DNA of 64,000 bases from assembly GCF_000724625.1 (NCBI RefSeq), contig NZ_CP007139.1:4774001-4838000 (forward strand). Reading direction: 5' to 3'. This document shows, one piece after another, positions 1-64,000 of this stretch; position 1 is the first letter of the stretch; each line of letters opens with the position of its first letter. Source of the DNA: Fimbriimonas ginsengisoli Gsoil 348 (lineage in GTDB: Bacteria; Armatimonadota; Fimbriimonadia; Fimbriimonadales; Fimbriimonadaceae). A program made the position numbers and the translations under genes. The notes beneath the pieces were generated by a model. It was not told the origin of the DNA. It saw nothing but the letters and a program-made list of their open reading frames with translations, and did not search any database.

Positions 1-71
1 TCCAATAATCGCCACTGACATTGTTCTGACGATCAGAGTACGCGTTACGATTCCTGGCCGCGCTACGTTTG

Positions 72-1022
72 TTAAGTAATCTTGATAGTTGCGCTGTCCT
101 GAGCAACTGGAAAATGACAGTAGAATCGCCGGTCCCCTTCAACCGTCGCCGCCGGGTCGTTGACTAGGCAAACCTCGCCCCGATTGGGACACCGGGAAGC
201 AAACCGGCACCCCTGAAACTTCGTACGAGGGTCCGGAATCTCGCCCGCCGGCGCCTCGGGAAGATGCATCAGCCGCTCTAGCGAGGGAGCGCTGTCGAGC
301 AATGCCTTAGTGTACGGATGCCGGGGCTCGCTAAAGATCCTCTCCGTAGGTCCTTCCTCCACGATCCGGCCGAGATACATAACGGCGACCCGGTCCGCCA
401 AGAAGCGCACCGTCGTGAGGTCGTGCGAGATGTAGAGGAACGAGCACCCCGTAGCCGTCTGAACATCCTTCAGAAGGTTCAGGATCTGCGCCCGCACGCT
501 CAGGTCGAGGGCCGCCGTCGGCTCGTCGCAGATCACCAACGGAGGCTTGAGCGCAAGGGCGCGCCCGATCGCCACGCGCTGCCGCTGCCCGCCGCTGAGC
601 TGGTGAGGATAGCGATCCACGAACTTCGGATCGAGCCCGACCTCTTCGAACACCGCGACCGAACTACGCTCCGCTCTACGGCCGGCTAGCTGCATCGGCT
701 CCTGCACGGATCGACCGACTCGCCAGCGCGGGTTCAGCGAGGCGTAAGGGTCCTGCCAAACCATTCCGACGTGCTCGGCCATGTGACGAGTGGTGCCGTG
801 AACTTCCGCCCCTTCCAAGACGATGCGCCCACCCTTCAAACCTTGGAGGCCGAGTACCGCCCGCGCCAGCGTCGTTTTGCCGCAACCGGATTCGCCAACG
901 ACGGCAACCGTCTCCCCCCGATGAACCTGGAGCGAAACCCCGTCTAACGCCCGAACCGCTCCCCCGTGGCCGGGAAATTCGACATGAGCGTCCTGCACAT
1001 CGAGCAACAACGAGTCGCTCAA
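72..1022 (-). CDS. Oligopeptide/dipeptide ABC transporter ATPase (DppF/OppF-like)
   Basis: ATP-binding subunit of a peptide-type ABC importer, cytoplasmic face of the membrane. Seen: Walker A GESGCGKT (residues 43-50), signature LSGGQ (142-146), Walker B ending CDEP (165-168), H-loop region, then the C-terminal oligo_HPY extension with four Cys (about 272-304) typical of Dpp/Opp ATPases. The 316-aa length is normal for the family. The start is TTG, whose bases overlap the TGA stop of the NAD kinase gene (TTGA), so it is probably translationally coupled to it. Permeases and binding protein are not in the window; they may lie beyond position 1, or this is an orphan subunit. The substrate cannot be told from sequence. 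Confidence 0.9.
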   Translation of the reverse strand: MSDSLLLDVQDAHVEFPGHGGAVRALDGVSLQVHRGETVAVVGESGCGKTTLARAVLGLQGLKGGRIVLEGAEVHGTTRHMAEHVGMVWQDPYASLNPRWRVGRSVQEPMQLAGRRAERSSVAVFEEVGLDPKFVDRYPHQLSGGQRQRVAIGRALALKPPLVICDEPTAALDLSVRAQILNLLKDVQTATGCSFLYISHDLTTVRFLADRVAVMYLGRIVEEGPTERIFSEPRHPYTKALLDSAPSLERLMHLPEAPAGEIPDPRTKFQGCRFASRCPNRGEVCLVNDPAATVEGDRRFYCHFPVAQDSATIKIT

Positions 1023-1879
1023 AGCGAGTCACCGACCGGGCTATAGCTCCAGAGCAAACGTTGGCCAAGCTTGATAAGAAAGTCGTCCTTCTGCACCGAC
1101 ACTAAGTTTGTCATCCGAGTCGACTTTCGCACTCGCACCTCGTCGCCGCTTAGCAAGTGGAGCCGCGTCTGCCCGTCCGCGGAAAGCACCGCGTCGCCGT
1201 GACTCTGAACCTTTAGAACGATCTCCGATTCCGCCGCGAGCACAAGCGTTCGGGAGTTCAACGTATGGGGTGCGATCGCGGTGAGTACGAGTGCATGGAC
1301 CTTCGGGTCGAGAATCGGCCCGCCGGCGGAGAGGTTGTATGCGGTGGAACCGGTGGGAGTCGCGACGATGATGCCGTCCGCCGGATAGCTGGTAAGAACG
1401 TGCCCATCGACGGTGACCTGAAACGTCATCATCCGCGCCACGACCGCGCGCTGGAGCACCGTCTCGTTGAGCGCGCTAAGATGGGCCACCGTTTGGCCGG
1501 CACGCATCAACTCGGCGTCCAGCATCATTCGAGACTCAATGGAGCACCGCCCTTCCAAGAAGTCGGTCAGACACGACTCCAAGTACTCGTGCGTGCACTG
1601 CGTCACAAACCCGAACCGCCCGAAGTAGACGCCGAGGATCGGCGTTCCGAAATCGGCGCACAGGTGCACCGCCCGGATGAGCGTCCCGTCGCCACCAAAA
1701 GCGACGACGAGATCCGCCTCGCCGAATTCTGAATTGCGAACGACCGGCAGTTCTACGTGGCGCGCCGTGTCGCTATCGACCCATACATCGTTGCCGCGAG
1801 CACGCAACCATTTAGCCACCCCGACCGCCGCCTCAATAGCGTCCGGCCGGTAGGTGTTCGTCACCAAATGTACGCGCAC
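1019..1879 (-). CDS. nadK: NAD kinase
   Basis: Phosphorylates NAD+ to NADP+ using ATP or polyphosphate; cytosolic. Seen: GGDGT (62-66), NE motif (138-139) and the PTGSTAY block (174-181) that define the NAD kinase/diacylglycerol kinase fold. The 286-aa length is typical. GTG start overlaps the TAG stop of the upstream TPR gene by one base (TAGTG), and its own TGA stop overlaps the next gene's TTG start, so three genes form a tight transcription unit. Function is secure from motifs; the pairing with a peptide-transport ATPase has no obvious metabolic logic. Confidence 0.95.
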   Translation of the reverse strand: MRVHLVTNTYRPDAIEAAVGVAKWLRARGNDVWVDSDTARHVELPVVRNSEFGEADLVVAFGGDGTLIRAVHLCADFGTPILGVYFGRFGFVTQCTHEYLESCLTDFLEGRCSIESRMMLDAELMRAGQTVAHLSALNETVLQRAVVARMMTFQVTVDGHVLTSYPADGIIVATPTGSTAYNLSAGGPILDPKVHALVLTAIAPHTLNSRTLVLAAESEIVLKVQSHGDAVLSADGQTRLHLLSGDEVRVRKSTRMTNLVSVQKDDFLIKLGQRLLWSYSPVGDSL

Positions 1880-3321
1880 TAACCCGAAGACCTCATTCGT
1901 TCCAGATTGGCACGAATGTCGGGATCATCGGGGGCTATTTTCTGCGCCTTCTCCAAGATCTTGATCGCTTCGACCGGTTGCTTCATCCGTTCGAGCGTGA
2001 TCGCAAGATTATTGTATGCGGCGATGTAGTTCGGCTTTGCCTCGACGGCGGAGCGGAAGGCTGCCTCCGCTTGCGGAAGCTTGTTCGCCTTAAGATGGCA
2101 AAGCCCGATCCCGTTGAGCGCTTCGGGATTGTCTTTGTTGCCGGCCAAAATTTGCAAGTAGTGATATCGCGCCCCATCGACATCCCCTTGCTCCCATAAG
2201 GCGTTCGCAAGTTGAAGCCGGATCGCCGCCCTCGAAGGCTCGGCCCGGATTACTTCTTTCCATGCGGCGATCGCCTTAGCGGTTTGGCCCGCATTCGCCG
2301 CCGCCGAACCCAGGTTGACCTTGGCGGCGATGGAGGAGGGATTCAGACCCGACAGTTTGTCGAACAGCGTCGTCGCTTCTTCGAACTTGCCGCCTCGGAA
2401 CAGGAGCAGACCCAAGTTATTCAGCGCGTCGAGATCGTTCGGGCTGAGCTCCAGTACACGCCGGTACGCCTGCTCCGCTTCCGGCGTCTTCCCCATCGCG
2501 CCGCGAAGGACGGCCAGGTTGAACCAGAAAGTGGGGTTCTTCGCCTCGATCGAGCGGAGACTCTCGTAATACTTGAGCGCGTCCTCACGGCGTCCAGCGC
2601 GAGCGTACGCCTCGCCCAGCGCAAGCGCGACCGCCGAATCGCTGCCGTCGCCGAGGGCTTTCTCCAAATAGCCAAGCGCTTCAGGTTTTCGAAGCCTTGC
2701 GAGCGCCAGTCCCGCGTTTCGGGCGAAGGTTCGGTTATCCGGACGAAGCTCGGCCGCCTTGATGAATTCGGCGGCGGCGCGATCGTTCTCGTGCCGTGCC
2801 TCAAAGGCGACCCCCAGGTTGTTGTGCGTGAACGCATCGTCCGGTTTCAGGCGGGTGGCGGCCTGGAATTCGGAGACCGCCTGCGCGTACTGTTTTCGCG
2901 CCAGATAGATCGTGCCGGAGTTGTAGTGCGGCTCGAACATCCGCGGGGACAATTTGAGGATCGCCTGATACTTCTCCAGCGCCCGGTCCGGTTGCCGCGT
3001 GGCCAGGTACGCATTTCCGAGATTGTTCAGGACCTCGATATCCGAAGGATGCTGAGCAATCGCCTGTTCCAAGAGCGGAACCGCCTTTCCGGCTTCGTCC
3101 GTGCGGAGGTACAGGAAGCCGAGCCAGCTAAGGGCGTCGTAGCTGCGCGGAGACTCGGCGTGAAGCGCCTCGAACGCTTTGATCGCCTCGTCTTGCTTGC
3201 CGGCCTTGTACAGGGCGGCTGCGTCGGCAACCCGCTTTTCAAACGCGCGTTCGTCTTGGGCAAAAGAAAATCCTGCTACGGCAAAAACACAACAACAAAG
3301 GAGCGCTCGAAAGAGTCTCAT
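1879..3321 (-). CDS. Exported TPR-repeat protein
   Basis: Predicted secreted or periplasmic scaffold. Seen: a signal peptide (basic MRLFR followed by a Cys/Ala/Phe-rich core ending near FSFAQ), then almost entirely tetratricopeptide repeats, roughly a dozen 34-residue units with the usual Ala-8/Ala-20/Pro-32 pattern (for example repeats ending ...HPSDIEVLNNLGNAY). The ATG at 3321 is chosen over an in-frame GTG at 3330 because AAGGTG lies six bases upstream of the ATG. First gene of the TPR-nadK-ABC string. TPR arrays bind partner proteins; the partner is unknown, so no specific function is assigned. Confidence 0.85.
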   Translation of the reverse strand: MRLFRALLCCCVFAVAGFSFAQDERAFEKRVADAAALYKAGKQDEAIKAFEALHAESPRSYDALSWLGFLYLRTDEAGKAVPLLEQAIAQHPSDIEVLNNLGNAYLATRQPDRALEKYQAILKLSPRMFEPHYNSGTIYLARKQYAQAVSEFQAATRLKPDDAFTHNNLGVAFEARHENDRAAAEFIKAAELRPDNRTFARNAGLALARLRKPEALGYLEKALGDGSDSAVALALGEAYARAGRREDALKYYESLRSIEAKNPTFWFNLAVLRGAMGKTPEAEQAYRRVLELSPNDLDALNNLGLLLFRGGKFEEATTLFDKLSGLNPSSIAAKVNLGSAAANAGQTAKAIAAWKEVIRAEPSRAAIRLQLANALWEQGDVDGARYHYLQILAGNKDNPEALNGIGLCHLKANKLPQAEAAFRSAVEAKPNYIAAYNNLAITLERMKQPVEAIKILEKAQKIAPDDPDIRANLERMRSSG

Positions 3322-3415
3322 AGGGGGCACCTTAACTCTACGACGCCTGAGGGCCTGTAAGATTCCGACTTTCGCCCGTGCCCTAATAAATACCGACGCG
3401 AAGGAAGCTCTCGAC

Positions 3416-3661
3416 TTATTTCCGCAGGATAAGCCACAAAGAAACCGACGCCACCGCTCCCCAAAGCAAGACCAGTAAGGGCGGATAGCGAAGCACGCAA
3501 CGGGTATCTCGCTTGCCGTGCACCATTGCGAGGACGTAGAAAAGCGCGCAGCAACCCGCCGCGACCGGCAGGGTGAACCGCTGCGCGATCAGCGAAACCG
3601 TCGCGATCTTACAGAACTGGAAGGCAATCCCTTCGTACACTTCACCTTTCGTTTTTTCCAT
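3416..3661 (-). CDS. Small membrane protein, last gene of the radical SAM operon
   Basis: 81-residue hypothetical protein with two hydrophobic segments (about residues 28-47 and 61-79) joined by a basic loop (HGKRDTR). No family recognised. The ATG is preceded by only five bases after the TGA of the zinc-ribbon gene, which places it in the same operon as the radical SAM and Lgt-like genes. An N-terminally longer reading to 3739 exists in the same frame but would overlap the upstream gene extensively, so it was rejected. Confidence 0.6.
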   Translation of the reverse strand: MEKTKGEVYEGIAFQFCKIATVSLIAQRFTLPVAAGCCALFYVLAMVHGKRDTRCVLRYPPLLVLLWGAVASVSLWLILRK

Positions 3662-3666
3662 AAGCC

Positions 3667-3969
3667 TCAGGGGCGCTTCCACGCCAAGACGAAGAGCCAA
3701 GCTAGGAAGCCGAAGAACGCAACTCCGACTGCGCCCCACGCAAAAGCCTCCGTCTGAAAAGTGCGCTCACTCGATGCAACAACCATAAAGCATCCGCCGA
3801 TGAGGGCCGAAGGAATCCCGACGAGGATGAGCGCGATCAATGAAAATATTCGGGCCGCGACTCTCCACGGCGATCGGTAACGGTCATTTAGGCGGTGCCC
3901 GCAATTGGGACAGACCTCGTCGGTCACCAACAGGCTAGCCTTGCAGTTGGGACATCTTAAATCCGACAC
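3667..3969 (-). CDS. Zinc-ribbon membrane protein
   Basis: 100-residue protein. Seen: N-terminal double CPNC motif (residues 6-9 and 20-23) of a zinc ribbon, then two transmembrane segments. The GTG start at 3969 is chosen because the zinc ribbon begins immediately after it (MSDLRCPNC) and it overlaps the end of the Lgt-like gene by 13 bases; the longer frame upstream translates to low-complexity sequence inside lgt. It resembles the protein encoded at 4658-4987 in layout (ribbon plus two membrane helices). Role unknown; presumably a membrane partner in this operon. Confidence 0.65.
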   Translation of the reverse strand: MSDLRCPNCKASLLVTDEVCPNCGHRLNDRYRSPWRVAARIFSLIALILVGIPSALIGGCFMVVASSERTFQTEAFAWGAVGVAFFGFLAWLFVLAWKRP

Positions 3970-4679
3970 GCGATCGCCTCCCTCCTCCACCGCCAAAACA
4001 CCGCCGCCGCCACGCCTAAGACCAACTCCAGGCAGAACCACTGCATGGGCGAGAGGCCATAGACGAGGGTCTCCCGCCATCGGACGAACTCGAGGCCGAA
4101 GCGGGTAACTCCAAACGCCACCAAATAAGCCTTGAAAAGATCCCCTTCACGGGTGAGCCGAGGCCGAAGCCACAGCAGGAACCCGAAGAGGGAAACCGCA
4201 ACCGCCGCCGAATAAAGCTGCGCCGGATGCCGATACGCCCCATGTTGCCAAACCGCCCACGGCATATCGCACCGTTCGCCGTAGCAGCACCCGTTGAAAT
4301 AACACCCGAGCCGCCCCACCGCTTCCCCGGCGGGCAGGGCGAGGGCGAACAGGTCGCCCGTCGGACGCCGGATGCCGAGCCTCTTCTTCGCTACCACCAC
4401 CCCGATCCAACCAAAAATGACCCCGCCAAGCAACGCCCTCCCACCGTTTCGCGGATCCAGCGCCACCCCCATCGACACCCGCCAGGGCCACCCTTCGGCG
4501 ATAAGCTGAGTCAGTTTCGCACCAAGAATGCCGGCCGCGAAGCCGACCGCCACCACCGTCCAGATCCCCTCGGTCGACAAATTCTGCCGCCGCGCCGCCC
4601 ACAGGAAAACGAGGGCGCCGGTCAAGTAGGAGAGCCCGGTTAGGATCTCGCCCAGAGTCAACCGTTCCTCCTGAGCCAC
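3957..4679 (-). CDS. Lgt-like membrane enzyme (prolipoprotein diacylglyceryl transferase family)
   Basis: Family enzymes transfer diacylglycerol from phosphatidylglycerol to prolipoprotein Cys. Seen: about seven hydrophobic segments; the family core GRLGCYFNGCCYG (122-134, canonical form GRIGNFINGE), HPAQLY (151-156), and a RFGLEFVR block (193-200) matching the conserved Arg/Glu region. 240 aa is slightly short for Lgt. The core is divergent and contains three Cys, so it may be a specialised paralog and not the housekeeping Lgt. It overlaps both neighbours in an operon with a lipid-enzyme-like radical SAM protein, which suggests a shared glycerolipid substrate (inference). Confidence 0.75.
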   Translation of the reverse strand: MAQEERLTLGEILTGLSYLTGALVFLWAARRQNLSTEGIWTVVAVGFAAGILGAKLTQLIAEGWPWRVSMGVALDPRNGGRALLGGVIFGWIGVVVAKKRLGIRRPTGDLFALALPAGEAVGRLGCYFNGCCYGERCDMPWAVWQHGAYRHPAQLYSAAVAVSLFGFLLWLRPRLTREGDLFKAYLVAFGVTRFGLEFVRWRETLVYGLSPMQWFCLELVLGVAAAVFWRWRREAIACRI

Positions 4680-4987
4680 AGCCGCACCCCGATGCCGATC
4701 GCCACTAGCAAAGATGCTGCCGCCACTGCAAGAAAATCCCTAAAAAGCTCGGCGCCCCAATACTGAGTCTGACTTTTGTCGGCCAAGCCGTTAATCGCGC
4801 AGGATCCAAAGAAAGCGCTAATCCCGAGAAGCATGACGATCCATCCGACAAGGCAACCTCGACTGACGCTCGGATATCTCGGGTTTCCGCAGTTGGAACA
4901 ATAAGGCAGCATATTTTCACCAGCGCTGCAGTGAACACACTTCCACCCTTTGACCTCACCCTCTTCCGCTTCCGGTTGCTCGTCCAA
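4658..4987 (-). CDS. Zinc-ribbon membrane protein
   Basis: 109-residue protein. Seen: acidic N-terminus, a CxxC pair (residues 17 and 20) and a second CxxC pair (30 and 33) forming a zinc ribbon, then two transmembrane helices (about 45-63 and 86-105) ending in a basic tail. It starts four bases after the radical SAM stop codon and overlaps the Lgt-like gene by 22 bases, so it is co-transcribed with both. Architecture matches the gene at 3667-3969, although the sequences are not close. No known function. Confidence 0.7.
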   Translation of the reverse strand: MDEQPEAEEGEVKGWKCVHCSAGENMLPYCSNCGNPRYPSVSRGCLVGWIVMLLGISAFFGSCAINGLADKSQTQYWGAELFRDFLAVAAASLLVAIGIGVRLWLRRNG

Positions 4988-4990
4988 GAG

Positions 4991-6526
4991 TTACCTACCT
5001 TGCAAGACCGGCAGCGTCGACACTCGAGGCTTCGGAAAGTCATCCGCGTCCTCGAAAAGCCAACGCCAACAGAAAGAATGGCGCCGCGGATCTTCCTCGA
5101 AAGTCCCCACGTGGACGCAACACTGCCGAATTCGCGCTTCGTGGAAAGTGTTGGCGTCCATAAACTGCTTCACCGTAACCCGGAACGTTCGTTCCGCCAA
5201 CTTCTCCACCGTCTCGTTCGGCGAGCGAAGCAGCTCGGCGACCCCGGGAATGCAGTCGCATAGCGTAAAAATGTCCCGCGCCAAGCCGAGCGCGGTCACC
5301 TTCTGCTGCTCGGAGAACACCCGCTGTAAAGCTCCGCTCTGAACCAGACCCCGCACGGAATCGGAGGCCGACTCGAACGAAATCGTATTCGCCACCAGAT
5401 GGATCCACCGCTTCAGCTCGTCCCGGCCGACGAGCTTCGGCAACGAACGCCATCCCTTGCGGGTCTTCAGCAGGTAGGTGATGTCGCAGCAATCCTTATG
5501 CGAGCACGGCAGCGGCACGAAGTCTTGCCAGTCGACTTGCCCCCGCGTCTGCGCCCCCAGACGGCGCAGCACGCCCGTCGGCGTAACCCGGTCCTGAGGA
5601 TCGAAACCGGGGTTTCGGCCCGAGCCGAACATCGGCTGGATCGCCAGCCCGGCGCACCGAGGCGTGTTGAGCCCGGTCGTCAGCACCTCCCCCACCTCGT
5701 CGTCGTTCACCCCTTTGGCTACGGTCATCACGAGCGTCGTAAAGATCCCCGCCTCGTTCAAGCGGCAAAGGGCGAGCGGCTTCTCCTCGCTCAGGTCCTC
5801 GCCACGGAGCGCGAGGTGAGTGCTGGCCCGAAAGCCGTCGAACTGGAGGTACACCTCGACCCGGTCGCGATGTGACTGGAGGAACTTCAAGAAGCGATCG
5901 TCCCGAGCGATCCGCCGCCCGTTCGTATTCAGCATCACCCGGGTGAGGTTCCGCTCGAAAAGCCTCTCCAATAGCTCTTCGATGTCTCGCCGCACCGTCG
6001 GCTCGCCGCCCGAGACCATGACCACGCCCAGCTTTCCTTCTTCCCGCGCCAGCACCGTGTCCACCGTATGCAGCATCTCCGCGATGCTCGGCCGATCCGG
6101 CTGCGCAAGCGGCGTCCCCGGATCGTGCGCCGTGGCGTAACAGGTCGGACACCGGAAGTTACAGTGCTCCGTCACGTTGAGAAGCAGGATGCAAGTGTGC
6201 TGCCCGTGCGACGCGGGAAGGCCGTCTCGGTACCCGTCGGGAAAGCCGGCGAAATTGTCCGGACGGTCCGGTGTCACCGCCAAAGTAGGGGTGCTCCAGC
6301 CCGCGCGCGCCTGCCAGATCTCCGCATCCTCCTCGTAAAGGCTTTCCGTCTCCCCATGCGTCGGGCACCAGCGCCGCATCCAAATCTTGCCGTCGTGCGA
6401 AACGAGCATTCCGTCGACGAAAATCCCCTCCTCGTCGGACCTCCGTGGCCGGTCGGCAAAGCAGTGAGGACACACCGTCCGGGTGTACTCCTCGATCCGA
6501 TAAGGTCGCGCCGCCAGCCCTGCCAT
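4991..6526 (-). CDS. Radical SAM enzyme of the Tes/MJ0619-like type (candidate lipid cross-linking enzyme)
   Basis: 511 aa. Seen: N-terminal CPHC (19-22) with further Cys54, radical SAM cluster motif CNFRCPTC (C122, C126, C129), GGEP (173-176), a Cys cluster CSHKDCC (341-347), C423/C425, and a C-terminal CC...FC block (C469, C470, C486). Known: MJ0619 and archaeal tetraether synthase (Tes) share an N-terminal rubredoxin-like site, a radical SAM core and extra Cys-ligated 4Fe-4S clusters ending in a CCVH...FC block; bacterial relatives are linked to membrane-spanning lipids. Inference: this protein makes C-C bonds between lipid tails or methylates an unactivated carbon. First gene of a five-gene operon with an Lgt-like enzyme. 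Other possibility: a pterin methyltransferase-type enzyme like MJ0619 itself. Confidence 0.75.
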   Translation of the reverse strand: MAGLAARPYRIEEYTRTVCPHCFADRPRRSDEEGIFVDGMLVSHDGKIWMRRWCPTHGETESLYEEDAEIWQARAGWSTPTLAVTPDRPDNFAGFPDGYRDGLPASHGQHTCILLLNVTEHCNFRCPTCYATAHDPGTPLAQPDRPSIAEMLHTVDTVLAREEGKLGVVMVSGGEPTVRRDIEELLERLFERNLTRVMLNTNGRRIARDDRFLKFLQSHRDRVEVYLQFDGFRASTHLALRGEDLSEEKPLALCRLNEAGIFTTLVMTVAKGVNDDEVGEVLTTGLNTPRCAGLAIQPMFGSGRNPGFDPQDRVTPTGVLRRLGAQTRGQVDWQDFVPLPCSHKDCCDITYLLKTRKGWRSLPKLVGRDELKRWIHLVANTISFESASDSVRGLVQSGALQRVFSEQQKVTALGLARDIFTLCDCIPGVAELLRSPNETVEKLAERTFRVTVKQFMDANTFHEARIRQCCVHVGTFEEDPRRHSFCWRWLFEDADDFPKPRVSTLPVLQGR

Positions 6527-6601
6527 CTATGGGATTGTAGATGGAAGGCCAAACGGCGAAGGCTGAATTTCCTCCGCCGTCCCGGTATCGGCAACTCCGC
6601 T

Positions 6602-6732
6602 ACGTCCGAAGGACGTGTACACCAAGAGCGGCCTCCTCTCCGCTAACGCGAAGCGTTGTAGCCGCAGCTTGGCTCGTACCTGCGCCTGGTGTACCTTCGG
6701 TACACCAATCATCGGCGAGGACGCCGACGCTA
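6602..6732. repeat. Cluster of short palindromes with GAA/TTC loops plus a GTAGCGTCGGCG element
   Basis: Between the radical SAM and HAD genes. Perfect short palindromes, each with a GAA or TTC loop: 6602-6616 (6-bp arms), 6645-6657 (5-bp arms), 6687-6707 (9-bp arms, TGGTGTACC). These are followed by the dispersed element ATCGGCGAGGACGCCGACGC, whose reverse complement supplies the TAG stop of the HAD gene at 6730-6732. No coding content supported. Confidence 0.7.
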
Positions 6733-7575
6733 CGCCGAAGGGCGTCTTTCGCCGGGGGACGAAGGCTTGGGGGAAAGAAGCCAGTCGATAAACCACGCGA
6801 CGCCGCCTTCGTCGTTGGTGGGAGCGACCACGTTGGCGATCGCCCGAACCGCCTCCGCCCCATTCGCCACCGCTCCGGAAACCCCCGCCCACTGGATCAT
6901 CTCCAGATCGTTCAGATAGTCCCCGATCGCCGCTGTCCGCTCCTGCGGAATCCCCAGCTCCTCCGCAAGCCTTCGCAGCCCGTTCCCTTTGTTCGCAAGC
7001 GGATGCATGAACTCCAGATATTCCTTTTCCGACTCCGTCGGCAACGCCAGTTCGGGCGGAATGGTCGGAACCAAAACCTGAACGTGCAGCTGAATCGCCT
7101 CCGCCGAGTCCACGATCGAGACCTTCAAGATCTCATGCTGCTTCGCCTCCTCAACCGTGGTGAACCTCGGCGACAGCGTGACGAGCCGGCGCGCGTACTC
7201 TTCCGCCCAAGGCGTCCGGTCGAGAAACAGCAGCTCCGTCCGGGTATAGACGTTGACGTGGATCCCCGCCGGAACGGCGTACTCCACCACCCGATGGAGC
7301 ACCTCCGGATCCATGAGATGCGCAACCAGCTCCTCCCCGTTCGCATCCAAGACCTGGGCTCCGTTACAACAGATCATCGCCCCCGTGACGCCCAGCATCT
7401 CCGCGAACGGCTGCATACTCGTCCCAATCCGCCCGCTCGCCAGCACCACCCTCACCCCCGCCGCCTGGGCCCGCTTGATAGCCTCCAAATTGGCCGGATG
7501 CGGTATTCGCTCGGACGTCAGCGTCGTGTGATCCAGATCCAGGGCGATAAGGGAAGGCTTTAGTCTCGGGCGCAT
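6730..7575 (-). CDS. Cof-type HAD-IIB sugar-phosphatase-like hydrolase
   Basis: Predicted Mg-dependent phosphatase of the Cof/YbiV subfamily acting on small phosphorylated metabolites. Seen: nucleophile motif DLDHTTL near the N-terminus, a Ser/Thr motif region (VVLASGR), a C2B cap, Lys before the conserved GDYLNDLEMI acid motif, and VANGAEAV near the C-terminus. The ATG at 7575 is favoured over the one at 7596 because AAGGGAG lies directly upstream and the HAD motif then sits at the usual distance. The last residues and stop codon derive from a dispersed palindromic repeat, so the natural C-terminus may have been altered. Confidence 0.85.
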   Translation of the reverse strand: MRPRLKPSLIALDLDHTTLTSERIPHPANLEAIKRAQAAGVRVVLASGRIGTSMQPFAEMLGVTGAMICCNGAQVLDANGEELVAHLMDPEVLHRVVEYAVPAGIHVNVYTRTELLFLDRTPWAEEYARRLVTLSPRFTTVEEAKQHEILKVSIVDSAEAIQLHVQVLVPTIPPELALPTESEKEYLEFMHPLANKGNGLRRLAEELGIPQERTAAIGDYLNDLEMIQWAGVSGAVANGAEAVRAIANVVAPTNDEGGVAWFIDWLLSPKPSSPGERRPSA

Positions 7576-7628
7576 CGGCTCCCTTGAAGCTAGCATTTTT
7601 ACGGCTGGTACGATGGCCCATAGACCCT

Positions 7629-8192
7629 ATGAGCAAGCAACGCGACTTTATCGACGACGATCTGGCCACGTGGCTCGGTGAGCAACACCTATTCTTCGTC
7701 GCCACCGCCCCCACCTCTCTCGAGGGTCACGTCAATTGCTCTCCCAAGGGCGGCGATACCTTTCGGGTGCTGGGACCGATGGAAGTCGCCTACATGGACC
7801 TCACCGGAAGCGGCGCCGAGACCGCGGCCCACCTGCGGGACAACGGACGGATCGTTCTGATGTTCTGCGCGTTCGAGGGGAAGCCGAATGTGGCGCGGCT
7901 GCATGGCCGGGGGGAGGTGATCATCGAGGGCGATCCCCATTTCGAAGAGTTGGTTGCCCTCTTCCCCCGAAAGCCCGGGGTTCGGAGCGTGGTGAGAGTG
8001 CAAGTCACCCGGGTGTCGACTTCGTGCGGGTTTGCGGTCCCACTGATGGACTTCAAAGACGATCGAGACACGCTCGACCGATTCGCGCTTTCGAAGGGAT
8101 CGGAGGGGTTGGCCGAGTATCGGCTTCTGAAGAATTCGCGGAGCATCGACGGACTTCCGGCGTTGTTCGACGAGCCCGAGACAATGGCGTAA
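7629..8192 (+). CDS. Pyridoxamine 5'-phosphate oxidase-family FMN-binding protein
   Basis: 187 aa from the ATG at 7629; an in-frame upstream ATG at 7584 would extend into the divergent promoter region. Seen: split-barrel flavin-binding layout, with an N-terminal FFVATAP strand, HVNCSPKGGDTFRVL, and NGRIVLMFCAFEG, typical of the PNPOx-like family rather than authentic PdxH. Likely a cytosolic FMN or F420 redox protein; substrate unknown. Divergent from the HAD gene with about 50 bp between starts. Confidence 0.8.
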   Translation: MSKQRDFIDDDLATWLGEQHLFFVATAPTSLEGHVNCSPKGGDTFRVLGPMEVAYMDLTGSGAETAAHLRDNGRIVLMFCAFEGKPNVARLHGRGEVIIEGDPHFEELVALFPRKPGVRSVVRVQVTRVSTSCGFAVPLMDFKDDRDTLDRFALSKGSEGLAEYRLLKNSRSIDGLPALFDEPETMA

Positions 8193-8226
8193 AGATAGGT
8201 CCCTCCGGGAACCCTCTCCCGCCGCG

Positions 8227-8311
8227 GCACGGGCGGCTCGCCCATGTTCCGGCAACCGTGAGGTGGCATCCTATAAAGTCCGGACCATCGGCGAGGGCGC
8301 CGACGCTACGG
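8227..8311. repeat. Dispersed palindromic repeats
   Basis: Two elements of families found elsewhere in the window: CACGGGCGGCTCGCCCATG around 8227-8245 (compare 49566-49584) and ATCGGCGAGGGCGCCGACGC followed by TACG at about 8286-8309 (compare 6711-6733 and 43696-43720). They lie between convergent genes. Confidence 0.7.
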
Positions 8312-8332
8312 GCCGGATTTCTCCACCCCCAA

Positions 8333-8369
8333 CCCCCTCCTCATCGCACGAACATCGACGAGGAGGGGG
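8333..8369. terminator. Bidirectional hairpin between convergent genes
   Basis: CCCCCTCCTC and GAGGAGGGGG form a 10-bp stem with a 17-nt loop between the FMN-protein stop (8192) and the ABC permease stop (8379). There is no long U-tract on either side, so termination efficiency is uncertain. Confidence 0.55.
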
Positions 8370-8378
8370 CTCCGGAAT

Positions 8379-9551
8379 TTACGCTCTTACGAGCACTTCT
8401 TCGCGGTTGAACATGTAGACGGTGACTCGCAACGCGATGAGGGCGAGGGCGAGGCTTACGAGGACGGTGGTGGCGATGGCGACGGCGTCGCTTTTGCCCA
8501 TGAGCGCCATTCGGATGCTGTTGGCGGAGTTGAGGATCGGGACCATGTTGATCCAGAGTTGCTTACCGGCATCGGTGTAGCCGATGAACTGGCTGAACAT
8601 CGCAGGCATGATGACCACAAAGCTGCAGGTCGCGAGATAGGTCTGCGCTTCTCGAGGGTTCCGCGCAAAGCTGCTGATTGCTATCAAGATGCTAGCAAAG
8701 AACGCCACCAACGGCAGCAATACGATCAAGGTGATCGCAAACGCCATCGGCGTGACTCCGAGACCGTTTTTCAGGATAACGTCGGAGCCGGGCAGGTGCA
8801 GCTTCGCCAGAATCGCGAGTCCGACCAAGTTCGACATCGAGCTCATTAAGCAAACGGTCGCCAGAGCCAAGAACTTGCCAAGAACGATCTGGGTTCTCCG
8901 CGCCGGGGAGATCAAGAGGGTTTCGAGGGTGTTCTTTTCCTTCTCACCGGCCACCAGGTCGCTCGCGATGCTCATTCCGCCGTAAAACGCCCAGATAACG
9001 ATGAGGTAAGGCAACATTCCGATGAGGAATTCGCCGGCGCCGCCGGCCTCGCCGACCTGCACGTCCCGTTCCTCGATCTTGAATGCCTCCCCCGCGGTTT
9101 CTGGCAGGCCCTTGGATTTCAAAGTCGTAGCGAGTTGCTTCTTGTTTTGCTCGCCGAATGCCTGCCGAAGTCCACCAAGGAGGATCTGGGCCATCTGTTC
9201 CTTAGGATCGACGTAGGCGTCGATGATGGTTTGGCCACTGGCCGAAGGGGGTCGGAAATCAAGGACGACTTTCGCTTTCCCGTCCTTAATCAGCTTTTTG
9301 GCCTCATCGACGTTGGCGACCTCAACGATGGCGAATTTCGTTTGGCGCAGCATGATCGCGGCGGGGCTATCACTCTTGATCACGTGCAGCTTCTGTCCTT
9401 CCTGCTTGCGCACCGAAGTCGACACAAAGCCGATGAGGGTCATCATCAGCACGAGCACGAAGATCGGGCCGAAGATGGCCGACGAGCGGACCCGCTTGTC
9501 GCGAAACATATCGCGAATCTCTTTTTTATAGACGTGAACGAGGGTCTTCAT
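8379..9551 (-). CDS. ABC-2 type transporter permease (NatB-like)
   Basis: Membrane subunit of an ATP-driven exporter. Seen: one N-terminal transmembrane helix (about 25-47), a large extracytoplasmic domain, then five hydrophobic helices; the motif around VAGEKEKNTLETLLISP is the conserved ABC-2/NatB loop preceding the membrane domain. 390 aa matches NatB-type permeases. The start ATG overlaps the TGA of the ATPase gene (ATGA, 9548-9551), so the two subunits are translationally coupled. Known NatAB exports Na+; the substrate here cannot be deduced. Confidence 0.88.
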   Translation of the reverse strand: MKTLVHVYKKEIRDMFRDKRVRSSAIFGPIFVLVLMMTLIGFVSTSVRKQEGQKLHVIKSDSPAAIMLRQTKFAIVEVANVDEAKKLIKDGKAKVVLDFRPPSASGQTIIDAYVDPKEQMAQILLGGLRQAFGEQNKKQLATTLKSKGLPETAGEAFKIEERDVQVGEAGGAGEFLIGMLPYLIVIWAFYGGMSIASDLVAGEKEKNTLETLLISPARRTQIVLGKFLALATVCLMSSMSNLVGLAILAKLHLPGSDVILKNGLGVTPMAFAITLIVLLPLVAFFASILIAISSFARNPREAQTYLATCSFVVIMPAMFSQFIGYTDAGKQLWINMVPILNSANSIRMALMGKSDAVAIATTVLVSLALALIALRVTVYMFNREEVLVRA

Positions 9552-10306
9552 GCGGGCACCTTTGCGTAAGTTGGCTGGAAGCCGACGAGGGAAAGGAATG
9601 CCTTCTCCAGAGTCTCCTGCCCGGTCTTCGCTTTGAGGCTCGCGACGGTTCCTTCTCCCATCGCGACGCCATCGTGAATCACCACGATCTCATCGCAAAG
9701 CCGCTCCACCTCGCTCATGATGTGGGTGCTGAAGACGATCGTCTTCCCCGCGTCCCGAGCCTCCTCGATGAACTCCATCACGCTCTGGCTGGCAACCACG
9801 TCCAGACCCGCCGTCGGCTCGTCGAAGAACAGAACGGGGGGATCGTGCAGGATCGTCCGGGCGATGTTCACCCGCTGCTTCTGACCGGTGCTCAGCTTGT
9901 CGCAAAGCCGGTCGGAGAACTCCTCCAGTTGCAGCTTCTGCGTCACGTACCGGATCCGGTCTTGCAGCCTCTCCCCCTCCAGCCCGTAAAGACCGCCGAA
10001 ATAAGCGATCAGCTCCTTGGCGGTCAGCCGTCCGTAGAGCGAGGTGGAAGTAGACATAAAGCCGATGCTCGCCCGCACCTTCTCCGGGTGCTCCAAAACG
10101 TTGAACCCGGCAACCTCCGCCGAGCCGCTCGTCGGCTTGATGACGGTCGAAAGCATCCGAAGGGTGGTCGTCTTCCCCGCCCCGTTCACCCCCAACAGGC
10201 CGAGGATGCGGCCGGGCCGCGCTTCGAACGTGACCCCGTCAACCGCTTTTTTATCGCCTTTCTTGGCGTCGCGAAAATATTTCTTAAGCTCGTGCGTGCG
10301 AACCAT
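9548..10306 (-). CDS. ABC transporter ATPase (NatA-like)
   Basis: 252-aa ATPase partner of the downstream permease. Seen: Walker A GVNGAGKT (39-46), signature LSTGQKQR, Walker B VLFFDEPTAGLD and an H-loop (FSTHIM). The variant LSTGQ signature is usual in NatA/CcmA-type export ATPases. First gene of a two-gene operon, separated from the divergent MalK-like gene by about 180 bp that should contain both promoters. Confidence 0.9.
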   Translation of the reverse strand: MVRTHELKKYFRDAKKGDKKAVDGVTFEARPGRILGLLGVNGAGKTTTLRMLSTVIKPTSGSAEVAGFNVLEHPEKVRASIGFMSTSTSLYGRLTAKELIAYFGGLYGLEGERLQDRIRYVTQKLQLEEFSDRLCDKLSTGQKQRVNIARTILHDPPVLFFDEPTAGLDVVASQSVMEFIEEARDAGKTIVFSTHIMSEVERLCDEIVVIHDGVAMGEGTVASLKAKTGQETLEKAFLSLVGFQPTYAKVPA

Positions 10307-10486
10307 GCTGCGTCAAAGTACGCGAATGGCGGCGATTGGTGACACGAGAATCGTTCTTTTGCGCGAGAAGTGGGCGATTCCCGCCCACTTAGAAGCTGAC
10401 AATTACGATCCGGGGCCAAGTTTCCTTAAGGCTCGGTTATAATGCGTTCGGCATCCCCCAGGATGGGCTGGCGGGTGGAGGGCTGA

Positions 10487-11635
<1,149 letters not shown>

Positions 11636-11659
11636 GACCTCGGCGCCTGCCGATCAACC

Positions 11660-11690
11660 GGACCTCCCAGACGCACCGTCTGGGAGGTCC
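11660..11690. terminator. Strong hairpin after the MalK-like gene
   Basis: GGACCTCCCAGACG pairs perfectly with CGTCTGGGAGGTCC (14 bp, loop CAC). It lies 24 bp past the stop and lacks a U-tract on the plus strand. It may be a terminator or one of the dispersed palindromes. Confidence 0.5.
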
Positions 11691-11797
11691 GACTACGTGG
11701 ACCCTGTGGCGGGAGCGTGTAGGCGCGGATTCCCTGCCCGTGCTTTCAGCCAAGTCATCAACGGGCCGACGAATACCGCCCACAAACCGGATCTAGC

Positions 11798-12439
11798 TTA
11801 GCGAGACCGGTTCGCGGCGTTTGACTGCCGGGCCTGTTGAATCGAGACCCGGACCGCCTGCCGCTTGAGCGTCGCGTCCCAACTCTCCAATCCGTATTGC
11901 TCGCTATAGATCCCGGTGATTCCATAGGCCTCGAGATTTGCCTGTTCGGCCTTAAGGCAGCGGTAGGTTCTTTCTGCGTGGAGCTCCCCGGCGATGCGAG
12001 GCGTTGATGACAGCGCCGCCATGAGCAGCAAAGCGCTGAACGGCTCCGTCGAGACGAAGCCGCCGGATCTCGGAACAACCTCGCCTCGCAGCAAGGTGCG
12101 CTCGCCGTCCGGCATGATCACGTGGACAGACCCGCGGGCGCCCTTGGTGCCCGCGACGCTACTGACCGTAATCTGACCCTCTTGTTGCAGTCGCTTCATT
12201 CGGGGGCGAAGGTAGGAGACGACGAACTGGCAAAATCGATCGTGGTCGAGCCCGTAGTAGGTTCGCTCGTCATCTTGCAGCGACGCCCAGATCGGCTCAG
12301 CGTCACCCGCAAGCTCAGCACTGATAAGATCCCGGACCGCCCGCTCCGGCGATGGTCCCGACACGCAAGTCCATCCCAGAGCGAACACTCCGATCGTGGC
12401 GACGCCGATCACGGCATTCCGTCGCTTAGTTACTTTCAT
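11798..12439 (-). CDS. Hypothetical exported or membrane-anchored protein
   Basis: 213 aa, family not recognised. Seen: basic N-terminus KVTKRR then a hydrophobic stretch (about 10-26) consistent with a signal anchor; a mixed alpha/beta body with a conserved-looking ERAVRDLISAELAGD segment reminiscent of small lumazine-binding/NTF2-like secreted domains, though this is not convincing. Starts six bases after the Cys-rich protein gene, as the fourth gene of the redoxin-pilin operon. Confidence 0.65.
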   Translation of the reverse strand: MKVTKRRNAVIGVATIGVFALGWTCVSGPSPERAVRDLISAELAGDAEPIWASLQDDERTYYGLDHDRFCQFVVSYLRPRMKRLQQEGQITVSSVAGTKGARGSVHVIMPDGERTLLRGEVVPRSGGFVSTEPFSALLLMAALSSTPRIAGELHAERTYRCLKAEQANLEAYGITGIYSEQYGLESWDATLKRQAVRVSIQQARQSNAANRSR

Positions 12440-12445
12440 CTCGGA

Positions 12446-12772
12446 TCAGTAGCAAGAGCCGTCGGTATCGCAGTTACCCGGTGAAAGCGTCGTCTCAAGC
12501 TTGAAATTTCGATACCGTCCCGTGCCGCCCGCATTGCAAGACCACTCCTCGATACTATAAGAGTAACAGGTGTCGGGACTCTCCTTTTCCGCGCAGCAAT
12601 ATGGATTGATCGTACTGATTTTGCTTCCCCAGACGGTACACACCGGCACGGTCGCCGGACAGTTTGTGAACGTTGCCCCGGATATATAGCCGAGCGGCTG
12701 AGTTGGAGCGGAAGCGTTGATAATGGCAACTCCTAATCCAAGGAATGCACTCAAAATAATTTTCGATCGCAT
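12446..12772 (-). CDS. Small secreted cysteine-rich protein
   Basis: 108 aa from ATG 12772 (the ATG at 12808 would overlap the pilin gene). Seen: signal peptide (RSKIILSAFLGLGVAIINASA), then a mature chain of about 85 residues with eight Cys, including an adjacent Cys pair (YCCAEK) and a C-terminal NCDTDGSCY. An even Cys number in an exported protein suggests four disulfides. No known family. Located 17 bp after the pseudopilin gene and in an operon with a CxxC redoxin-like protein that might form or reduce those disulfides (inference). Confidence 0.7.
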   Translation of the reverse strand: MRSKIILSAFLGLGVAIINASAPTQPLGYISGATFTNCPATVPVCTVWGSKISTINPYCCAEKESPDTCYSYSIEEWSCNAGGTGRYRNFKLETTLSPGNCDTDGSCY

Positions 12773-12789
12773 ATTCAATCTCCTAATGG

Positions 12790-13356
12790 CTAAGGAACGA
12801 CCCACCACTCGTTCCGACTCATGCGGCCTGGCTTGTGGAGGTCCAGGAGACGACCCGATAGTTGCACTCCAAGCCCCCGATGCGGCTCGAAGCTGTTATC
12901 GAATCCGACTTTCGGATCGTCGCAGTTGACGTCTAGGATAAAAGGGGTTCGATCTTCGTATTTTTGAGCGAGGCTCGCCCACGACTTGTCGTCCGCCGGC
13001 GTGTACCAATACGTCACCAGCGTCGGCGAGCTGTCGCCTAGCCACGAAACGTTGTCTCCGCAGGGGCTGTGTCCACCGCCGTTCTTGGCAAAAAACCTGA
13101 AGATACTAAGAGGATCCGTACCGGAAGGAAGGCCCATTTTCTGGGCGTTTCCATACTCCGATTCGCTGCCCCAGTCGTTTCGGTATATCTGGGCCGCAAT
13201 GAAAAGCTGGTGCAAGCGCCCCTTTGCGCTCGTAATCTCCCCCGCGCGGCGAGCCGAGGCCATAACTGGCGTCGCTATTGCGGCCACGATTGCCATGATG
13301 CCGATGCAAACCATGCACTCGAGTAGCGTAAATCCCAATGCCGATCGCGTCCTCAT
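12790..13356 (-). CDS. Type IV pseudopilin / GspG-like prepilin
   Basis: 188 aa. Seen: class III signal with cleavage site G/FTLLECM, Glu at +5 of the mature chain, and a hydrophobic N-terminal helix (VCIGIMAIVAAIATPVMA). The C-terminal globular part has an Asp/Cys/Asn-rich segment. ATG at 13356 is chosen because GAGGAGGT sits seven bases upstream. It overlaps the upstream redoxin-like gene by four bases. It would be processed by a PilD-like peptidase not present in the window; a single pseudopilin without other secretion genes suggests a modular extracellular role. Confidence 0.85.
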   Translation of the reverse strand: MRTRSALGFTLLECMVCIGIMAIVAAIATPVMASARRAGEITSAKGRLHQLFIAAQIYRNDWGSESEYGNAQKMGLPSGTDPLSIFRFFAKNGGGHSPCGDNVSWLGDSSPTLVTYWYTPADDKSWASLAQKYEDRTPFILDVNCDDPKVGFDNSFEPHRGLGVQLSGRLLDLHKPGRMSRNEWWVVP

Positions 13357-13838
13357 CTTCGGACCTCCTCGTTGATCATCCTGGCTCCGACCCGCTGTTT
13401 GACCACGTAGCCTTGGCCATCGAGCCACACCGCCTGCGGCGTAAAGGCAAAGAGCTTGGGTGGAAACGTTTTCTTGTGGGGATCAAGGAAGAAGAGATCT
13501 CGCTTCCCTGCCCTCTTCCGCGCATCTGCTAGCTGCTCGGGCGTCTTTGCGACCCAACACAGTTGCGCTCCGCTCGCCGCGTTACGGAGTTTTTGATAGT
13601 CCAAAACGCTTGCCGAGCAAGAGCTGCAGTCCGATACGCTCACGACGACGTGAAAAAGGTTTTTCGACAGGGGACGTCCAGCAATGTCGGTCCCTGGCAA
13701 CTCAAACCGCTCGCCGCTTAAATCGGGATAGGTGTCGTGTGTGACCGCGGCTTGTCGAGGAAAATATGCCTTCCAAGAACAAAGTGCCGCGATTAATAGT
13801 GCTGCGCCTGATAGCACGGCGCTGTCGACAAACTTCAC
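13353..13838 (-). CDS. Membrane-anchored thioredoxin-like protein with CSSC motif
   Basis: 161 aa. Seen: N-terminal hydrophobic segment (about 7-21), then a thioredoxin-like order of elements: LSGERFELPGTDIAGRPL, a beta-strand HVVVSVSD leading directly into C71-S-S-C74, and later LFAFTPQAVWLDGQGYVV resembling the cis-Pro/beta-hairpin part of TlpA/AhpC-TSA folds. Probably an extracytoplasmic dithiol protein. First gene of the operon with the pseudopilin and 8-Cys protein. The fold assignment is by eye, so moderate certainty. Confidence 0.65.
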   Translation of the reverse strand: MKFVDSAVLSGAALLIAALCSWKAYFPRQAAVTHDTYPDLSGERFELPGTDIAGRPLSKNLFHVVVSVSDCSSCSASVLDYQKLRNAASGAQLCWVAKTPEQLADARKRAGKRDLFFLDPHKKTFPPKLFAFTPQAVWLDGQGYVVKQRVGARMINEEVRR

Positions 13839-14154
13839 ACGGGCATATTACTATATGCACATAAAAAATGGAAGTGTTTTTGAAAATTAGTGCCAGTGGT
13901 CTCTCGATGACCCTATTTTAGCGGTTAACTTTGGCAGAGACGGGTCGCATTCAGTACCTATTACTTCGTATGCTTCCCGAAGTAAAAATCCTCTGGCGGC
14001 TCCTCGTCCGCTTTTAAAGGCGGATCGCGTTCTGCAGACCCAATATTACAGCATTGACATTTCAAATCGCTGCTTTTAGCAAACCAAAATTTCGCGGTCT
14101 CCCGAGTAACCAGTTGGCCCGATAGCGTGAAAAGTGGGCGAACCCGGGTACAGA
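13839..14154. other. Intergenic region, relatively AT-rich
   Basis: About 315 bp between divergent operons, noticeably richer in A/T than its flanks in the 13840-13990 part (tracts such as ATAAAAAATGG). It should hold promoters for both operons. No RNA gene, repeat or convincing sigma-70 box pair was recognised. Confidence 0.5.
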
Positions 14155-15423
14155 ATGGAGCAGATGGACCCAAGCGTATTTGAAGCAATCCGTGCTTCCG
14201 TCGAGGCGAACCCGGAAAACCTGGCTTTGCGCCTCCACTACGCTTCCCTCTTGGCCACCGCCAGCCGCTTCGGCGAGGCGCTGGAGCAAGCTACGCTGGT
14301 CCTCGGGCGTCAGCCGGACAATCTGGAAGCGCTGAAGATCGCCGCCGACGCCGCCGATGCCACCGGTGACAAGATCCGTGCCCACGGATATCGCAAGCTC
14401 CATGAGGCTCTCTCGTGGAATTCGGCGAAGAACCTGATCGGCGAAAGCGAGATCGCGCCACCCCCGCCAACTCAGGCGCCGGTCTCCCCTCCCTCTCCCC
14501 AGGCCCTTCGCGATGGTTACAGCGAGCCGGACGACGAGCCGGGGCAATGGGAAACCGAACGCCCCGAGATCAAACTTGCCGACGTCGCCGGTATGGAAAC
14601 CGTGAAGCGCCGTCTTCAAACCTCCTTCTTGGGTCCGATGCGAAATCCGGACTTGCGCAAGCTGTACGGCAAGTCTCTCCGCGGCGGGCTCCTCCTCTAC
14701 GGCCCGCCCGGCTGCGGCAAGACGTTCATGGCCCGCGCAATCGCGGGGGAGCTAGGGGCCGGTTTCCTCTCGGTCGGTCTAACCGACGTGGTCGACATGT
14801 GGCTCGGCCAAAGTGAGAAGAACCTTCATGAGCTATTCCAAACCGCCCGCCGGACTCGTCCCTGCGTCCTTTTTATGGACGAGCTCGACGCGCTCGGACG
14901 AAAGCGGAGCCTCATGCGTCACCAAGCCGGCACCGGGCTCATCAATCAGCTCCTCGCCGAGCTCGACGGCGTGGAATTCGATAACGAAGGGGTTTTCTTT
15001 CTGGCGGCAACGAACCACCCATGGGACGTGGACGCCGCCCTCCGCCGTCCGGGCCGGCTCGACCGGATGCTGCTCGTACTCCCGCCGGATTTAGTTGCCC
15101 GCGAGTCGATTGTACAGAAATGTACAAAAGAGCGCCCCGTCGACCGGCTCGACACCCGTTGGATCGCCGAGAAAACGGAGGATTTCTCAGGCGCCGACGT
15201 TGCCCATCTTTGCGATTCCGCCGCCGAATTCGCGTTGGAGGACTCAATCTCTTCCGGAACGGTCCGACCGATCAACATGGGAGACTTCAAACAAGCGCTG
15301 AAAGAGGTCCGTCCATCCACCCGTTCTTGGCTGGAAACCGCCAAGAATCACGCGATTTACGCCAACGAAGGCGGTATCTATGACGACTTGCTGGCTTACC
15401 TTAAGCAGCGCCGGATGTTGTGA
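14155..15423 (+). CDS. TPR-AAA ATPase
   Basis: About 422 aa. Seen: N-terminal TPR-like helices, a Pro-rich linker (PPPPTQAPVSPPSP), then a classic AAA module with Walker A GPPGCGKT, Walker B VLFMDE, and a second region of homology TNHPWDVDAALRRPGRLDR carrying arginine fingers, followed by a C-terminal lid. It is closest in style to Cdc48/FtsH-type AAA domains but lacks a protease. Start uncertain: GTG 14134, ATG 14155 and ATG 14164 are in frame; none has an ideal ribosome site. The stop overlaps the next gene's GTG (GTGA). The TPR part may recruit clients for ATP-driven remodelling. Confidence 0.85.
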   Translation: MEQMDPSVFEAIRASVEANPENLALRLHYASLLATASRFGEALEQATLVLGRQPDNLEALKIAADAADATGDKIRAHGYRKLHEALSWNSAKNLIGESEIAPPPPTQAPVSPPSPQALRDGYSEPDDEPGQWETERPEIKLADVAGMETVKRRLQTSFLGPMRNPDLRKLYGKSLRGGLLLYGPPGCGKTFMARAIAGELGAGFLSVGLTDVVDMWLGQSEKNLHELFQTARRTRPCVLFMDELDALGRKRSLMRHQAGTGLINQLLAELDGVEFDNEGVFFLAATNHPWDVDAALRRPGRLDRMLLVLPPDLVARESIVQKCTKERPVDRLDTRWIAEKTEDFSGADVAHLCDSAAEFALEDSISSGTVRPINMGDFKQALKEVRPSTRSWLETAKNHAIYANEGGIYDDLLAYLKQRRML

Positions 15424-16589
15424 ACGATCCTGCCGATAGAGTCCGATTTTATATCTCGCAACAGAGGTACCAAGAGGCGCTGAAGGAGCTCGCGACGGCA
15501 ATCGCTCAGCGCCCGCAAGACGCTGAGCTGCATGCCCTTCGCTCGCACTGCCTGATCCAGGTCGACCATCGGGAAGCGATCAAGGCCGCCGAGCTCGCGG
15601 TTTCGCTGGAGCCGGATTTAGCATTTGCTCACTACATGCTTGCCGCCGCCCGCGACTCGGCGGGAAAGCCGAAACAAGCCGAACCGGCGGCCCGCCAAGC
15701 ATTGGCACTGCGGCCAGAGTGGCCCGATGGTTACGCAATGTTGGCGGGAGTGCTCGCGCGCCAAGCCAAGTGGCCGGATGCGCTCGCCCAGGCCGAAGAA
15801 GGTCTACGGGTCGACCCAAACCACGAAGGATGTCAGCGCCAGCGAGCCCAAGCGCTCTCGTTCATGGGTAAGGATGCGGAAGCGAAGGAAGCGGTCCTGA
15901 AGGCCCTCGTCGATAATCCTGGCTCGCCACGAGTCCATGCCGAAATGGGCTGGGTCAGCCTTCGAGCCGGCAATTACCGTGAAGCGGAAGCGCATTTTCA
16001 GGAGGCCCTACGTATCGACCCGACGAACGAACGAGCCCGGCTCGGACTGCTCGACGCCCTTCGCGCTCGGTTCATTCTGTACCGGGCTCTACTCGGTTTT
16101 GCCGCGCTTCTTCGTGCCCTTCCCGCCAAGTACCAGGGCTCCGTAGGATTCATTCTGTTCCTGATCATCCGGGGCGCCGGCGAAATACTCGCCTCCAACC
16201 ACGGTCTTGCCCCAGTGCTTGTTCCGATCCTGGTGATCCTCGGAACAATGTTCCTAATGCGTTGGATCGGGCGGCCGGTGGCAAACCTCAGTCTGCTGTT
16301 TCATCCGCTGGGCCGATTGGCGCTCGGGCGAGAGCAGCGGATAGAGACTTGGACAATGGCAGGCTTTCTCGCTGCCGGCGTTCTGCTCGGCGTCGGCGGA
16401 TGGTTTTCTCCGCTCAAGGTTTGGCCGGCCGGCGTCATGGCCGCAGTCGGGTGGATGCTATTAACTCTTGCTTCCGCCATGGAGACGAGGCAAAACCGTC
16501 GCGTTTTCTTCTGGTCTTTAGCGGTATTCAGCGCTATCCTCGTGGTTATCGCGACCTACGCATCTATTGTGTCGCCTCCCAAACTATGA
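15420..16589 (+). CDS. TPR-membrane protein, paralog 1
   Basis: 389 aa. Seen: six or so TPR units in the first 220 residues (cytoplasmic or periplasmic side unresolved), then about five transmembrane helices (starting near FILYRALLGFAALL) with a conserved loop LLFHPLGRLALGREQRIETW. The same loop and layout recur in the next gene (LLFHPLGRLAIGRSRRIQGW), so the two are tandem paralogs. GTG start overlaps the AAA stop; its TGA overlaps the next ATG. Function unknown; probably a membrane partner of the AAA protein. Confidence 0.85.
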   Translation: MNDPADRVRFYISQQRYQEALKELATAIAQRPQDAELHALRSHCLIQVDHREAIKAAELAVSLEPDLAFAHYMLAAARDSAGKPKQAEPAARQALALRPEWPDGYAMLAGVLARQAKWPDALAQAEEGLRVDPNHEGCQRQRAQALSFMGKDAEAKEAVLKALVDNPGSPRVHAEMGWVSLRAGNYREAEAHFQEALRIDPTNERARLGLLDALRARFILYRALLGFAALLRALPAKYQGSVGFILFLIIRGAGEILASNHGLAPVLVPILVILGTMFLMRWIGRPVANLSLLFHPLGRLALGREQRIETWTMAGFLAAGVLLGVGGWFSPLKVWPAGVMAAVGWMLLTLASAMETRQNRRVFFWSLAVFSAILVVIATYASIVSPPKL

Positions 16590-17761
16590 ACAGCGCCGCC
16601 GACCATGCTCGCGCCCTCATTATCGTGGGGCGGCACGCCGACGCCTTGCCACTTCTCGGCCAAGCGATCGCCCAGTCGCCCGCCGATTCGGAGCTCTACG
16701 GCCTCCAAGCGCTCTGTCTTAGCAATGTCGGCAACCAAAAAGAGGCGGTCAAGCAGGCTCAGACCGCCGTTTCGATCACGCCGGAATGGTCGTGGGTGCA
16801 TTACGTTATGGGGCTCGTCCTCCAAAGGGTGAACGCTCGAAACGCCGAGAAGGCATCACGCCACGCGATCGCGCTCGATCCGGATATGCCGCACTATTAC
16901 GGCCTTCTAGCTCACGTGCTTGCCCTGCAAGGGTTTTGGAACGAGTCGCTGCAAGCCGCAGAGATCGGACTCGAGCTCGATCCGGATGAGGAAGATTGCC
17001 AGAGCGCCCGATCGCAGGCGCTGACCTTTTTGGGGAGGTCCGACGAAGCTCGCGAATATGCCCGCCGAACCGTTTCCCAGAACCCCGATTCCGCGGATGC
17101 TCACGCCGACATGGGCTGGACCTCGATCAGGGTCGGAGATCGCGGCGCGGCCGTCGAGCATTTCAAAGAAGCGCTCCGTATTGAACCGGATCTCGCCCAC
17201 GCTCAAAGCGGCCTCCTGGTAGCCCTGAGATCCGCCTTTCCGCCGTACCGCTGGACCTTTACCTTCGCGAATCACGTTGCCCGCCTTCCCCTTCAATTCC
17301 GCTCTTTGGTGTTCGTAGGGCTCTATTTCGTTGCGAGAATCTCGGCGGGGGTTCTTTCGACCCATCCGGCCCTATGGCCGGTTCTGGCCCCCATCCTTGT
17401 GGTCACCGGTTTCCTCGTTTTTATGGCGTTCTTCGAGGAGCCGATCACGGACGTGGTGCTTCTGTTCCATCCGTTGGGACGGCTCGCCATCGGGAGGAGC
17501 CGCCGCATCCAAGGTTGGGTTCTCTTCGCGTTTCTGGCGATTGGTCTGATCTGGATTCCGGTCTCTCTGATCAGGCACGATTCCGGGATCGTGCCTGGCA
17601 TCGCGGTGGCCGGCTTTCTCATCGCCGGGGTCACCTATAAGATCAAATCGAGCCCTGGCTTGCACAAGTTCGCCTTCTGGACGATCGTGGTGCTATTCGG
17701 GTTGATGCTGTCGTTGTTCATTTTCACCGGGGACCCGCCCAGCCCGGCCTCATCCTCATAA
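16586..17761 (+). CDS. TPR-membrane protein, paralog 2
   Basis: 391 aa from the ATG overlapping the preceding stop (ATGA, 16586-16589); a longer frame from 16262 runs inside the upstream gene and is an artefact. Architecture equals paralog 1: N-terminal TPRs (SELYGLQALCLSNVGNQKEA...), then several transmembrane helices with LLFHPLGRLAIGR between them. Tandem duplication followed by divergence is the simplest origin. No catalytic motifs seen. Confidence 0.85.
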   Translation: MNSAADHARALIIVGRHADALPLLGQAIAQSPADSELYGLQALCLSNVGNQKEAVKQAQTAVSITPEWSWVHYVMGLVLQRVNARNAEKASRHAIALDPDMPHYYGLLAHVLALQGFWNESLQAAEIGLELDPDEEDCQSARSQALTFLGRSDEAREYARRTVSQNPDSADAHADMGWTSIRVGDRGAAVEHFKEALRIEPDLAHAQSGLLVALRSAFPPYRWTFTFANHVARLPLQFRSLVFVGLYFVARISAGVLSTHPALWPVLAPILVVTGFLVFMAFFEEPITDVVLLFHPLGRLAIGRSRRIQGWVLFAFLAIGLIWIPVSLIRHDSGIVPGIAVAGFLIAGVTYKIKSSPGLHKFAFWTIVVLFGLMLSLFIFTGDPPSPASSS

Positions 17762-17850
17762 CTTCCAAATAACCGCAGGCTAAATATCTCCTTGTTTGCA
17801 GCGAGGCGACATCGAGGTCCTCCGAGAGGTCCCCCGCTGGGAGGTTGAGT

Positions 17851-19071
17851 TTGAATAACCGGCAACTGTTACGTACCAGCCGCACTTTGGCCATTATCGG
17901 CGGTTCCTCGCTGTTTCTCTGGGGCGCTCTCTCGCCACCCGCGTCGGGAGTTCTCCAAGGACCACCTCGCCCGCCCAAGCCGCTTGGCGGTCTGACGCCG
18001 GCCGAGCAGCGGCTCTTCCAAGCCGGGGTCGGTGTATTCGCCGAACTGGAAGCCCCGCCGGACGGCCTCGGCCCGGTATTCAACGGTGTTTCCTGCGCCG
18101 AATGTCACCGGGCCGGTGGCTTGGGCGGCGCGGCGGAGAATCTCGGCGTCGCCAGGGTCACTCGGATTGGGGGGATGACCAACGGAAAGTACACCGACCT
18201 GGCTCAGGTCGGCGGCCCGCTATTGCAGTCACGCTCTTTGCGGGAGCTGATCCGGGGTTACCCGGTTCCGGGGGAAGTGGTGCCCAAAGAAGCACAGTTC
18301 GTCTCCCATCGGATCACCACGCCCCTCTTTGGCGCCGGCTTGATTGAGGCGATTCCGGACTCGGCAATCCTTGCGTTGGAGCGTCAAAGTCAGCCTGACG
18401 GCGTACACGGAGTGGCAAATCGGGTTCTAAACCCCGATACCGGCAAGACCGAGATTGGCAGGTTCGGTTGGAAGGCGCAGGTTTCGGCTCTCCACTGGTT
18501 TTCGGGAGATGCGTACCTCAATGAGATGGGAATCACCAGCCCGGTCTTCTCGCATGAGAACCTTCCGCAAGGGAAACCGATTCCGAAAGGGGCTGACCAG
18601 GTCCCGGACCCCGAGGAGGCGGGACCTGACATCGCCGCCGCGACGGACTTTATGCGTTTCCTCGCGCCCCTCGATCCGGTACCCCCAACTCCCGAAGCGA
18701 TTCGCGGCGAGGCGATCTTCGCCAACGTTCGCTGTACTTCGTGTCACGTGCCGACATTGCAAACCGGCGCCAACCTGTCGAAAGCTCTCTCCAACATACC
18801 GGTCCGACTCTTCTCGGATTTGCTGCTGCACCGGATGGGCGCTGGCCTCGCCGACGGGATCCAGCAGGGTCAGGCCGCGGGTGACCAGTTCAGAACCGCG
18901 CCGCTATGGGGAGTCGGCCGAAGGCCGTTCCTTCTTCACGACGGCCGTGCCAACTCTGTCGATCAAGCAATCCGTCTCCACGCCGGAGAAGCGCTCTCGT
19001 CACACGACCGCTACCTGCGGCTCAATCCTCGCGACCGGAACGCGGTGATCGAGTTCTTGAACGGCCTCTAA
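17851..19071 (+). CDS. Di-heme cytochrome c family protein (DUF1111/di-heme oxidoreductase)
   Basis: 406 aa, exported. Seen: N-terminal hydrophobic signal (TLAIIGGSSLFLWGALS), two c-type heme sites CAECH (82-86) and CTSCH (295-299), and the C-terminal block FRTAPLWGVGRRPFLLHDGR typical of DUF1111 di-heme proteins related to MauG/CcpA peroxidases. The TTG at 17851 is favoured over TTG at 17845 because GGGAGG at 17839-17844 then has a six-base spacing. Probably acts in periplasmic electron transfer or oxidation; substrate unknown. Monocistronic. Confidence 0.88.
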   Translation: MNNRQLLRTSRTLAIIGGSSLFLWGALSPPASGVLQGPPRPPKPLGGLTPAEQRLFQAGVGVFAELEAPPDGLGPVFNGVSCAECHRAGGLGGAAENLGVARVTRIGGMTNGKYTDLAQVGGPLLQSRSLRELIRGYPVPGEVVPKEAQFVSHRITTPLFGAGLIEAIPDSAILALERQSQPDGVHGVANRVLNPDTGKTEIGRFGWKAQVSALHWFSGDAYLNEMGITSPVFSHENLPQGKPIPKGADQVPDPEEAGPDIAAATDFMRFLAPLDPVPPTPEAIRGEAIFANVRCTSCHVPTLQTGANLSKALSNIPVRLFSDLLLHRMGAGLADGIQQGQAAGDQFRTAPLWGVGRRPFLLHDGRANSVDQAIRLHAGEALSSHDRYLRLNPRDRNAVIEFLNGL

Positions 19072-19072
19072 C

Positions 19073-19228
19073 CGTGGCACTGGCTTCTAGCCAGTGGGTC
19101 CCAAGGGCAGGATGCCCGTGGCCCGTTTCCCACGGCCGTGAGGGCTGTGGGATTCATTGGCTGGGAGCCGATGCTACGTTTACACGACCAGGATGGTCGT
19201 GATACACACGGGCTGGAAGCCCGTGCCA
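19073..19228. repeat. Composite of dispersed inverted repeats
   Basis: Successive palindromes fill the gap: CACTGGCTTCTAGCCAGTG, GGGCAGGATGCCC, a CCCACGGCC...GGGCTGTGGG pair, TGGCTGGGAGCCGATGCTAC (a member of the GTAGC-TCGGC family, compare 45619-45638), and ACGGGCTGGAAGCCCGTG ending next to the DUF5655 gene stop. No coding content. Confidence 0.7.
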
Positions 19229-19672
19229 CTAGCCGTGCCGTCCCTGTTGCTCGCCGTACTCGGTGGAGGCGAGCAGCAGGGCGCGGATATCTTCGTCCAC
19301 CTCTTCCGGGTTTGCCAGTCGAACGTAGTGCACGTGCTGATCCGGGGCGAACGACTGGATCTTGTCGATACGAGGGGTGATCGTGACGTTTCGTAAAACA
19401 AACGAGGCTCGGAAATAGCTCTTCATCGGCGACCCACCCGAGCAGCGGGTGCGTAGTTGAAATGAGACGCGCGTCTTCTGCGGGATCACGTGGAAGTCGG
19501 CCACCTCCCTGGCCATCCGTTCAAACGCCTGGTATGTCCTCCAAACCTGCGGCTGGACTCCGGCGAACAGCGCTTCCAGCGTAAAGGAGCCACAGGAATG
19601 CCACAGGTTTTCGGTGGCGAACTTCTGCCCGCATTCAGGGCATGTCCAGAGGTCGGCGTCTTGATGGCCCAC
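19229..19672 (-). CDS. DUF5655-family protein with N-terminal zinc-finger-like motif
   Basis: 147 aa, GTG start at 19672. Seen: N-terminal LWTCPECGQKFATENLWHSC, a Cys2-His-Cys arrangement typical of the N-terminus of many DUF5655 proteins, followed by a compact alpha/beta domain (TRVSFQLRTRCSGG...SYFRASFVLR) typical of DUF5655. Function of the family is unknown; the domain is related to nucleic-acid-binding restriction-type accessory domains in some proteins, but no partner is seen here. No clear ribosome site. Confidence 0.75.
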   Translation of the reverse strand: MGHQDADLWTCPECGQKFATENLWHSCGSFTLEALFAGVQPQVWRTYQAFERMAREVADFHVIPQKTRVSFQLRTRCSGGSPMKSYFRASFVLRNVTITPRIDKIQSFAPDQHVHYVRLANPEEVDEDIRALLLASTEYGEQQGRHG

Positions 19673-19787
19673 GGATTAAGTATAAGCCCGGGCGTTCGGG
19701 GTCGAAACCGTGCTTATTGACCCAAGCTTCGAGCGTGGGAGCGTTCTCCGCACGGGTGAAAAGCGCGAAGGGCTTCGCGCACTCCCA

Positions 19788-19826
19788 AAGAAGAGGCCCG
19801 CCGGTCCAATGGAACGGCGGGCCTCT
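19788..19826 (-). terminator. Rho-independent terminator of tuf
   Basis: AAGAGGCCCGCCG and CGGCGGGCCTCTT form a 13-bp stem with an 11-nt loop, 22 bp past the tuf stop on the minus strand, followed by TCTTT. Confidence 0.8.
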
Positions 19827-19847
19827 TGCCCTTGCGGGAGATCTACC

Positions 19848-21059
19848 TTACTGGATGATCTCGGTGATCGCGCCGGCGCCGACGGTTCGGCCGCCTTCGC
19901 GGATCGCGAACTTGGAGCCCTGCTCCATAGCGATCGGAGCGATGAGCTCGATCGTCATGGTGATGTTGTCTCCCGGCATGACCATCTCGACGCCGTCCGG
20001 CAGGTTCAGCGTTCCGGTCACGTCGGTGGTGCGGAAGAAGAACTGCGGTCGGTAACCCGACACGAACGGAGTGTGCCGGCCGCCCTCGTCCTTGGAGAGG
20101 ACATAAACCTCTGCCTTAAACTTGGTGTGCGGCTTGATGGTGCCCGGCTTACAAATGACCATTCCGCGCTCAATGTCGTCGCGAGCGACGCCACGGAGAA
20201 GCAGACCGACGTTGTCGCCCGCCTCACAGTAGTCGAGTACCTTGCGGAACATCTCGATACCGGTGCAGACCGTCTTGCGAGGAGCCTCGCGAAGACCAAC
20301 GATCTCGACTTCCTCCATCGACTTGAGCTGACCGCGCTCGACACGGCCCGTCGCAACGGTGCCACGACCGGTGATCGTGAACACGTCTTCGACGGCGGTG
20401 AGGAACGGCTTGTCCTTGTCGCGCTCGGGGGTCGGAATCCAGCTGTCGACGGCCGCCATCAGGTCGAGGATCGCCTTGATGTACTTGTCGTCCATGTCGA
20501 CCTTGCCCGCTTCCACGAGGTCCAGCGCCTTGCGGGCGGAACCCTGGATGATCGGCGTGTTGTCGCCATCGAAACCGTACTTGCTGAGAAGCTCGCGGAT
20601 CTCCATGTCGACCAGCTCGATCAGCTCCGGATCGTCGACCGCGTCCACCTTGTTGATGAACACGACGATGTACGGAACGCCAACCTGACGGGCGAGCAGG
20701 ATGTGCTCGCGAGTCTGCTGCATCGGACCGTCGGTACCGGCTACGACCAAGATCGCGCCGTCCATCTGAGCGGCGCCGGTGATCATGTTCTTGATGAAGT
20801 CGGCGTGGCCCGGACAGTCAACGTGGGCGTAGTGGCGGGTCTCCGTCTCATACTCCTGGTGGGAGATGTTGATGGTGATTCCACGCGCCTTCTCTTCCGG
20901 TGCGGAGTCGATGTCGCTGTACTTCGCTGCCTTCGCGAGACCCTTCTCCTGAAGAATGCCGGTAATAGCGGCGGTCAACGTTGTCTTGCCGTGATCAACG
21001 TGACCGATCGTTCCGATGTTCACGTGCGGCTTCTTTCTCTCGAATTTAGCTCTTGCCAT
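19848..21059 (-). CDS. tuf: Elongation factor Tu
   Basis: 403-aa GTPase that delivers aminoacyl-tRNA to the ribosome. Seen: G1 GHVDHGKT (19-26), G2 RGITI, G3 DCPGH, G4 NKVD, and full domains 2 and 3 with the C-terminal [13 protein letters not shown]. Strongly biased codon use. It is not adjacent to fusA here: a secreted-protein gene, a large lectin-like gene and a terminator separate them, so tuf is its own transcription unit in this genome. Confidence 0.98.
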
Positions 21060-21158
21060 TGCTCTGTTTTAAATCCTTTCGTCTCTGCGCGGAGGGCGAC
21101 CCGTCGCCCGATTTCGGTCTCACCCCAATCCGCACGGAGGGGTTAGCGACAAACGGGT

Positions 21159-21188
21159 AGTTTACCGCCGCAGAACCTGAGTTAGCAA
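21159..21188 (-). promoter_or_regulatory. Possible sigma-70-type promoter of tuf
   Basis: On the minus strand TTGCTA (21188-21183) and TAAACT (21164-21159) are separated by 18 bp, about 100 bp upstream of the tuf start. The match to consensus is moderate and no transcript data are available. Confidence 0.3.
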
Positions 21189-21331
21189 GTGCGAATCACG
21201 TGTGTGGAAAGGTATCGGCCGACCTGTCCGACAAACGATGTTCGGTCCTCGGCCCAAACGAACGTCGCCCGACTCCTTTCGTCTAAGGCGTAATAGATGC
21301 TAGGCAAATGTGCCTGGCAAGGGAGAGCCAA

Positions 21332-21781
21332 ATGAACAAGCTGACAGGATTACTCGCGGCCACGATACTCGGCTGCACGCTTGGGCTGACCACCATCGCA
21401 TCGGCCCAAGAAGGTCGCCATCGCGGATGGGAACACGCTGGCAAGCACGACGAAGGTAGGCACCTAGGTTGGCAAAAGCACTGGAACGGACACGACAACG
21501 GTCTTCACGTGGGACAGTGGCGTGAGGGGGATCGCGACCGAATTGCTTGGCAGCGGCGAGAGGCAGCACATCGCCTATGGTGGCAACGCAATTGGGCGGA
21601 ACGTAATCGTGTCCTTGCCTGGAGACGCAGCCGTGAGCTGCTTGCCGAGAGGCGAGCGCAGGCATTCGCTCGCCGGCACCGCCATAGCCGCGGAATCGAT
21701 CTCATACGCGCCGAAGGGCGCGTTCGGGCGGCGGACGAAGCACGTGCCCGAGCGGCGATTCGCCGCCGGCACGGAGGCTAG
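21332..21781 (+). CDS. Secreted Trp/His/Arg-rich protein
   Basis: 149 aa from ATG 21332, which has GGGAGAG upstream; the ATG-like start at 21308 adds nothing. Seen: a signal peptide cleaved near IASAQ, then a mature chain very rich in Arg, His and Trp (for example RHRGWEHAGKHDEGRHLGW), with repeated G-W/H and W-Q-R units and an Arg/Ala-rich tail. Strongly basic. No family recognised; could bind metal, nucleic acid or acidic polymers. Convergent with the lectin-like gene. Confidence 0.65.
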   Translation: MNKLTGLLAATILGCTLGLTTIASAQEGRHRGWEHAGKHDEGRHLGWQKHWNGHDNGLHVGQWREGDRDRIAWQRREAAHRLWWQRNWAERNRVLAWRRSRELLAERRAQAFARRHRHSRGIDLIRAEGRVRAADEARARAAIRRRHGG

Positions 21782-21787
21782 TCCCTT

Positions 21788-21842
21788 CCAAAATCGGCAA
21801 GCGGTAGATGGTCGTCGACCATCTACCGCTTGCCGATTTTGG
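21788..21842. terminator. Perfect 26-bp inverted repeat, bidirectional terminator
   Basis: Arms of 26 bp beginning CCAAAATCGGCAAGCGGTAG and a GTC loop, lying between two convergent genes (stops at 21781 and 21851). The AAAA/TTTT at the arm ends gives a U-rich exit in both directions. Confidence 0.85.
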
Positions 21843-21850
21843 CTCCTCGA

Positions 21851-24469
21851 CTAGGGGTTGTAGTTGCTCGGCTCGGGATCGCCGACCTTGCCGAAGTAGA
21901 GATTCATCAAAGCCACGTCCCTCGCGTCGAAGCGGCCGTCGCCGTTCAAATCGAGGTTCCTCAGGTTAGCAGGTACCAGCGCCGCAGTATCCGGGAGAAA
22001 CCATGTGGTCGCCGGAACGGCTCCGAAGGCGGACGTCGTAAAGATCGTGTAGTCCGCGGAGTCCGTAACGTTGTTGTTCGTTACGTCGCCCGGAGTAAGG
22101 ACCACGCTTGCGACTCCGTTGAGGGAGTACACGCTGCCCGTGAGCTTGAGCGGAGCGCTCTTGCCCACCGTGTGGAAAGGATCCTTCACCCACACCTGCG
22201 AGATCCCGCCGGTGGCGAACTCCGGCAGGCCGTCCGCAACGGTCAAGGTTGCGGTGCCGGCTCCGGTACCGCTGAAGGTTACGACTCTATTGATCACGAT
22301 CCGGTCTCGGGTTCCGACAATCCCGTCTCCGCCCTTACGGCCCAAGACGATTCGAACCAAGCGGTTCACCGGTCCAGGGGCCGAGAAGCCGGTCAACTGA
22401 ATTGGGAGCGAAAGAGTCGAAGGCGGCGGAATCTGGATCGACACGGTCCGCGTGGAGGGGGTTGCGGCGTTCCCGGCCCGGTCGCTGACGTTCGCGCTGA
22501 GGCTCATCGTCATGGTGCCTAGGGGGAGTGTGAGCACGGCCCCGAAGATGCCGTTGACCGGGTTCAAGGAACCCATCCGGATCGTGCGCGTCGTCACAAG
22601 TCCGTGGTTGCTCGTGAGGGTGACATTGAGAAGAGGCGCATCGGCAAGGCCGGAGCCCGTGTCGTTTGCGCCGACTACGATTTGCATGCTCTTCGCCGTG
22701 TAGTCGGTGCCGGTCAACTGTTGAACACCGACCGGACCCATCGCCGGGGCCAAAGGATCTACGACAACTCCATTGGAGTCCAACGTTCTTGCGAAGTAGA
22801 CGCCGGCCGCCGAATTGAAGCTGGTCCAGAGCGGACCGCCGGCATATTGCCAGAGCACGCCCAGCCTGCTGCCGCCAGGATTGTAGCTTCCTTGAGGGGC
22901 CACAAAGTTGTACGACTCCAGAAGCAGCGGTTGCTGAGTGGCCTTCGCCACGATGCCGGTGAACTGGGAGTGGTCGAATCGACCCGTAACGTTAGGCGCG
23001 AATACCGGAGCCCCCGCTGCCTCGAACAGGGCAGTGTTTTCGTACTGTCCCTCGAGGAAGCTGAGGGCCGTGCCGGCCTGATACAGTTGGAGCGAAGCGT
23101 GGTACCCCATCGCCTTAAAAGGAAGATAGGAGTTGTAGAGGCCGAAGACGGCGGTCGCCGGCCGGTCCTTCGTTCCTAGGTAGGGATTGGCCGTGAAGGC
23201 GTACAGGGTGCCGGTGCTTGCCGAGGTCCAGAAGCCGTAGACCGCGGCCTGAGTGGGAGTCGCCGGCGTCTGCGAAGTCCGAGTCACGTTTGCCATCTGG
23301 ACCGCGAAGCTTGCGGACGAGAGACTTTCGCTACCACCGACAAGGGTTTGGGTCACGTAACTGTTGGTACCAGGGCCATTTAGCTGAATAAAGAAGACCT
23401 GGACCCCGCCCGTTCCATTCACGTTCACTTGCACCCGGTACCGATTGGCCACGCTGGCTCCCGGAAGCGCGATTTCTTGGCTGTACCAGAGGTTGGCAAT
23501 GTGGCCAAAGAACTTCCCGTCCTTCCGATAGAACATTACGCGCAGGCCATTCATGTTCGACAGGTCGATCGGCGCGACGCCGGCCGAGCTAGCCGCGCGC
23601 ACCACCAACGTGGATCCCTCGTGGCCGTCCGCCGCATTGCCGGCGAACCAGTCGGTCAACGAGCTTGGGTTCGGCCACCGGGCCGGGTCGCCGAGGTCCA
23701 CGTCGAACCCGTAGCTGGTGCCGCGAAGATTGAGATAGTCGCGGACCGTCGGCGTCTTAGACCAATTCGAAAACGGGGTGAAACACCAAATGCTCGAAGG
23801 CTCCTGCACCATGCCAGAGGCGCCAATTCCGTCGCGGTCGGTCGTAGCTCCGACAACTCGATTCAGAGCCGCCAAGTAGCTGCCGTTAAGGTCGACTGGA
23901 AGTCCTGACGTGAACGGAGCCGGTGCGGTGGCCACACTGTCGAGCTCCTCAATGTAGGAGCTGGGGCTTAGGGTCGGCGTCACCGCCTTTGTAGCATCGT
24001 TCCAATTGGCTCCGCGCACGAGGCCTTGCCCCATGAAGTGGATGGCGGAGTCCGGATCACCGTTGGGCTCGCCCGGAAGCCAGGCGGTGAAAGAAAATGC
24101 CTCCCCCGTCACCCAGCTAAATCCGGCCGGGCTCTGAAGGGCGCCAAGCCAGGGACCGATATCGATTGTCTCGTTAGAGTCCGTATGCCAGTAAGCGTCA
24201 TCGCTTGAAAGGTTGTATACGAAGTTGTTCTCGCCCTGGGACGTGATCGTCGCCAAGTGCACTCCGTCCTGGATGGCGGCGGCGCGTGCCGAAGTCCAAG
24301 AGATCTCCGAGCCGTTGTCTACGGCTCGGTACCAGTGCCCGTTACCGCCGTCGGAGACCTTCCACTGGGTCCATGGGGTTGCAGCGGCAGAAGCGGCGGC
24401 GGCAAACATCACGCCTCCGGCAAGTGCGATCGCGCGTCGGAAGAATTGCAGAGGCAAGCGAGTTTTCAT
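21851..24469 (-). CDS. Large secreted protein with C-type lectin-like domain and dockerin-like C-terminus
   Basis: 872 aa from ATG 24469. Seen: signal peptide ending near AAASAAA; a C-type lectin-like region (HWYRAVDNGSEISWTSARAA... to ...NWNDATKA, with WLPGEPNGD resembling the sugar-binding EPN/ND motif); a long beta-rich central part; an Ig-like segment; and a C-terminal dockerin-type pair (TPGDVTNNNVTDSADYTIF and LDLNGDGRFDARDVALMNLY) with EF-hand-like Asp/Asn spacing. Extracellular, probably Ca-dependent adhesion or polysaccharide binding. No sorting signal such as PEP-CTERM seen. It is inserted between tuf and fusA. Confidence 0.8.
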   Translation of the reverse strand: MKTRLPLQFFRRAIALAGGVMFAAAASAAATPWTQWKVSDGGNGHWYRAVDNGSEISWTSARAAAIQDGVHLATITSQGENNFVYNLSSDDAYWHTDSNETIDIGPWLGALQSPAGFSWVTGEAFSFTAWLPGEPNGDPDSAIHFMGQGLVRGANWNDATKAVTPTLSPSSYIEELDSVATAPAPFTSGLPVDLNGSYLAALNRVVGATTDRDGIGASGMVQEPSSIWCFTPFSNWSKTPTVRDYLNLRGTSYGFDVDLGDPARWPNPSSLTDWFAGNAADGHEGSTLVVRAASSAGVAPIDLSNMNGLRVMFYRKDGKFFGHIANLWYSQEIALPGASVANRYRVQVNVNGTGGVQVFFIQLNGPGTNSYVTQTLVGGSESLSSASFAVQMANVTRTSQTPATPTQAAVYGFWTSASTGTLYAFTANPYLGTKDRPATAVFGLYNSYLPFKAMGYHASLQLYQAGTALSFLEGQYENTALFEAAGAPVFAPNVTGRFDHSQFTGIVAKATQQPLLLESYNFVAPQGSYNPGGSRLGVLWQYAGGPLWTSFNSAAGVYFARTLDSNGVVVDPLAPAMGPVGVQQLTGTDYTAKSMQIVVGANDTGSGLADAPLLNVTLTSNHGLVTTRTIRMGSLNPVNGIFGAVLTLPLGTMTMSLSANVSDRAGNAATPSTRTVSIQIPPPSTLSLPIQLTGFSAPGPVNRLVRIVLGRKGGDGIVGTRDRIVINRVVTFSGTGAGTATLTVADGLPEFATGGISQVWVKDPFHTVGKSAPLKLTGSVYSLNGVASVVLTPGDVTNNNVTDSADYTIFTTSAFGAVPATTWFLPDTAALVPANLRNLDLNGDGRFDARDVALMNLYFGKVGDPEPSNYNP

Positions 24470-24842
24470 CGTTCGGAAAATCCCTAAATACACCGCCATT
24501 TCCGCACCAGTAAAAAGCGTGCAAAAAATGACGGGGAAATCAATCGAGCCTGGAGTATAGGAGCGGGTTAAGCGTTAAATTGGGATTCTGCGGTGCGAAA
24601 CCTCCTTCCTACCGCATAAGCCAGCATTTGTAACAGTAAAGATCCTGCCGACAGAGCCCGATTTACGCTCCGCGCTCTTCACTGCGGTAACCACGGCCTT
24701 GTCAGCCCCGGGAAGTCGCTAAACGGAAGTTAGCGGTTGGCAGTTCGGCAAGAGGGTGTGCCTTACAAAGCAAGATGCCCGGGAGCCTAAGCTCCCGGGC
24801 ATCTTATTAGCGGTGGCGGGCCCGGTTTTACCGGACGCGCAC
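24470..24842. other. Intergenic region with possible gene relic and fusA terminator
   Basis: Holds the fusA terminator (24771-24804). At 24641-24664 the sequence GATCCTGCCGACAGAGCCCG continuing ATTT matches the first codons of the TPR gene at 15420 (15426-15449) at 22 of 24 bases. No intact reading frame follows, so a decayed fragment or chance match. Confidence 0.4.
24771..24804 (-). terminator. Rho-independent terminator of fusA
   Basis: Perfect 15-bp stem AAGATGCCCGGGAGC / GCTCCCGGGCATCTT with a CTAA loop, 38 bp past the fusA stop; U-containing tail TGCTTTG on the minus strand. Confidence 0.85.
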
Positions 24843-26978
<2,136 letters not shown>

Positions 26979-27427
26979 TTTGGTTTCTCTTCTTGAAAAA
27001 TTAACTACGCGGGCGTTGGGGTCGTCGCGGCTCTATGCCGGAGCGACCTTTCCTCAACAAAACACCCCACCTTTTCAGCGGGGCGTTGTAAGATGTCACA
27101 GGTTGAGTGCGTTCGTTCTTGCGTTCTAACGTTTCTTCCCGAATCTCTATTACGCCGCGCATGGCGCGATGTTGAGGTCCAAGGGGAGATTATTGCGCTT
27201 TGTCTGGCCGGAAGTCAATGTGGCGGCCCTTCCGGGGATGCCAAACGTTGAGCATGCGGCTTCTTTTGCCTCGAAACCACCGCTACAGCTCGGGAAACGT
27301 GGGCTCGAGAGCGGGGAGCCGTTCGTAGACGTCTAGCTCGATCGAAATCGTTTTTGTTGCCACAGCCCAAATAAAGAGGGCCGGGAGCGCTTGCTCCCGG
27401 CCCTCTTTAGCAGTTGGTCCCGCCCGA
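26979..27427. other. Intergenic region between rpsG and fusA
   Basis: 449 bp. It contains the rpsG terminator (27373-27408) and must contain the fusA promoter. No supported gene, tRNA or repeat was found; several short frames exist but none has a ribosome site and protein-like composition. Confidence 0.5.
27373..27408 (-). terminator. Rho-independent terminator of rpsL-rpsG
   Basis: AAAGAGGGCCGGGAGC pairs perfectly with GCTCCCGGCCCTCTTT (16 bp, loop GCTT), 19 bp after the rpsG stop. Confidence 0.88.
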
Positions 27428-27898
27428 TTAGAATCGGTAATGGGCGAATGCCTTGTTCGCTTCGGCCATGCGGTGCGTGTCTTCTCGCTTCTTGATCGTG
27501 GATCCGGTGCCGTTGAAAGCATCGAGGATCTCGGAGCTGAGCCGATCGATCATCGTCTTGCCGGAGCGGCGGCGGGCGTTGGCGATGAGCCACCGCAGAG
27601 CGAGCGTTCGCCGGCGATCCGGGCGGACGTCCATCGGAACCTGGTAGGTCTGGCCACCGACACGGCGAGGTCGAACCTCGACCGCCGGCATGGCGTTCTG
27701 AATCGCCTTGTCGAAGACTTCTAGCGCCGGAGTGCCCGACTTTTCCTCGCAAATCTGCATTGCGCGGTAGAAAATTTTCTCGGCGACGCCCTTCTTGCCG
27801 TCGACCATCATCCGGTTGATGAAGCGAGTCATCATTTCGGATCCGTAAATCGGATCCGGAACGGTGATTCTCTTAACTGGAGGGCCCTTTCTAGGCAT
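27428..27898 (-). CDS. rpsG: 30S ribosomal protein S7
   Basis: 156 aa, the standard length. Binds the 16S rRNA 3' major domain and nucleates head assembly. Seen: PRKGP start, [24 protein letters not shown] and [11 protein letters not shown], all S7 hallmarks. Its ATG overlaps the rpsL TAA by one base (TAATG), so the two are translationally coupled. In E. coli S7 autoregulates at the rpsL-rpsG junction; the one-base overlap here leaves no such spacer. Confidence 0.98.
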
Positions 27899-28308
27899 TA
27901 GCGGCGACCTCCCTTAGCGGCGGCAGGCGCTTGACCCGGCTTCGGACGCTTCGTGCCGTACTTGCTGCGGCCCTGCATTCGCTTGGCGGTACCGGCCGTC
28001 TGCTGAGTTCCGCGGACAATGTGATAGCGCACGCCCGGGAGGTCCTTAACACGGCCTCCTCGAACGAGCACCACCGAGTGCTCCTGAAGGTTATGTCCCT
28101 CGCCCGGAATGTAGGCGGTGACCTCGATGCCGTTGGTCAGACGAACACGAGCCGTCTTCCGAAGCGCCGAGTTCGGCTTCTTCGGGGTCATGGTTCGGAC
28201 AACGGTGCAAACGCCTCGCTTAAAAGGGTTGCTCTTGAGCGCAGGCGACTTCGATTTGGTTTTAGGAGCGCTACGTCCTTTGCGGACTAGCTGATTAACG
28301 GTCGGCAT
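27898..28308 (-). CDS. rpsL: 30S ribosomal protein S12
   Basis: 136 aa. Decoding-centre protein. Seen: [12 protein letters not shown]-terminus, the [11 protein letters not shown] loop containing the Lys that is changed in streptomycin-resistant mutants, [11 protein letters not shown] and the GVRYHIVRG block. The streptomycin-loop Lys residues are wild-type. C-terminal tail is Ala/Gly/Arg-rich. First gene of the rpsL-rpsG unit, preceded by an attenuator-like hairpin. Confidence 0.98.
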
Positions 28309-28388
28309 TCATACCTCGATGCTTCATTTGTCTTGCTACTTCCCTCTCGGGTTCATTCCTATGGGGTCTGCGGCCAAGCTCAGGCAAC

Positions 28389-28424
28389 AAAAAACCCCAT
28401 CGCATTGTCATCACGCGATCGGGG
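28389..28424 (-). promoter_or_regulatory. Terminator-like hairpin in the rpsL leader (candidate attenuator)
   Basis: On the minus strand CCCC(G)ATCGC pairs with GCGATGGGG (9 bp with one bulged G, 11-nt loop) and is followed by TTTTTT. It sits about 80 bp upstream of the rpsL start with no minus-strand gene before it, so it is either a leader attenuator or the end of an unrecognised short transcript. A downstream ACCCCAT (minus strand, near 28369) could compete for the 3' arm. Confidence 0.55.
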
Positions 28425-28562
28425 CGCAGGTTAGCTTCCAGAGAGCCTTGCTGTTACACTGTCGACGTTTCTCCGGAATCCGGCCAGCGCCACCTCACCA
28501 CGTGATTGTTTGAAGGCACAGTGCCCCCAGACAATCCGAGAGTATGTCGCCTCGGTTGAGGT

Positions 28563-28628
28563 GATGTCAAGCGTTGGGCGCCCAGCCGTAGCGGTTCCAA
28601 CGCTCAACGCCGACGCCTACCGCCTCCC
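28563..28628. repeat. Short repeat of the AACGCC...CTACCGCCT family
   Basis: GCGTTGGGCGCCC and CTCAACGCCGACGCCTACCG flank the M32 gene promoter region. Related strings occur at 56644-56671 and inside leuS (53969-54026). The remaining 28425-28562 shows nothing recognisable beyond presumed promoters. Confidence 0.5.
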
Positions 28629-28645
28629 AAAGCTAAACTCCCATC

Positions 28646-30133
28646 ATGACCGCCTATGACCAGCTGCTCGCCAAGTACGCCGAGGTCGCCACCATTCGGG
28701 CCGCGCAAAACCTGATGGGGTGGGACCAGCAGGTGCTGATGCCGCCGGGAGGGGCGGCGGCGCGGGCCGCACACGCTCAAATTCTCAGCCGCATGCGGCA
28801 CGAGCTCCTTACCAGTGACGAGATGCTGCGGCTGATTGCGGACGCGGGAAGAGAAACCGACCCGGATACCAACGCTGGCCGCTCGATAGCCGCCCTTCAG
28901 CGGGATCTCGACGTAGAGACGAAGCTGCCCGTCGATCTCGTCGAACGCAAAGCCAAGGTTTCCTCCGAGGCGTACGAGGTCTGGAAGACGGCGAAAGCTG
29001 CCAACGACTTTCCAAGCATGGCTCCCTACTACAAGGAGCTCTTCGGCATCGCCCGGGAAACCGCGGAGCGCCTTGGCTACGACGGCCATCCCTACGACGC
29101 GCTCCTCGGCCTCTACGAATTCGGTGCAAAGGAGGCCGACGCCCGGTCGATGTTCGACGCGATCAAAGGACCGATCGTTAACCTCGTTCGAGAAATCAAG
29201 AAAATCGGACGACCGGTCGACGACTCGATTCTCGCCAAAGACTGGGACCGCGAAAAGCTGCGGGGCTTTGCCGAGCGAACCGCCGCCGCGTGCGGGTTCG
29301 ACTTCGACCGCGGAAGGCTCAACCTCTCGCCGAACGCATTTTGCTCCAACCTGGGCCGCTCCGACGTCCGGATGACGACCCGTCCCAGCGACCATCTGAA
29401 AGGAATCGTCTCTTCCTCACTTCATGAGATGGGGCACGGCCTCTACGAGCAGGGATCGCCAGCCGAATGGGATGGAACCCCGCTGGCGGGAGGCATCTCG
29501 TTAGCGGTTCATGAGAGTCAATCTCGCCTTTGGGAGAATGTCATTGGGCGTTCCCGCGGCTTCTGGACTCGATTCCTTCCCGACCTGCAAGCGGTTTTTC
29601 CGGAGCTTTCCACGCTCGATGTGGAAAGAATGTATCGGGCCATCAACAAAGTCGAACCGAGCTTCATTCGCGTCGGCGCGGATGAGCTCACCTATAACTT
29701 GCATATCCTCGTCCGATTCGAGCTCGAAGTCGACCTCATCACCGGCGCGTTGGAGATGGACGAGCTGCCTGAGGCCTGGAACGCCAAGTACAGAGAGTAT
29801 GTCGGCATCGAACCGCCAACCCACACGCTCGGCTGCCTGCAAGACGTTCATTGGAGCCGCGGCTACGTGGGTTACTTCCCCACCTACGCCATGGGCAACC
29901 TGATCGGTCTCCAGATCTGGCGTCGTCTGCGCGACGATATCCCAAACACCGAGGAGCTCATGGCCGGAGGCGACTTCGCGCCCATTCTCGGTTGGCTCCA
30001 GGAAAAGATCTACCGGCAAGGCCGCCGCTACACCCCCCGAGACCTCATCACTCGGGTAACCGGCCGCCCCATGGAAGCCGGCGATTGGCTAGAGTACGCC
30101 CAGGCAAAGTATCGGGCGATCTACTCCCTCTAG
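28646..30133 (+). CDS. Carboxypeptidase Taq-type metallopeptidase (M32)
   Basis: 495 aa, cytosolic zinc carboxypeptidase that removes C-terminal residues. Seen: HEMGH (260-264) as the HExxH zinc motif, followed by HESQSRLWEN supplying the third ligand and family signature, and the GYVGYFPTYAMGN block near the C-terminus. Length and order are canonical for M32. Monocistronic, divergent from rpsL. Confidence 0.95.
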   Translation: MTAYDQLLAKYAEVATIRAAQNLMGWDQQVLMPPGGAAARAAHAQILSRMRHELLTSDEMLRLIADAGRETDPDTNAGRSIAALQRDLDVETKLPVDLVERKAKVSSEAYEVWKTAKAANDFPSMAPYYKELFGIARETAERLGYDGHPYDALLGLYEFGAKEADARSMFDAIKGPIVNLVREIKKIGRPVDDSILAKDWDREKLRGFAERTAAACGFDFDRGRLNLSPNAFCSNLGRSDVRMTTRPSDHLKGIVSSSLHEMGHGLYEQGSPAEWDGTPLAGGISLAVHESQSRLWENVIGRSRGFWTRFLPDLQAVFPELSTLDVERMYRAINKVEPSFIRVGADELTYNLHILVRFELEVDLITGALEMDELPEAWNAKYREYVGIEPPTHTLGCLQDVHWSRGYVGYFPTYAMGNLIGLQIWRRLRDDIPNTEELMAGGDFAPILGWLQEKIYRQGRRYTPRDLITRVTGRPMEAGDWLEYAQAKYRAIYSL

Positions 30134-30317
30134 CCCGCGTCGCCGCCGAACCTCCGCACATTTCTTTGCGTCTTAGCGCCTTTGCGTGACACGATCCCCT
30201 TCCCGCTCCAATTAACATAGAGGCATCAAAACTGAGCCTCAGCTAGCCTTTCCCGATCTGCTTGGTCGGAATGCGGAGGATTTCTCCTGTGCTGCAAGAA
30301 GGGGTTATCATCGCCTT

Positions 30318-30740
30318 ATGGCAAGCGTCGGCTACTCGGGGACGCCGTTGGCGCAGAAACTTGGGTTAAAGGCGGGTAGCCGGCTTATCACCCTCAATGC
30401 TCCCGCTGAGTTCTGGGCCTGGCTTGAACCGATCCCCGCGGGCGTCGAGGAAGGAGAACCCGCAGATGTTATCGTTCTCTTCGTCACCCGAGCGGAGGAA
30501 ATCTTGCCGCTCGTGGAAGACGCCATCCTACGACTCGTCGAACGGGGAGGCCTCTGGCTGGCCTGGCCCAAGCGATCGTCAAAGATTCCCACGGATGTGA
30601 CCGAGGACACCCTTCGCGACCTCATTCTTCCGCTTGGCTTGGTCGACAACAAAGTATGCGCGGTCAGCGAAGTCTGGTCCGGACTGAGATTCGTGCGACG
30701 TTTGCCCAAGGCAAACGCAAAGAGACCCGGAACGCCTTAG
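30318..30740 (+). CDS. DUF3052-family protein
   Basis: 140 aa. Seen: the family-typical N-terminus GYSGTPLAQKLGLKAG, a central DVIVLFVTRAEEI strand-helix and GGLWLAWPKRSSK, which together form the DUF3052 domain of unknown function. GGGG lies upstream of the ATG. No membrane segment. Convergent with the LuxR-type gene. Confidence 0.8.
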   Translation: MASVGYSGTPLAQKLGLKAGSRLITLNAPAEFWAWLEPIPAGVEEGEPADVIVLFVTRAEEILPLVEDAILRLVERGGLWLAWPKRSSKIPTDVTEDTLRDLILPLGLVDNKVCAVSEVWSGLRFVRRLPKANAKRPGTP

Positions 30741-30762
30741 CGCACCGGGGCTCCCATTAACT

Positions 30763-31038
30763 CTACGCTTCGCCGCGCATCATGCCGAAGGTCGGCTCGA
30801 ACGGGATCAGACCGAGGCGGGTGGCGGCTCGGAATGCCTGGACGCGGTTGTTCACCTGAAGCTTGTCGTAGATATTTGCCAGGTGAAAATCGACGGTTCG
30901 CTTCGACACGTACAGAGCGTCGGCCGCTTCCTTGCTGCTGCAACCTTGAGCGATGAGGCTAAGCACCTCGATCTCGCGCTTCGTCAGTCGCACCGGGCGG
31001 TGCGTCATCTCCGTACGTACAGTCACTAATGTCGGCAT
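30763..31038 (-). CDS. Stand-alone LuxR/GerE-type helix-turn-helix regulator
   Basis: 91 aa from ATG 31038, which is preceded by GAGGAAGGGTGG; an in-frame upstream start at 31107 lacks this. Seen: nearly the entire protein is the LuxR C-terminal HTH (LTKREIEVLSLIAQGCSSKEAA...SKRTVDFHLANIYDKL). There is no receiver or autoinducer domain, as in GerE. Transcription factor with unknown target; neighbours give no hint. Confidence 0.85.
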   Translation of the reverse strand: MPTLVTVRTEMTHRPVRLTKREIEVLSLIAQGCSSKEAADALYVSKRTVDFHLANIYDKLQVNNRVQAFRAATRLGLIPFEPTFGMMRGEA

Positions 31039-31239
31039 CGATCCACCCTTCCTCGTTCCTTTAGCGTTCGTTTCCTTGTCCACGATTTCTCGAGTAGCGA
31101 GTGACAACCCGGTCTTGTGAACCGAATCAAAGCGCCACCCCGTCGCATGCAGGTCTCCAGAGCGCCTCGGCCCCTATTCTCCGGGGTTTTTACCGGGTCT
31201 GACTCGTACTAAATCGTTTTTGCGAAACTGTTCGCATTG

Positions 31240-32385
31240 CTAGGGTAGAGAAGACACTATACGAGCCCCATCAACCAGGCAGCAAGCCATCGCTTCCCCA
31301 CCCAGTCCGGTCGCCTTGTCGTAGGCAGAAAGAGTAGCGGCTCGAAACACCTCCAGGCTCTCGTCGTGAACCAGGGCGACGCACGCTCCCCCGAAACCGG
31401 CCCCGGTCATCCGAGCGCCGATGCATCCGGGCGCGGCGGCGGCCGCATCCGCCATCTCGTCGAGCTCGCGGCAGCTCACCTCGTAGTCGTCGCGAAGGCT
31501 CACATGGCTCGCCCGCATCAACTTCCCGGCTTTTTCGAGCTCTCCGGCGTCGAGCGCTTCCTTGAACTGGATGCACCGCTCGTTCTCCGTGATGACGTGG
31601 CGGGCGCGGCGATAAACGACGTCGCTCATCTTCGGCTTAGCCCCCTCTAAGTCCGCGACGTCTGCGTCGCGAAGTTTGGAAACTCCCAAAATCTGGCTCG
31701 CTTCCTCGCACTGCGACCTCCGTTCGTTGTACGCCGAGTCTGTCAGCGCCCGCGGCTTCTTCGTGTCGCACAGCACCACCGAGACCCCGTTGGGCACCGG
31801 CGCATAGGCGATATCGAGGGTTCGAGTGTCAAGGAACATCGCCCGCCCTTCCTTGCCCATTGCACTCGCCATCTGGTCCATGATGCCGCTGTTGACTCCC
31901 ACGAACTGGTTCTCGCAGACCTGCCCCAGCTTAGCCAGCTCCCGATTGGTCAACCCAAGGCCGGCAAACATGTTCCAAACCACGCCAAACGCCATTTCGA
32001 TCGCGGCGCTGCTGCTGACGCCGCTGCCGATTGGGATATCGCTATCGATGTAAGCCTCGATGTTCGGTAGCTCTCCATGCGAGCGCAAAGCCCATGCCAT
32101 TCCGGCCGGGTACTTGGACCAAGAGGTCATTCCTCCACCCGGAACCACCGAGGATGCATCGAAGCTTTCGCCGTCGCCCATCTGCTTCGAAACCACGTGC
32201 GACTTTCCTTCAACCACGCGGGCCGCGATGTAGAGCCCACGATCGATCGCACCCGGGAAAACGAAGCCGTCGTTGTAATCCGTGTGCTCGCCGATCAAAT
32301 TCACCCTTCCCGGAGCAATCCCGAAAAGGGTCGGCTCGTGGCCAAATCTCGCTAGGAAGAGCGCGCGGAGCTCGGAGTGAAACAT
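31240..32385 (-). CDS. galK: Galactokinase
   Basis: 381 aa from ATG 32385. Phosphorylates alpha-D-galactose at C1 with ATP (Leloir pathway). Seen: galactokinase signature GRVNLIGEHTDY (26-37), GHMP ATP-binding PIGSGVSSSAA (118-128), a GIMDQMAS segment with the catalytic Asp, and C-terminal GARMTGAGFGGA. Start lies only 40 bp from the divergent aldehyde dehydrogenase start. No galT/galE in the window; the GH4 alpha-galactosidase at 51.6 kb could supply galactose. Confidence 0.95.
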   Translation of the reverse strand: MFHSELRALFLARFGHEPTLFGIAPGRVNLIGEHTDYNDGFVFPGAIDRGLYIAARVVEGKSHVVSKQMGDGESFDASSVVPGGGMTSWSKYPAGMAWALRSHGELPNIEAYIDSDIPIGSGVSSSAAIEMAFGVVWNMFAGLGLTNRELAKLGQVCENQFVGVNSGIMDQMASAMGKEGRAMFLDTRTLDIAYAPVPNGVSVVLCDTKKPRALTDSAYNERRSQCEEASQILGVSKLRDADVADLEGAKPKMSDVVYRRARHVITENERCIQFKEALDAGELEKAGKLMRASHVSLRDDYEVSCRELDEMADAAAAAPGCIGARMTGAGFGGACVALVHDESLEVFRAATLSAYDKATGLGGEAMACCLVDGARIVSSLP

Positions 32386-32425
32386 AGCAGGAATTATGAC
32401 GGCGGCAAGACGCCAGAATCCGAGC

Positions 32426-33865
32426 ATGGTGCACTGCGAATTGCTCATCGACGGATTCTTTGTCGGCGGTCCGTGCGATCAGTCGGTCGGCAAACAGGTC
32501 GTTCGAGCGCCGTTCGATAACGCCATTCTCGGAACCGCCGCCGAAGGTGGTCTAAGTGAACTCAAGGCCTGCGTCGACGCCGCCCACAGTGCGTACCAGT
32601 CCTGGCGCGAATCCCCCCGCCACCTTCGACAAGCCCTGCTGAGGCGGATCGCCGCGCTCGTTCGAGAGCGGGAAGCCGAGCTCGTAGAGCTGCTCACCCT
32701 AGAGGTCGGCAAGCCGATCGTCTGGAGCCGCGGCGAGGTCGCCCGGTTGGCGCTAACCTTCGACTACGCCGCCGACATCCTCGGCACTTATGGCCTTGAA
32801 GCGATTCCCGTCGATACCGATGCCCGCGGCGAAGGTTTACGATGCACCGTCGAACGGTTTCCGATTGGCGTGATCTTCTGCATCGTCCCCTACAACTGGC
32901 CCTACAATCTCACCGCCCACAAATTGGCCCCCGCGTTGGCATCGGGCAACACGGTGGTCGTAAAGCCCTCGCCCCTGGCCCCACTCTCGACGCTCACATT
33001 GATGCGGTTGATTCATGAAGCCGGATGTCCTCCCGGGGTGGTCAACGCTTGGAACGGGCCACCCGCTCTTGCGCAGAGGCTTCTGGTCGAGGACCCTCGC
33101 ATCCGGATGCTCAGCTTTACCGGGTCTGTCGCGGTAGGTTGGAAGCTCAAAGAATTACTGCCTGATCGGCGCGTTCTCCTCGAGCTCGGCGGCGACGCGT
33201 CGGCGATCGTGCACGGAGATGCCGACCTGGAGTGGGCGGCGGCAAGATCGATTGCCGGTGGATTCGGTTACGCGGGCCAGATCTGCATCTCTATCCAGCA
33301 CGTTCTCGTTCAGTCGTCGATCTACGACGCAATGCGGTCCCGGCTCATCGCGGCGACCGAGTCTTGCCGTTACGGGGAGCCGCTCGACGAAGCCACCGTC
33401 TGCGGTCCGATGATCTCGAACGAGGCCGCCGACCGGGTTCAACAAATGATCGACGAAGCCGTCGGCGCCGGGGCTACGATAATCGCCGGGGGCGGCCGAC
33501 AGGGTCGTTTGCTCCGGCCCGTCTTGCTAGAAAACGTGCAACCCGGCACTCGGCTCGCCCACGAAGAAGTCTTCGGCCCGGTCTTAACGCTGTCTCGATA
33601 CGAGACCATCGACGAAGCCATCGTTCGAGTCAACGAGTCTCCCTACGGGATTCAAACGGGAATCTTCACCCATAGCCTCGCCGTTGCGGAACGGGCATTT
33701 CGGCGATTGGACGTCGGCGGGGTGATCGTCAACGATTACCCCACCCTCAGGTTCGACAATATGCCATACGGGGGAAATAAGCGAAGCGGGTTCGGGCGGG
33801 AGGGAGTCCGCTACGCGATGGATGAAATGACGGAATCCAAAACGATGCTCGTGCGCCCGAGGTGA
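32426..33865 (+). CDS. NAD(P)-dependent aldehyde dehydrogenase
   Basis: 479 aa from ATG 32426. Oxidises an aldehyde to an acid, or an acyl-CoA in some subfamilies. Seen: PYNWPYN with the oxyanion Asn, nucleotide-binding SFTGSVAVG, catalytic Glu in LELGGD, catalytic Cys in GYAGQICIS, and C-terminal EVFGPV and NKRSGFGREG. Resembles glyceraldehyde-3-phosphate/lactaldehyde-type ALDHs (GapN/AldA-like). Substrate undetermined. Its 3' end overlaps the opposite-strand hypothetical gene by 55 bp. Confidence 0.92.
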   Translation: MVHCELLIDGFFVGGPCDQSVGKQVVRAPFDNAILGTAAEGGLSELKACVDAAHSAYQSWRESPRHLRQALLRRIAALVREREAELVELLTLEVGKPIVWSRGEVARLALTFDYAADILGTYGLEAIPVDTDARGEGLRCTVERFPIGVIFCIVPYNWPYNLTAHKLAPALASGNTVVVKPSPLAPLSTLTLMRLIHEAGCPPGVVNAWNGPPALAQRLLVEDPRIRMLSFTGSVAVGWKLKELLPDRRVLLELGGDASAIVHGDADLEWAAARSIAGGFGYAGQICISIQHVLVQSSIYDAMRSRLIAATESCRYGEPLDEATVCGPMISNEAADRVQQMIDEAVGAGATIIAGGGRQGRLLRPVLLENVQPGTRLAHEEVFGPVLTLSRYETIDEAIVRVNESPYGIQTGIFTHSLAVAERAFRRLDVGGVIVNDYPTLRFDNMPYGGNKRSGFGREGVRYAMDEMTESKTMLVRPR

Positions 33866-34116
33866 ACCTCTGAAACCGCTCCGCCAAGCGCCTCGGCGGG
33901 AATAACCGTCGAAAGGCGGCCATTGATGATTCTCATCTCGATCGCGCCTTCACGGGTGCGAGCAAGGCACAACTCTCCGGCCCTCACCGCGCTGAGGGCG
34001 CCGGCACATAGTTCTTGAAGAGCGCCCGCACTCGCAAATCCTTGCCACTCGGCCTCACCCAGCGAGCCTTGAACGACGATCGCAATAAGATCGTATTGGG
34101 CAGCGGAAATTGTCAC
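33811..34116 (-). CDS. Small hypothetical protein
   Basis: 101 aa, GTG start, no clear ribosome site. Composition looks protein-like (alternating hydrophobic/Ala-rich helices, IEMRIINGRLSTVIP), but no family is recognised and no membrane segment is present. The last 18 codons lie antisense within the aldehyde dehydrogenase gene. It may be real or an accidental frame. Confidence 0.4.
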   Translation of the reverse strand: MTISAAQYDLIAIVVQGSLGEAEWQGFASAGALQELCAGALSAVRAGELCLARTREGAIEMRIINGRLSTVIPAEALGGAVSEVHLGRTSIVLDSVISSIA

Positions 34117-34550
34117 CGTCCGAGCGGAGGAAGAGGTCGAACCCCTTACGGAAACCGTAGCAAGGAACGATTTGACGATGGATATATCATGGGTCGCTCC
34201 GTCCTCCGAAGCAAGTTATCCGTTCATGGTAGCGGAAACATGTCACTGCGCTTCTACGGAGCGCGTCACTCGAAAGGGTTACCCATGAGAGTGGACATAC
34301 AAACCGAGGCGGTTTGGGAGAGAATGTGTCCACGCAGGAAAACTCGGCAATTTCAGGGCGAAGTTAAGTTCGACTCAAGACGGCCTGCTAGAGTCAGATT
34401 CGCCTGATCGAATACTTTGCCAGAGAATTGCCATCTGGTGCATTTCCAGGTATTTATCCTGAGTCTTTTTCTATTTGCCTTCTCTCGCCAAAACAGCCGA
34501 ACATTTTAACGTGGGCGACTAACTAAAACTGGTAAGTTCAGCTTGGACCG
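34117..34550. other. Leader region upstream of the polysaccharide operon
   Basis: 434 bp ahead of the BcsB-like gene. A small hairpin (CTTACGGAAACCGTAG-like) occurs near 34146. No GEMM/c-di-GMP riboswitch core, tRNA, or terminator was recognised. The AT content rises toward 34410-34540, consistent with a promoter. The frame at 34015-34407 is not protein-like. Confidence 0.45.
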
Positions 34551-36662
34551 ATGACAACATCATCTCTTTCCGTCCGTCCCTTTCATTCAGTGACGAAATT
34601 TCTTAAGCGCCGATCGTGCTCTCTTCTTGTCGGCGCAGCGGCGCTGATGCTCGCTTCCGGGGCGCTCGCTCAGTCTGCTTCCTCTACTCCAACCGGGAAA
34701 GGAACGAAGACTTACAACATTCCGTTGCTGCCGGAGGGCACCGCCTTTTCCCAGCCTACTAACCAGTGGTCCTACTTCTTCGAGTTGCGACCAGGCGTTC
34801 AGCTTACGGGCAACGAGTACGTAGAGCTGAACTACTCCTGCTCGCCCACTCTGGTCGAAGGGCTTGGCAGCCTCACGATCCTCCTCAATGGAACGCCCGT
34901 CGACAGCCGGAAGACCGGCGGCAAGGCGCCACAAGGCCAATGGCGCGTCACGCTGCCGCTGAAGCTGTTCAAGCAGGGCTTCAACGAACTTAAGATCGTG
35001 TCGCGACAGCGATCGACCGACGGACCTTGCCAAGACTTGGACAACCACGGCAACTGGATCCGCTTTAACGAGGGTAACCGGCTTCACCTGGAGCGCCGCG
35101 AGCCGATGGCTTTCCCGCTCTATTCGTACCCATTCCCGTTCCTCGACACTCTATCGACCGACGTAGTGCAGAGCCGGTGGGTCATTCCGAACGGAGCCGA
35201 TCCGAGCCTCGTATCCGAAATGCTCGGCCTCGCCAGCGACTGGGGTGAGCTCGATCGAGTCCACGGCCTGCCGATCCGGGTAGGAGTTGGGACGACCACG
35301 CCGGCTCAGAATATAATCATCGGCAACATCGCCGGCCAGGTGCCGCCGAACTTCGGTGACGGCCCCGGATACCTTGTGGCGTACCCTGGCGACTACGCCG
35401 GCGGATCGCGCTTGTGGATCACCGGAAAAACGCCGGCGGGAATCTACGCGGCGCGTAATACGCTCGCGTACCCGGAGATGGTCGATCAGCTTCGCGGGTT
35501 CCGCGCATCGATTCCTGGCAATACCATCGCAGATGCCCGCCCGGCCACGACTCGGATCGGAACTTTTACGTTCACCGAACTGGGCACTCCGGTCATCACG
35601 ATGAACGGCGCTTTCCATCAGCACGCTACCCTGACCGTTCAGCGGCCGGTGCGTGTTGATCTGGGACGCGATTCCTTCATCAATATCCGGTTCCGACACT
35701 CCGCTAGCCTGAACCCGCTTCGATCGATCCTGACGGTAAAGGTGAACGGCGTGCCGGTCTCCAGCGCACGGCTTGATGCCGACAACGCGAACGGCGGATT
35801 CATTAAGGCTCGAATTCCGGTCACCGAGCTTGCCAAGAATATTTGGCAGGTCGACCTCGAGGCGTACCACGACCTCGCCGCCGTCGACTGCTCCAAGACC
35901 TACGACGAAGTCGCCTGGACCGTCATCGAAGGCGAGAGCTCCTTCGAGCTGAACACCGGCCAACTGGGTGGTCGTCCTTACCTGGATGCCTTTCCTTACC
36001 TGGTCGGCCGCGACGGAATCGCGCCCCGACGAAGCATGATCTCGCTCTCGCCGAACGCGAACGAATCTCAGCTTTCCCTAGCCGCGGTGATCGCCGCGCG
36101 GGCCGCTCAGGTGAATCGCCACTCGTTCGATTGGGATGTCAAGTTTGGCGCTCTGCCCGATTCCAAGAACAGTTCGATCGCCATCGGGCACTACGACGAG
36201 GTATCGCGGTTCCAGCCAATTGCGAAACAGCTCCTTGTGTCGCCGCAAGGCAACGGCCATTTTGCTATCAATCCAAAGATTCGGGTGGTTAACGACGCTC
36301 TCAACGGAGGCGCCATCCTCCAGGCGATCAAGTCCCCCACAAACGAAGCCGGCGTGCTTTACGTGCTTCTCGGCGCCGACGACGCGGCGCTCGACCGGTT
36401 CGCCCGCCTGTTGGCGGATCCGAAGCGATCGTTGGCCCTGACGGGCGAAGCCGCCGTGTTGACGGCAGACGGGCAGCTTATTACGCTCAGCACGGTTTCC
36501 GACGCCGAGGTTGCCCAGAACCGCACGACCGAACAAGACCGCTATACGCCTAATATGCTCCTGATCATGACCAGCATCATCGTATTGGTCCTGCTCGGTA
36601 TCTTCCTCGTCGCGAGAGCCTTCGTGAAGCGAACGCCGAAAACGCATGGGACGTCCGCCTAA
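34551..36662 (+). CDS. BcsB-like exported polysaccharide-synthase partner
   Basis: 703 aa. Seen: signal peptide ending ASGALA/QS, a long beta-rich extracytoplasmic region with the paired carbohydrate-binding-like modules of the BcsB family (WSYFFELRPGVQLTGNEYVELNYSCSP...SLTILLNGTPV and a second NIRFRHSASLNPLRSILTVKVNGVPV), and a C-terminal membrane helix (LLIMTSIIVLVLLGIFLVA) plus short basic tail. In cellulose synthase, BcsB guides the glucan across the periplasm and anchors to BcsA. Here the partner is the NfrB-like transferase starting 27 bp downstream, so the product is probably not cellulose. Confidence 0.85.
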   Translation: MTTSSLSVRPFHSVTKFLKRRSCSLLVGAAALMLASGALAQSASSTPTGKGTKTYNIPLLPEGTAFSQPTNQWSYFFELRPGVQLTGNEYVELNYSCSPTLVEGLGSLTILLNGTPVDSRKTGGKAPQGQWRVTLPLKLFKQGFNELKIVSRQRSTDGPCQDLDNHGNWIRFNEGNRLHLERREPMAFPLYSYPFPFLDTLSTDVVQSRWVIPNGADPSLVSEMLGLASDWGELDRVHGLPIRVGVGTTTPAQNIIIGNIAGQVPPNFGDGPGYLVAYPGDYAGGSRLWITGKTPAGIYAARNTLAYPEMVDQLRGFRASIPGNTIADARPATTRIGTFTFTELGTPVITMNGAFHQHATLTVQRPVRVDLGRDSFINIRFRHSASLNPLRSILTVKVNGVPVSSARLDADNANGGFIKARIPVTELAKNIWQVDLEAYHDLAAVDCSKTYDEVAWTVIEGESSFELNTGQLGGRPYLDAFPYLVGRDGIAPRRSMISLSPNANESQLSLAAVIAARAAQVNRHSFDWDVKFGALPDSKNSSIAIGHYDEVSRFQPIAKQLLVSPQGNGHFAINPKIRVVNDALNGGAILQAIKSPTNEAGVLYVLLGADDAALDRFARLLADPKRSLALTGEAAVLTADGQLITLSTVSDAEVAQNRTTEQDRYTPNMLLIMTSIIVLVLLGIFLVARAFVKRTPKTHGTSA

Positions 36663-36689
36663 GGGCGTCCCAGACTTGGGAAAATCGGC

Positions 36690-38699
36690 ATGAGCGTTCG
36701 TGACATTCTTGTTATCCTCCGCGACCTGACCTACTGGCTCGCGTGGGTGGTGGGACTGATCTTCCTGTTCAGCGGTGTTCAGGACCTCGTCTACGACATC
36801 GGCGCGTACTCGCTCCGGCTCTTCCGCCGGATCTACTACCGAAAGCGTGAGCGTCTGACCCTGCCCCGTCTTCGAGATCGGGAGCAGCAGCGCATCGCCG
36901 TTATGGTTCCGGCGTGGAACGAGGGCGAAGTCGTGGGGATGATGGTTCAAAACATCATCGAGCGGGTCGAATACAAGAATTATCTGATCTTCGTGGGCAC
37001 GTATCCCAACGATCAGCGAACTCAAGACGCCGTCAACCGCCTGGCCGCCCAGCACCCGCAGCTTATCAACGTCGTCAACCCAAAGAACGGGCCCACGACG
37101 AAAGCCGACTGTCTGAACAACGTCTACCGAACGATCAGGGCTTACGAGGATCAGGAAGGGATCAACTTCGACATCTTCGTGATGCACGATTCAGAGGACG
37201 TGGTGCACCCGCACTCGTTCATGCTCTTCAACTACCTTATCCCCCGGGTCGACGCCATCCAGCTTCCGATCCTTCCGCTGCCGACGCGCCACACCCGCGT
37301 TGTGCACTGGACGTATGCCGACGAGTTCTCTGAGACGCACATGAAGGACGTGCCCGTCCGCGAGAAGGTCTCGGGCTTCGTCCCCTTCGCGGGAACCGGC
37401 ACCGGCTTCTCCCGGCGCGCATTTACCACCCTGGAAATGCAGGGGCGCGCCGTCTTCAACGAAGAGTCCATGACTGAGGACTACTCGATGTCGAAGCGCA
37501 TGCGCGAGGCCGGTCTCACGATCGTTTTCGTGAACCTCGTGCTCGACAATCCCGATGTCAAGTACGCTCCTTGGGTACCGCTCTGCCGTCGGCCGGAGTT
37601 CATTTCCAACTGGGCGTTCTTCCCGATGGACTTCACCCGGTCGGTCCGCCAAAAGACGCGCTGGATCATCGGCATTTCGCTTCAAGAGTGGGAATCCACC
37701 GGTTGGAGCGGCGATCCTCGAATGATCGAGAACCTGATCAAGGATCGCAAGGTGTTCGTTTCGGCCGCCACCGCGCTGCTGGGCTACGTCCTCCTCACCT
37801 ACTTCCTGCTGTTCTACATGGGTGAGAAAGGCGTCGTACCGTTCCAGCTGCTTCCCGTTATCGAAGAAGGCTCGACTCTCCACCGTCTCGTTCTAGTCGA
37901 CACCTCGTTTATGGTGTTGCGCATGGTGCAGCGAGTGGTTTTCGTCGGCATGGTCTACGGCGCTACCGCCGGACTGCTTTCGATTCCGCGCCTTGCGATC
38001 AGCAATATCGTCAACGGCCTCGCGGCTTACCGCGCCCTCCAGACCTTCGCCCGAGCGAGACAAGGCAAGACGGCTGTACGATGGGATAACACCGACCACT
38101 TAGAAGGAGTTGGCACGATGCCCTCCGCCCAGGTAGAGCGCGTCCACAACATCCGGTCCACGGAGATCACACCCACTGCCACGATCCTGCAGCGTCTACG
38201 ATCCGACGATCCGGCAGTTGTGGTATCCGGACTGGAAGTGATCCCGAAGGACCTCCGCGGCGCGGACCGGGACGCCGTACTGCAGTCGCTTTACGATATT
38301 GCGAACCACAAGGACACTTCGGTCCGCGCGGCTTTCGCCCGCGTCATGGGCTTCCTAACATGGCCCGAGCTCACGCTTACCGTGCTCTCCGTCCTACACG
38401 ACCGAAAGTGGGTCGTCCGGGCGAACTGTGCCAAGGCGCTCCTGAAGTATCCGAACTTTGAGGCCCTGGTCGAGAGCGCCCTCATGGAGCACGATCCCCT
38501 CGTTCGTGAGATTCTCGTGCGAAGCATCGAACAGAACCGACTTAGGCAAGAGACGCTGCTTCCGAAGCTCAGCGACCCGAACCTTGCCGCTACCCGAACC
38601 GCCCTCGTCAACGATTCATCGCTCATTAGGGAGATGTACCTACGAGAAGTAGGAATGACTTGGGATGAGTACATGGAAACTGAGCTCCAAGCCGCATAA
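36690..38699 (+). CDS. NfrB-like membrane glycosyltransferase with HEAT-like C-terminus
   Basis: 669 aa. Seen: N-terminal membrane segment(s) (12-34); GT2 core with NEGE (77-80), KAD (138-140), HDSED metal motif (166-170), TED (262-264) and QKTRW (321-325, the QxxRW processive-synthase motif); further membrane helices (about 355-450); then a cytoplasmic tail with repeated helical HEAT-like units (for example TSVRAAFARVMGF, KWVVRANCAKALL). Known: E. coli NfrB has a GT2 domain plus a C-terminal MshEN c-di-GMP-binding domain and makes an N-acetylmannosamine polymer. The HEAT-like tail replacing MshEN suggests different control (inference). Second gene of the operon after the BcsB-like gene. Confidence 0.88.
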   Translation: MSVRDILVILRDLTYWLAWVVGLIFLFSGVQDLVYDIGAYSLRLFRRIYYRKRERLTLPRLRDREQQRIAVMVPAWNEGEVVGMMVQNIIERVEYKNYLIFVGTYPNDQRTQDAVNRLAAQHPQLINVVNPKNGPTTKADCLNNVYRTIRAYEDQEGINFDIFVMHDSEDVVHPHSFMLFNYLIPRVDAIQLPILPLPTRHTRVVHWTYADEFSETHMKDVPVREKVSGFVPFAGTGTGFSRRAFTTLEMQGRAVFNEESMTEDYSMSKRMREAGLTIVFVNLVLDNPDVKYAPWVPLCRRPEFISNWAFFPMDFTRSVRQKTRWIIGISLQEWESTGWSGDPRMIENLIKDRKVFVSAATALLGYVLLTYFLLFYMGEKGVVPFQLLPVIEEGSTLHRLVLVDTSFMVLRMVQRVVFVGMVYGATAGLLSIPRLAISNIVNGLAAYRALQTFARARQGKTAVRWDNTDHLEGVGTMPSAQVERVHNIRSTEITPTATILQRLRSDDPAVVVSGLEVIPKDLRGADRDAVLQSLYDIANHKDTSVRAAFARVMGFLTWPELTLTVLSVLHDRKWVVRANCAKALLKYPNFEALVESALMEHDPLVREILVRSIEQNRLRQETLLPKLSDPNLAATRTALVNDSSLIREMYLREVGMTWDEYMETELQAA

Positions 38700-38765
38700 G
38701 GTCGCACAAAAAAGGGACTTGGCCTGTCACAAATACCAGGTGCAGCGATCGCACCTGGGGAGACA

Positions 38766-38927
38766 ATGCTCGGTATATTTCTGACCTTCGTGTTGATGTC
38801 GTTTTTCGGTATTCCGTTTTTCTGGTGGATCTTTGCCAACGGAAATCAGCAGAGCCGCCGGGCCATGGACCGCAAGAGCGCTCAGACTGTCCGAATCGGA
38901 CGCCGGGCCCACAACCTCCGTCCATAA
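38766..38927 (+). CDS. 53-residue membrane protein after the glycosyltransferase
   Basis: Too short for ordinary gene callers. ATG at 38766 has a good ribosome site, CTGGGGAG, four bases upstream. Seen: MLGIFLTFVLMSFFGIPFFW, one strongly hydrophobic helix, then a basic tail rich in Arg/Gln (QQSRRAMDRK, RIGRRAHNLR) ending in TAA at 38925. It follows the transferase by 66 bp and precedes the operon terminator, so it is probably a small subunit or regulator of the synthase, by analogy with small Bcs/Pga subunits (inference). Confidence 0.65.
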   Translation: MLGIFLTFVLMSFFGIPFFWWIFANGNQQSRRAMDRKSAQTVRIGRRAHNLRP

Positions 38928-38960
38928 ACCAGAAGTCTTGTCAACCGCCGGCTTCTAAAA

Positions 38961-38987
38961 GGCGTGGAGCGAATCTCACTCCACGCC
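38961..38987 (+). terminator. Terminator of the BcsB/NfrB-like operon
   Basis: GGCGTGGAG and CTCCACGCC form a 9-bp stem with a 9-nt loop, followed by GCTTTAG. Located 33 bp after the stop of the 53-residue gene; AAAA before the stem would also allow minus-strand use. Confidence 0.7.
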
Positions 38988-39053
38988 GCTTTAGGGACCC
39001 ACTTGGAAGTGATACGACGGCGATCCGGGGCACCCCCCCAAGAATGGCGGGCC

Positions 39054-40397
39054 TTACCGATGCACGCGGACGAGGTGGTGAACGAGTGCCGGCGAGGTCG
39101 CCGTTCGGATCGCGAGAAGGTGAAGATCTACCCCCGCACTGGCCAACCCGCTGGCGGCTACCGCCGCACGGCCCCGCCACTGGGAGAAGCCTCGACGTTT
39201 CAGGGTTGCAATCGCTTCCTTTTTCACCGCGTATAGCGCGGCGCGCATCAGCGGCATCGTCCGGCGCGACAGGATGAGCGTCCGGGTCTCGGCTTCCACC
39301 GGCTCTGCTCCCCACCGTTTTTGCCACTGTGCGCTACCGTAAAGCAAATTGACCTGCCGAACCCCACGTGCCATCGCCTGCTTTAAAACCTCGGCCTGCA
39401 GCACCAGCAGCGGCGAGAACTTGGCGAACTCCGGATCGAACCCCGAGTAGTGCATAGTCACTCGCCCATCGGTTTCCAAAAACGCCTGCGATGCTACTTC
39501 TCGTCCGTCCACGAGAAGCGTGGCGACGTAACCTAACCCCTCCGCCGCCATTCCGCGAAGCGCGCGCCGCAGCATCTCCTCCTGAGTCGGCTCCGGAAAA
39601 TAATCGCGATGCCCGTTTCGGCACTCGCTCCAAACTCGCTCCTTGTGAAGCTCCACGAGCCCTCCAACGGCCGCATCCATCTCGCCGGGAGACGTGTGTA
39701 CCCTCACCTCGTAGGAATGGCCCGCACGGGTCAGGAGCCGCGGGTAATAGTTGAGGTTATCGCGCATCGACTTCGAAAGCCCCTTTCGGAACGCCTGCCA
39801 GTCGGACGGTAAAACGAGCTTCTGGGGCCCGGTCTTTACCTTCACGCGGATAACCGGTTGCCCGTTTGAAGACTCGGTTTGGGCTTCCTTCTCCAATTGC
39901 CGAACGATCGCGCAATCCCAACGCCCCTGCGCCACAAGCCGCTGAACGAGCTCGACCACGGCTCGCCGTCCTCGCTCCTCAAATCCCGGCAACACCGCAG
40001 TCAGCGGCTCCTCCGTAAGGCCGGAGGGCTCCAGATGGCCCGCATATCCCATCGGACGCAAACGCCGGAGGCGTAGGCTCCAAGACGGCTCGACATGCCA
40101 GACGAACGGGTAGATTGCCACCACCTCGCCGGCATCCTCCATTACGATCACGAAGGGACGGCCGACGAGGCCCGTGCTGGGACAGCGCCTCCCCAGCGTC
40201 TCCCACCAGGCGACCAGCCAAGGCCATGCGGCCATCGAGCTCGACGCCGGGGCCTTCGCTCCGATCGACCGCCAATCGGACTCGAGGGCAAGAAACTGAG
40301 ATTCCGTCTCGACGACCCGACACCGCAGTTCGTCCGCCAATGCGGGCAGAGCTACGCGACGCGCGGTCGACCGATCCGGGGTTCTTGCCGTTATCAT
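39054..40397 (-). CDS. CelD/BcsL-type GNAT acyltransferase (FemAB-like fold)
   Basis: 447 aa from ATG 40397, which has AGAAGAG upstream; the frame runs open to 40706 but that part is antisense-like low-quality sequence overlapping the oxidoreductase. Seen: CelD-family order with an N-terminal GNAT-like half (SQFLALESDWRSIG), a central FRKGLSKSMRDNLNYYPRLL segment and a second GNAT half with VDGREVASQAFLE...MHYSGFDPEF and VNLLYGSAQWQKRWG. Family members acylate exopolysaccharide precursors or transfer amino acids. It faces the NfrB-like operon end-to-end, so it might decorate that polymer (inference). Confidence 0.8.
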   Translation of the reverse strand: MITARTPDRSTARRVALPALADELRCRVVETESQFLALESDWRSIGAKAPASSSMAAWPWLVAWWETLGRRCPSTGLVGRPFVIVMEDAGEVVAIYPFVWHVEPSWSLRLRRLRPMGYAGHLEPSGLTEEPLTAVLPGFEERGRRAVVELVQRLVAQGRWDCAIVRQLEKEAQTESSNGQPVIRVKVKTGPQKLVLPSDWQAFRKGLSKSMRDNLNYYPRLLTRAGHSYEVRVHTSPGEMDAAVGGLVELHKERVWSECRNGHRDYFPEPTQEEMLRRALRGMAAEGLGYVATLLVDGREVASQAFLETDGRVTMHYSGFDPEFAKFSPLLVLQAEVLKQAMARGVRQVNLLYGSAQWQKRWGAEPVEAETRTLILSRRTMPLMRAALYAVKKEAIATLKRRGFSQWRGRAAVAASGLASAGVDLHLLAIRTATSPALVHHLVRVHR

Positions 40398-40491
40398 CGA
40401 ATCTCTTCTTGAACCGTTGGTACCGCTTGGCAGTTCCTGTATGGCGGCGTTGGAATACCCTTGCGGTGAAGGTCGCAACGAACTGTAATGG

Positions 40492-41619
40492 CTAGGCCGC
40501 TTGCGACCGAAAGTCCGGGAGCTTGATCCATTCGCCTCCCCTGGCGATCGAAATTTGCGAGCACAGGCCGGCGGCCGTCCACTCCAAGCCATCGTACAGA
40601 TCGATCGACGCCGGACGTTGTTCGACCACCGCGTCCACGAAGCTGTAAGCGACGAAAAAGTCGCCCCCGCCATGCCCCGAGCGTTCCGCCTCGGTCGACA
40701 GATCAAGCCACCAGTCTGGCAAGAGCGCCTCGAAGTCGGACAGCGGCCGCCATTCTCTGTGTTCGTCCTTGACCGGCCCGGGTGGCGGGTTCTTCCCTAT
40801 CCACACCTGGCTTGGCCCTCCCTGCTGACGCGACGCCTCATATACGCCGTGAGTCCCTTGGAGCGCGTAATAAGTCATCTGGTGTGGGCGGTTCGACATC
40901 ATGTCCAGCCGAAGGCGAATCTGCTTCCCACTCGACAATCTCAGGAGCGTATTCGTCGTGTCGTCGTGCGGATGCTCCGGGTCGCTGTACCGCCCGGAGC
41001 CAACACACAGCACGCTCTCCACCCGCTCCGACGGATCGACCGCTTTAAACCACTGCATTACCGGTCCCAGGCTGTGGGTCGGGTAGGTGTTTCCCGGCTG
41101 GCCGACCTGCCAGCGATACCTCCACGACGGAGTCCCGTCGGCAAGGTGATGGTATGGCTTCATGTCGTGGAGGTATTCCCCTTCGCCGTAGTAAAGCTCG
41201 CCGAACAAGCCGTGACGGGCCATTTCGCAAACCAGCACGGCTTCCCGCCGGTAACCGTAGTTCTCCGCCATCATGTACGTCTTGCCGCTGGCGAGCACGG
41301 CGTCGCGGATGGCCCAACACTCTTCCAGTGAGACGCAAGCGGTTACCTCGCTCAGGACATGCTTGCCCGCGCCAAGAGACTGAACGACCTGTTCGGCGTG
41401 AAGCTGCATCGGAGTCGCGACGAACACCGCGTCAACCCTCTCGAGCATTTCGTCGAAACTTGTAAATCGCAGCGGAATATCATGGGCGGCCGCTTCGGAT
41501 TCGACGCGCCGCGGATCGAGGTCGCAAATTGCGACTACTTCCGCGCTGGGATGCGCCCGAAAACCGGCCACGTGCGCCGTTCCACGACGGCCCACGATGC
41601 CGATGCGAAGCTTGCCCAT
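40492..41619 (-). CDS. Gfo/Idh/MocA-family oxidoreductase
   Basis: 375 aa, NAD(P)-dependent sugar or polyol dehydrogenase-type protein. Seen: N-terminal Rossmann fold GIVGRRGTAHVAGFRAHP, the AEVVAICDLD acidic residue, EKP-type motif region modified to LSEVTACVSLEE (family normally EKP), and a C-terminal alpha/beta domain with LHDMKPYHH. The missing EKP Lys means catalysis by the usual mechanism is uncertain. Followed four bases later... upstream by the DUF5658-like gene, with which it forms a two-gene unit. Confidence 0.85.
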   Translation of the reverse strand: MGKLRIGIVGRRGTAHVAGFRAHPSAEVVAICDLDPRRVESEAAAHDIPLRFTSFDEMLERVDAVFVATPMQLHAEQVVQSLGAGKHVLSEVTACVSLEECWAIRDAVLASGKTYMMAENYGYRREAVLVCEMARHGLFGELYYGEGEYLHDMKPYHHLADGTPSWRYRWQVGQPGNTYPTHSLGPVMQWFKAVDPSERVESVLCVGSGRYSDPEHPHDDTTNTLLRLSSGKQIRLRLDMMSNRPHQMTYYALQGTHGVYEASRQQGGPSQVWIGKNPPPGPVKDEHREWRPLSDFEALLPDWWLDLSTEAERSGHGGGDFFVAYSFVDAVVEQRPASIDLYDGLEWTAAGLCSQISIARGGEWIKLPDFRSQAA

Positions 41620-41623
41620 CTAC

Positions 41624-41980
41624 TTACCATGGTAGCTGCAGAACATGGTTGATATGTAGAGAACCGACGATGTAGACGACGAGGTATCCGATCGCGCCGA
41701 TGCGTAGCGCCAATCTAATGAAATTCGGGCTTCGGTGCCGAAGCAGCTCGACGGCGGCCAGCGGCGCAATGAACGACACCATCTTGAGAGCCACGAAAGC
41801 CCAAGGGCTGTAAGCCATCGCACGAGCAAGAACCGGGTTCGCCTCGACGGCTTTTCCCGATCCAACGACGACCAGCGTCTGGATCATGTCCGCAAAACAG
41901 ATTGTCGCGAGAAGAAGCGTTTCTGGCAAAACCAACGGCCGGACATCCCGTCGCTCGAGTGCAACTGCATTTCTCACCAC
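41624..41980 (-). CDS. Small membrane protein (DUF5658-like)
   Basis: 118 aa, GTG start. Seen: three hydrophobic segments (about 17-37, 58-77, 93-110) and the pattern DMIQTLVVVGSGKAVEANPVLARAM, which matches the EANP motif of DUF5658 membrane proteins. Function unknown. It ends four bases before the oxidoreductase start, so the two are probably cotranscribed, with this gene first. Confidence 0.7.
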   Translation of the reverse strand: MVRNAVALERRDVRPLVLPETLLLATICFADMIQTLVVVGSGKAVEANPVLARAMAYSPWAFVALKMVSFIAPLAAVELLRHRSPNFIRLALRIGAIGYLVVYIVGSLHINHVLQLPW

Positions 41981-42135
41981 CGTAATTTGAAGCTACACCG
42001 GTTTGGGCTCATCCGGCAACCGCGCTACCCCATAAACCTTAAGCATTTTTACCTGCTTTAACGTGTTTGTCACCCAAAAAGGGGGCATTTAGGGGGTTCG
42101 GTCGAGACTCGTGTGATGGCTCGCGACCCCTCGAC

Positions 42136-42588
42136 TTACCGGTGTAAGTGCAGAACGAGTTGCCGCCAAAGCGCCACCGATCGGATCGGCTCGTCGATCC
42201 TCGCGCTCACGCAATCGTGGTCGTTCGCATCCACCTGATAGCCTGCCCGCCCATCGAACGCCCATCGTCCCCAAGAGAGGCGAACCTTTACGCCGTCTTT
42301 GCGGGTGAAGGTCGCACCCCAGTTGTTTCCTTCGAAGCAAAGCCGGCCCTGAAAGCCATGTCGAACCAGCTCCTCTTCGTACTGCGGCAAATCACCGACG
42401 AGATCCCCGTGCCAGGTGTAGAGACTGCTAAGCAAGCTTCCACCCGCGACCTCGCCGACTTTCCTTTCCGGGAGGAACTTAAGAGACGGTTCGCCGCTCG
42501 CAACCGGCAAAAGTGCTCCGAACCCAATGAGGGCGAGCAGCCAGGCCGGCATTGGCCGAAAGCGGATTGCGCTCTTCGCGGATCGCAT
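42136..42588 (-). CDS. Hypothetical exported protein
   Basis: 150 aa. Seen: basic N-terminus and hydrophobic segment ending PVASG (about 14-32) as a signal peptide; mature part has two Cys (RLCFEG, HDCVSARI) and several Trp. A second in-frame Met at residue 13 could also start the protein. No family recognised. Confidence 0.6.
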   Translation of the reverse strand: MRSAKSAIRFRPMPAWLLALIGFGALLPVASGEPSLKFLPERKVGEVAGGSLLSSLYTWHGDLVGDLPQYEEELVRHGFQGRLCFEGNNWGATFTRKDGVKVRLSWGRWAFDGRAGYQVDANDHDCVSARIDEPIRSVALWRQLVLHLHR

Positions 42589-42639
42589 GTTTGATGCAAC
42601 CGTTTCCGGTGTCGAAATGTTTCGAAACGGCAGAAAAAA

Positions 42640-43212
42640 TTACACTTGGCGAGACCGCGCCTCGATCTCCTGCAGCACGACGTCGGGAGCGACGGGCAGC
42701 GTAAGCTGGTCGATCTCCTCATCGTAGGCGTCCTCAATCCCCATTTTCTCCGCCATTTTGTCCACGAGCCGTAACATTCGGGTGATCTCGTACTCGGCCA
42801 GCAGGTTGATCTGAAGGTCGAGCGCTTCTCGCTGGCTGCTCAGCTCCCCCTGCTTGTTTTGACTGACCAAGACGAACGTCGATAGGAAGATCGCCTCCAG
42901 AGAAACCACCATCGTAAGAAACGAGAACGGGAATGGATCAAACGCCTTTAGCCCCGGAACGAAGTTCAGGTTGAGAACGAGCCAGATCCCGAACCAGACG
43001 ATGTGGACATAGACAAACATCATGCTGCCCGACCAGTTGGTGATGACGTCCGCGATTCGGTCCTGAGTTGTCCGATTAGCTTCCGACTCACGGCGCAGAA
43101 CCTCGATTATTCCGATATTCCGTTCAATAACGTCGGCTAGGCGAGGGTTACGGCACTCCATCATCTCATCGCGGATTCGCTGCCGCTCTTCGTCGGAAAG
43201 TCTATTTCTCAT
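42640..43212 (-). CDS. DUF1003 membrane protein
   Basis: 190 aa. Seen: the DUF1003 core of two transmembrane helices (MMFVYVHIVWFGIWLVLNL and FPFSFLTMVVSLEAIFLSTFVLVSQ) with the family signature around FDPFPFSFLTMVVSLEAI, preceded by a basic cytoplasmic segment and followed by a helical coiled-coil-like tail (LDLQINLLAEYEITRMLRLVDKM shortened here to its middle). Function of the family is unknown. Divergent from msrB with a 49-bp gap. Confidence 0.9.
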   Translation of the reverse strand: MRNRLSDEERQRIRDEMMECRNPRLADVIERNIGIIEVLRRESEANRTTQDRIADVITNWSGSMMFVYVHIVWFGIWLVLNLNFVPGLKAFDPFPFSFLTMVVSLEAIFLSTFVLVSQNKQGELSSQREALDLQINLLAEYEITRMLRLVDKMAEKMGIEDAYDEEIDQLTLPVAPDVVLQEIEARSRQV

Positions 43213-43261
43213 GGTCGATACAGACTAAGCGATAAGCGGTCTCCAGTGCGTATAAATAGAC

Positions 43262-43660
43262 ATGGCCGAAATGCCGAAAACGAACGAAGAATGGCGCGGA
43301 ATCTTGGAGCCGATGCGGTACCACGTGCTGCGCGAAAAAGGGACCGAACGGGCCTTCACCGGCGAATACTGGAACCACAAAGAGAAGGGGGTCTACCGGT
43401 GCGCCGGATGCGGCGCCGAGCTGTTCGATTCCTCTGCTAAGTTCGACTCTCGATGCGGCTGGCCGAGTTTTTATGAGGCGCTCGACCCAGAGAAGGTAGA
43501 GGAGCACGTGGACCTGACGCACGGCATGCGGCGCGTCGAAGTCACCTGCAAACAGTGCGGCGGCCACCTCGGCCACATCTTCCCCGACGCCCCCCAGACG
43601 CCAACCGGCATGCGCTACTGCATCAACTCCGCCTCGCTAGAGTTCGATCCGGCGTCGTAA
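43262..43660 (+). CDS. msrB: Peptide methionine-R-sulfoxide reductase
   Basis: 132 aa. Reduces methionine-R-sulfoxide in proteins. Seen: zinc-binding CAGC (47-50) and CKQC (96-99), catalytic Cys120 in RYCINSASL, possible recycling Cys65 in SRCGWPSF, and the catalytic-site His residues GHLGHIF. Full-length and intact. A dispersed palindrome begins at the base after the stop codon. Confidence 0.95.
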   Translation: MAEMPKTNEEWRGILEPMRYHVLREKGTERAFTGEYWNHKEKGVYRCAGCGAELFDSSAKFDSRCGWPSFYEALDPEKVEEHVDLTHGMRRVEVTCKQCGGHLGHIFPDAPQTPTGMRYCINSASLEFDPAS

Positions 43661-43719
43661 GTAGCGTCGGCGTCCTCGCCGATGTGTTCCGGAATCATCG
43701 GCAAGGACGCCGACGCTAC
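43661..43719. repeat. Near-perfect 24-bp inverted repeat between convergent genes
   Basis: Arms 43661-43684 and 43696-43719 (GTAGCGTCGGCGTCCTCGCC... ) match at 23 of 24 positions around an 11-nt loop. The left arm starts flush with the msrB stop; the right arm contains the response-regulator stop codon (43716-43718). Probably acts as a bidirectional 3' hairpin. Confidence 0.85.
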
Positions 43720-44372
43720 GTTGGCGCGATGCCGCTCTTCTGAGCCAGGAGCCCCGCCTCGACCCGATCGTTCACGTGCAGCTTTCTCAAAATGGCGCCG
43801 ACGTGGCTCTTCACCGTCTTTTCGCTAAGGCAAAGCTTGTCCGCGATCGCCGCGTTCTTCATTCCCGCAGCCAGACATTCCAAAACTTCGACCTCGCGCC
43901 GGCTTAGCTCGGTAAACAGTTGACGGTTGTGCAGGGCCGACTTCGAGAGCCGCGAGAACTCGTTCATGACGCGAGATACCAGTGCCGGGCTCAAGAACCC
44001 CTCGCCGCTTTTTGCCGCCCGTACCGCACCCGCGATGGCATCCAAACCGGCGTCCTTCAACACATAGCCGACGGCCCCGGCCTTGATCGCGGAGAAGACG
44101 TTTTCGTCGTCCCCGAATTTGGTGAGGATAACGACCTGAGCATCCGGCAGCTTCGAACGAATCTCCCGGGTGGCATCGATCCCATTCTTGCGTGGCATCT
44201 CGATATCCATGAGCAGCACGTCCGGCCGCACCACCATCGCCTCCGCGATCGCCTGCATCCCGTCCGGCACTTCCGAGACGACCGTGAGATCCGCCTCGAG
44301 CCGAAGGAGCTCCACCAGCGACCGCCGCAACGTCCCATCGTCCTCCGCCACCAACACGCGAATCTTTTCCAC
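43716..44372 (-). CDS. NarL/FixJ-type response regulator
   Basis: 218 aa. Seen: receiver domain with acidic pair D11/D12, phosphoacceptor D56 (LLMDIEMP), Thr84 and Lys106; C-terminal LuxR HTH (LSRREVEVLECLAAGMKNAAIA...SEKTVKSHVGAIL). Partner of the kinase upstream at 44438-45607. The TAG stop lies in a dispersed palindrome, so the last residues may be repeat-derived. Targets unknown. Confidence 0.93.
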   Translation of the reverse strand: MEKIRVLVAEDDGTLRRSLVELLRLEADLTVVSEVPDGMQAIAEAMVVRPDVLLMDIEMPRKNGIDATREIRSKLPDAQVVILTKFGDDENVFSAIKAGAVGYVLKDAGLDAIAGAVRAAKSGEGFLSPALVSRVMNEFSRLSKSALHNRQLFTELSRREVEVLECLAAGMKNAAIADKLCLSEKTVKSHVGAILRKLHVNDRVEAGLLAQKSGIAPT

Positions 44373-44437
44373 GATCTATTGTAGTACCGGCATTCTGCCG
44401 GCATCTTCTCCAGTGTCAGCCCGGCTTCCAGCCGGGC

Positions 44438-45607
44438 CTAAGTAAAGCTAGCCTTCACCCGAGTCCCCCCACCAGGAGAGGAGGTGACCTCCGCCGCGCC
44501 ACCGGCCCGGGCGGCGCGCTCGCGGATCCCAATCAGGCCGACCCCCTCGCGGACGACGCCGAACCCCTGGCCATCGTCTTGGACGACGAGCTCCGCGCTC
44601 ATTCCTTGAAAGGCAACGCTCACCGTCACCTGAGCTGCGCCGGCGTGCTTCACCACATTGGTAATCGACTCCTGAGCGATCCGGAACAGGGCGTTCTCGA
44701 CCTCCGGCTCCAGAGGCACCTCCTTCCCAACCACCTGGAAATCGAGCCGTAAACCGTGCCGCTCGCAAAGGTTGTGCGCGTACTGGCGCAACGCGGGAAC
44801 GAATCCGTCTTCCAAAGCCGGGGCTCGTAGGCGCTGAACCAGGAACCGCAGCTCGTCCGCCGCCTGGCGGGCCGATTCTCTTCCCTCTTCCGCCAGCTCC
44901 GCCGCCCGAACGCCATCCTTCGGCGCTACCCTTGCCATCAGCTCGAGCTGCGACGAGAGCGCGATGAGGTGCCCCTGCACGCCGTCGTGCATATCCATCG
45001 CGATCCGATTCCGGTCTGCCGCCACGCCCAACTTCTCCTTAAGACCCGCCGCGATCAGCGACTGATACGCCATTAAGCTAGACAAGACGATCAGGAAGTA
45101 AATCCGGAAAGTGACGTTGAGCGGGTCTTGTTGAAGCAGCTCGCGAGTCGACCGGGGTAAATCCGCGGGCACGATCTCGTTCGCCCCAAAAGTCGACACC
45201 GCGGTTCCGATGACGACCATGAACCCCACCGCGGCCGCCCAACGAACGTTCAGCGAGCCCGACGCCTGGATCATTGGCAAGAAGAAGAGCAAAGTGATAT
45301 TGCTCATCGGTCCTCGATGGCTAAGGAAGAGAATCGCGCTGACGAGGGCAACGTCGACCGGGGGAAATACATACTGCCACGGCAGCCAATCCGGGTCGCG
45401 CCAGGCGATCACCGTCCGAACCGCCAAGTAAACCAGCGTAAGCCCGATCACTGGACGCAAGATCGCCACCGCCTCGGGCCCAATCACCGCCCGGATGTGC
45501 ATGTCCAGCATCCAGAAAACGAGAAACGGCGCGCACGCCCAAACGTGCGCGAGGAACACCAAATGCTGCGCCCGCCGGGAAGACAGCCGAATACCAAGCG
45601 GCCTCAC
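44438..45607 (-). CDS. NarX/DesK-type sensor histidine kinase
   Basis: 389 aa. Seen: about five to six transmembrane helices in the first 185 residues with almost no extracellular domain, HisKA_3 motif MDMHDGVQGHL with phospho-acceptor His207, N-box QESITNVVKHAG and G-box DDGQGFG. Membrane-embedded sensing, like DesK, is suggested by the lack of a large sensor domain. Cognate regulator follows after 65 bp that hold small inverted repeats (CCGGCATTCTGCCGG and GGCTTCCAGCC types). Confidence 0.92.
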   Translation of the reverse strand: MRPLGIRLSSRRAQHLVFLAHVWACAPFLVFWMLDMHIRAVIGPEAVAILRPVIGLTLVYLAVRTVIAWRDPDWLPWQYVFPPVDVALVSAILFLSHRGPMSNITLLFFLPMIQASGSLNVRWAAAVGFMVVIGTAVSTFGANEIVPADLPRSTRELLQQDPLNVTFRIYFLIVLSSLMAYQSLIAAGLKEKLGVAADRNRIAMDMHDGVQGHLIALSSQLELMARVAPKDGVRAAELAEEGRESARQAADELRFLVQRLRAPALEDGFVPALRQYAHNLCERHGLRLDFQVVGKEVPLEPEVENALFRIAQESITNVVKHAGAAQVTVSVAFQGMSAELVVQDDGQGFGVVREGVGLIGIRERAARAGGAAEVTSSPGGGTRVKASFT

Positions 45608-45615
45608 ACCCTAAT

Positions 45616-45749
45616 GTAGCATCGGCTCCCAGCCGATGAACGGATGGTTTTCTTCAGACCCCACGAGCTTGCCTTGGGAGTGCGCGACCTCGGTCGCGCT
45701 TTCTCCGGACACACGGGGAGGGGAAAGCGCGACCGAGGTCGCGCACTCC
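45616..45749. repeat. Dispersed palindromes, including a perfect 27-bp inverted repeat
   Basis: GTAGCATCGGCTCCCAGCCG (near 45617-45636) belongs to the GTAGC-TCGGC family. Arms 45677-45703 and 45723-45749 are perfectly complementary over 27 bp (beginning GGAGTGCGCGACCTCGGTCG) around a 19-nt loop. Lies between the kinase start and the His-rich gene stop. Confidence 0.85.
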
Positions 45750-45769
45750 AAAATCGGCCGGAGCCGATA

Positions 45770-46399
45770 CTAGCGCGAGGCGACGGTCGTCGCCGACTTT
45801 GCCGCCACGTAATGCTCGGGACTCTGGATCGAGCTGGGGTCCTTCTTCGCCCGCAGGACGAACTCCTCGATGGTTGCGACCGAGGAGAAGTGGTACTTCT
45901 TGCCGCCGATGTACCAGTCGAATGCGCCCCCCGTCTTCGTCTTCAAAATCGGGTCGATCGGCTGCCCCGGGTACGGCTTCATGCTGTAGAGAAACTCGAC
46001 CTTCTCGAATCGCTCCGAAGGCGGGACTTTGCCGTTCAGTTCGATGTCGGCCTGGGTGTACGCGCCGCCCGGCGAGGCAAACAATTCTCGGGCTTTAGCG
46101 TCCGCCTCGGCGAGCTGCTTTTCTTTCGCCGGAGCCAGTTTCACTTCTTCGTCATCGTCGTGATGCGCCGCTCCCTCCTCGTGATGGTGGGCGTGAAGGT
46201 CCGCGAACGCGCCGTGGAAGCCAACCTTGTGAATGTCCACCGCGGGCTGCTGTATTCCCGAAAGGAGCTGCTGCTCGACCAGGTGCACTTGGAACTTCTG
46301 GACCGAGTCGTCCCAGAACCACATCGCGGTCGCTCCGACCCCGGCCGCACCTAACAGGATGAAAACTTTCACAAGGCTTTTTCGCATGGTAATTCTCAT
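45770..46399 (-). CDS. Exported His-rich protein with a Cys-less YHS-like region
   Basis: 209 aa (an internal ATG at 46387 is an alternative start). Seen: an N-terminal signal/anchor (VKVFILLGAAGVGATAMWF), a metal-ligand-rich stretch HAHHHEEGAAHHDDDEE, a charged helix, and a C-terminal segment PIDPILKTKTGG...WYIGGKKYHFSS that follows the YHS-domain pattern but lacks its usual Cys pair. The composition suggests periplasmic or extracellular binding of Cu, Ni or Zn. No transporter neighbours; the sugar importer is divergent. Confidence 0.65.
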   Translation of the reverse strand: MRITMRKSLVKVFILLGAAGVGATAMWFWDDSVQKFQVHLVEQQLLSGIQQPAVDIHKVGFHGAFADLHAHHHEEGAAHHDDDEEVKLAPAKEKQLAEADAKARELFASPGGAYTQADIELNGKVPPSERFEKVEFLYSMKPYPGQPIDPILKTKTGGAFDWYIGGKKYHFSSVATIEEFVLRAKKDPSSIQSPEHYVAAKSATTVASR

Positions 46400-46478
46400 A
46401 TCGGCCGGTTTTCGGAATCCTTAGAGGGTCCCGCGTCGGCATGGGCCGCCACCCCGTGCTAAAGTGCAAGCGACCGCC

Positions 46479-47363
46479 ATGCGATCGAAGCTCGCTCTGC
46501 GCCAGAACCTGCTCGGCTACGCATTCATCGCGCCCTGGCTTATCGGGTTCCTGGTATTTACCGCGGCCCCGTTCATCTCCAGCATCTACCTGTCGTTCAC
46601 CCGGTACGACATCGTGACCTCGCCTCACTGGGTCGGCGCGGCGAACTATGCCTCGCTCCTCCACGACGATCCGCTTTTTTGGAAGGCGCTTGGGATTACG
46701 ATCAAATACGCTTTCGTCGCGGTGCCGCTGGGGATCGTCGCCGGGGTTGGTCTCGCCTTGCTGCTCAACGCCGACGTCCGGGGAATCTCCGTCTACCGCA
46801 CGATCTTCTATCTACCGTCGATAGTCCCCGCCGTAGCCGGCTCGGTAGTTTTCATTTGGCTGCTCAACCCGCAAGTCGGGCTCGTCAACTCGATCCTCAA
46901 ACTCTTCGGCGTCACCGGCCCGAACTGGCTGAACGACTCAAAAACGGCTTTCTGGAGCCTGGTCATGATGGGCCTCTGGGGGGTGGGCGGAAGCATGGTG
47001 ATCTACCTGGCCGGGCTCAAAGACATCCCGGTCCACCTCTACGAAGCCGCCGTGATCGACGGCGCGAGCGGCGCGCAGCGGATGCGGCGGATCACCCTGC
47101 CGATGCTGACTCCGGTGATCTTTTTCAACCTGGTCATGGGGATCATCGGGGCGTTCCAATATTTCACCCAAGCCTACGTGATGACCCAAGGCGGGCCCGA
47201 GGAGAGCACCACGTTTTATGCGCTCTACCTGTTCCAAAGAGCTTGGAAATATCTGGACATGGGCTATGCCAGCGCCATGGCGTGGGTTCTGTTCGTGCTC
47301 GTTGTCACGTTGACGGCTCTCGTTTTCAGAACTCAGCGAAAGTGGGTGCACTACGGTGGCTAA
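46479..47363 (+). CDS. Sugar ABC transporter permease (MalF/UgpA-like)
   Basis: About 294 aa. Seen: six hydrophobic segments and the coupling EAA motif YEAAVIDGASGAQRMRRITLPML typical of the carbohydrate-uptake CUT1 family (partially quoted). Start uncertain: GTG 46464 or ATG 46479, neither with a strong ribosome site. Its end overlaps the binding-protein gene by eight bases. First gene of a three-gene importer operon without an ATPase. Confidence 0.9.
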   Translation: MRSKLALRQNLLGYAFIAPWLIGFLVFTAAPFISSIYLSFTRYDIVTSPHWVGAANYASLLHDDPLFWKALGITIKYAFVAVPLGIVAGVGLALLLNADVRGISVYRTIFYLPSIVPAVAGSVVFIWLLNPQVGLVNSILKLFGVTGPNWLNDSKTAFWSLVMMGLWGVGGSMVIYLAGLKDIPVHLYEAAVIDGASGAQRMRRITLPMLTPVIFFNLVMGIIGAFQYFTQAYVMTQGGPEESTTFYALYLFQRAWKYLDMGYASAMAWVLFVLVVTLTALVFRTQRKWVHYGG

Positions 47364-48699
47364 GCTCCACCCCCTCAAGGCCGTGGGATTGGTGGCCTTG
47401 GTCGGTACCCTCGTCGCCATCATCGCCGCTCCCTCGCCCCAGCTTCGCAAGCATCCCAGCCGCAAGGCGGTCCGCATTTGGCACATGTGGAGCGGCGAGT
47501 GGAAAGAGGTTGTGGACGACATCGTCGCCAAGTACAACGCCAGCCAGGACAAGTACGAGGTCGTTCCACTTTCTCTCCCCGAAGGGGCGGAGACCAAGCT
47601 TCAGATGGGGATCGCGGGCGGCGACCCGCCCGACGCCATCGTCGAGTGGAACCCGGTCATCCCAACTTGGGCGCAAGCTGGCCTCCTCCAACCGATGGAC
47701 GAGCTGATGACTCCCGCGGAGCGAGCAGGATACGACCGTGACGCCTACCCGGTCGTCAAGCGGATCGGGATCTACAACGATCACATCTACGGCCTCGCCG
47801 TCGGTCTCAATCTCAGCGCCTGCTACGTGCGGAAAGACATTCTCAAAGAAGCCGGGGTCGACCCCGAGACTTGGGTGCCGAAAACCTTGGAGGAGCTCGA
47901 GGAAGTCGGTCATCGAATGGACCGCCGGGATAAGAACGGCAACCTCACGCGAATCGGCTTCATGCCGGTCGGATTCAACGCCCTCGCTCCCGCCTACGGC
48001 GGCGGGCTTTACGACTGGAACGGGAAGCAGCAGGTCACCATCGACACTCCCGAAAACCGGACCGCCATGCGTCACTCCGCCGAGGCGCGGAAACGGCTAG
48101 GATTCGACGACGTCGTCCGGTTCCAAAGCTCGCAAGGCTCCGATTTCGGCGGCGCCTGGTCGTTCATCCAGGGGTACTACGGCATCCTCATGGACGGTCA
48201 GTGGCGAGTCGAGCAGCTCAGAAAGTACGCCCCGGACGTTCCGTACCGCGTATTCCCTTTGCCGCCGCCAAAGGGCGGCCTTCCCCTTGCCGGAAGTACC
48301 GGAGGGAACTTCATCTTGATTCCAAAAGGAGCCAAGAACGTCGACGGTGCGTGGGATTTCGTCAAGTGGTGGAACGGGCTCGACGATCCGAACACCGCCG
48401 CCGACCCGTTCGTGAAAATGGCCCAAATGCCGCCGTCGCGAGCGGTCGCCAACACCGAGATCTACCGGCGATACCTGAAGGAGAATCCGGCCTTCGCGGT
48501 GTTCGTGTCGATGCTTCCCAGCCGCAACATTCAGCCGCTGCCGCCCGTGCCCTACCAGCTCTTCCTCAGCGACAAGCGAAACGCCGCCGAAGACGCCGCG
48601 CAACGTGGAAGCATCTCCCCCGACGATTCGCTCAAGCGACTCGATCAGCAGGTTCGCGCCGAGATCGCAAGGAGGAAGTCGCTTGGCTACCCCCAATAG
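47356..48699 (+). CDS. Extracellular sugar-binding protein of the CUT1 importer
   Basis: 447 aa, GTG start. Seen: an N-terminal hydrophobic segment (VGLVALVGTLVAIIAA) without a lipobox Cys, so probably an uncleaved anchor or Sec signal; then a typical SBP family 1 fold (IWHMWSGEWKEVVDDIVAKYN, GGDPPDAIVEWNP, WSFIQGYYGILMDG). Unusually placed between the two permease genes. Likely ligand an oligosaccharide; alpha-galactosides are suggested by the GH4 gene nearby (inference). Confidence 0.9.
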   Translation: MAKLHPLKAVGLVALVGTLVAIIAAPSPQLRKHPSRKAVRIWHMWSGEWKEVVDDIVAKYNASQDKYEVVPLSLPEGAETKLQMGIAGGDPPDAIVEWNPVIPTWAQAGLLQPMDELMTPAERAGYDRDAYPVVKRIGIYNDHIYGLAVGLNLSACYVRKDILKEAGVDPETWVPKTLEELEEVGHRMDRRDKNGNLTRIGFMPVGFNALAPAYGGGLYDWNGKQQVTIDTPENRTAMRHSAEARKRLGFDDVVRFQSSQGSDFGGAWSFIQGYYGILMDGQWRVEQLRKYAPDVPYRVFPLPPPKGGLPLAGSTGGNFILIPKGAKNVDGAWDFVKWWNGLDDPNTAADPFVKMAQMPPSRAVANTEIYRRYLKENPAFAVFVSMLPSRNIQPLPPVPYQLFLSDKRNAAEDAAQRGSISPDDSLKRLDQQVRAEIARRKSLGYPQ

Positions 48700-49546
48700 C
48701 CCCGCCCTCGCCCTCAATCGCTGGCAGCGCCTGGCGATCCACTGTGCGCTGCTCGTTCTGTGCCTGCCCGCCATCCTGCCCGTGTTGTGGATGGTCTCTA
48801 CTGCTCTGAAGAGCGATTCCGAGGTACTGAACTCCGCCGGCGTCTCGCTAAGCAGCCTCATCCCGAAGTCGGCCCATTGGAGCAACTTTCCCGACGCCCT
48901 CCGCTTCGTCCCGTTCGGCGTCTATCTGCGAAATACCCTCACCCTCTGCGCCATCACCGTTCTCGGCGTAGTGGTCTCGAGCGCGGTCGTCGCCTACGGC
49001 TTCGCTCGGATCCGGTTCAAGGGGAGCGGCTTCTGGTTTGCGACCATGATCGCCACGATGGCGCTGCCGGGCCAGGTGACGATGATTCCAGTCTTCGCCC
49101 TCTTCCGCTGGCTCGGCTGGTACGGCAGCTACCTTCCGCTCACCGTCCCGTCTTTTTGCGGCTCGGCGTTCTACATCTTCCTGCTGACCCAGTTCTTCAA
49201 GACGGTCCCTGAAGAGTTGGCCGAATCCGCCCGTCTCGACGGCGCCCAAGAATGGACCGTCTTCACCCGGATCGTTCTTCCCCTCGCCAAGCCCGCGCTC
49301 GCCACCTGCGCCCTTTTCCAGTTCCTCGGCACTTGGAACGACTTCATGGGCCCGCTCCTGTACATCAACGACCCGAACAAGTACACCCTCGCCTACGGTC
49401 TCCAGCAGTTCTATTCCAGCTACGGCAGCAAGTGGGGACTCCTCATGGCCGCCGCCACCGTATTCACCCTCCCCATCGTCCTCCTCTTCTTCCTCGCCCA
49501 ACGAACCTTCGTGCAGGGGATCTCGACGACGGGCGGGCGGAACTAA
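48683..49546 (+). CDS. Sugar ABC transporter permease (MalG/UgpE-like)
   Basis: 287 aa from TTG 48683, which has AGGAGG six bases upstream inside the end of the binding-protein gene; the longer frame to 48605 lies wholly within that gene. Seen: six transmembrane helices and the CUT1 coupling loop ELAESARLDGAQEWTVFTRI followed by LPLAKPAL. Completes a permease-binding protein-permease operon that needs an external ATPase, possibly that at 10.5 kb. Confidence 0.9.
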   Translation: MATPNSPALALNRWQRLAIHCALLVLCLPAILPVLWMVSTALKSDSEVLNSAGVSLSSLIPKSAHWSNFPDALRFVPFGVYLRNTLTLCAITVLGVVVSSAVVAYGFARIRFKGSGFWFATMIATMALPGQVTMIPVFALFRWLGWYGSYLPLTVPSFCGSAFYIFLLTQFFKTVPEELAESARLDGAQEWTVFTRIVLPLAKPALATCALFQFLGTWNDFMGPLLYINDPNKYTLAYGLQQFYSSYGSKWGLLMAAATVFTLPIVLLFFLAQRTFVQGISTTGGRN

Positions 49547-49561
49547 GAATCTAGGTCTGGA

Positions 49562-49612
49562 GTGGCACGGGCGGCCCGCCCGTGGGTATCAGGGGCAGCC
49601 TGCCCCTGAAAA
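49562..49612. repeat. Dispersed palindromes downstream of the importer
   Basis: CACGGGCGGCCCGCCCGTG (49566-49584, 9-bp arms) then a second hairpin AGGGGCAGCCTGCCCCT (49590-49606) followed by GAAAAA. Same family as 8227, 53113, 56787 and 63669. Confidence 0.75.
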
Positions 49613-49695
49613 ATGTTGGCCGAGTTGCACACGGCTTAAGAACGCCACAAGACTCACACCCTCTCAAAATTCGGCAACTCGCCGAAAACAAGGGT

Positions 49696-51537
49696 GTGAG
49701 CACGCAGCCGTTCTTTACTCGGGATCGCCTTTTGATGATGGCGCTCCTGATCCTGTCCGCCCTGGTGTACCTGCCGGCGCTGGGCGGGTTGCCGATTCTG
49801 GACGATCATATGATCTCCTCCGGAGCGGCGATCGGCGGCGGAAAATCGCTCCGCGACTGCTTCACCGAGCCGTTCCTGTTCCACTACTTCCGCCCGCTGG
49901 TCTCGGCCAGCTTCTGGTTGGAGATGCGATTCCACGGCGCGAATCCATTCCTCCTCCACCAAACGAACATCGTGATCCATGTGATCACCACCTATCTGAT
50001 CGTGGTGCTCGCCCAGTCGTGCGGCCTCTCCCGGAAGGCGGCGCTGCTCGGTGGGCTCTTCTTCGCGATCCAACCAGCGCAGGTCGGAGCGGTCGCGTGG
50101 ATCGGCGGGCGCACGGACTCTCAGGCCTGCCTCTTCTTCGTCCTGATGATGATCGGGGTCGCCAAGTTCTATCAGGGTGGCAAATGGTGGTGGGTCGCCG
50201 TCGGAGTGCTATCGGCTTGGGCCGCCTTGCTCACCAAGGAACAGGTCCTCCCGGCGGTGCTGCTCGCTCCTCTCGCCGGATTCGCGTTCGGCGCGAGCCG
50301 CCGCCGGATCTTCTGGTCGGCGGTCCCGTTCGCTGCCACCACCGTCAGCTTCCTCGCGCTATTCCTCCTCGGCTCCCCCGAGATCGCCAAGGGGCCGACC
50401 GTCCCCGCCGCGGAAATCGCTTCCCAGATCTCGCGGTCCACTCTCAACTACGCCCTGCTGCTTGGAGCCCCTAACCCTTGGAGCATGCATACCTTCTCCT
50501 TGGAGATCTTGCGCAGCCCGCTGTGGCTTGCCCTCGGCGCCGCTCTCACGATCGCCATTCCGTACGGCATCTATCGTCTGTGGAAATTCGACGCCCGGCT
50601 CGCCTGGGTTGCCGTCGGGGGTGCGCTGGTCTACTTCCCGGTCAGCAATATCATTCCGATCCCGTCGCTGCTGGCCGCCCCGTACCGGGTCGCCCTTTGC
50701 GGTCCCGCGGCCGCCATCCTGCTCGGCTTCGCCGCCTCCCGGATCAAGGTGCAGAAGGTTCCCGCCGTCCTTGCCTACGCCGGTGCGGCGGCTAGTCTCT
50801 TCCTGGTGCCGTGGGGCTCCGCTCGTCATGCGAACGAGACCACCCTCTTCGCCGCTTGTGTGAAGTACGACCCTTCGTCTTTCTACATGCGCGGCAACTA
50901 CCTCACCGCACTTCAGAGCCAAGGTCGTTACTCCGAGGCGCTGGACCAGAGCGACAATCTTCTCTCCCAGGTCTTTGCCACCGCCGACACGCACGACTAC
51001 CAAGCGCTGGAGAAGGAGTTCAAGGCGGACAAGAAGGTCGCCCGCCGTATCCTCGACAACAACGGAGCCCGCGCTGAAGCCGGTCCCCTGGCCTCGCGCT
51101 ACGTTCTGATGCGCGGCCAGGTTCTTACCAAGATGGATCGGAACGAAGAAGCGCTTCGCGCCCTCGCCACCTCGGCCCGCCTCGACCCCAAGAGCGACGC
51201 CGCCTACTTCGGGATGGGCCAGCTCCTTTTAGATTCCAATGACCGGCTCGCCGTCCGCTACCTGCAGCGTGCAACCGTGCTGAATCCGGAGAACGGCGGT
51301 GCGATCTACGCCCTCGGCCGGTACTACATGTCTCACAAAGACTACGAAGCCGCCTACCGCACGCTCAATCGTATGCTCCGTGTCCCCCACGACACCTCCG
51401 ACCCACTCCTCGATCTCGCCGACGTCGAGATTCGAACCGGCCGAACCGCCGAGGCAAAGCGAGCCCTCTACCTAGCCAGCCGCGGCATCGTAGACGTCAC
51501 CCGCCTCAACCAACTGATCGACAGAGCGGGCTCGTAA
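49696..51537 (+). CDS. Polytopic membrane protein with C-terminal TPRs (PMT/TMTC-like)
   Basis: About 613 aa from GTG 49696 (AAGGG just upstream); the reading from 49582 includes repeat DNA and is rejected; an ATG near 49735 is also possible. Seen: about ten transmembrane helices; an early LPILDDHMI loop and FHYFRPLVSASFWLE, resembling GT-C enzymes such as the TMTC/PMT group, where an Asp/Glu pair in the first loop is catalytic; then TPR units near the C-terminus. Candidate protein or lipid glycosyltransferase using a polyprenyl-linked sugar; the assignment is by architecture only. Confidence 0.7.
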   Translation: MSTQPFFTRDRLLMMALLILSALVYLPALGGLPILDDHMISSGAAIGGGKSLRDCFTEPFLFHYFRPLVSASFWLEMRFHGANPFLLHQTNIVIHVITTYLIVVLAQSCGLSRKAALLGGLFFAIQPAQVGAVAWIGGRTDSQACLFFVLMMIGVAKFYQGGKWWWVAVGVLSAWAALLTKEQVLPAVLLAPLAGFAFGASRRRIFWSAVPFAATTVSFLALFLLGSPEIAKGPTVPAAEIASQISRSTLNYALLLGAPNPWSMHTFSLEILRSPLWLALGAALTIAIPYGIYRLWKFDARLAWVAVGGALVYFPVSNIIPIPSLLAAPYRVALCGPAAAILLGFAASRIKVQKVPAVLAYAGAAASLFLVPWGSARHANETTLFAACVKYDPSSFYMRGNYLTALQSQGRYSEALDQSDNLLSQVFATADTHDYQALEKEFKADKKVARRILDNNGARAEAGPLASRYVLMRGQVLTKMDRNEEALRALATSARLDPKSDAAYFGMGQLLLDSNDRLAVRYLQRATVLNPENGGAIYALGRYYMSHKDYEAAYRTLNRMLRVPHDTSDPLLDLADVEIRTGRTAEAKRALYLASRGIVDVTRLNQLIDRAGS

Positions 51538-51541
51538 CCTT

Positions 51542-51566
51542 TACGCCAAGGGGCGCCGACGCTACG
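51542..51566. repeat. GTAGCGTCGGCG element beside the melA stop
   Basis: GGGGCGCCGACGCTACGG (51550-51567) is the dispersed element, read on the minus strand as GTAGCGTCGGCGCC. The TAG of the GH4 gene (51570-51568) lies at its edge. Confidence 0.6.
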
Positions 51567-51567
51567 G

Positions 51568-53100
51568 CTACCGTTCCTTGGCTTTGTCGCTTTCGCCGGC
51601 TAACTTTCTCTGCTCTTGGGCCTTGGTCTCCATTTCTTCGATCGTCTTCGTCGGCAGGCGCGCCGCGCCCGCGTAGTCGCGAGTCAGGACCAGCGGCCCG
51701 GTTGCCAAACGTTCCTTCGCGGCGGAAATCGCGTCGCTGTACTGCGGGAGCCAAGCCTCGCCCGCGATCAGCATCTCGTCCGCCATCTGCCAAATCTCGG
51801 GCGGGTTGCAGACTGCCCCGGTGAGCGGATCCATCATCATCGCCTGCTTTAGCAGGGTGTCGTCGCCGTGAACCGCCGCCTCTACGGCCAGCCGCTGCAC
51901 CGAAACCGAGACGTTGCAGACGGCAGCGCAGCCAAGCGGCAGATCGCCCACCAGCGGCATGTTGACTCCGTTTCGATCCACGTAGCCCGGAGCCTCGATG
52001 ATGCAATCGTTGGGAAGGTTAGCGATCACCCCGTTGTTCACCACATTGAAGTGGCCGCGGTAAACCCGGCCCGTCTCCAGTGATTCGATGATGTAGCTCC
52101 CGTGCTCCTCGCCCCGCTTGTCCGGGGTGAACGAGTTCGGCTCGCCGGACATCCAGTTCGGGAAGTCGTGCTCGAACCAGCGCCGCCCCTCCGTGCAAAC
52201 CCGTAGGTAGCCGCCGGTCTCCCCATTGATCCACGACCCCAGGTCGATCCACTCCATGATCTCGCTCGGACGCTTCCGATACCAAGGCACGTACTCGCTG
52301 AGATGTCCGTTCGATTCCGTGCTGTAGTAGCCGAATCGGCGCAACATGTCGATTCGCACCTTCTCGGTCTGCCGGAAGTGCTCCACCGACTCGAACGCCT
52401 CCAGCAGATGGGGGACCATATCCATCCCTCGCCAACGTATCTGCACGTACCAGGTCTGGTGATTGATCCCCGCACAGACGATGTCGACGTCCTTCTTCGT
52501 TACCTTCTCGTCCTCGGCGATCATCCCCTTCTCGCGCGCCCAACTCTCGATTGCGCGGGCGATCTGCCAGTGTCCACCTTGCACGCCGTGGCAAAGCCCG
52601 ATCGTCTTAACGCCGCCGTACTTGTTGCACGCCCAAGTCAGCATCGCCATCGGGTTAGAGTAGTTGAGGAAGGTGCAGTCGCTCGCCGCGTGGGTTTTGA
52701 TGTCGCGGCAGAAGTCCAGCAGCACCGGAATGCCGCGTTGCGCGTACATGATCCCGCCCGGGCCGAGGGTGTCGCCCACGCACTGGTCGACGCCATACTT
52801 GAGCGGAATATCGACGTCGGTCGCAAACGCTTCGAGTCCGCCTACCCGGACAAAGCAGAGGACGTAGTCCGCTCCGTCGAGTGCGGCTTTTCGATCGAGA
52901 GTCGGCGTGACCGTCGCCGGCACGCCGTTCGCCTCGATGTCGCGCCGCATCAGCTGCGTGGTCATATCGAGGTTGTGTTCGTTGATGTCGTGGAACGCGA
53001 ACTTGGTGTCCTGAAGCTCAGGCACGGTCAAGATATCCCGGCAGATCCCCCGCGTAAACCCAACGCTCCCCGCCCCGATAACGGCAACTTTGATCGACAT
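51568..53100 (-). CDS. melA: GH4 alpha-galactosidase/alpha-glucosidase-like glycosidase
   Basis: 510 aa. NAD+- and Mn2+-dependent glycosidase acting by an oxidation-elimination mechanism. Seen: dinucleotide-binding GAGSVGFT (9-16), NYSNP (146-150), metal-ligand Cys170 in CHGVQGG, GINH (211-214) with the second ligand His214, and YYSTESNGHLSEY. MelA-type alpha-galactosidase is favoured over AglA by the CHGVQ and SNGHLSEY context, but specificity is not certain. Stands alone on the minus strand beside the sugar importer and upstream of leuS. Confidence 0.85.
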   Translation of the reverse strand: MSIKVAVIGAGSVGFTRGICRDILTVPELQDTKFAFHDINEHNLDMTTQLMRRDIEANGVPATVTPTLDRKAALDGADYVLCFVRVGGLEAFATDVDIPLKYGVDQCVGDTLGPGGIMYAQRGIPVLLDFCRDIKTHAASDCTFLNYSNPMAMLTWACNKYGGVKTIGLCHGVQGGHWQIARAIESWAREKGMIAEDEKVTKKDVDIVCAGINHQTWYVQIRWRGMDMVPHLLEAFESVEHFRQTEKVRIDMLRRFGYYSTESNGHLSEYVPWYRKRPSEIMEWIDLGSWINGETGGYLRVCTEGRRWFEHDFPNWMSGEPNSFTPDKRGEEHGSYIIESLETGRVYRGHFNVVNNGVIANLPNDCIIEAPGYVDRNGVNMPLVGDLPLGCAAVCNVSVSVQRLAVEAAVHGDDTLLKQAMMMDPLTGAVCNPPEIWQMADEMLIAGEAWLPQYSDAISAAKERLATGPLVLTRDYAGAARLPTKTIEEMETKAQEQRKLAGESDKAKER

Positions 53101-53111
53101 GCCCCGATTGT

Positions 53112-53245
53112 AGCCGTGGCATGGGCATCTTGCCCATGTGTATCACGTCCGTCCCGGGCGTGTTGCCAAGGAGAACGAACGTTCGCCAGCCAGGTGCGGG
53201 ACGCCCCTGGGATACACGCGGGCTGGAAGCCACGTGCCACGGTAC
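53112..53245. repeat. Composite palindromic element between melA and leuS
   Basis: CCGTGGCATGGGCATCTTGC...CATG at the left end and CGGGCTGGAAGCCACGTGCC...ACGG at the right end; the outer CCGTGGCA/TGCCACGG are inverted. It fills the whole 130-bp gap, so the leuS promoter must lie within it. Confidence 0.65.
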
Positions 53246-53258
53246 GCTTATGGGGAAT

Positions 53259-55985
53259 ATGGCAGACCGTTACGAACCGGCATCGTTCGAGCAGAAGTGG
53301 CGCGACCGATGGCAGGAAGCAGAGCTCTACAAGACCCGTGAAGAAGAAGGAAGGCCGAAGTTCTACGGCCTAGATTTCTTCCCTTACCCCAGCGGGGCGG
53401 GTCTATCGGTAGGGCATGCCCGTAACTTCGTGCCGACCGACGTAATCGCCCGCATGCGCTACATGCAGGGATACAACGTCCTGCACCCGATGGGATTCGA
53501 CGCGTTCGGCTTGCCGGCCGAGAACGAAGCGATTAAACGGCAGAGCCACCCGGCGCCGATGATCGAGCGATACGCCGCCAATTACCAGCGCCAAATGACG
53601 CTGATCGGTATCGGCTACGACTGGTCGCGCTCGTTCAAATCTTCCGATCCCGACTACTACAAGTGGACCCAGTGGATCTTCGAGTTGCTGTTCAAGCGTG
53701 GCCTCGCCTACCAGAAGCTCGCCGCCGTCAACTGGGATCCGGTCGACAAGACCGTACTCGCCGATGAGGAAGTCATCGCGGGTCGAGGCGAGCGGTCGGG
53801 CGCGCTGGTTGAGAAGAAGTGGATCCCCCAGTGGTTCTTCAAGATCACCGACTACGCCCAGCGTCTGATCGACGACCTCGACACCATCGACTGGCCCGAA
53901 GGGATCAAAACGCAGCAGAGAAATTGGATCGGGCGCAGTGAAGGGGTTCAGTTCAGGATGAACGTGGCGTTGGGCGTTGGGGAAAACAAAGTCTACGACT
54001 TAAGCGAGGAACGCCCAACGCCCAACATCCAACGCCTCACGTTCGACGTCTTCACCACCCGGATCGATACGATCTTCGGCATGACCTTCTGCGTCCTGGC
54101 GCCAGAACATCAGCTCGTGGACAAGTTGCCGGTAACGGAAGACGATCGCGCTCGCATCCGCGCCTACCAAGAGCAGGCGCGAACCCTCAGCGACGTCGAT
54201 CGTCAGGCCACAACTCGCGAGAAGACCGGCGTTTTCACCGGCGCGTATGCCATCAATCCCGCCAACGGCCAGAAGGTACCGATATGGATCGCCGACTACG
54301 TGCTCGCCACCTACGGCACCGGAGCGATCATGGCCGTACCCGGCCACGACGATCGCGACTTCGAGTTCGCTCAGAAGTTCGATATCCCGGTGGTTCCGGT
54401 CATCGCCCCCGCGGAGGCGGCTTCCTTCGAAAGGATCGATAAAGTCGAAACTGCGGACGGACACGTCGCTCTGTATTCGCCGTTCTCCACGATGAGCTTC
54501 CCGCTCCCATTCATCACCAAGGAAGGGATCCTCATCAATTCCGGCGAGTACGACGGCATGCCGGTCAAAGAGGCCCAGAATGCCCTCGGAACCTGGATCG
54601 AAAGCCTCGGTATCGGTGAGCGGAAGATTCAATACAAGCTCCGCGACTGGCTGATTTCGCGCCAGCGGTACTGGGGTTGTCCCATTCCAGTGATTCACAC
54701 CAAAGAGGGCGAGATGGAAGTCGTCGCGGAGAGTGCGCTGCCGGTGGAGCTGCCGTGGGTGGAGAACTACGAGCCGACCGGCGACGGCACTTCCCCGCTC
54801 GCGCATATCCCGGAGTTCGTAAACGTCGTCGATGGCGACGGCCGCTTGGGCCGGCGTGAGACCGACACGATGGGCGGCTTCGCCTGCTCCTCTTGGTACT
54901 TCCTGCGGTTCGCCGACCCCCACAACTACGAGAGAGGGTGGGACCCGGAGAAGGCGAAGTACTGGATGCCGGTCGACTGCTACGTCGGCGGCGCCGAGCA
55001 CGCCGTCATGCATCTGCTCTATGCCCGCTTTTGGACCAAGGTGCTTTACGACGCCGGCCTGGTGACGGTCAAGGAACCGTTCCAAACCCTGCGTAACCAG
55101 GGTCAGGTGCTCGGCTACACGCCATATCGCAAGCCGCGCGAAGACGAGCGTTTGGACACCGGCGAAGAAGGAATCCTCGTCTCGTTCGAGGAGGCGAAGG
55201 CGTTGCCCAAAGACGACGTGGTCTGGCGCTGGTCGCGAATGAGCAAGTCGAAGGGGAACGTCGTTACCCCCGACGAAGCCGTCGCCGAGTACGGCGCGGA
55301 CGCCCTGCGTCTCTACCTGCTGTTCCGCGCCCCGTTCGATGCGGATATCGAGTGGGAGAACAAGGGCATGAGCGATCTGGCTCGCTTCCTCAGCCGCATC
55401 TTCCGGGTTGTTGACACCTTTAAGCCTCATTACGAAGCGTCCTGGCGGAACTTCATCCCGTTCGAGGAGGCGAGCGACGTTTCGAAAAAGCTGCGCCGCG
55501 CGACCCACCAGGCGATCCGAAACGTCACCGGCGACATCGACCGGTTCGGGTTCAACACCTACGTTTCGTGGCTGATGAAGTACGTAAACTCGATCAACGA
55601 GATCGTGGGCGGCGGGGTGCCGGCCGACGACCGGGCGGCCGGGCTCGCCGTTTCGGAGGCGATCGAAACCCTGATCCTGCTGCTCGCGCCCGGCGCTCCC
55701 CATTCCGCGGACGAGCTCTGGGAGTCACTCGGCAATTCTGGTTTCACCTACCATCAGGATTGGCCGACCTACGACGATCGGTTGGCTGCCGAAGACACGA
55801 AGACGATCGCGGTTCAGATCAACGGAAAGTTGCGCGACACGTTCGAGATTGCTGCCGGAGCATCGGACGAGGAGCATGAGGAAGCGGCCAAACGGCGAGA
55901 GAAAGTAGCGCCCCACCTGGAAGGTAAAACCGTTCGAAAGGTGATCGTGGTGCCGGGCAAGCTGGTGAACATCGTTGCAAACTAA
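53259..55985 (+). CDS. leuS: Leucyl-tRNA synthetase
   Basis: 908 aa from ATG 53259 (a closely upstream ATG at 53250 is also in frame). Charges tRNA-Leu. Seen: HIGH-type motif in PYPSGAGLSVGHARN (50-53 SVGH), KMSKS motif RMSKS (660-664), CP1 editing domain with TTRIDTIFG, and the anticodon-binding C-terminus. Odd: between RSEGVQF and FTTRIDT the protein carries about 20 extra residues (237-256) encoded by a palindrome-flanked segment. The longer frame from 53121 covers repeat DNA and is not translated in my view. Confidence 0.96.
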   Translation: MADRYEPASFEQKWRDRWQEAELYKTREEEGRPKFYGLDFFPYPSGAGLSVGHARNFVPTDVIARMRYMQGYNVLHPMGFDAFGLPAENEAIKRQSHPAPMIERYAANYQRQMTLIGIGYDWSRSFKSSDPDYYKWTQWIFELLFKRGLAYQKLAAVNWDPVDKTVLADEEVIAGRGERSGALVEKKWIPQWFFKITDYAQRLIDDLDTIDWPEGIKTQQRNWIGRSEGVQFRMNVALGVGENKVYDLSEERPTPNIQRLTFDVFTTRIDTIFGMTFCVLAPEHQLVDKLPVTEDDRARIRAYQEQARTLSDVDRQATTREKTGVFTGAYAINPANGQKVPIWIADYVLATYGTGAIMAVPGHDDRDFEFAQKFDIPVVPVIAPAEAASFERIDKVETADGHVALYSPFSTMSFPLPFITKEGILINSGEYDGMPVKEAQNALGTWIESLGIGERKIQYKLRDWLISRQRYWGCPIPVIHTKEGEMEVVAESALPVELPWVENYEPTGDGTSPLAHIPEFVNVVDGDGRLGRRETDTMGGFACSSWYFLRFADPHNYERGWDPEKAKYWMPVDCYVGGAEHAVMHLLYARFWTKVLYDAGLVTVKEPFQTLRNQGQVLGYTPYRKPREDERLDTGEEGILVSFEEAKALPKDDVVWRWSRMSKSKGNVVTPDEAVAEYGADALRLYLLFRAPFDADIEWENKGMSDLARFLSRIFRVVDTFKPHYEASWRNFIPFEEASDVSKKLRRATHQAIRNVTGDIDRFGFNTYVSWLMKYVNSINEIVGGGVPADDRAAGLAVSEAIETLILLLAPGAPHSADELWESLGNSGFTYHQDWPTYDDRLAAEDTKTIAVQINGKLRDTFEIAAGASDEEHEEAAKRREKVAPHLEGKTVRKVIVVPGKLVNIVAN
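53969..54026. repeat. In-frame palindrome-flanked insertion inside leuS
   Basis: GTTGGGCGTTGGG (53969-53981) is the exact reverse complement of CCCAACGCCCAAC (54014-54026); a 32-bp spacer lies between. The segment keeps frame and adds residues near VGENKVYDLSEERPTPNIQR in the editing-domain linker. Confidence 0.7.
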
Positions 55986-56643
55986 CGAAGGATGGAAGCG
56001 GTGGTCGATTCCGGTCGGCATCGTCGTCGCGCTTGTAATGGTGCTGCTTCTGTCCAATCGTGATGTCCCGACTCCCACGGGCCTCCCCCGCATCATGGAT
56101 CTGGACACCTACCGGCGAGACCTGAACAACGCCTCCCAAATCGCCGCCCCGATCTTCGCGAAATACGACGACGGCGCGGAGATTTCGGAGTCGGAACGCG
56201 CCGACCTTCGGAAGTGCGCCCAGGTTTTCGACACCGTTAGCACGTTCTTGCCGGCAAAGTCGGGTTCCTTCCTAGACGCCGGGCGATGCTACGTGATCTT
56301 GGAAGACTGGGAAAGCGCGGAGCAGCGCCTTCAACAGTGCTTGAACAACTCCACCCTCAAGGATTCCGATTTCTCCCCCAAGGGAGTCGGGGATGCCAAG
56401 CGGCTGATGTCGGTGGTTCGCAACCAGCAGGGGCGCTTTGAGGACGCTTATCGGCTGGCGGATGAGGCGCTCAAGATCGACCCGAGCGACGCCTCCTCCT
56501 TGGTCGCCCGCGCCTCCGCCGAAGTCCAACTCAAGCATATCCCCGCCGCCCGCGTGGACATCGCCAAATCGCTCCAACTTTGGCCCGGCAACAAACGGGC
56601 GCTCCAACTGCAGCAACTGCTTGAGACGGCGACCGGTAAGTGA
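55975..56643 (+). CDS. Membrane-anchored TPR protein
   Basis: 222 aa, TTG start inside the last codons of leuS, so coupled to it. Seen: N-terminal transmembrane helix (SIPVGIVVALVMVLLLS), a short linker, then TPR units (AGRCYVILEDWESAEQRLQQCL, RFEDAYRLADEALKIDPSD). Single-pass protein with a cytoplasmic or periplasmic TPR domain. Role unknown; no functional link with leuS is evident. Confidence 0.8.
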   Translation: MQTNEGWKRWSIPVGIVVALVMVLLLSNRDVPTPTGLPRIMDLDTYRRDLNNASQIAAPIFAKYDDGAEISESERADLRKCAQVFDTVSTFLPAKSGSFLDAGRCYVILEDWESAEQRLQQCLNNSTLKDSDFSPKGVGDAKRLMSVVRNQQGRFEDAYRLADEALKIDPSDASSLVARASAEVQLKHIPAARVDIAKSLQLWPGNKRALQLQQLLETATGK

Positions 56644-56690
56644 ACGCCTAGCGCCCAACGCCTACCGCCTGTCATACTCTTCACCGGCGC

Positions 56691-56781
56691 GGAGTGGTGT
56701 CCGAGTGGTCGATGGAGCGGGCCTGGAAAGCTCGTACTCGTCAAAAGCGAGTCGTGGGTTCGAATCCCACCCACTCCGCCA
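56691..56781 (+). tRNA. tRNA-Ser(GGA)
   Basis: Class II tRNA, 91 nt with encoded CCA. Acceptor GGAGTGG pairs with CCACTCC; anticodon stem CGGGC/GCTCG flanks the loop CTGGAAA (anticodon GGA); a long variable arm (TACTCG...CGAGT) and the T-arm GTGGGTTCGAATCCCAC are all present. Reads UCC/UCU codons. Confidence 0.97.
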
Positions 56782-56783
56782 GA

Positions 56784-57163
56784 AAGGTGGCACGGGCGGC
56801 TCGCCCGTGAGTATCTCGGGCGGCCCGCCCGAGTAAAAAAAATTGTCGTTACCGATCTCCCCATCGAGTCTCCGGCAGCCTCCCTCGGCCCGGCCGACCC
56901 TTTATCCCGAAGGGATTCCGTCCCCCAGCCAAGGGTTGGTAAGCCGCGTAGCGTCCTACCCTGGTGGTGACCGCCGCCAAGGTTTCTACCCCAACGGGGT
57001 TGCGGCCTTTTCCGGACGCAACCCCGTTGGGGTAGAAAGGCCGTCGATCGCCGGAACTCGTGCCTCGCAACCCTTCGCTGGGGGACGCTATCCCTTCGGG
57101 ATAAGGGAAACCTTTGGTTCGGCTTCCAACCGATCCGATGCCGGAAAAAATCGGTAATACGCC
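56784..57163. repeat. Repeat-rich region after tRNA-Ser
   Basis: 380 bp without a gene. Contains CACGGGCGGCTCGCCCGTG, GGGCGGCCCGCCC, TATCCCGAAGGGAT (and its inverse TATCCCTTCGGGATA), AAGGGTTG..., and ACCCCAACGGGGTTGCGGCC opposed by GCAACCCCGTTGGGGTAGAA, forming a large stem. A second copy of the same set lies at 61616-61745 after ppdK. Confidence 0.75.
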
Positions 57164-57571
57164 ATGTTCCCCTACGCCGCAAGCGCCGACGAACTGAACC
57201 GCCGCGACGAGGTGCTTGCCCGCATTGTGGAGCACGTCCTTACGAACCGCACGATCAAGCTTCCGGTTTTCGACCCGAATCTGGCTCGGCCGAACGACCG
57301 GTTCGCCCTCATCAACATCGGTCTCGAGCCGAACGACTTCTCCGGTTCGTTGGGGGTCTACCGCTACCAGTTCGAAGGAGAGGAAGACCTCCTCCACCTG
57401 ATCGTGACCACGGAAACCGGCGACCCGCTAACCCCTGAAGAAGGTCAACGAGTCGCCTCATTCGCCCTGAGCGGGCTCTCCCCCGCCCTCATCTGGCTCC
57501 GCCCGGGCGAGCTCTCCCAGCACTTCTACTTCGGCCACGACGACCTGGTCGCCCACCTAGAAACCAAGTAG
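57164..57571 (+). CDS. Small hypothetical protein
   Basis: 135 aa, ATG start. Soluble alpha/beta composition with no signal or membrane segment; one segment (PLTPEEGQRVASFALSGLSP) recalls small domain-of-unknown-function proteins, but I recognise no family. Codon composition is consistent with genuine coding. Sits between two repeat clusters. Confidence 0.6.
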   Translation: MFPYAASADELNRRDEVLARIVEHVLTNRTIKLPVFDPNLARPNDRFALINIGLEPNDFSGSLGVYRYQFEGEEDLLHLIVTTETGDPLTPEEGQRVASFALSGLSPALIWLRPGELSQHFYFGHDDLVAHLETK

Positions 57572-57577
57572 GCAAGG

Positions 57578-57709
57578 GGTGCCACGGGTGTAGACGGAAA
57601 CCGAGCCTCTGGCTTTATCTAGCGACTTTGTGTTTCCGTCGTAACCCGTGTTCTATCCATGGAAGCACGGGTTTCGGCGGCACGTGCATCCGCCTGCACC
57701 CGTGGCACC
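57578..57709. repeat. 106-bp segment bounded by a 13-bp inverted repeat
   Basis: GGTGCCACGGGTG (57578-57590) and CACCCGTGGCACC (57697-57709) are exact inverted copies. Inside, ACGGAAAC/GTTTCCGT and ACGGGTT/AACCCGT-type pairs repeat. No open frame with coding character. Confidence 0.65.
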
Positions 57710-57730
57710 CGGCCTCTCGCTCGGCGAGGA

Positions 57731-58720
57731 TCAGTCCTTTGCCCAGAACATCTCGCCGGCCGATTCGGCGATAACCGACTCTTTCAGCACGCTGAGCGCC
57801 TTGCGAAGCCCCTCGATCGGCGACATAAGGCCGTCCTCATGCTCGATGCTGAGGACGTAGTCGTAGCCGACCATCCGCAGATTCGAGCAGAAATCCTTCC
57901 ACCACTCCAGCCCGTGTCCGTACCCACACGACCGGAAGACCCAGGACCGGCCAAGAATGTCGCCGTACGACTTCGTATCGAGATTGCCGTTGCGCCCCGA
58001 GTTGTAGGGGTCGATTTTCGTGTCCTTCGCGTGTACGTGGTAGAGAGCCCCTTCCGCGCCAAGCTCGCGAACCGCCGCGATCGGATCGATACCCTGCCAC
58101 CAGAGGTGCGAAGGGTCGAAGTTCGCCCCGATCGCATCGCCCACCGCGTTTCGTAGCTTCAATAGCGTGTCATTGGAGTAACACACGAAGCCGGGGTGCA
58201 TTTCGATGGCGAACTTCACCTTGTGGTCGTTCAGCAGCTTCGCCTGCTCCGTCCAGTAAGGAATCACGGACTCCTTCCACTGCCATTCGAGAATGTCGCG
58301 GTATTCGTCCGGCCAGGCGCAGGTGACCCAGTTCGGGTTGACCGCGTTCGGCCCCTCGCCCGGACAGCCGGAAAAGCCGTTGACCACCCCGATACCCAGT
58401 GCGCTCGACAGCTTGACGCTGTTCACAAAGGCACGGTGGTGGTCTTCCGCGATCGCCTTGTTTGGATGCAGCGGATTGCCGTGGCAGGAGATCGCCGAGA
58501 TCATGAGCCCTCGGCTCTCGACTTCGTGCACCAGCCGGTCGCGTGCTCCCTTGTCGGAGATCAGGGTCTCCACCGCTTCATGAGTCTTGCCAAGGTGCGC
58601 CGCGCCCGGATACGCCCCCGCTCCGAACTCGACCGCCTGGATCCCCTCTGCCTTGATAATGTCGAGCGCCTCGGTCAGGCTCTTATCGCCGAACAACGCC
58701 GTAAAAATTCCAATCTTCAT
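57731..58720 (-). CDS. Sugar-phosphate isomerase/epimerase-like TIM-barrel protein
   Basis: 329 aa from ATG 58720, with GAGGAAGAG directly upstream; the longer frame to 58888 is non-coding. Xylose isomerase-like TIM barrel (AP endonuclease 2 superfamily). Seen: MKIGIFTALFGD start strand, EGIQAVEFGAGAYPG, metal-ligand region EMHPGF, NFDPSHLWWQGID and HVHAKDT, and a late SIEHED. These Glu/Asp/His positions fit a divalent-metal isomerase/epimerase acting on sugars or inositol derivatives. Substrate unknown. Confidence 0.85.
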   Translation of the reverse strand: MKIGIFTALFGDKSLTEALDIIKAEGIQAVEFGAGAYPGAAHLGKTHEAVETLISDKGARDRLVHEVESRGLMISAISCHGNPLHPNKAIAEDHHRAFVNSVKLSSALGIGVVNGFSGCPGEGPNAVNPNWVTCAWPDEYRDILEWQWKESVIPYWTEQAKLLNDHKVKFAIEMHPGFVCYSNDTLLKLRNAVGDAIGANFDPSHLWWQGIDPIAAVRELGAEGALYHVHAKDTKIDPYNSGRNGNLDTKSYGDILGRSWVFRSCGYGHGLEWWKDFCSNLRMVGYDYVLSIEHEDGLMSPIEGLRKALSVLKESVIAESAGEMFWAKD

Positions 58721-58911
58721 CTCTTCCTCGTTCCCTCTGCCGCGATGCGTCGTGCCGATTATGGATGTATCCGCAACGGAGCGACAAGGGCCTAAAAAGA
58801 AACGGGGCGTGAACCCCCGACGACGTAAACGGTAAACTCCCGCCCGAAGAGTGTTTGGACCGCCAGAGTAGTCGGCCTCACCCAGCATCAGATACGGAGC
58901 AAATCTTAAAT

Positions 58912-61575
58912 ATGAGCAATAAGCGCGTCTATCTCTTCCGCGAGGGCGACAAGAGCATGCGGGATCTCCTTGGCGGTAAAGGTGCGAACCTCGCCGAAAT
59001 GTCCAACATCGGTCTCCCCGTCCCCCCCGGATTCACCATCACCACCGAGGTCTGTACCGAGTACTACGCCAGCGGAAAGAAGCTGCCGGCCGGTCTGATG
59101 GAAGAGATCGAGACCGCACTGAAGGACGTGGAGAAAGACCAGGGCAAAACCCTTGGCGACCCCAATAACCCGCTCCTCCTCTCCGTCCGCTCCGGCGCCA
59201 AATTCTCCATGCCCGGCATGATGGATACCGTCCTCAACCTCGGTCTCAACGACCAGGTCGCGGAAGGGATGATCGCCAAGGGCGCCGACCCTCGCTTCGT
59301 TTACGACAGCTACCGCCGCCTCATCATGATGCTGTCCGACGTCGCTTTCGGCGACCGTTACGAAGGCATTTCCAAGCACGATTTCGAGCACCAGTTCTAC
59401 GACCTGAAGGCGGAGCTCGGCGTGAAAGAAGACCTTGAGGTCTCCGCAGATAAGCTGAAGGAGCTTTGCGAGCGGTACAAGGCGTACGTCCAAAGCAAGG
59501 GCGTCACCTTCCCGCAAGACGCTCGCGAGCAGATGAAGGAAGCGGTCGAGGCTGTATTCCGCTCCTGGAATAATGAGCGAGCCATCATCTACCGCCGACG
59601 CGAGAAGATCGACGACGCCATCGGCACCGCCGTCAACATCCAGGCCATGGTCTTCGGGAACATGGGCGACGATTGCGGAACGGGCGTCGCCTTCACCCGC
59701 AACGCCTCCACCGGCGATAAGGAAGTCTTCGGCGAGTACTTGATGAACGCCCAGGGCGAGGACGTGGTCGCCGGCGTGCGAACTCCTCTCGACCTGAACG
59801 AGCTAAAGCTCCAGAACCCCATCATTTACAACGAGTTCGTCAACTTCTGCAATGTCCTCGAGCACCACTACAAGGACATGCAGGACATCGAGTTCACCAT
59901 CGAGCGGAACAAATTGTTCATCTTGCAGTGCCGCTCCGGAAAGCGCACTGGCACCGCCGCCGTCAAGACTGCGGTCGACATGGTCCACGAGTGTCTCATC
60001 ACCAAGGAAGAGGCGATCGCTCGTGTGAACCCCGACCTGCTCAACCAGGTTCTCCTCCCCGTCATCGCCCCCGGCACCAAGTACGACGTCATCGCCAAGG
60101 GTCTCCCTGCCGGTCCCGGCGCGGCGACCGGCGTTGCCGTCTTCGACGCCAACCGTGCCGCCGAGATGGGCAAGGGCGGCCAGGGTCAGCGCGTGATCCT
60201 CGTTCGCGCGGACACCTCTCCCGACGACTTGGCCGGCATGCTTGCCGCTCAGGGCGTTCTCACCGAGCGCGGCGGAATGACCTCCCACGCGGCCCTGGTC
60301 GCCCGCGGCTTCGGCATCCCCACCGTCGCCGGCTGCTCCTCCATCCGCGTGGACGCGGAAAAGCGCCAGTTCACGATCGGCGACGTCACCATCAAGGAAG
60401 GCGACTACATCTCGCTCAATGGCGGCCTGGGGGAAGTCATCCATGGCCAGGTGCCAGTGGAAGACGCCAAGATGACCGGCGACTTCGGAACCTTCATGGG
60501 TTGGGCCGACGAGTTCCGCAAGATGGGCGTCCGTGCCAACGCCGACTCCCCTGCCGACGTCCGCAAGGCGATTGAGTTGGGCGCCGAGGGCGTGGGCCTC
60601 ACCCGAACCGAGCACATGTTCTTCGAGGGAGACCGGCGTCCGGTCGTAGTGAGCATGATTCTGGACATCGACAACCCTGAGACTCGCGCCGCCAAGCTGG
60701 GCGAGCTTCTCGAGTTCCAGCGCGAGGACTTCAAGGGAATCTTCGAGGCACTCGAAGGTCGACCCGCGACGATCCGCCTGATCGACCCGCCGCTTCACGA
60801 GTTCCTCCCCAACCTCACGGAGCTAACCGCCGAGGTCGCCGTCGATAAGGCGGCCGGAAAGTCGGATGCTGCAAAGGAAACGATGCTTCGGGCGGCCGAG
60901 TCGATGCACGAGATCAACCCGATGCTCGGCCTCCGCGGCGTTCGCCTCTCGATCGTCTATCCGGAGATCGTCGCCATGCAGGTTCGGGCGATCCTCGAAG
61001 GCGCCGCGTCGGTCATCAAGGCCGGCGGCAAGGCGGTTCCCGAGATCATGATTCCGCTTGTCGGGCACGTGAACGAGCTCACCACCATCAAGGCCGACCT
61101 CGAGAAGACCGCCAAGGCGGTCGAGGCCGAGCAGGGCGTTTCGATTCCCTACTCGTTCGGCACCATGATCGAGGTTCCTCGCGGCGCCCTTACCGCGGAC
61201 GAGATCGCCGTCGAAGCCGAGTTCTTCTCGTTCGGCACCAACGACCTCACGCAGATGACCTTCGGCTTCAGCCGCGACGACTCGGACAAGTTCCTCAAGC
61301 CGTACGTAGAGCGGAAGATTCTGCCCGGCGACCCGTTCGAGAGCATCGACCGCAAGGGCGTCGGCCAGCTCATGCAGATCGCCATCGACAAGGCGAAGAA
61401 GGTCCGCCCGAACATCAAGCTCGGAATCTGCGGCGAGCACGGCGGCGACCCGTCGTCCGTGCAGTTCTGCTACGAGATCGGCTTGGACTACGTGAGCTGC
61501 TCCCCGTTCCGCGTCCCGATCGCCCGCCTCGCGGCGGCCCAGGCCGCTCTGGGTAAAGGCGTCTCGGACAAGTAG
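58912..61575 (+). CDS. ppdK: Pyruvate, phosphate dikinase
   Basis: 887 aa from ATG 58912 (an in-frame ATG at 58855 adds a non-conserved stretch). Interconverts pyruvate + ATP + Pi and PEP + AMP + PPi. Seen: N-terminal ATP-grasp-like domain (GGKGANLAEM, SVRSGAKFSMPGMMDT), phospho-carrier His459 in GGMTSHAALVARG, and the C-terminal PEP/pyruvate barrel with EVPRGAL, FSFGTNDLTQMTFG and GICGEHGGDP. Complete and intact. Monocistronic. Confidence 0.97.
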   Translation: MSNKRVYLFREGDKSMRDLLGGKGANLAEMSNIGLPVPPGFTITTEVCTEYYASGKKLPAGLMEEIETALKDVEKDQGKTLGDPNNPLLLSVRSGAKFSMPGMMDTVLNLGLNDQVAEGMIAKGADPRFVYDSYRRLIMMLSDVAFGDRYEGISKHDFEHQFYDLKAELGVKEDLEVSADKLKELCERYKAYVQSKGVTFPQDAREQMKEAVEAVFRSWNNERAIIYRRREKIDDAIGTAVNIQAMVFGNMGDDCGTGVAFTRNASTGDKEVFGEYLMNAQGEDVVAGVRTPLDLNELKLQNPIIYNEFVNFCNVLEHHYKDMQDIEFTIERNKLFILQCRSGKRTGTAAVKTAVDMVHECLITKEEAIARVNPDLLNQVLLPVIAPGTKYDVIAKGLPAGPGAATGVAVFDANRAAEMGKGGQGQRVILVRADTSPDDLAGMLAAQGVLTERGGMTSHAALVARGFGIPTVAGCSSIRVDAEKRQFTIGDVTIKEGDYISLNGGLGEVIHGQVPVEDAKMTGDFGTFMGWADEFRKMGVRANADSPADVRKAIELGAEGVGLTRTEHMFFEGDRRPVVVSMILDIDNPETRAAKLGELLEFQREDFKGIFEALEGRPATIRLIDPPLHEFLPNLTELTAEVAVDKAAGKSDAAKETMLRAAESMHEINPMLGLRGVRLSIVYPEIVAMQVRAILEGAASVIKAGGKAVPEIMIPLVGHVNELTTIKADLEKTAKAVEAEQGVSIPYSFGTMIEVPRGALTADEIAVEAEFFSFGTNDLTQMTFGFSRDDSDKFLKPYVERKILPGDPFESIDRKGVGQLMQIAIDKAKKVRPNIKLGICGEHGGDPSSVQFCYEIGLDYVSCSPFRVPIARLAAAQAALGKGVSDK

Positions 61576-61587
61576 ATCGAGAGAAGG

Positions 61588-61745
61588 CCTTCCCGGAAAC
61601 GGGAAGGTCGTCTCAATTATCCCGAAGGGATTACGTCCGCTAGCGAAGGGTTGCGAGGAACGAGCTACCCTGGGACAGAGACCGAATCATTCCAACCCCA
61701 ACGGGGTTGCGGCCTTCTCTGAACGCAACGCCGGTGGGGTAGCTG
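61588..61745. repeat. Hairpin and repeat cluster after ppdK
   Basis: CCTTCCCG-GAAA-CGGGAAGG (61588-61607), then TATCCCGAAGGGAT, a GCGAAGGGTTGCGAGG stretch and CCCCAACGGGGTTGCGGCC...GTGGGGTAGCT, a second copy of the 56880-57090 repeat set. Two copies after unrelated genes suggest a mobile or copied element. Confidence 0.7.
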
Positions 61746-61759
61746 TCGTGGGGACTTCT

Positions 61760-61789
61760 GTGCCTCCGGTCGAAAACGACCGGAGGCAC
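61760..61789 (+). terminator. Rho-independent terminator downstream of ppdK
   Basis: GTGCCTCCGGTCG pairs perfectly with CGACCGGAGGCAC (13 bp, AAAA loop), followed by CTTTCAATATTT on the plus strand. Confidence 0.75.
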
Positions 61790-61826
61790 CTTTCAATATT
61801 TGGTGCAGACGCCGACAATAACCCCG

Positions 61827-62591
61827 CTATGGCGCGATCAGATATGTGTTAATCCCGGTCTGCCCGTAACGAAGGGTGGTGATGACGGTGTTCTTAGGGT
61901 AGAGAACCAACATACTTCCGAGCAAACCTTTAGAAGTTTTCACTCCCAAGTCTTCTAGGGCGCAAACGAAGTTATTCGTTCTCATTTGTTGATACGGAAT
62001 CTGAACGGTAATATACGCCTTCCCATCCGTGAACGTAGTGAATTCGACAGGAAAGCCCAGCCAAGTCCCTTTGTATTGTTTAGCGCCGCTAGCGAAAACG
62101 TAAGTGGGAGCCGTATCGATTGACGCCACTGATTTGGCATCTCCAGACTCTCCGCATCCAAACGTGAAGTTACGGGTGGCGCGGGTAGCGGGCAACGGTC
62201 GCGTGATCGGTGCAAACTCAAGAGCCGCACCGCCCACGTCGGAGCGGGTGAGACTAAGCACGTTATTCGGCTTTACAGTTCCGTCCAGGGTAAATGTTGC
62301 GCCGTTATTTGCGAGACACGTCAAGTGCACAGTGGTTCCCTCGATCGTTCCAGACAGGAAACCTCCCGCATGATCTTCATCAACGCCCGGATCTTCGACT
62401 TCGTAATCGCCTTCGTACGTGCCGTCTTTTTCACGATCTAAATCGATGGACATCTGAAAGCCATCGGGCAGGCTCGCGACGTAGAGGGTGTCGTCGGCAA
62501 GGACGGCGCTTTTCGTCTGAGAAGACGAGTTCCCCCCGCAACCCCCAAACATCAGACCGAGGATCGCGAACCACAATATGCGTTTGTGCAT
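61827..62591 (-). CDS. Hypothetical lipoprotein
   Basis: 254 aa. Seen: signal peptide with lipobox LMFGGC at residue 18 (mature Cys18), followed by a GNSSSQ Ser-rich linker and a beta-rich body. Three further Cys occur in the body (LTCLAN, FGCGES, FVCALED). No domain recognised; surface-exposed or periplasmic. Confidence 0.75.
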   Translation of the reverse strand: MHKRILWFAILGLMFGGCGGNSSSQTKSAVLADDTLYVASLPDGFQMSIDLDREKDGTYEGDYEVEDPGVDEDHAGGFLSGTIEGTTVHLTCLANNGATFTLDGTVKPNNVLSLTRSDVGGAALEFAPITRPLPATRATRNFTFGCGESGDAKSVASIDTAPTYVFASGAKQYKGTWLGFPVEFTTFTDGKAYITVQIPYQQMRTNNFVCALEDLGVKTSKGLLGSMLVLYPKNTVITTLRYGQTGINTYLIAP

Positions 62592-62661
62592 TCACGGAGT
62601 ATGACGGAGCGGCGTTCGCATAAAATTGCAGTAAACATGTTACTAAGTTTTCGGCGATAGA

Positions 62662-63021
62662 ATGGATAGCGTGAACAGCCACTTCCCCACCATCCAGGCC
62701 CACTGCCTCTCCAAGCCAAACGCCTACGAGGACTATCCGTGGGGTGACACGGTTTGGAAGGTGAAGCCGAAGGATAAGATCTTCTGCTTCGGCGGCGTCG
62801 ATTCCGACAAAATCACCGTCAAGGCGACTCAAGATGAGCAGGCGGCGTTAACTCAGCTCCCGGGAATCGTCCCTGCGCCGTACCTCGCACGCCACGGGTG
62901 GATATCCGTCGATCTTGCCGAGCCTCAAAATGCCGAGATGGCGCTCGAGCTGATCGACCGGAGCTACGAGCTCGTTGTTTCACCGCCGAAGAAATCTAAG
63001 GTGCATCCTCAACCAAGTTAG
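62662..63021 (+). CDS. MmcQ/YjbR-family protein
   Basis: 119 aa. Seen: the family block HCLSKPNAYEDYPWGDTVWKV, KIFCFGG and HGWISVDL, characteristic of YjbR/CyaY-like DUF419 proteins, which have a small alpha/beta DNA-binding-like fold. Start ATG 62662 or GTG 62671. Convergent with, and overlapping by 26 bp, the next gene. Confidence 0.85.
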   Translation: MDSVNSHFPTIQAHCLSKPNAYEDYPWGDTVWKVKPKDKIFCFGGVDSDKITVKATQDEQAALTQLPGIVPAPYLARHGWISVDLAEPQNAEMALELIDRSYELVVSPPKKSKVHPQPS

Positions 63022-63628
63022 CTTTGATGTAAGCCGACTGCCGTCCGATCTGGTCGCGCTCTTTATCGTTTAGGCCCCATTTCCTCAAAGTGGATACTGG
63101 CGGCATCTTTAGCAGCCGGCCAACCAGAAAGACCGTATCGCGCGGTTGGACGACGAGTTGATGCTCACCCTTATGGCCCGGATTCGTGGGCTCATCCATC
63201 TTTACTAAGATGCTATCCGCCTCCGTGGGACCGATGCTAAAGATCTTGTCCCCCGGTACCGTCTGGACGGATGCGCCGTCGATTCGGACCAAGTGCCCGA
63301 CATATTGGGGCGTCCCATCGATGATGTCGATGAACGTAGCCGGCCGACCCGTCGCCGCTCGATAGTCGGTCCCGGTTGGAGATTCGACGATACGGCCACC
63401 TCCCGTGACCACCGCGAACCGCTCGGCTCGTCCGCTCGTACCCGGCTCATCGAGAATCGCGACATTGAACGCCCGCGGCCCGGCTTGCTGGTTCAGTTTC
63501 GGAATCAACAGGTACGCGAACCCAAACGCCATCGCCCCTGCGAAAAGCGTGCAGAGAACCACGAGATTGATCCGTCGCGGATCTGGGTTTTCCCGGAGTG
63601 GAATGCGTACATCCGATTGGTCGTCCAT
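62996..63628 (-). CDS. Hypothetical membrane-anchored protein
   Basis: 210 aa. Seen: short polar N-terminus, one transmembrane helix (LVVLCTLFAGAMAFGFAYLLI), and an extracytoplasmic beta-rich domain (HLVRIDGASVQTVPGDKIFSIGP...TVFLVGRL) that resembles a small OB-type or SLBB-like module but not convincingly. Its 3' end overlaps the convergent MmcQ-like gene. Confidence 0.65.
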   Translation of the reverse strand: MDDQSDVRIPLRENPDPRRINLVVLCTLFAGAMAFGFAYLLIPKLNQQAGPRAFNVAILDEPGTSGRAERFAVVTGGGRIVESPTGTDYRAATGRPATFIDIIDGTPQYVGHLVRIDGASVQTVPGDKIFSIGPTEADSILVKMDEPTNPGHKGEHQLVVQPRDTVFLVGRLLKMPPVSTLRKWGLNDKERDQIGRQSAYIKANLVEDAP

Positions 63629-63664
63629 TTCAAAACACCTAAGTTAGCCACGCCCTACAAGTAG

Positions 63665-63690
63665 TAGTGGCACGGGCGGCCCGCCTGAGT
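63665..63690. repeat. Dispersed GTGGCACGGGCGG element
   Basis: AGTGGCACGGGCGGCCCGCC (63666-63685), the same core as at 49562. Between the hypothetical gene start and the glycosylase gene. Confidence 0.65.
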
Positions 63691-63831
63691 AAGAACCTTT
63701 CGTTGATCCATCGAAACTCGTACCGGGTCGAAGCCCCTAAGAGTAGGGCTCGCCAAACGCCTAATATGGTTCCCACTTGACCACGCCCTGTCCCATTGCC
63801 ACGCCGCAACGTTTTCCGCTACCGTAGATCT

Positions 63832-64000
63832 ATGCCGGAGTTTCCCGACATCGAGCTGTATCGAGTACGGCTCGCCGAGCGAATCGTCGGATCGAACGTC
63901 GAGTCGCTGACCTTCTTCAATCCTTTCGTTCTTCGCTCGTACGCCGTAGCTCCTCAGGAGTTCACGGGCCTTAAGGTCGTAGGGATCGAAAGGCTTGGCA
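63832..64000 (+). CDS. MutM/Nei-type DNA glycosylase, N-terminal part (truncated by window end)
   Basis: 56 codons visible, running off the end of the window. Seen: MPEFPDIE, in which Pro2 and Glu3 are the catalytic residues of the Fpg/Nei family, followed by RVRLAERIVGSNVESLTFFNPFVLRS, consistent with the first beta-strands. The bifunctional glycosylase/AP-lyase role in repair of oxidised bases is known for the family; whether it is Fpg or Nei cannot be seen from this fragment. Confidence 0.8.
   Translation, partial: MPEFPDIELYRVRLAERIVGSNVESLTFFNPFVLRSYAVAPQEFTGLKVVGIERLG

Follow-up and report, generated by a model that had tools for sequence, protein, structure and literature searches.

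The question of which bacteria can weld or modify the tails of their lipids, and with which enzymes, lies behind both brGDGT palaeothermometers and the 'lipid divide'. The closest described enzyme is the archaeal tetraether synthase Tes (GDGT-MAS), which is one and the same protein as MJ0619 and in which the substrate carbon bonds to a sulfur of an [Fe4S4] cluster (PMC9433317). Other systems relevant to this locus are the radical SAM (seleno)protein TrsS, the prolipoprotein diacylglyceryl transferase Lgt, and the bacterial membrane-spanning lipid synthase Mss, compared here by description, for which the Tes catalytic architecture has been reported (PMC13274423).

Within the window, i.e., the 64,000 nucleotides of the soil bacterium Fimbriimonas ginsengisoli Gsoil 348 that we analyzed, five minus-strand genes form an operon:

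rSAM, 6526-4991, minus strand: radical SAM enzyme of the Tes superfamily, 511 aa
zr109, 4987-4658, minus strand: zinc ribbon protein with two TM-like segments, 109 aa, TTG start
lgtL, 4679-3957, minus strand: paralogue of prolipoprotein diacylglyceryl transferase, 240 aa
zrB, 3969-3667, minus strand: zinc ribbon protein with two TM-like segments, 100 aa, GTG start
tm107, 3661-3416, minus strand: small membrane protein of an uncurated family, real length 81 aa

The coordinates bear out an earlier note on this DNA, which had described five same-strand genes with gaps of at most 5 bases or overlaps: successive spacings from rSAM through zr109, lgtL, and zrB to tm107 are +3, -22, -13, and +5 bases. 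The protein features it had listed are likewise present, namely the radical SAM CX3CX2C, N-terminal CPHC, and C-terminal CC...FC motifs of the rSAM (CPHC...WCPTH, CNFRCPTC, and QCCVH...SFC), and three small membrane proteins, each with two TM-like segments and two of them with zinc ribbons (CVHC..CSNC and CPNC..CPNC). The first TM-like segment closes with G-S-C in zr109 and with G-G-C in zrB. The longer, 137-aa ORF at zrB begins within lgtL, and tm107 takes its name from a 107-aa ORF whose start falls within zrB. Promoter and terminator scans returned nothing exceeding chance. The operon is more than a chance arrangement, as indicated by the Tes match of the rSAM, the Pfam LGT match of lgtL, and the gene order seen across phyla.

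The rSAM is a member of the Tes (MJ0619)/TrsS superfamily, apart from peptide or cofactor maturases; placement in an unrelated maturase clade, which the earlier note had named as a refuting outcome, did not occur. It matched the Tes structure 7TOL over its full length (1.6e-39 with the single sequence, 1.1e-88 with a profile), and its AlphaFold model matched 7TOM (Tes) with a Z of 42.7 (rmsd 2.8, 417 residues, ~26% identity in the structural alignment), the next-best fold being MoaA at Z 20.5. The C-terminal part of the protein aligns with Tes in this structural comparison, and residues 380-438, the lipid-pocket region, were modelled with pLDDT <50. Its best NCBIfam score, 223 bits, was to TrsS (cut-off 490), and its Tes score was 189 bits (equivalog cut-off 450). 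In the tree, MjTes and TrsS lie together across a 100/99 branch from the rSAM group, the same branch receiving an SH-aLRT of 94, unstarred, with more rows in the tree. Cut-off, cofactor set, and tree position rule out filing the rSAM either as Tes proper or as TrsS. Thus, of the earlier assignment to a Tes/MJ0619-like enzyme, superfamily and fold stand, while two cofactor features differ from those of Tes itself.

Like Tes, the rSAM retains a rubredoxin-like site (C19, C22, C54, and H57; C9-C12-C33-H36 in Tes) that is kept in every group compared, the RS cluster CX3CX2C (C122, C126, and C129), and the C-terminal cluster cysteines (C346, C469, and C486), whose Tes counterparts C338, C455, and C470 are putative [4Fe4S] ligands on the basis of conservation. 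The rubredoxin, RS, and C-terminal cluster cysteines are common to 37 close relatives, the exception being one truncated sequence at C470. Unlike Tes, the module rSAM is without [4Fe4S]-N ligands: group I and the Actinomycetota/Chloroflexota relatives have other residues at all three cysteine positions (Tes C73, C77, and C80), and of the ligands of this cluster group I keeps the His position alone. The second difference is an invariant Lys (37/37 across groups I, II, and non-Armatimonadota), Lys453 in this protein, which aligns with the labile Tes ligand Met439. Since a Met439Ala variant of Tes is still active (PMC9433317), this Met-to-Lys replacement is compatible with Tes-type chemistry. TrsS shares the C-terminal cluster cysteines and an N-terminal zinc ribbon with the module rSAM, whereas it retains [4Fe4S]-N and mostly Met, neither of which the module rSAM has.

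LgtL matched Pfam LGT (1.7e-34, 119.7 bits) and missed the TIGR00544 threshold (68, short of 118.9), and its best fold match was Lgt (5azb, Z 18.4; next 7.0). Equivalents of the phosphatidylglycerol headgroup-binding residues R143, R239, and R246 of Lgt are kept in 37/37 LgtL sequences, and those of E243 and G154 are also invariant. Unlike in Lgt, H103, the proposed catalytic His in E. coli, is replaced by Leu in this LgtL and by Leu, Ile, or Val in 36/37, the N146 equivalent is Cys in all 37, and LgtL proteins form a separate monophyletic clade of paralogues beside the housekeeping Lgt (SH-aLRT 99). LgtL as an Lgt replacement was ruled out, since the best LGT match in 18/18 genomes searched was a stronger, separate Lgt. 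The core motif of LgtL, GRLGCYFNGCCYG, had been put forward as divergent, an argument that failed: the housekeeping Lgt of the same genome, which carries GRIGCFLNGCCYG, shares the GRxGC..GCC pattern, so that this core does not mark a special enzyme. The real divergence of LgtL lies at the His103 position, itself a weak discriminator because the same housekeeping Lgt has Phe there; this Lgt also has Cys at the N146 position.

The neighbours proved to be widely conserved beyond this genome, whereas the earlier note had named a lack of such conservation as its other refuting outcome. The rSAM and LgtL genes adjoin in 74/80 loci spread over at least six bacterial phyla, with gene order of the module conserved across phyla and a co-occurrence within Armatimonadota of p=1e-30; in this near-constant bacterial operon with LgtL, the module rSAM again differs from Tes. 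Negative controls were provided by related rSAMs without LgtL, namely TrsS (nine TrsS-family loci, none with an Lgt homologue nearby) and an Actinomycetota group with Tes-like motifs. All components other than the rSAM and LgtL are membrane proteins. A tm107-type membrane protein of 100 aa, with two conserved Cys in FxFCK and R-x-C-x-LR, was found in 71/80 loci; membership in DUF4395 was rejected (hhalign probability just 4 percent). In membrane proteins of the module, the outer end of a helix bears a G-x-C motif, assessed against a small control set made up of the flanking genes of the fetched loci. The small partner proteins change rapidly and are sometimes tandemly amplified, up to about six in one locus (L077).

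The superfamily placement of the rSAM and the wide conservation of its neighbours make a lipid-directed function the best reading. This part of the earlier proposal of an unusual lipid is supported, while the specifically membrane-spanning product that it had raised as a possibility is not directly supported. We consider it on balance likely, with moderate confidence, that the module modifies membrane lipids, combining radical chemistry on tails with phospholipid handling by LgtL. Homology, cofactor-ligand conservation, fold, and co-conservation across phyla are the direct basis of this reading, from which we infer a lipid substrate, tail coupling, the LgtL reaction, and the roles of the G-x-C cysteine and tm107. 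The rSAM would be a peripheral enzyme on the cytosolic side, with alkyl chains of membrane lipids entering its hydrophobic pocket. A 5'-deoxyadenosyl radical would take hydrogen from the lipid chain, the resulting carbon radical would be parked on the C-terminal [4Fe4S] cluster as in Tes, and the rSAM would then make a new bond, most likely a carbon-carbon coupling of tails. LgtL may bind an anionic phospholipid, e.g., phosphatidylglycerol, and exchange its diacylglyceryl part or pass it on. The G-x-C membrane proteins are candidates for receiving this group or for serving as docking partners, and tm107 may be a scaffold or electron/lipid delivery subunit. Counting against a lipid-modifying module are the loss of the proposed catalytic His in LgtL and, for the rSAM, the failed Tes and TrsS cut-offs, the missing [4Fe4S]-N ligands, and the branching outside Tes plus TrsS; the low pLDDT of the lipid-pocket region also weighs on this side. 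TrsS is also no nearer to the rSAM than Tes is, so the superfamily need not be wholly lipid-directed.

Radical SAM enzymes beside small ORFs are often maturases, and the rSAM stands in this setting, next to small, rapidly changing, sometimes amplified partners whose conserved Cys make them resemble substrates. The rSAM could accordingly modify a side chain of tm107 or a G-x-C protein, which LgtL would then lipidate or chaperone; we regard this as unlikely, as the closest relative in fold and sequence over the whole length is a lipid enzyme, no leader-like peptide was seen, and Pfam gave no SPASM match in the rSAM at E up to 10, in a search whose HMMER filters drop weak hits. Still less probable is ordinary membrane-spanning lipid synthesis of the known Mss/bacterial-Tes kind (iso-diabolic-type tails), with LgtL and the small proteins as accessories. 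The phylum of Thermotoga maritima is a reported maker of membrane-spanning (iso-diabolic-type) lipids, yet the HMPTM zinc ribbon finds no counterpart in T. maritima. In addition, this genome lacks the DUF2229 domain, used here to indicate Ger-like enzymes, and Tes-like motifs occur in the separate Actinomycetota group without LgtL. This leaves in its favour that bacterial Tes homologues have been proposed for such synthesis (PMC8941075), that Mss models have the same architecture as Tes (PMC13274423), and that Mss homologues have been reported from Armatimonadota MAGs (PMC11868695).

A more specific version of the lipid-modifying module, which we hold to be improbable, would have LgtL diacylglycerylate the G-x-C cysteine of polytopic membrane proteins, yielding a non-classical lipoprotein whose anchor tails the Tes-like enzyme welds to each other or to an opposite-leaflet lipid. 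If true, many bacteria would hold a protein in place by a lipid anchor that is macrocyclic or spans the membrane. Sulfur-inserting radical SAM enzymes (LipA, BioB) typically have auxiliary clusters with a non-cysteine ligand. Carbon-sulfur bond formation, in which the C-terminal cluster, with Lys for Met, would give sulfur to a lipid tail or join a tail to a partner-protein cysteine, fits such ligands, the carbon-sulfur intermediate of Tes (PMC9433317), and the conserved Cys of the partners, but is very doubtful, with Lys453 linked to Met439 by alignment only and the module showing no gene for a sulfur carrier.

Among the papers searched, none joined rSAM, diacylglyceryl transferase, and membrane lipids, and none gave Fimbriimonas fatty acids; no curated name for the module was found either. 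Its recurrence in at least six phyla without such a name makes it a good candidate for a membrane-lipid modification of a new kind. The module points to Tes-like enzymes that form a clade of their own and have an Lgt paralogue dedicated to them, and it suggests that the Lgt fold has a second use. It also calls for caution in labelling every Tes homologue a tetraether synthase, cofactor sets varying between clades. The module is present in cultured genera, e.g., Microbacterium and Knoellia, and in these hosts the question can be put to a direct test by deleting genes and analyzing lipids.

Fimbriimonas ginsengisoli Gsoil 348 has one circular chromosome of 5.23 Mb (PMC4072686), in which the radical SAM gene heads a compact run of five genes:

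6526-4991, minus strand: rSAM, the radical SAM protein, first gene of five
4987-4658, minus strand: zr109, small zinc-ribbon membrane protein, +3 bases after rSAM
4679-3957, minus strand: lgtL, Lgt paralogue, -22 bases (overlap) with zr109
3969-3667, minus strand: zrB, small zinc-ribbon membrane protein, -13 bases (overlap) with lgtL
3661-3416, minus strand: tm107, small membrane protein, +5 bases after zrB

The arrangement described in the earlier note (one strand, with overlaps or gaps of five bases or fewer) thus holds, and the motifs it named were found in the operon proteins. The last two ORFs were initially called too long, and likely starts give 100 aa (zrB) and 81 aa (tm107). A TPR-repeat protein encoded on the same strand (1879-3330), 85 bases downstream of tm107, was not observed to be conserved along with these genes.

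A scan of ~85,000 species genomes yielded 448 relatives, and LgtL was encoded near the rSAM in 74 of the best 80 loci. The neighbourhood of the putative lipid-modifying operon extends beyond this genome to at least six groups: Armatimonadota, Actinomycetota (chiefly Microbacterium and kin, and also Mycolicibacterium brisbanense), Chloroflexota, Gemmatimonadota, Rhodothermota, and Eremiobacterota/Vulcanimicrobiota. Five of the six loci without LgtL are truncated at a contig end or sit on contigs shorter than ~5 kb. The one clear exception, L149 (8001-9482), is a relative of the LgtL-linked clade, has no LgtL within 8 kb, and comes from a genome with a single Lgt match. Gene order varies by group, LgtL lying on either the upstream or the downstream side, a difference that favours selection acting on the pair over the recent inheritance of a single block. 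By our reading, 48 of 291 Armatimonadota genomes carry an rSAM of any of three groups; strong LgtL matches occur in 34, 33 of them shared with rSAM (Fisher p = 1e-30, which overstates independence because these genomes are related). The distribution is patchy, including 11/20 same-genus genomes (the present one counted) and ~2 percent of sampled Actinomycetota.

The rSAM combines Radical_SAM and HMPTM zinc ribbon domains (Pfam) and matches Tes (7TOL) over its full length (1.6e-39 as a single sequence, 1.1e-88 as a profile). Its AlphaFold model (mean pLDDT 80.7) superposes on 7TOM (Z 42.7, 417 residues aligned), the next match being MoaA (Z 20.5). Since its NCBIfam scores for TrsS (223 bits, cut-off 490) and Tes (189 bits, cut-off 450) fall below both cut-offs, it is neither by curated standards. 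Phylogenetically, LgtL-linked rSAMs fall on one side of a branch, with Tes and TrsS on the other (100/99); the split recurs when an extra Actinomycetota group is included (support 94, unstarred). Within the genome, only the rSAM gene matches PF23545, and an rSAM search returned no second match at 1e-10.

When cofactor positions were mapped onto M. jannaschii Tes, the rubredoxin ligands and RS cysteines were conserved in all groups compared, and the window's group also retains the C-terminal cluster cysteines, with conservation pointing to C338, C455, and C470 as the probable ligand set. Unlike Tes, this group lacks the [4Fe4S]-N cysteines, as do the Actinomycetota, Chloroflexota, Gemmatimonadota, and Rhodothermota relatives, and the position of the labile Met439 is Lys in 37/37 relatives. 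Because Tes bonds a substrate carbon to cluster sulfur and its Met439Ala variant retains activity (PMC9433317), this substitution appears compatible with Tes-type chemistry; the roles of the remaining Tes cofactors are given as not known (PMC9433317). A third Armatimonadota group (L068:8950-12096, L072:8742-11352, L065:8392-11523) shows the reverse pattern, with [4Fe4S]-N cysteines present and C-terminal cluster cysteines lost; these loci still carry LgtL, together with a PEMT/ICMT-like methyltransferase and a DUF4395 protein.

LgtL belongs to the Lgt family (119.7 bits) and shares its fold, with Z 18.4 to 5azb against 7.0 for the next structure. A tree comparing 37 LgtL sequences with 20 other Lgts, from many of the same genomes, placed LgtL on one side of a branch (SH-aLRT 99). 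R143, R239, E243, R246, and G154 are invariant, the His103 position is Leu, Ile, or Val in 36/37, and the Asn146 position is Cys in 37/37. A stronger, separate Lgt was present in all 18 genomes searched. The "divergent core" pointed out in the earlier note proved uninformative, as the genome's own housekeeping Lgt has it too.

The tm107 family (~100 aa) occurs in 71/80 loci at a median of ~770 bases from rSAM, with two conserved cysteines (69/71 and 70/71), and matched no Pfam or NCBIfam entry. The other small proteins have differing soluble portions (a zinc ribbon in Armatimonadota, different N-terminal parts in Chloroflexota and Actinomycetota) and share a Cys at the outer helix end. The motif G-x-C was found in 19/25 Armatimonadota zinc-ribbon proteins versus 6/50 control membrane proteins (p = 5.6e-8). 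An iterated HMM recovered a fourth gene in 44/56 non-Armatimonadota loci, each time with G-x-C in its final helix, a count that is descriptive because the motif was sought after being noticed. Basic residues precede the helix and few follow the Cys, consistent with an outward-facing Cys at approximately the lipobox position. Group II, another Armatimonadota rSAM group, retains the Cys, mostly without exact G-x-C. The G-x-C-type gene is amplified at L077, where a tandem array of ~six zinc-ribbon/membrane paralogues (~112-145 aa each; 10541-13247) lies between lgtL and tm107.

Together, the whole-length match and retained C-terminal cluster suggest that the rSAM may perform Tes-type tail chemistry on a membrane lipid, LgtL, judging by its conserved headgroup Arg residues, would handle phospholipid, and its position makes the G-x-C protein a candidate acceptor. 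The DUF2229 domain, which we take to mark Ger-like ester reductases, was not found in the genome; any lipid product would therefore be expected to carry an ester rather than an ether linkage. Bacterial Tes homologues have been proposed, without proof, for brGDGT synthesis (PMC8941075); the demonstrated enzymes are Mss and Ger (PMC13274423, PMC11868695). In the literature open to search, against which the novelty of the module is judged, no paper linked radical SAM, diacylglyceryl transferase, and membrane lipid.

Two sets of loci served as negative controls: no Lgt homologue lay in the fetched stretches around TrsS-family rSAMs (nine Bacillota loci) or rSAMs with Tes-like motifs (seven Actinomycetota loci; GCPxDCGxCPxH, CC..PFC). 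The Actinomycetota rSAMs at L214, L217, L218, and L219, with Tes-like motifs PCCFPxC and CC..PFC and no Lgt homologue nearby, form a separate group that is a candidate for a bacterial Tes or Mss. One Actinomycetota genome (G661) carries both an LgtL-linked and a Tes-like-motif rSAM (L206 and L220).
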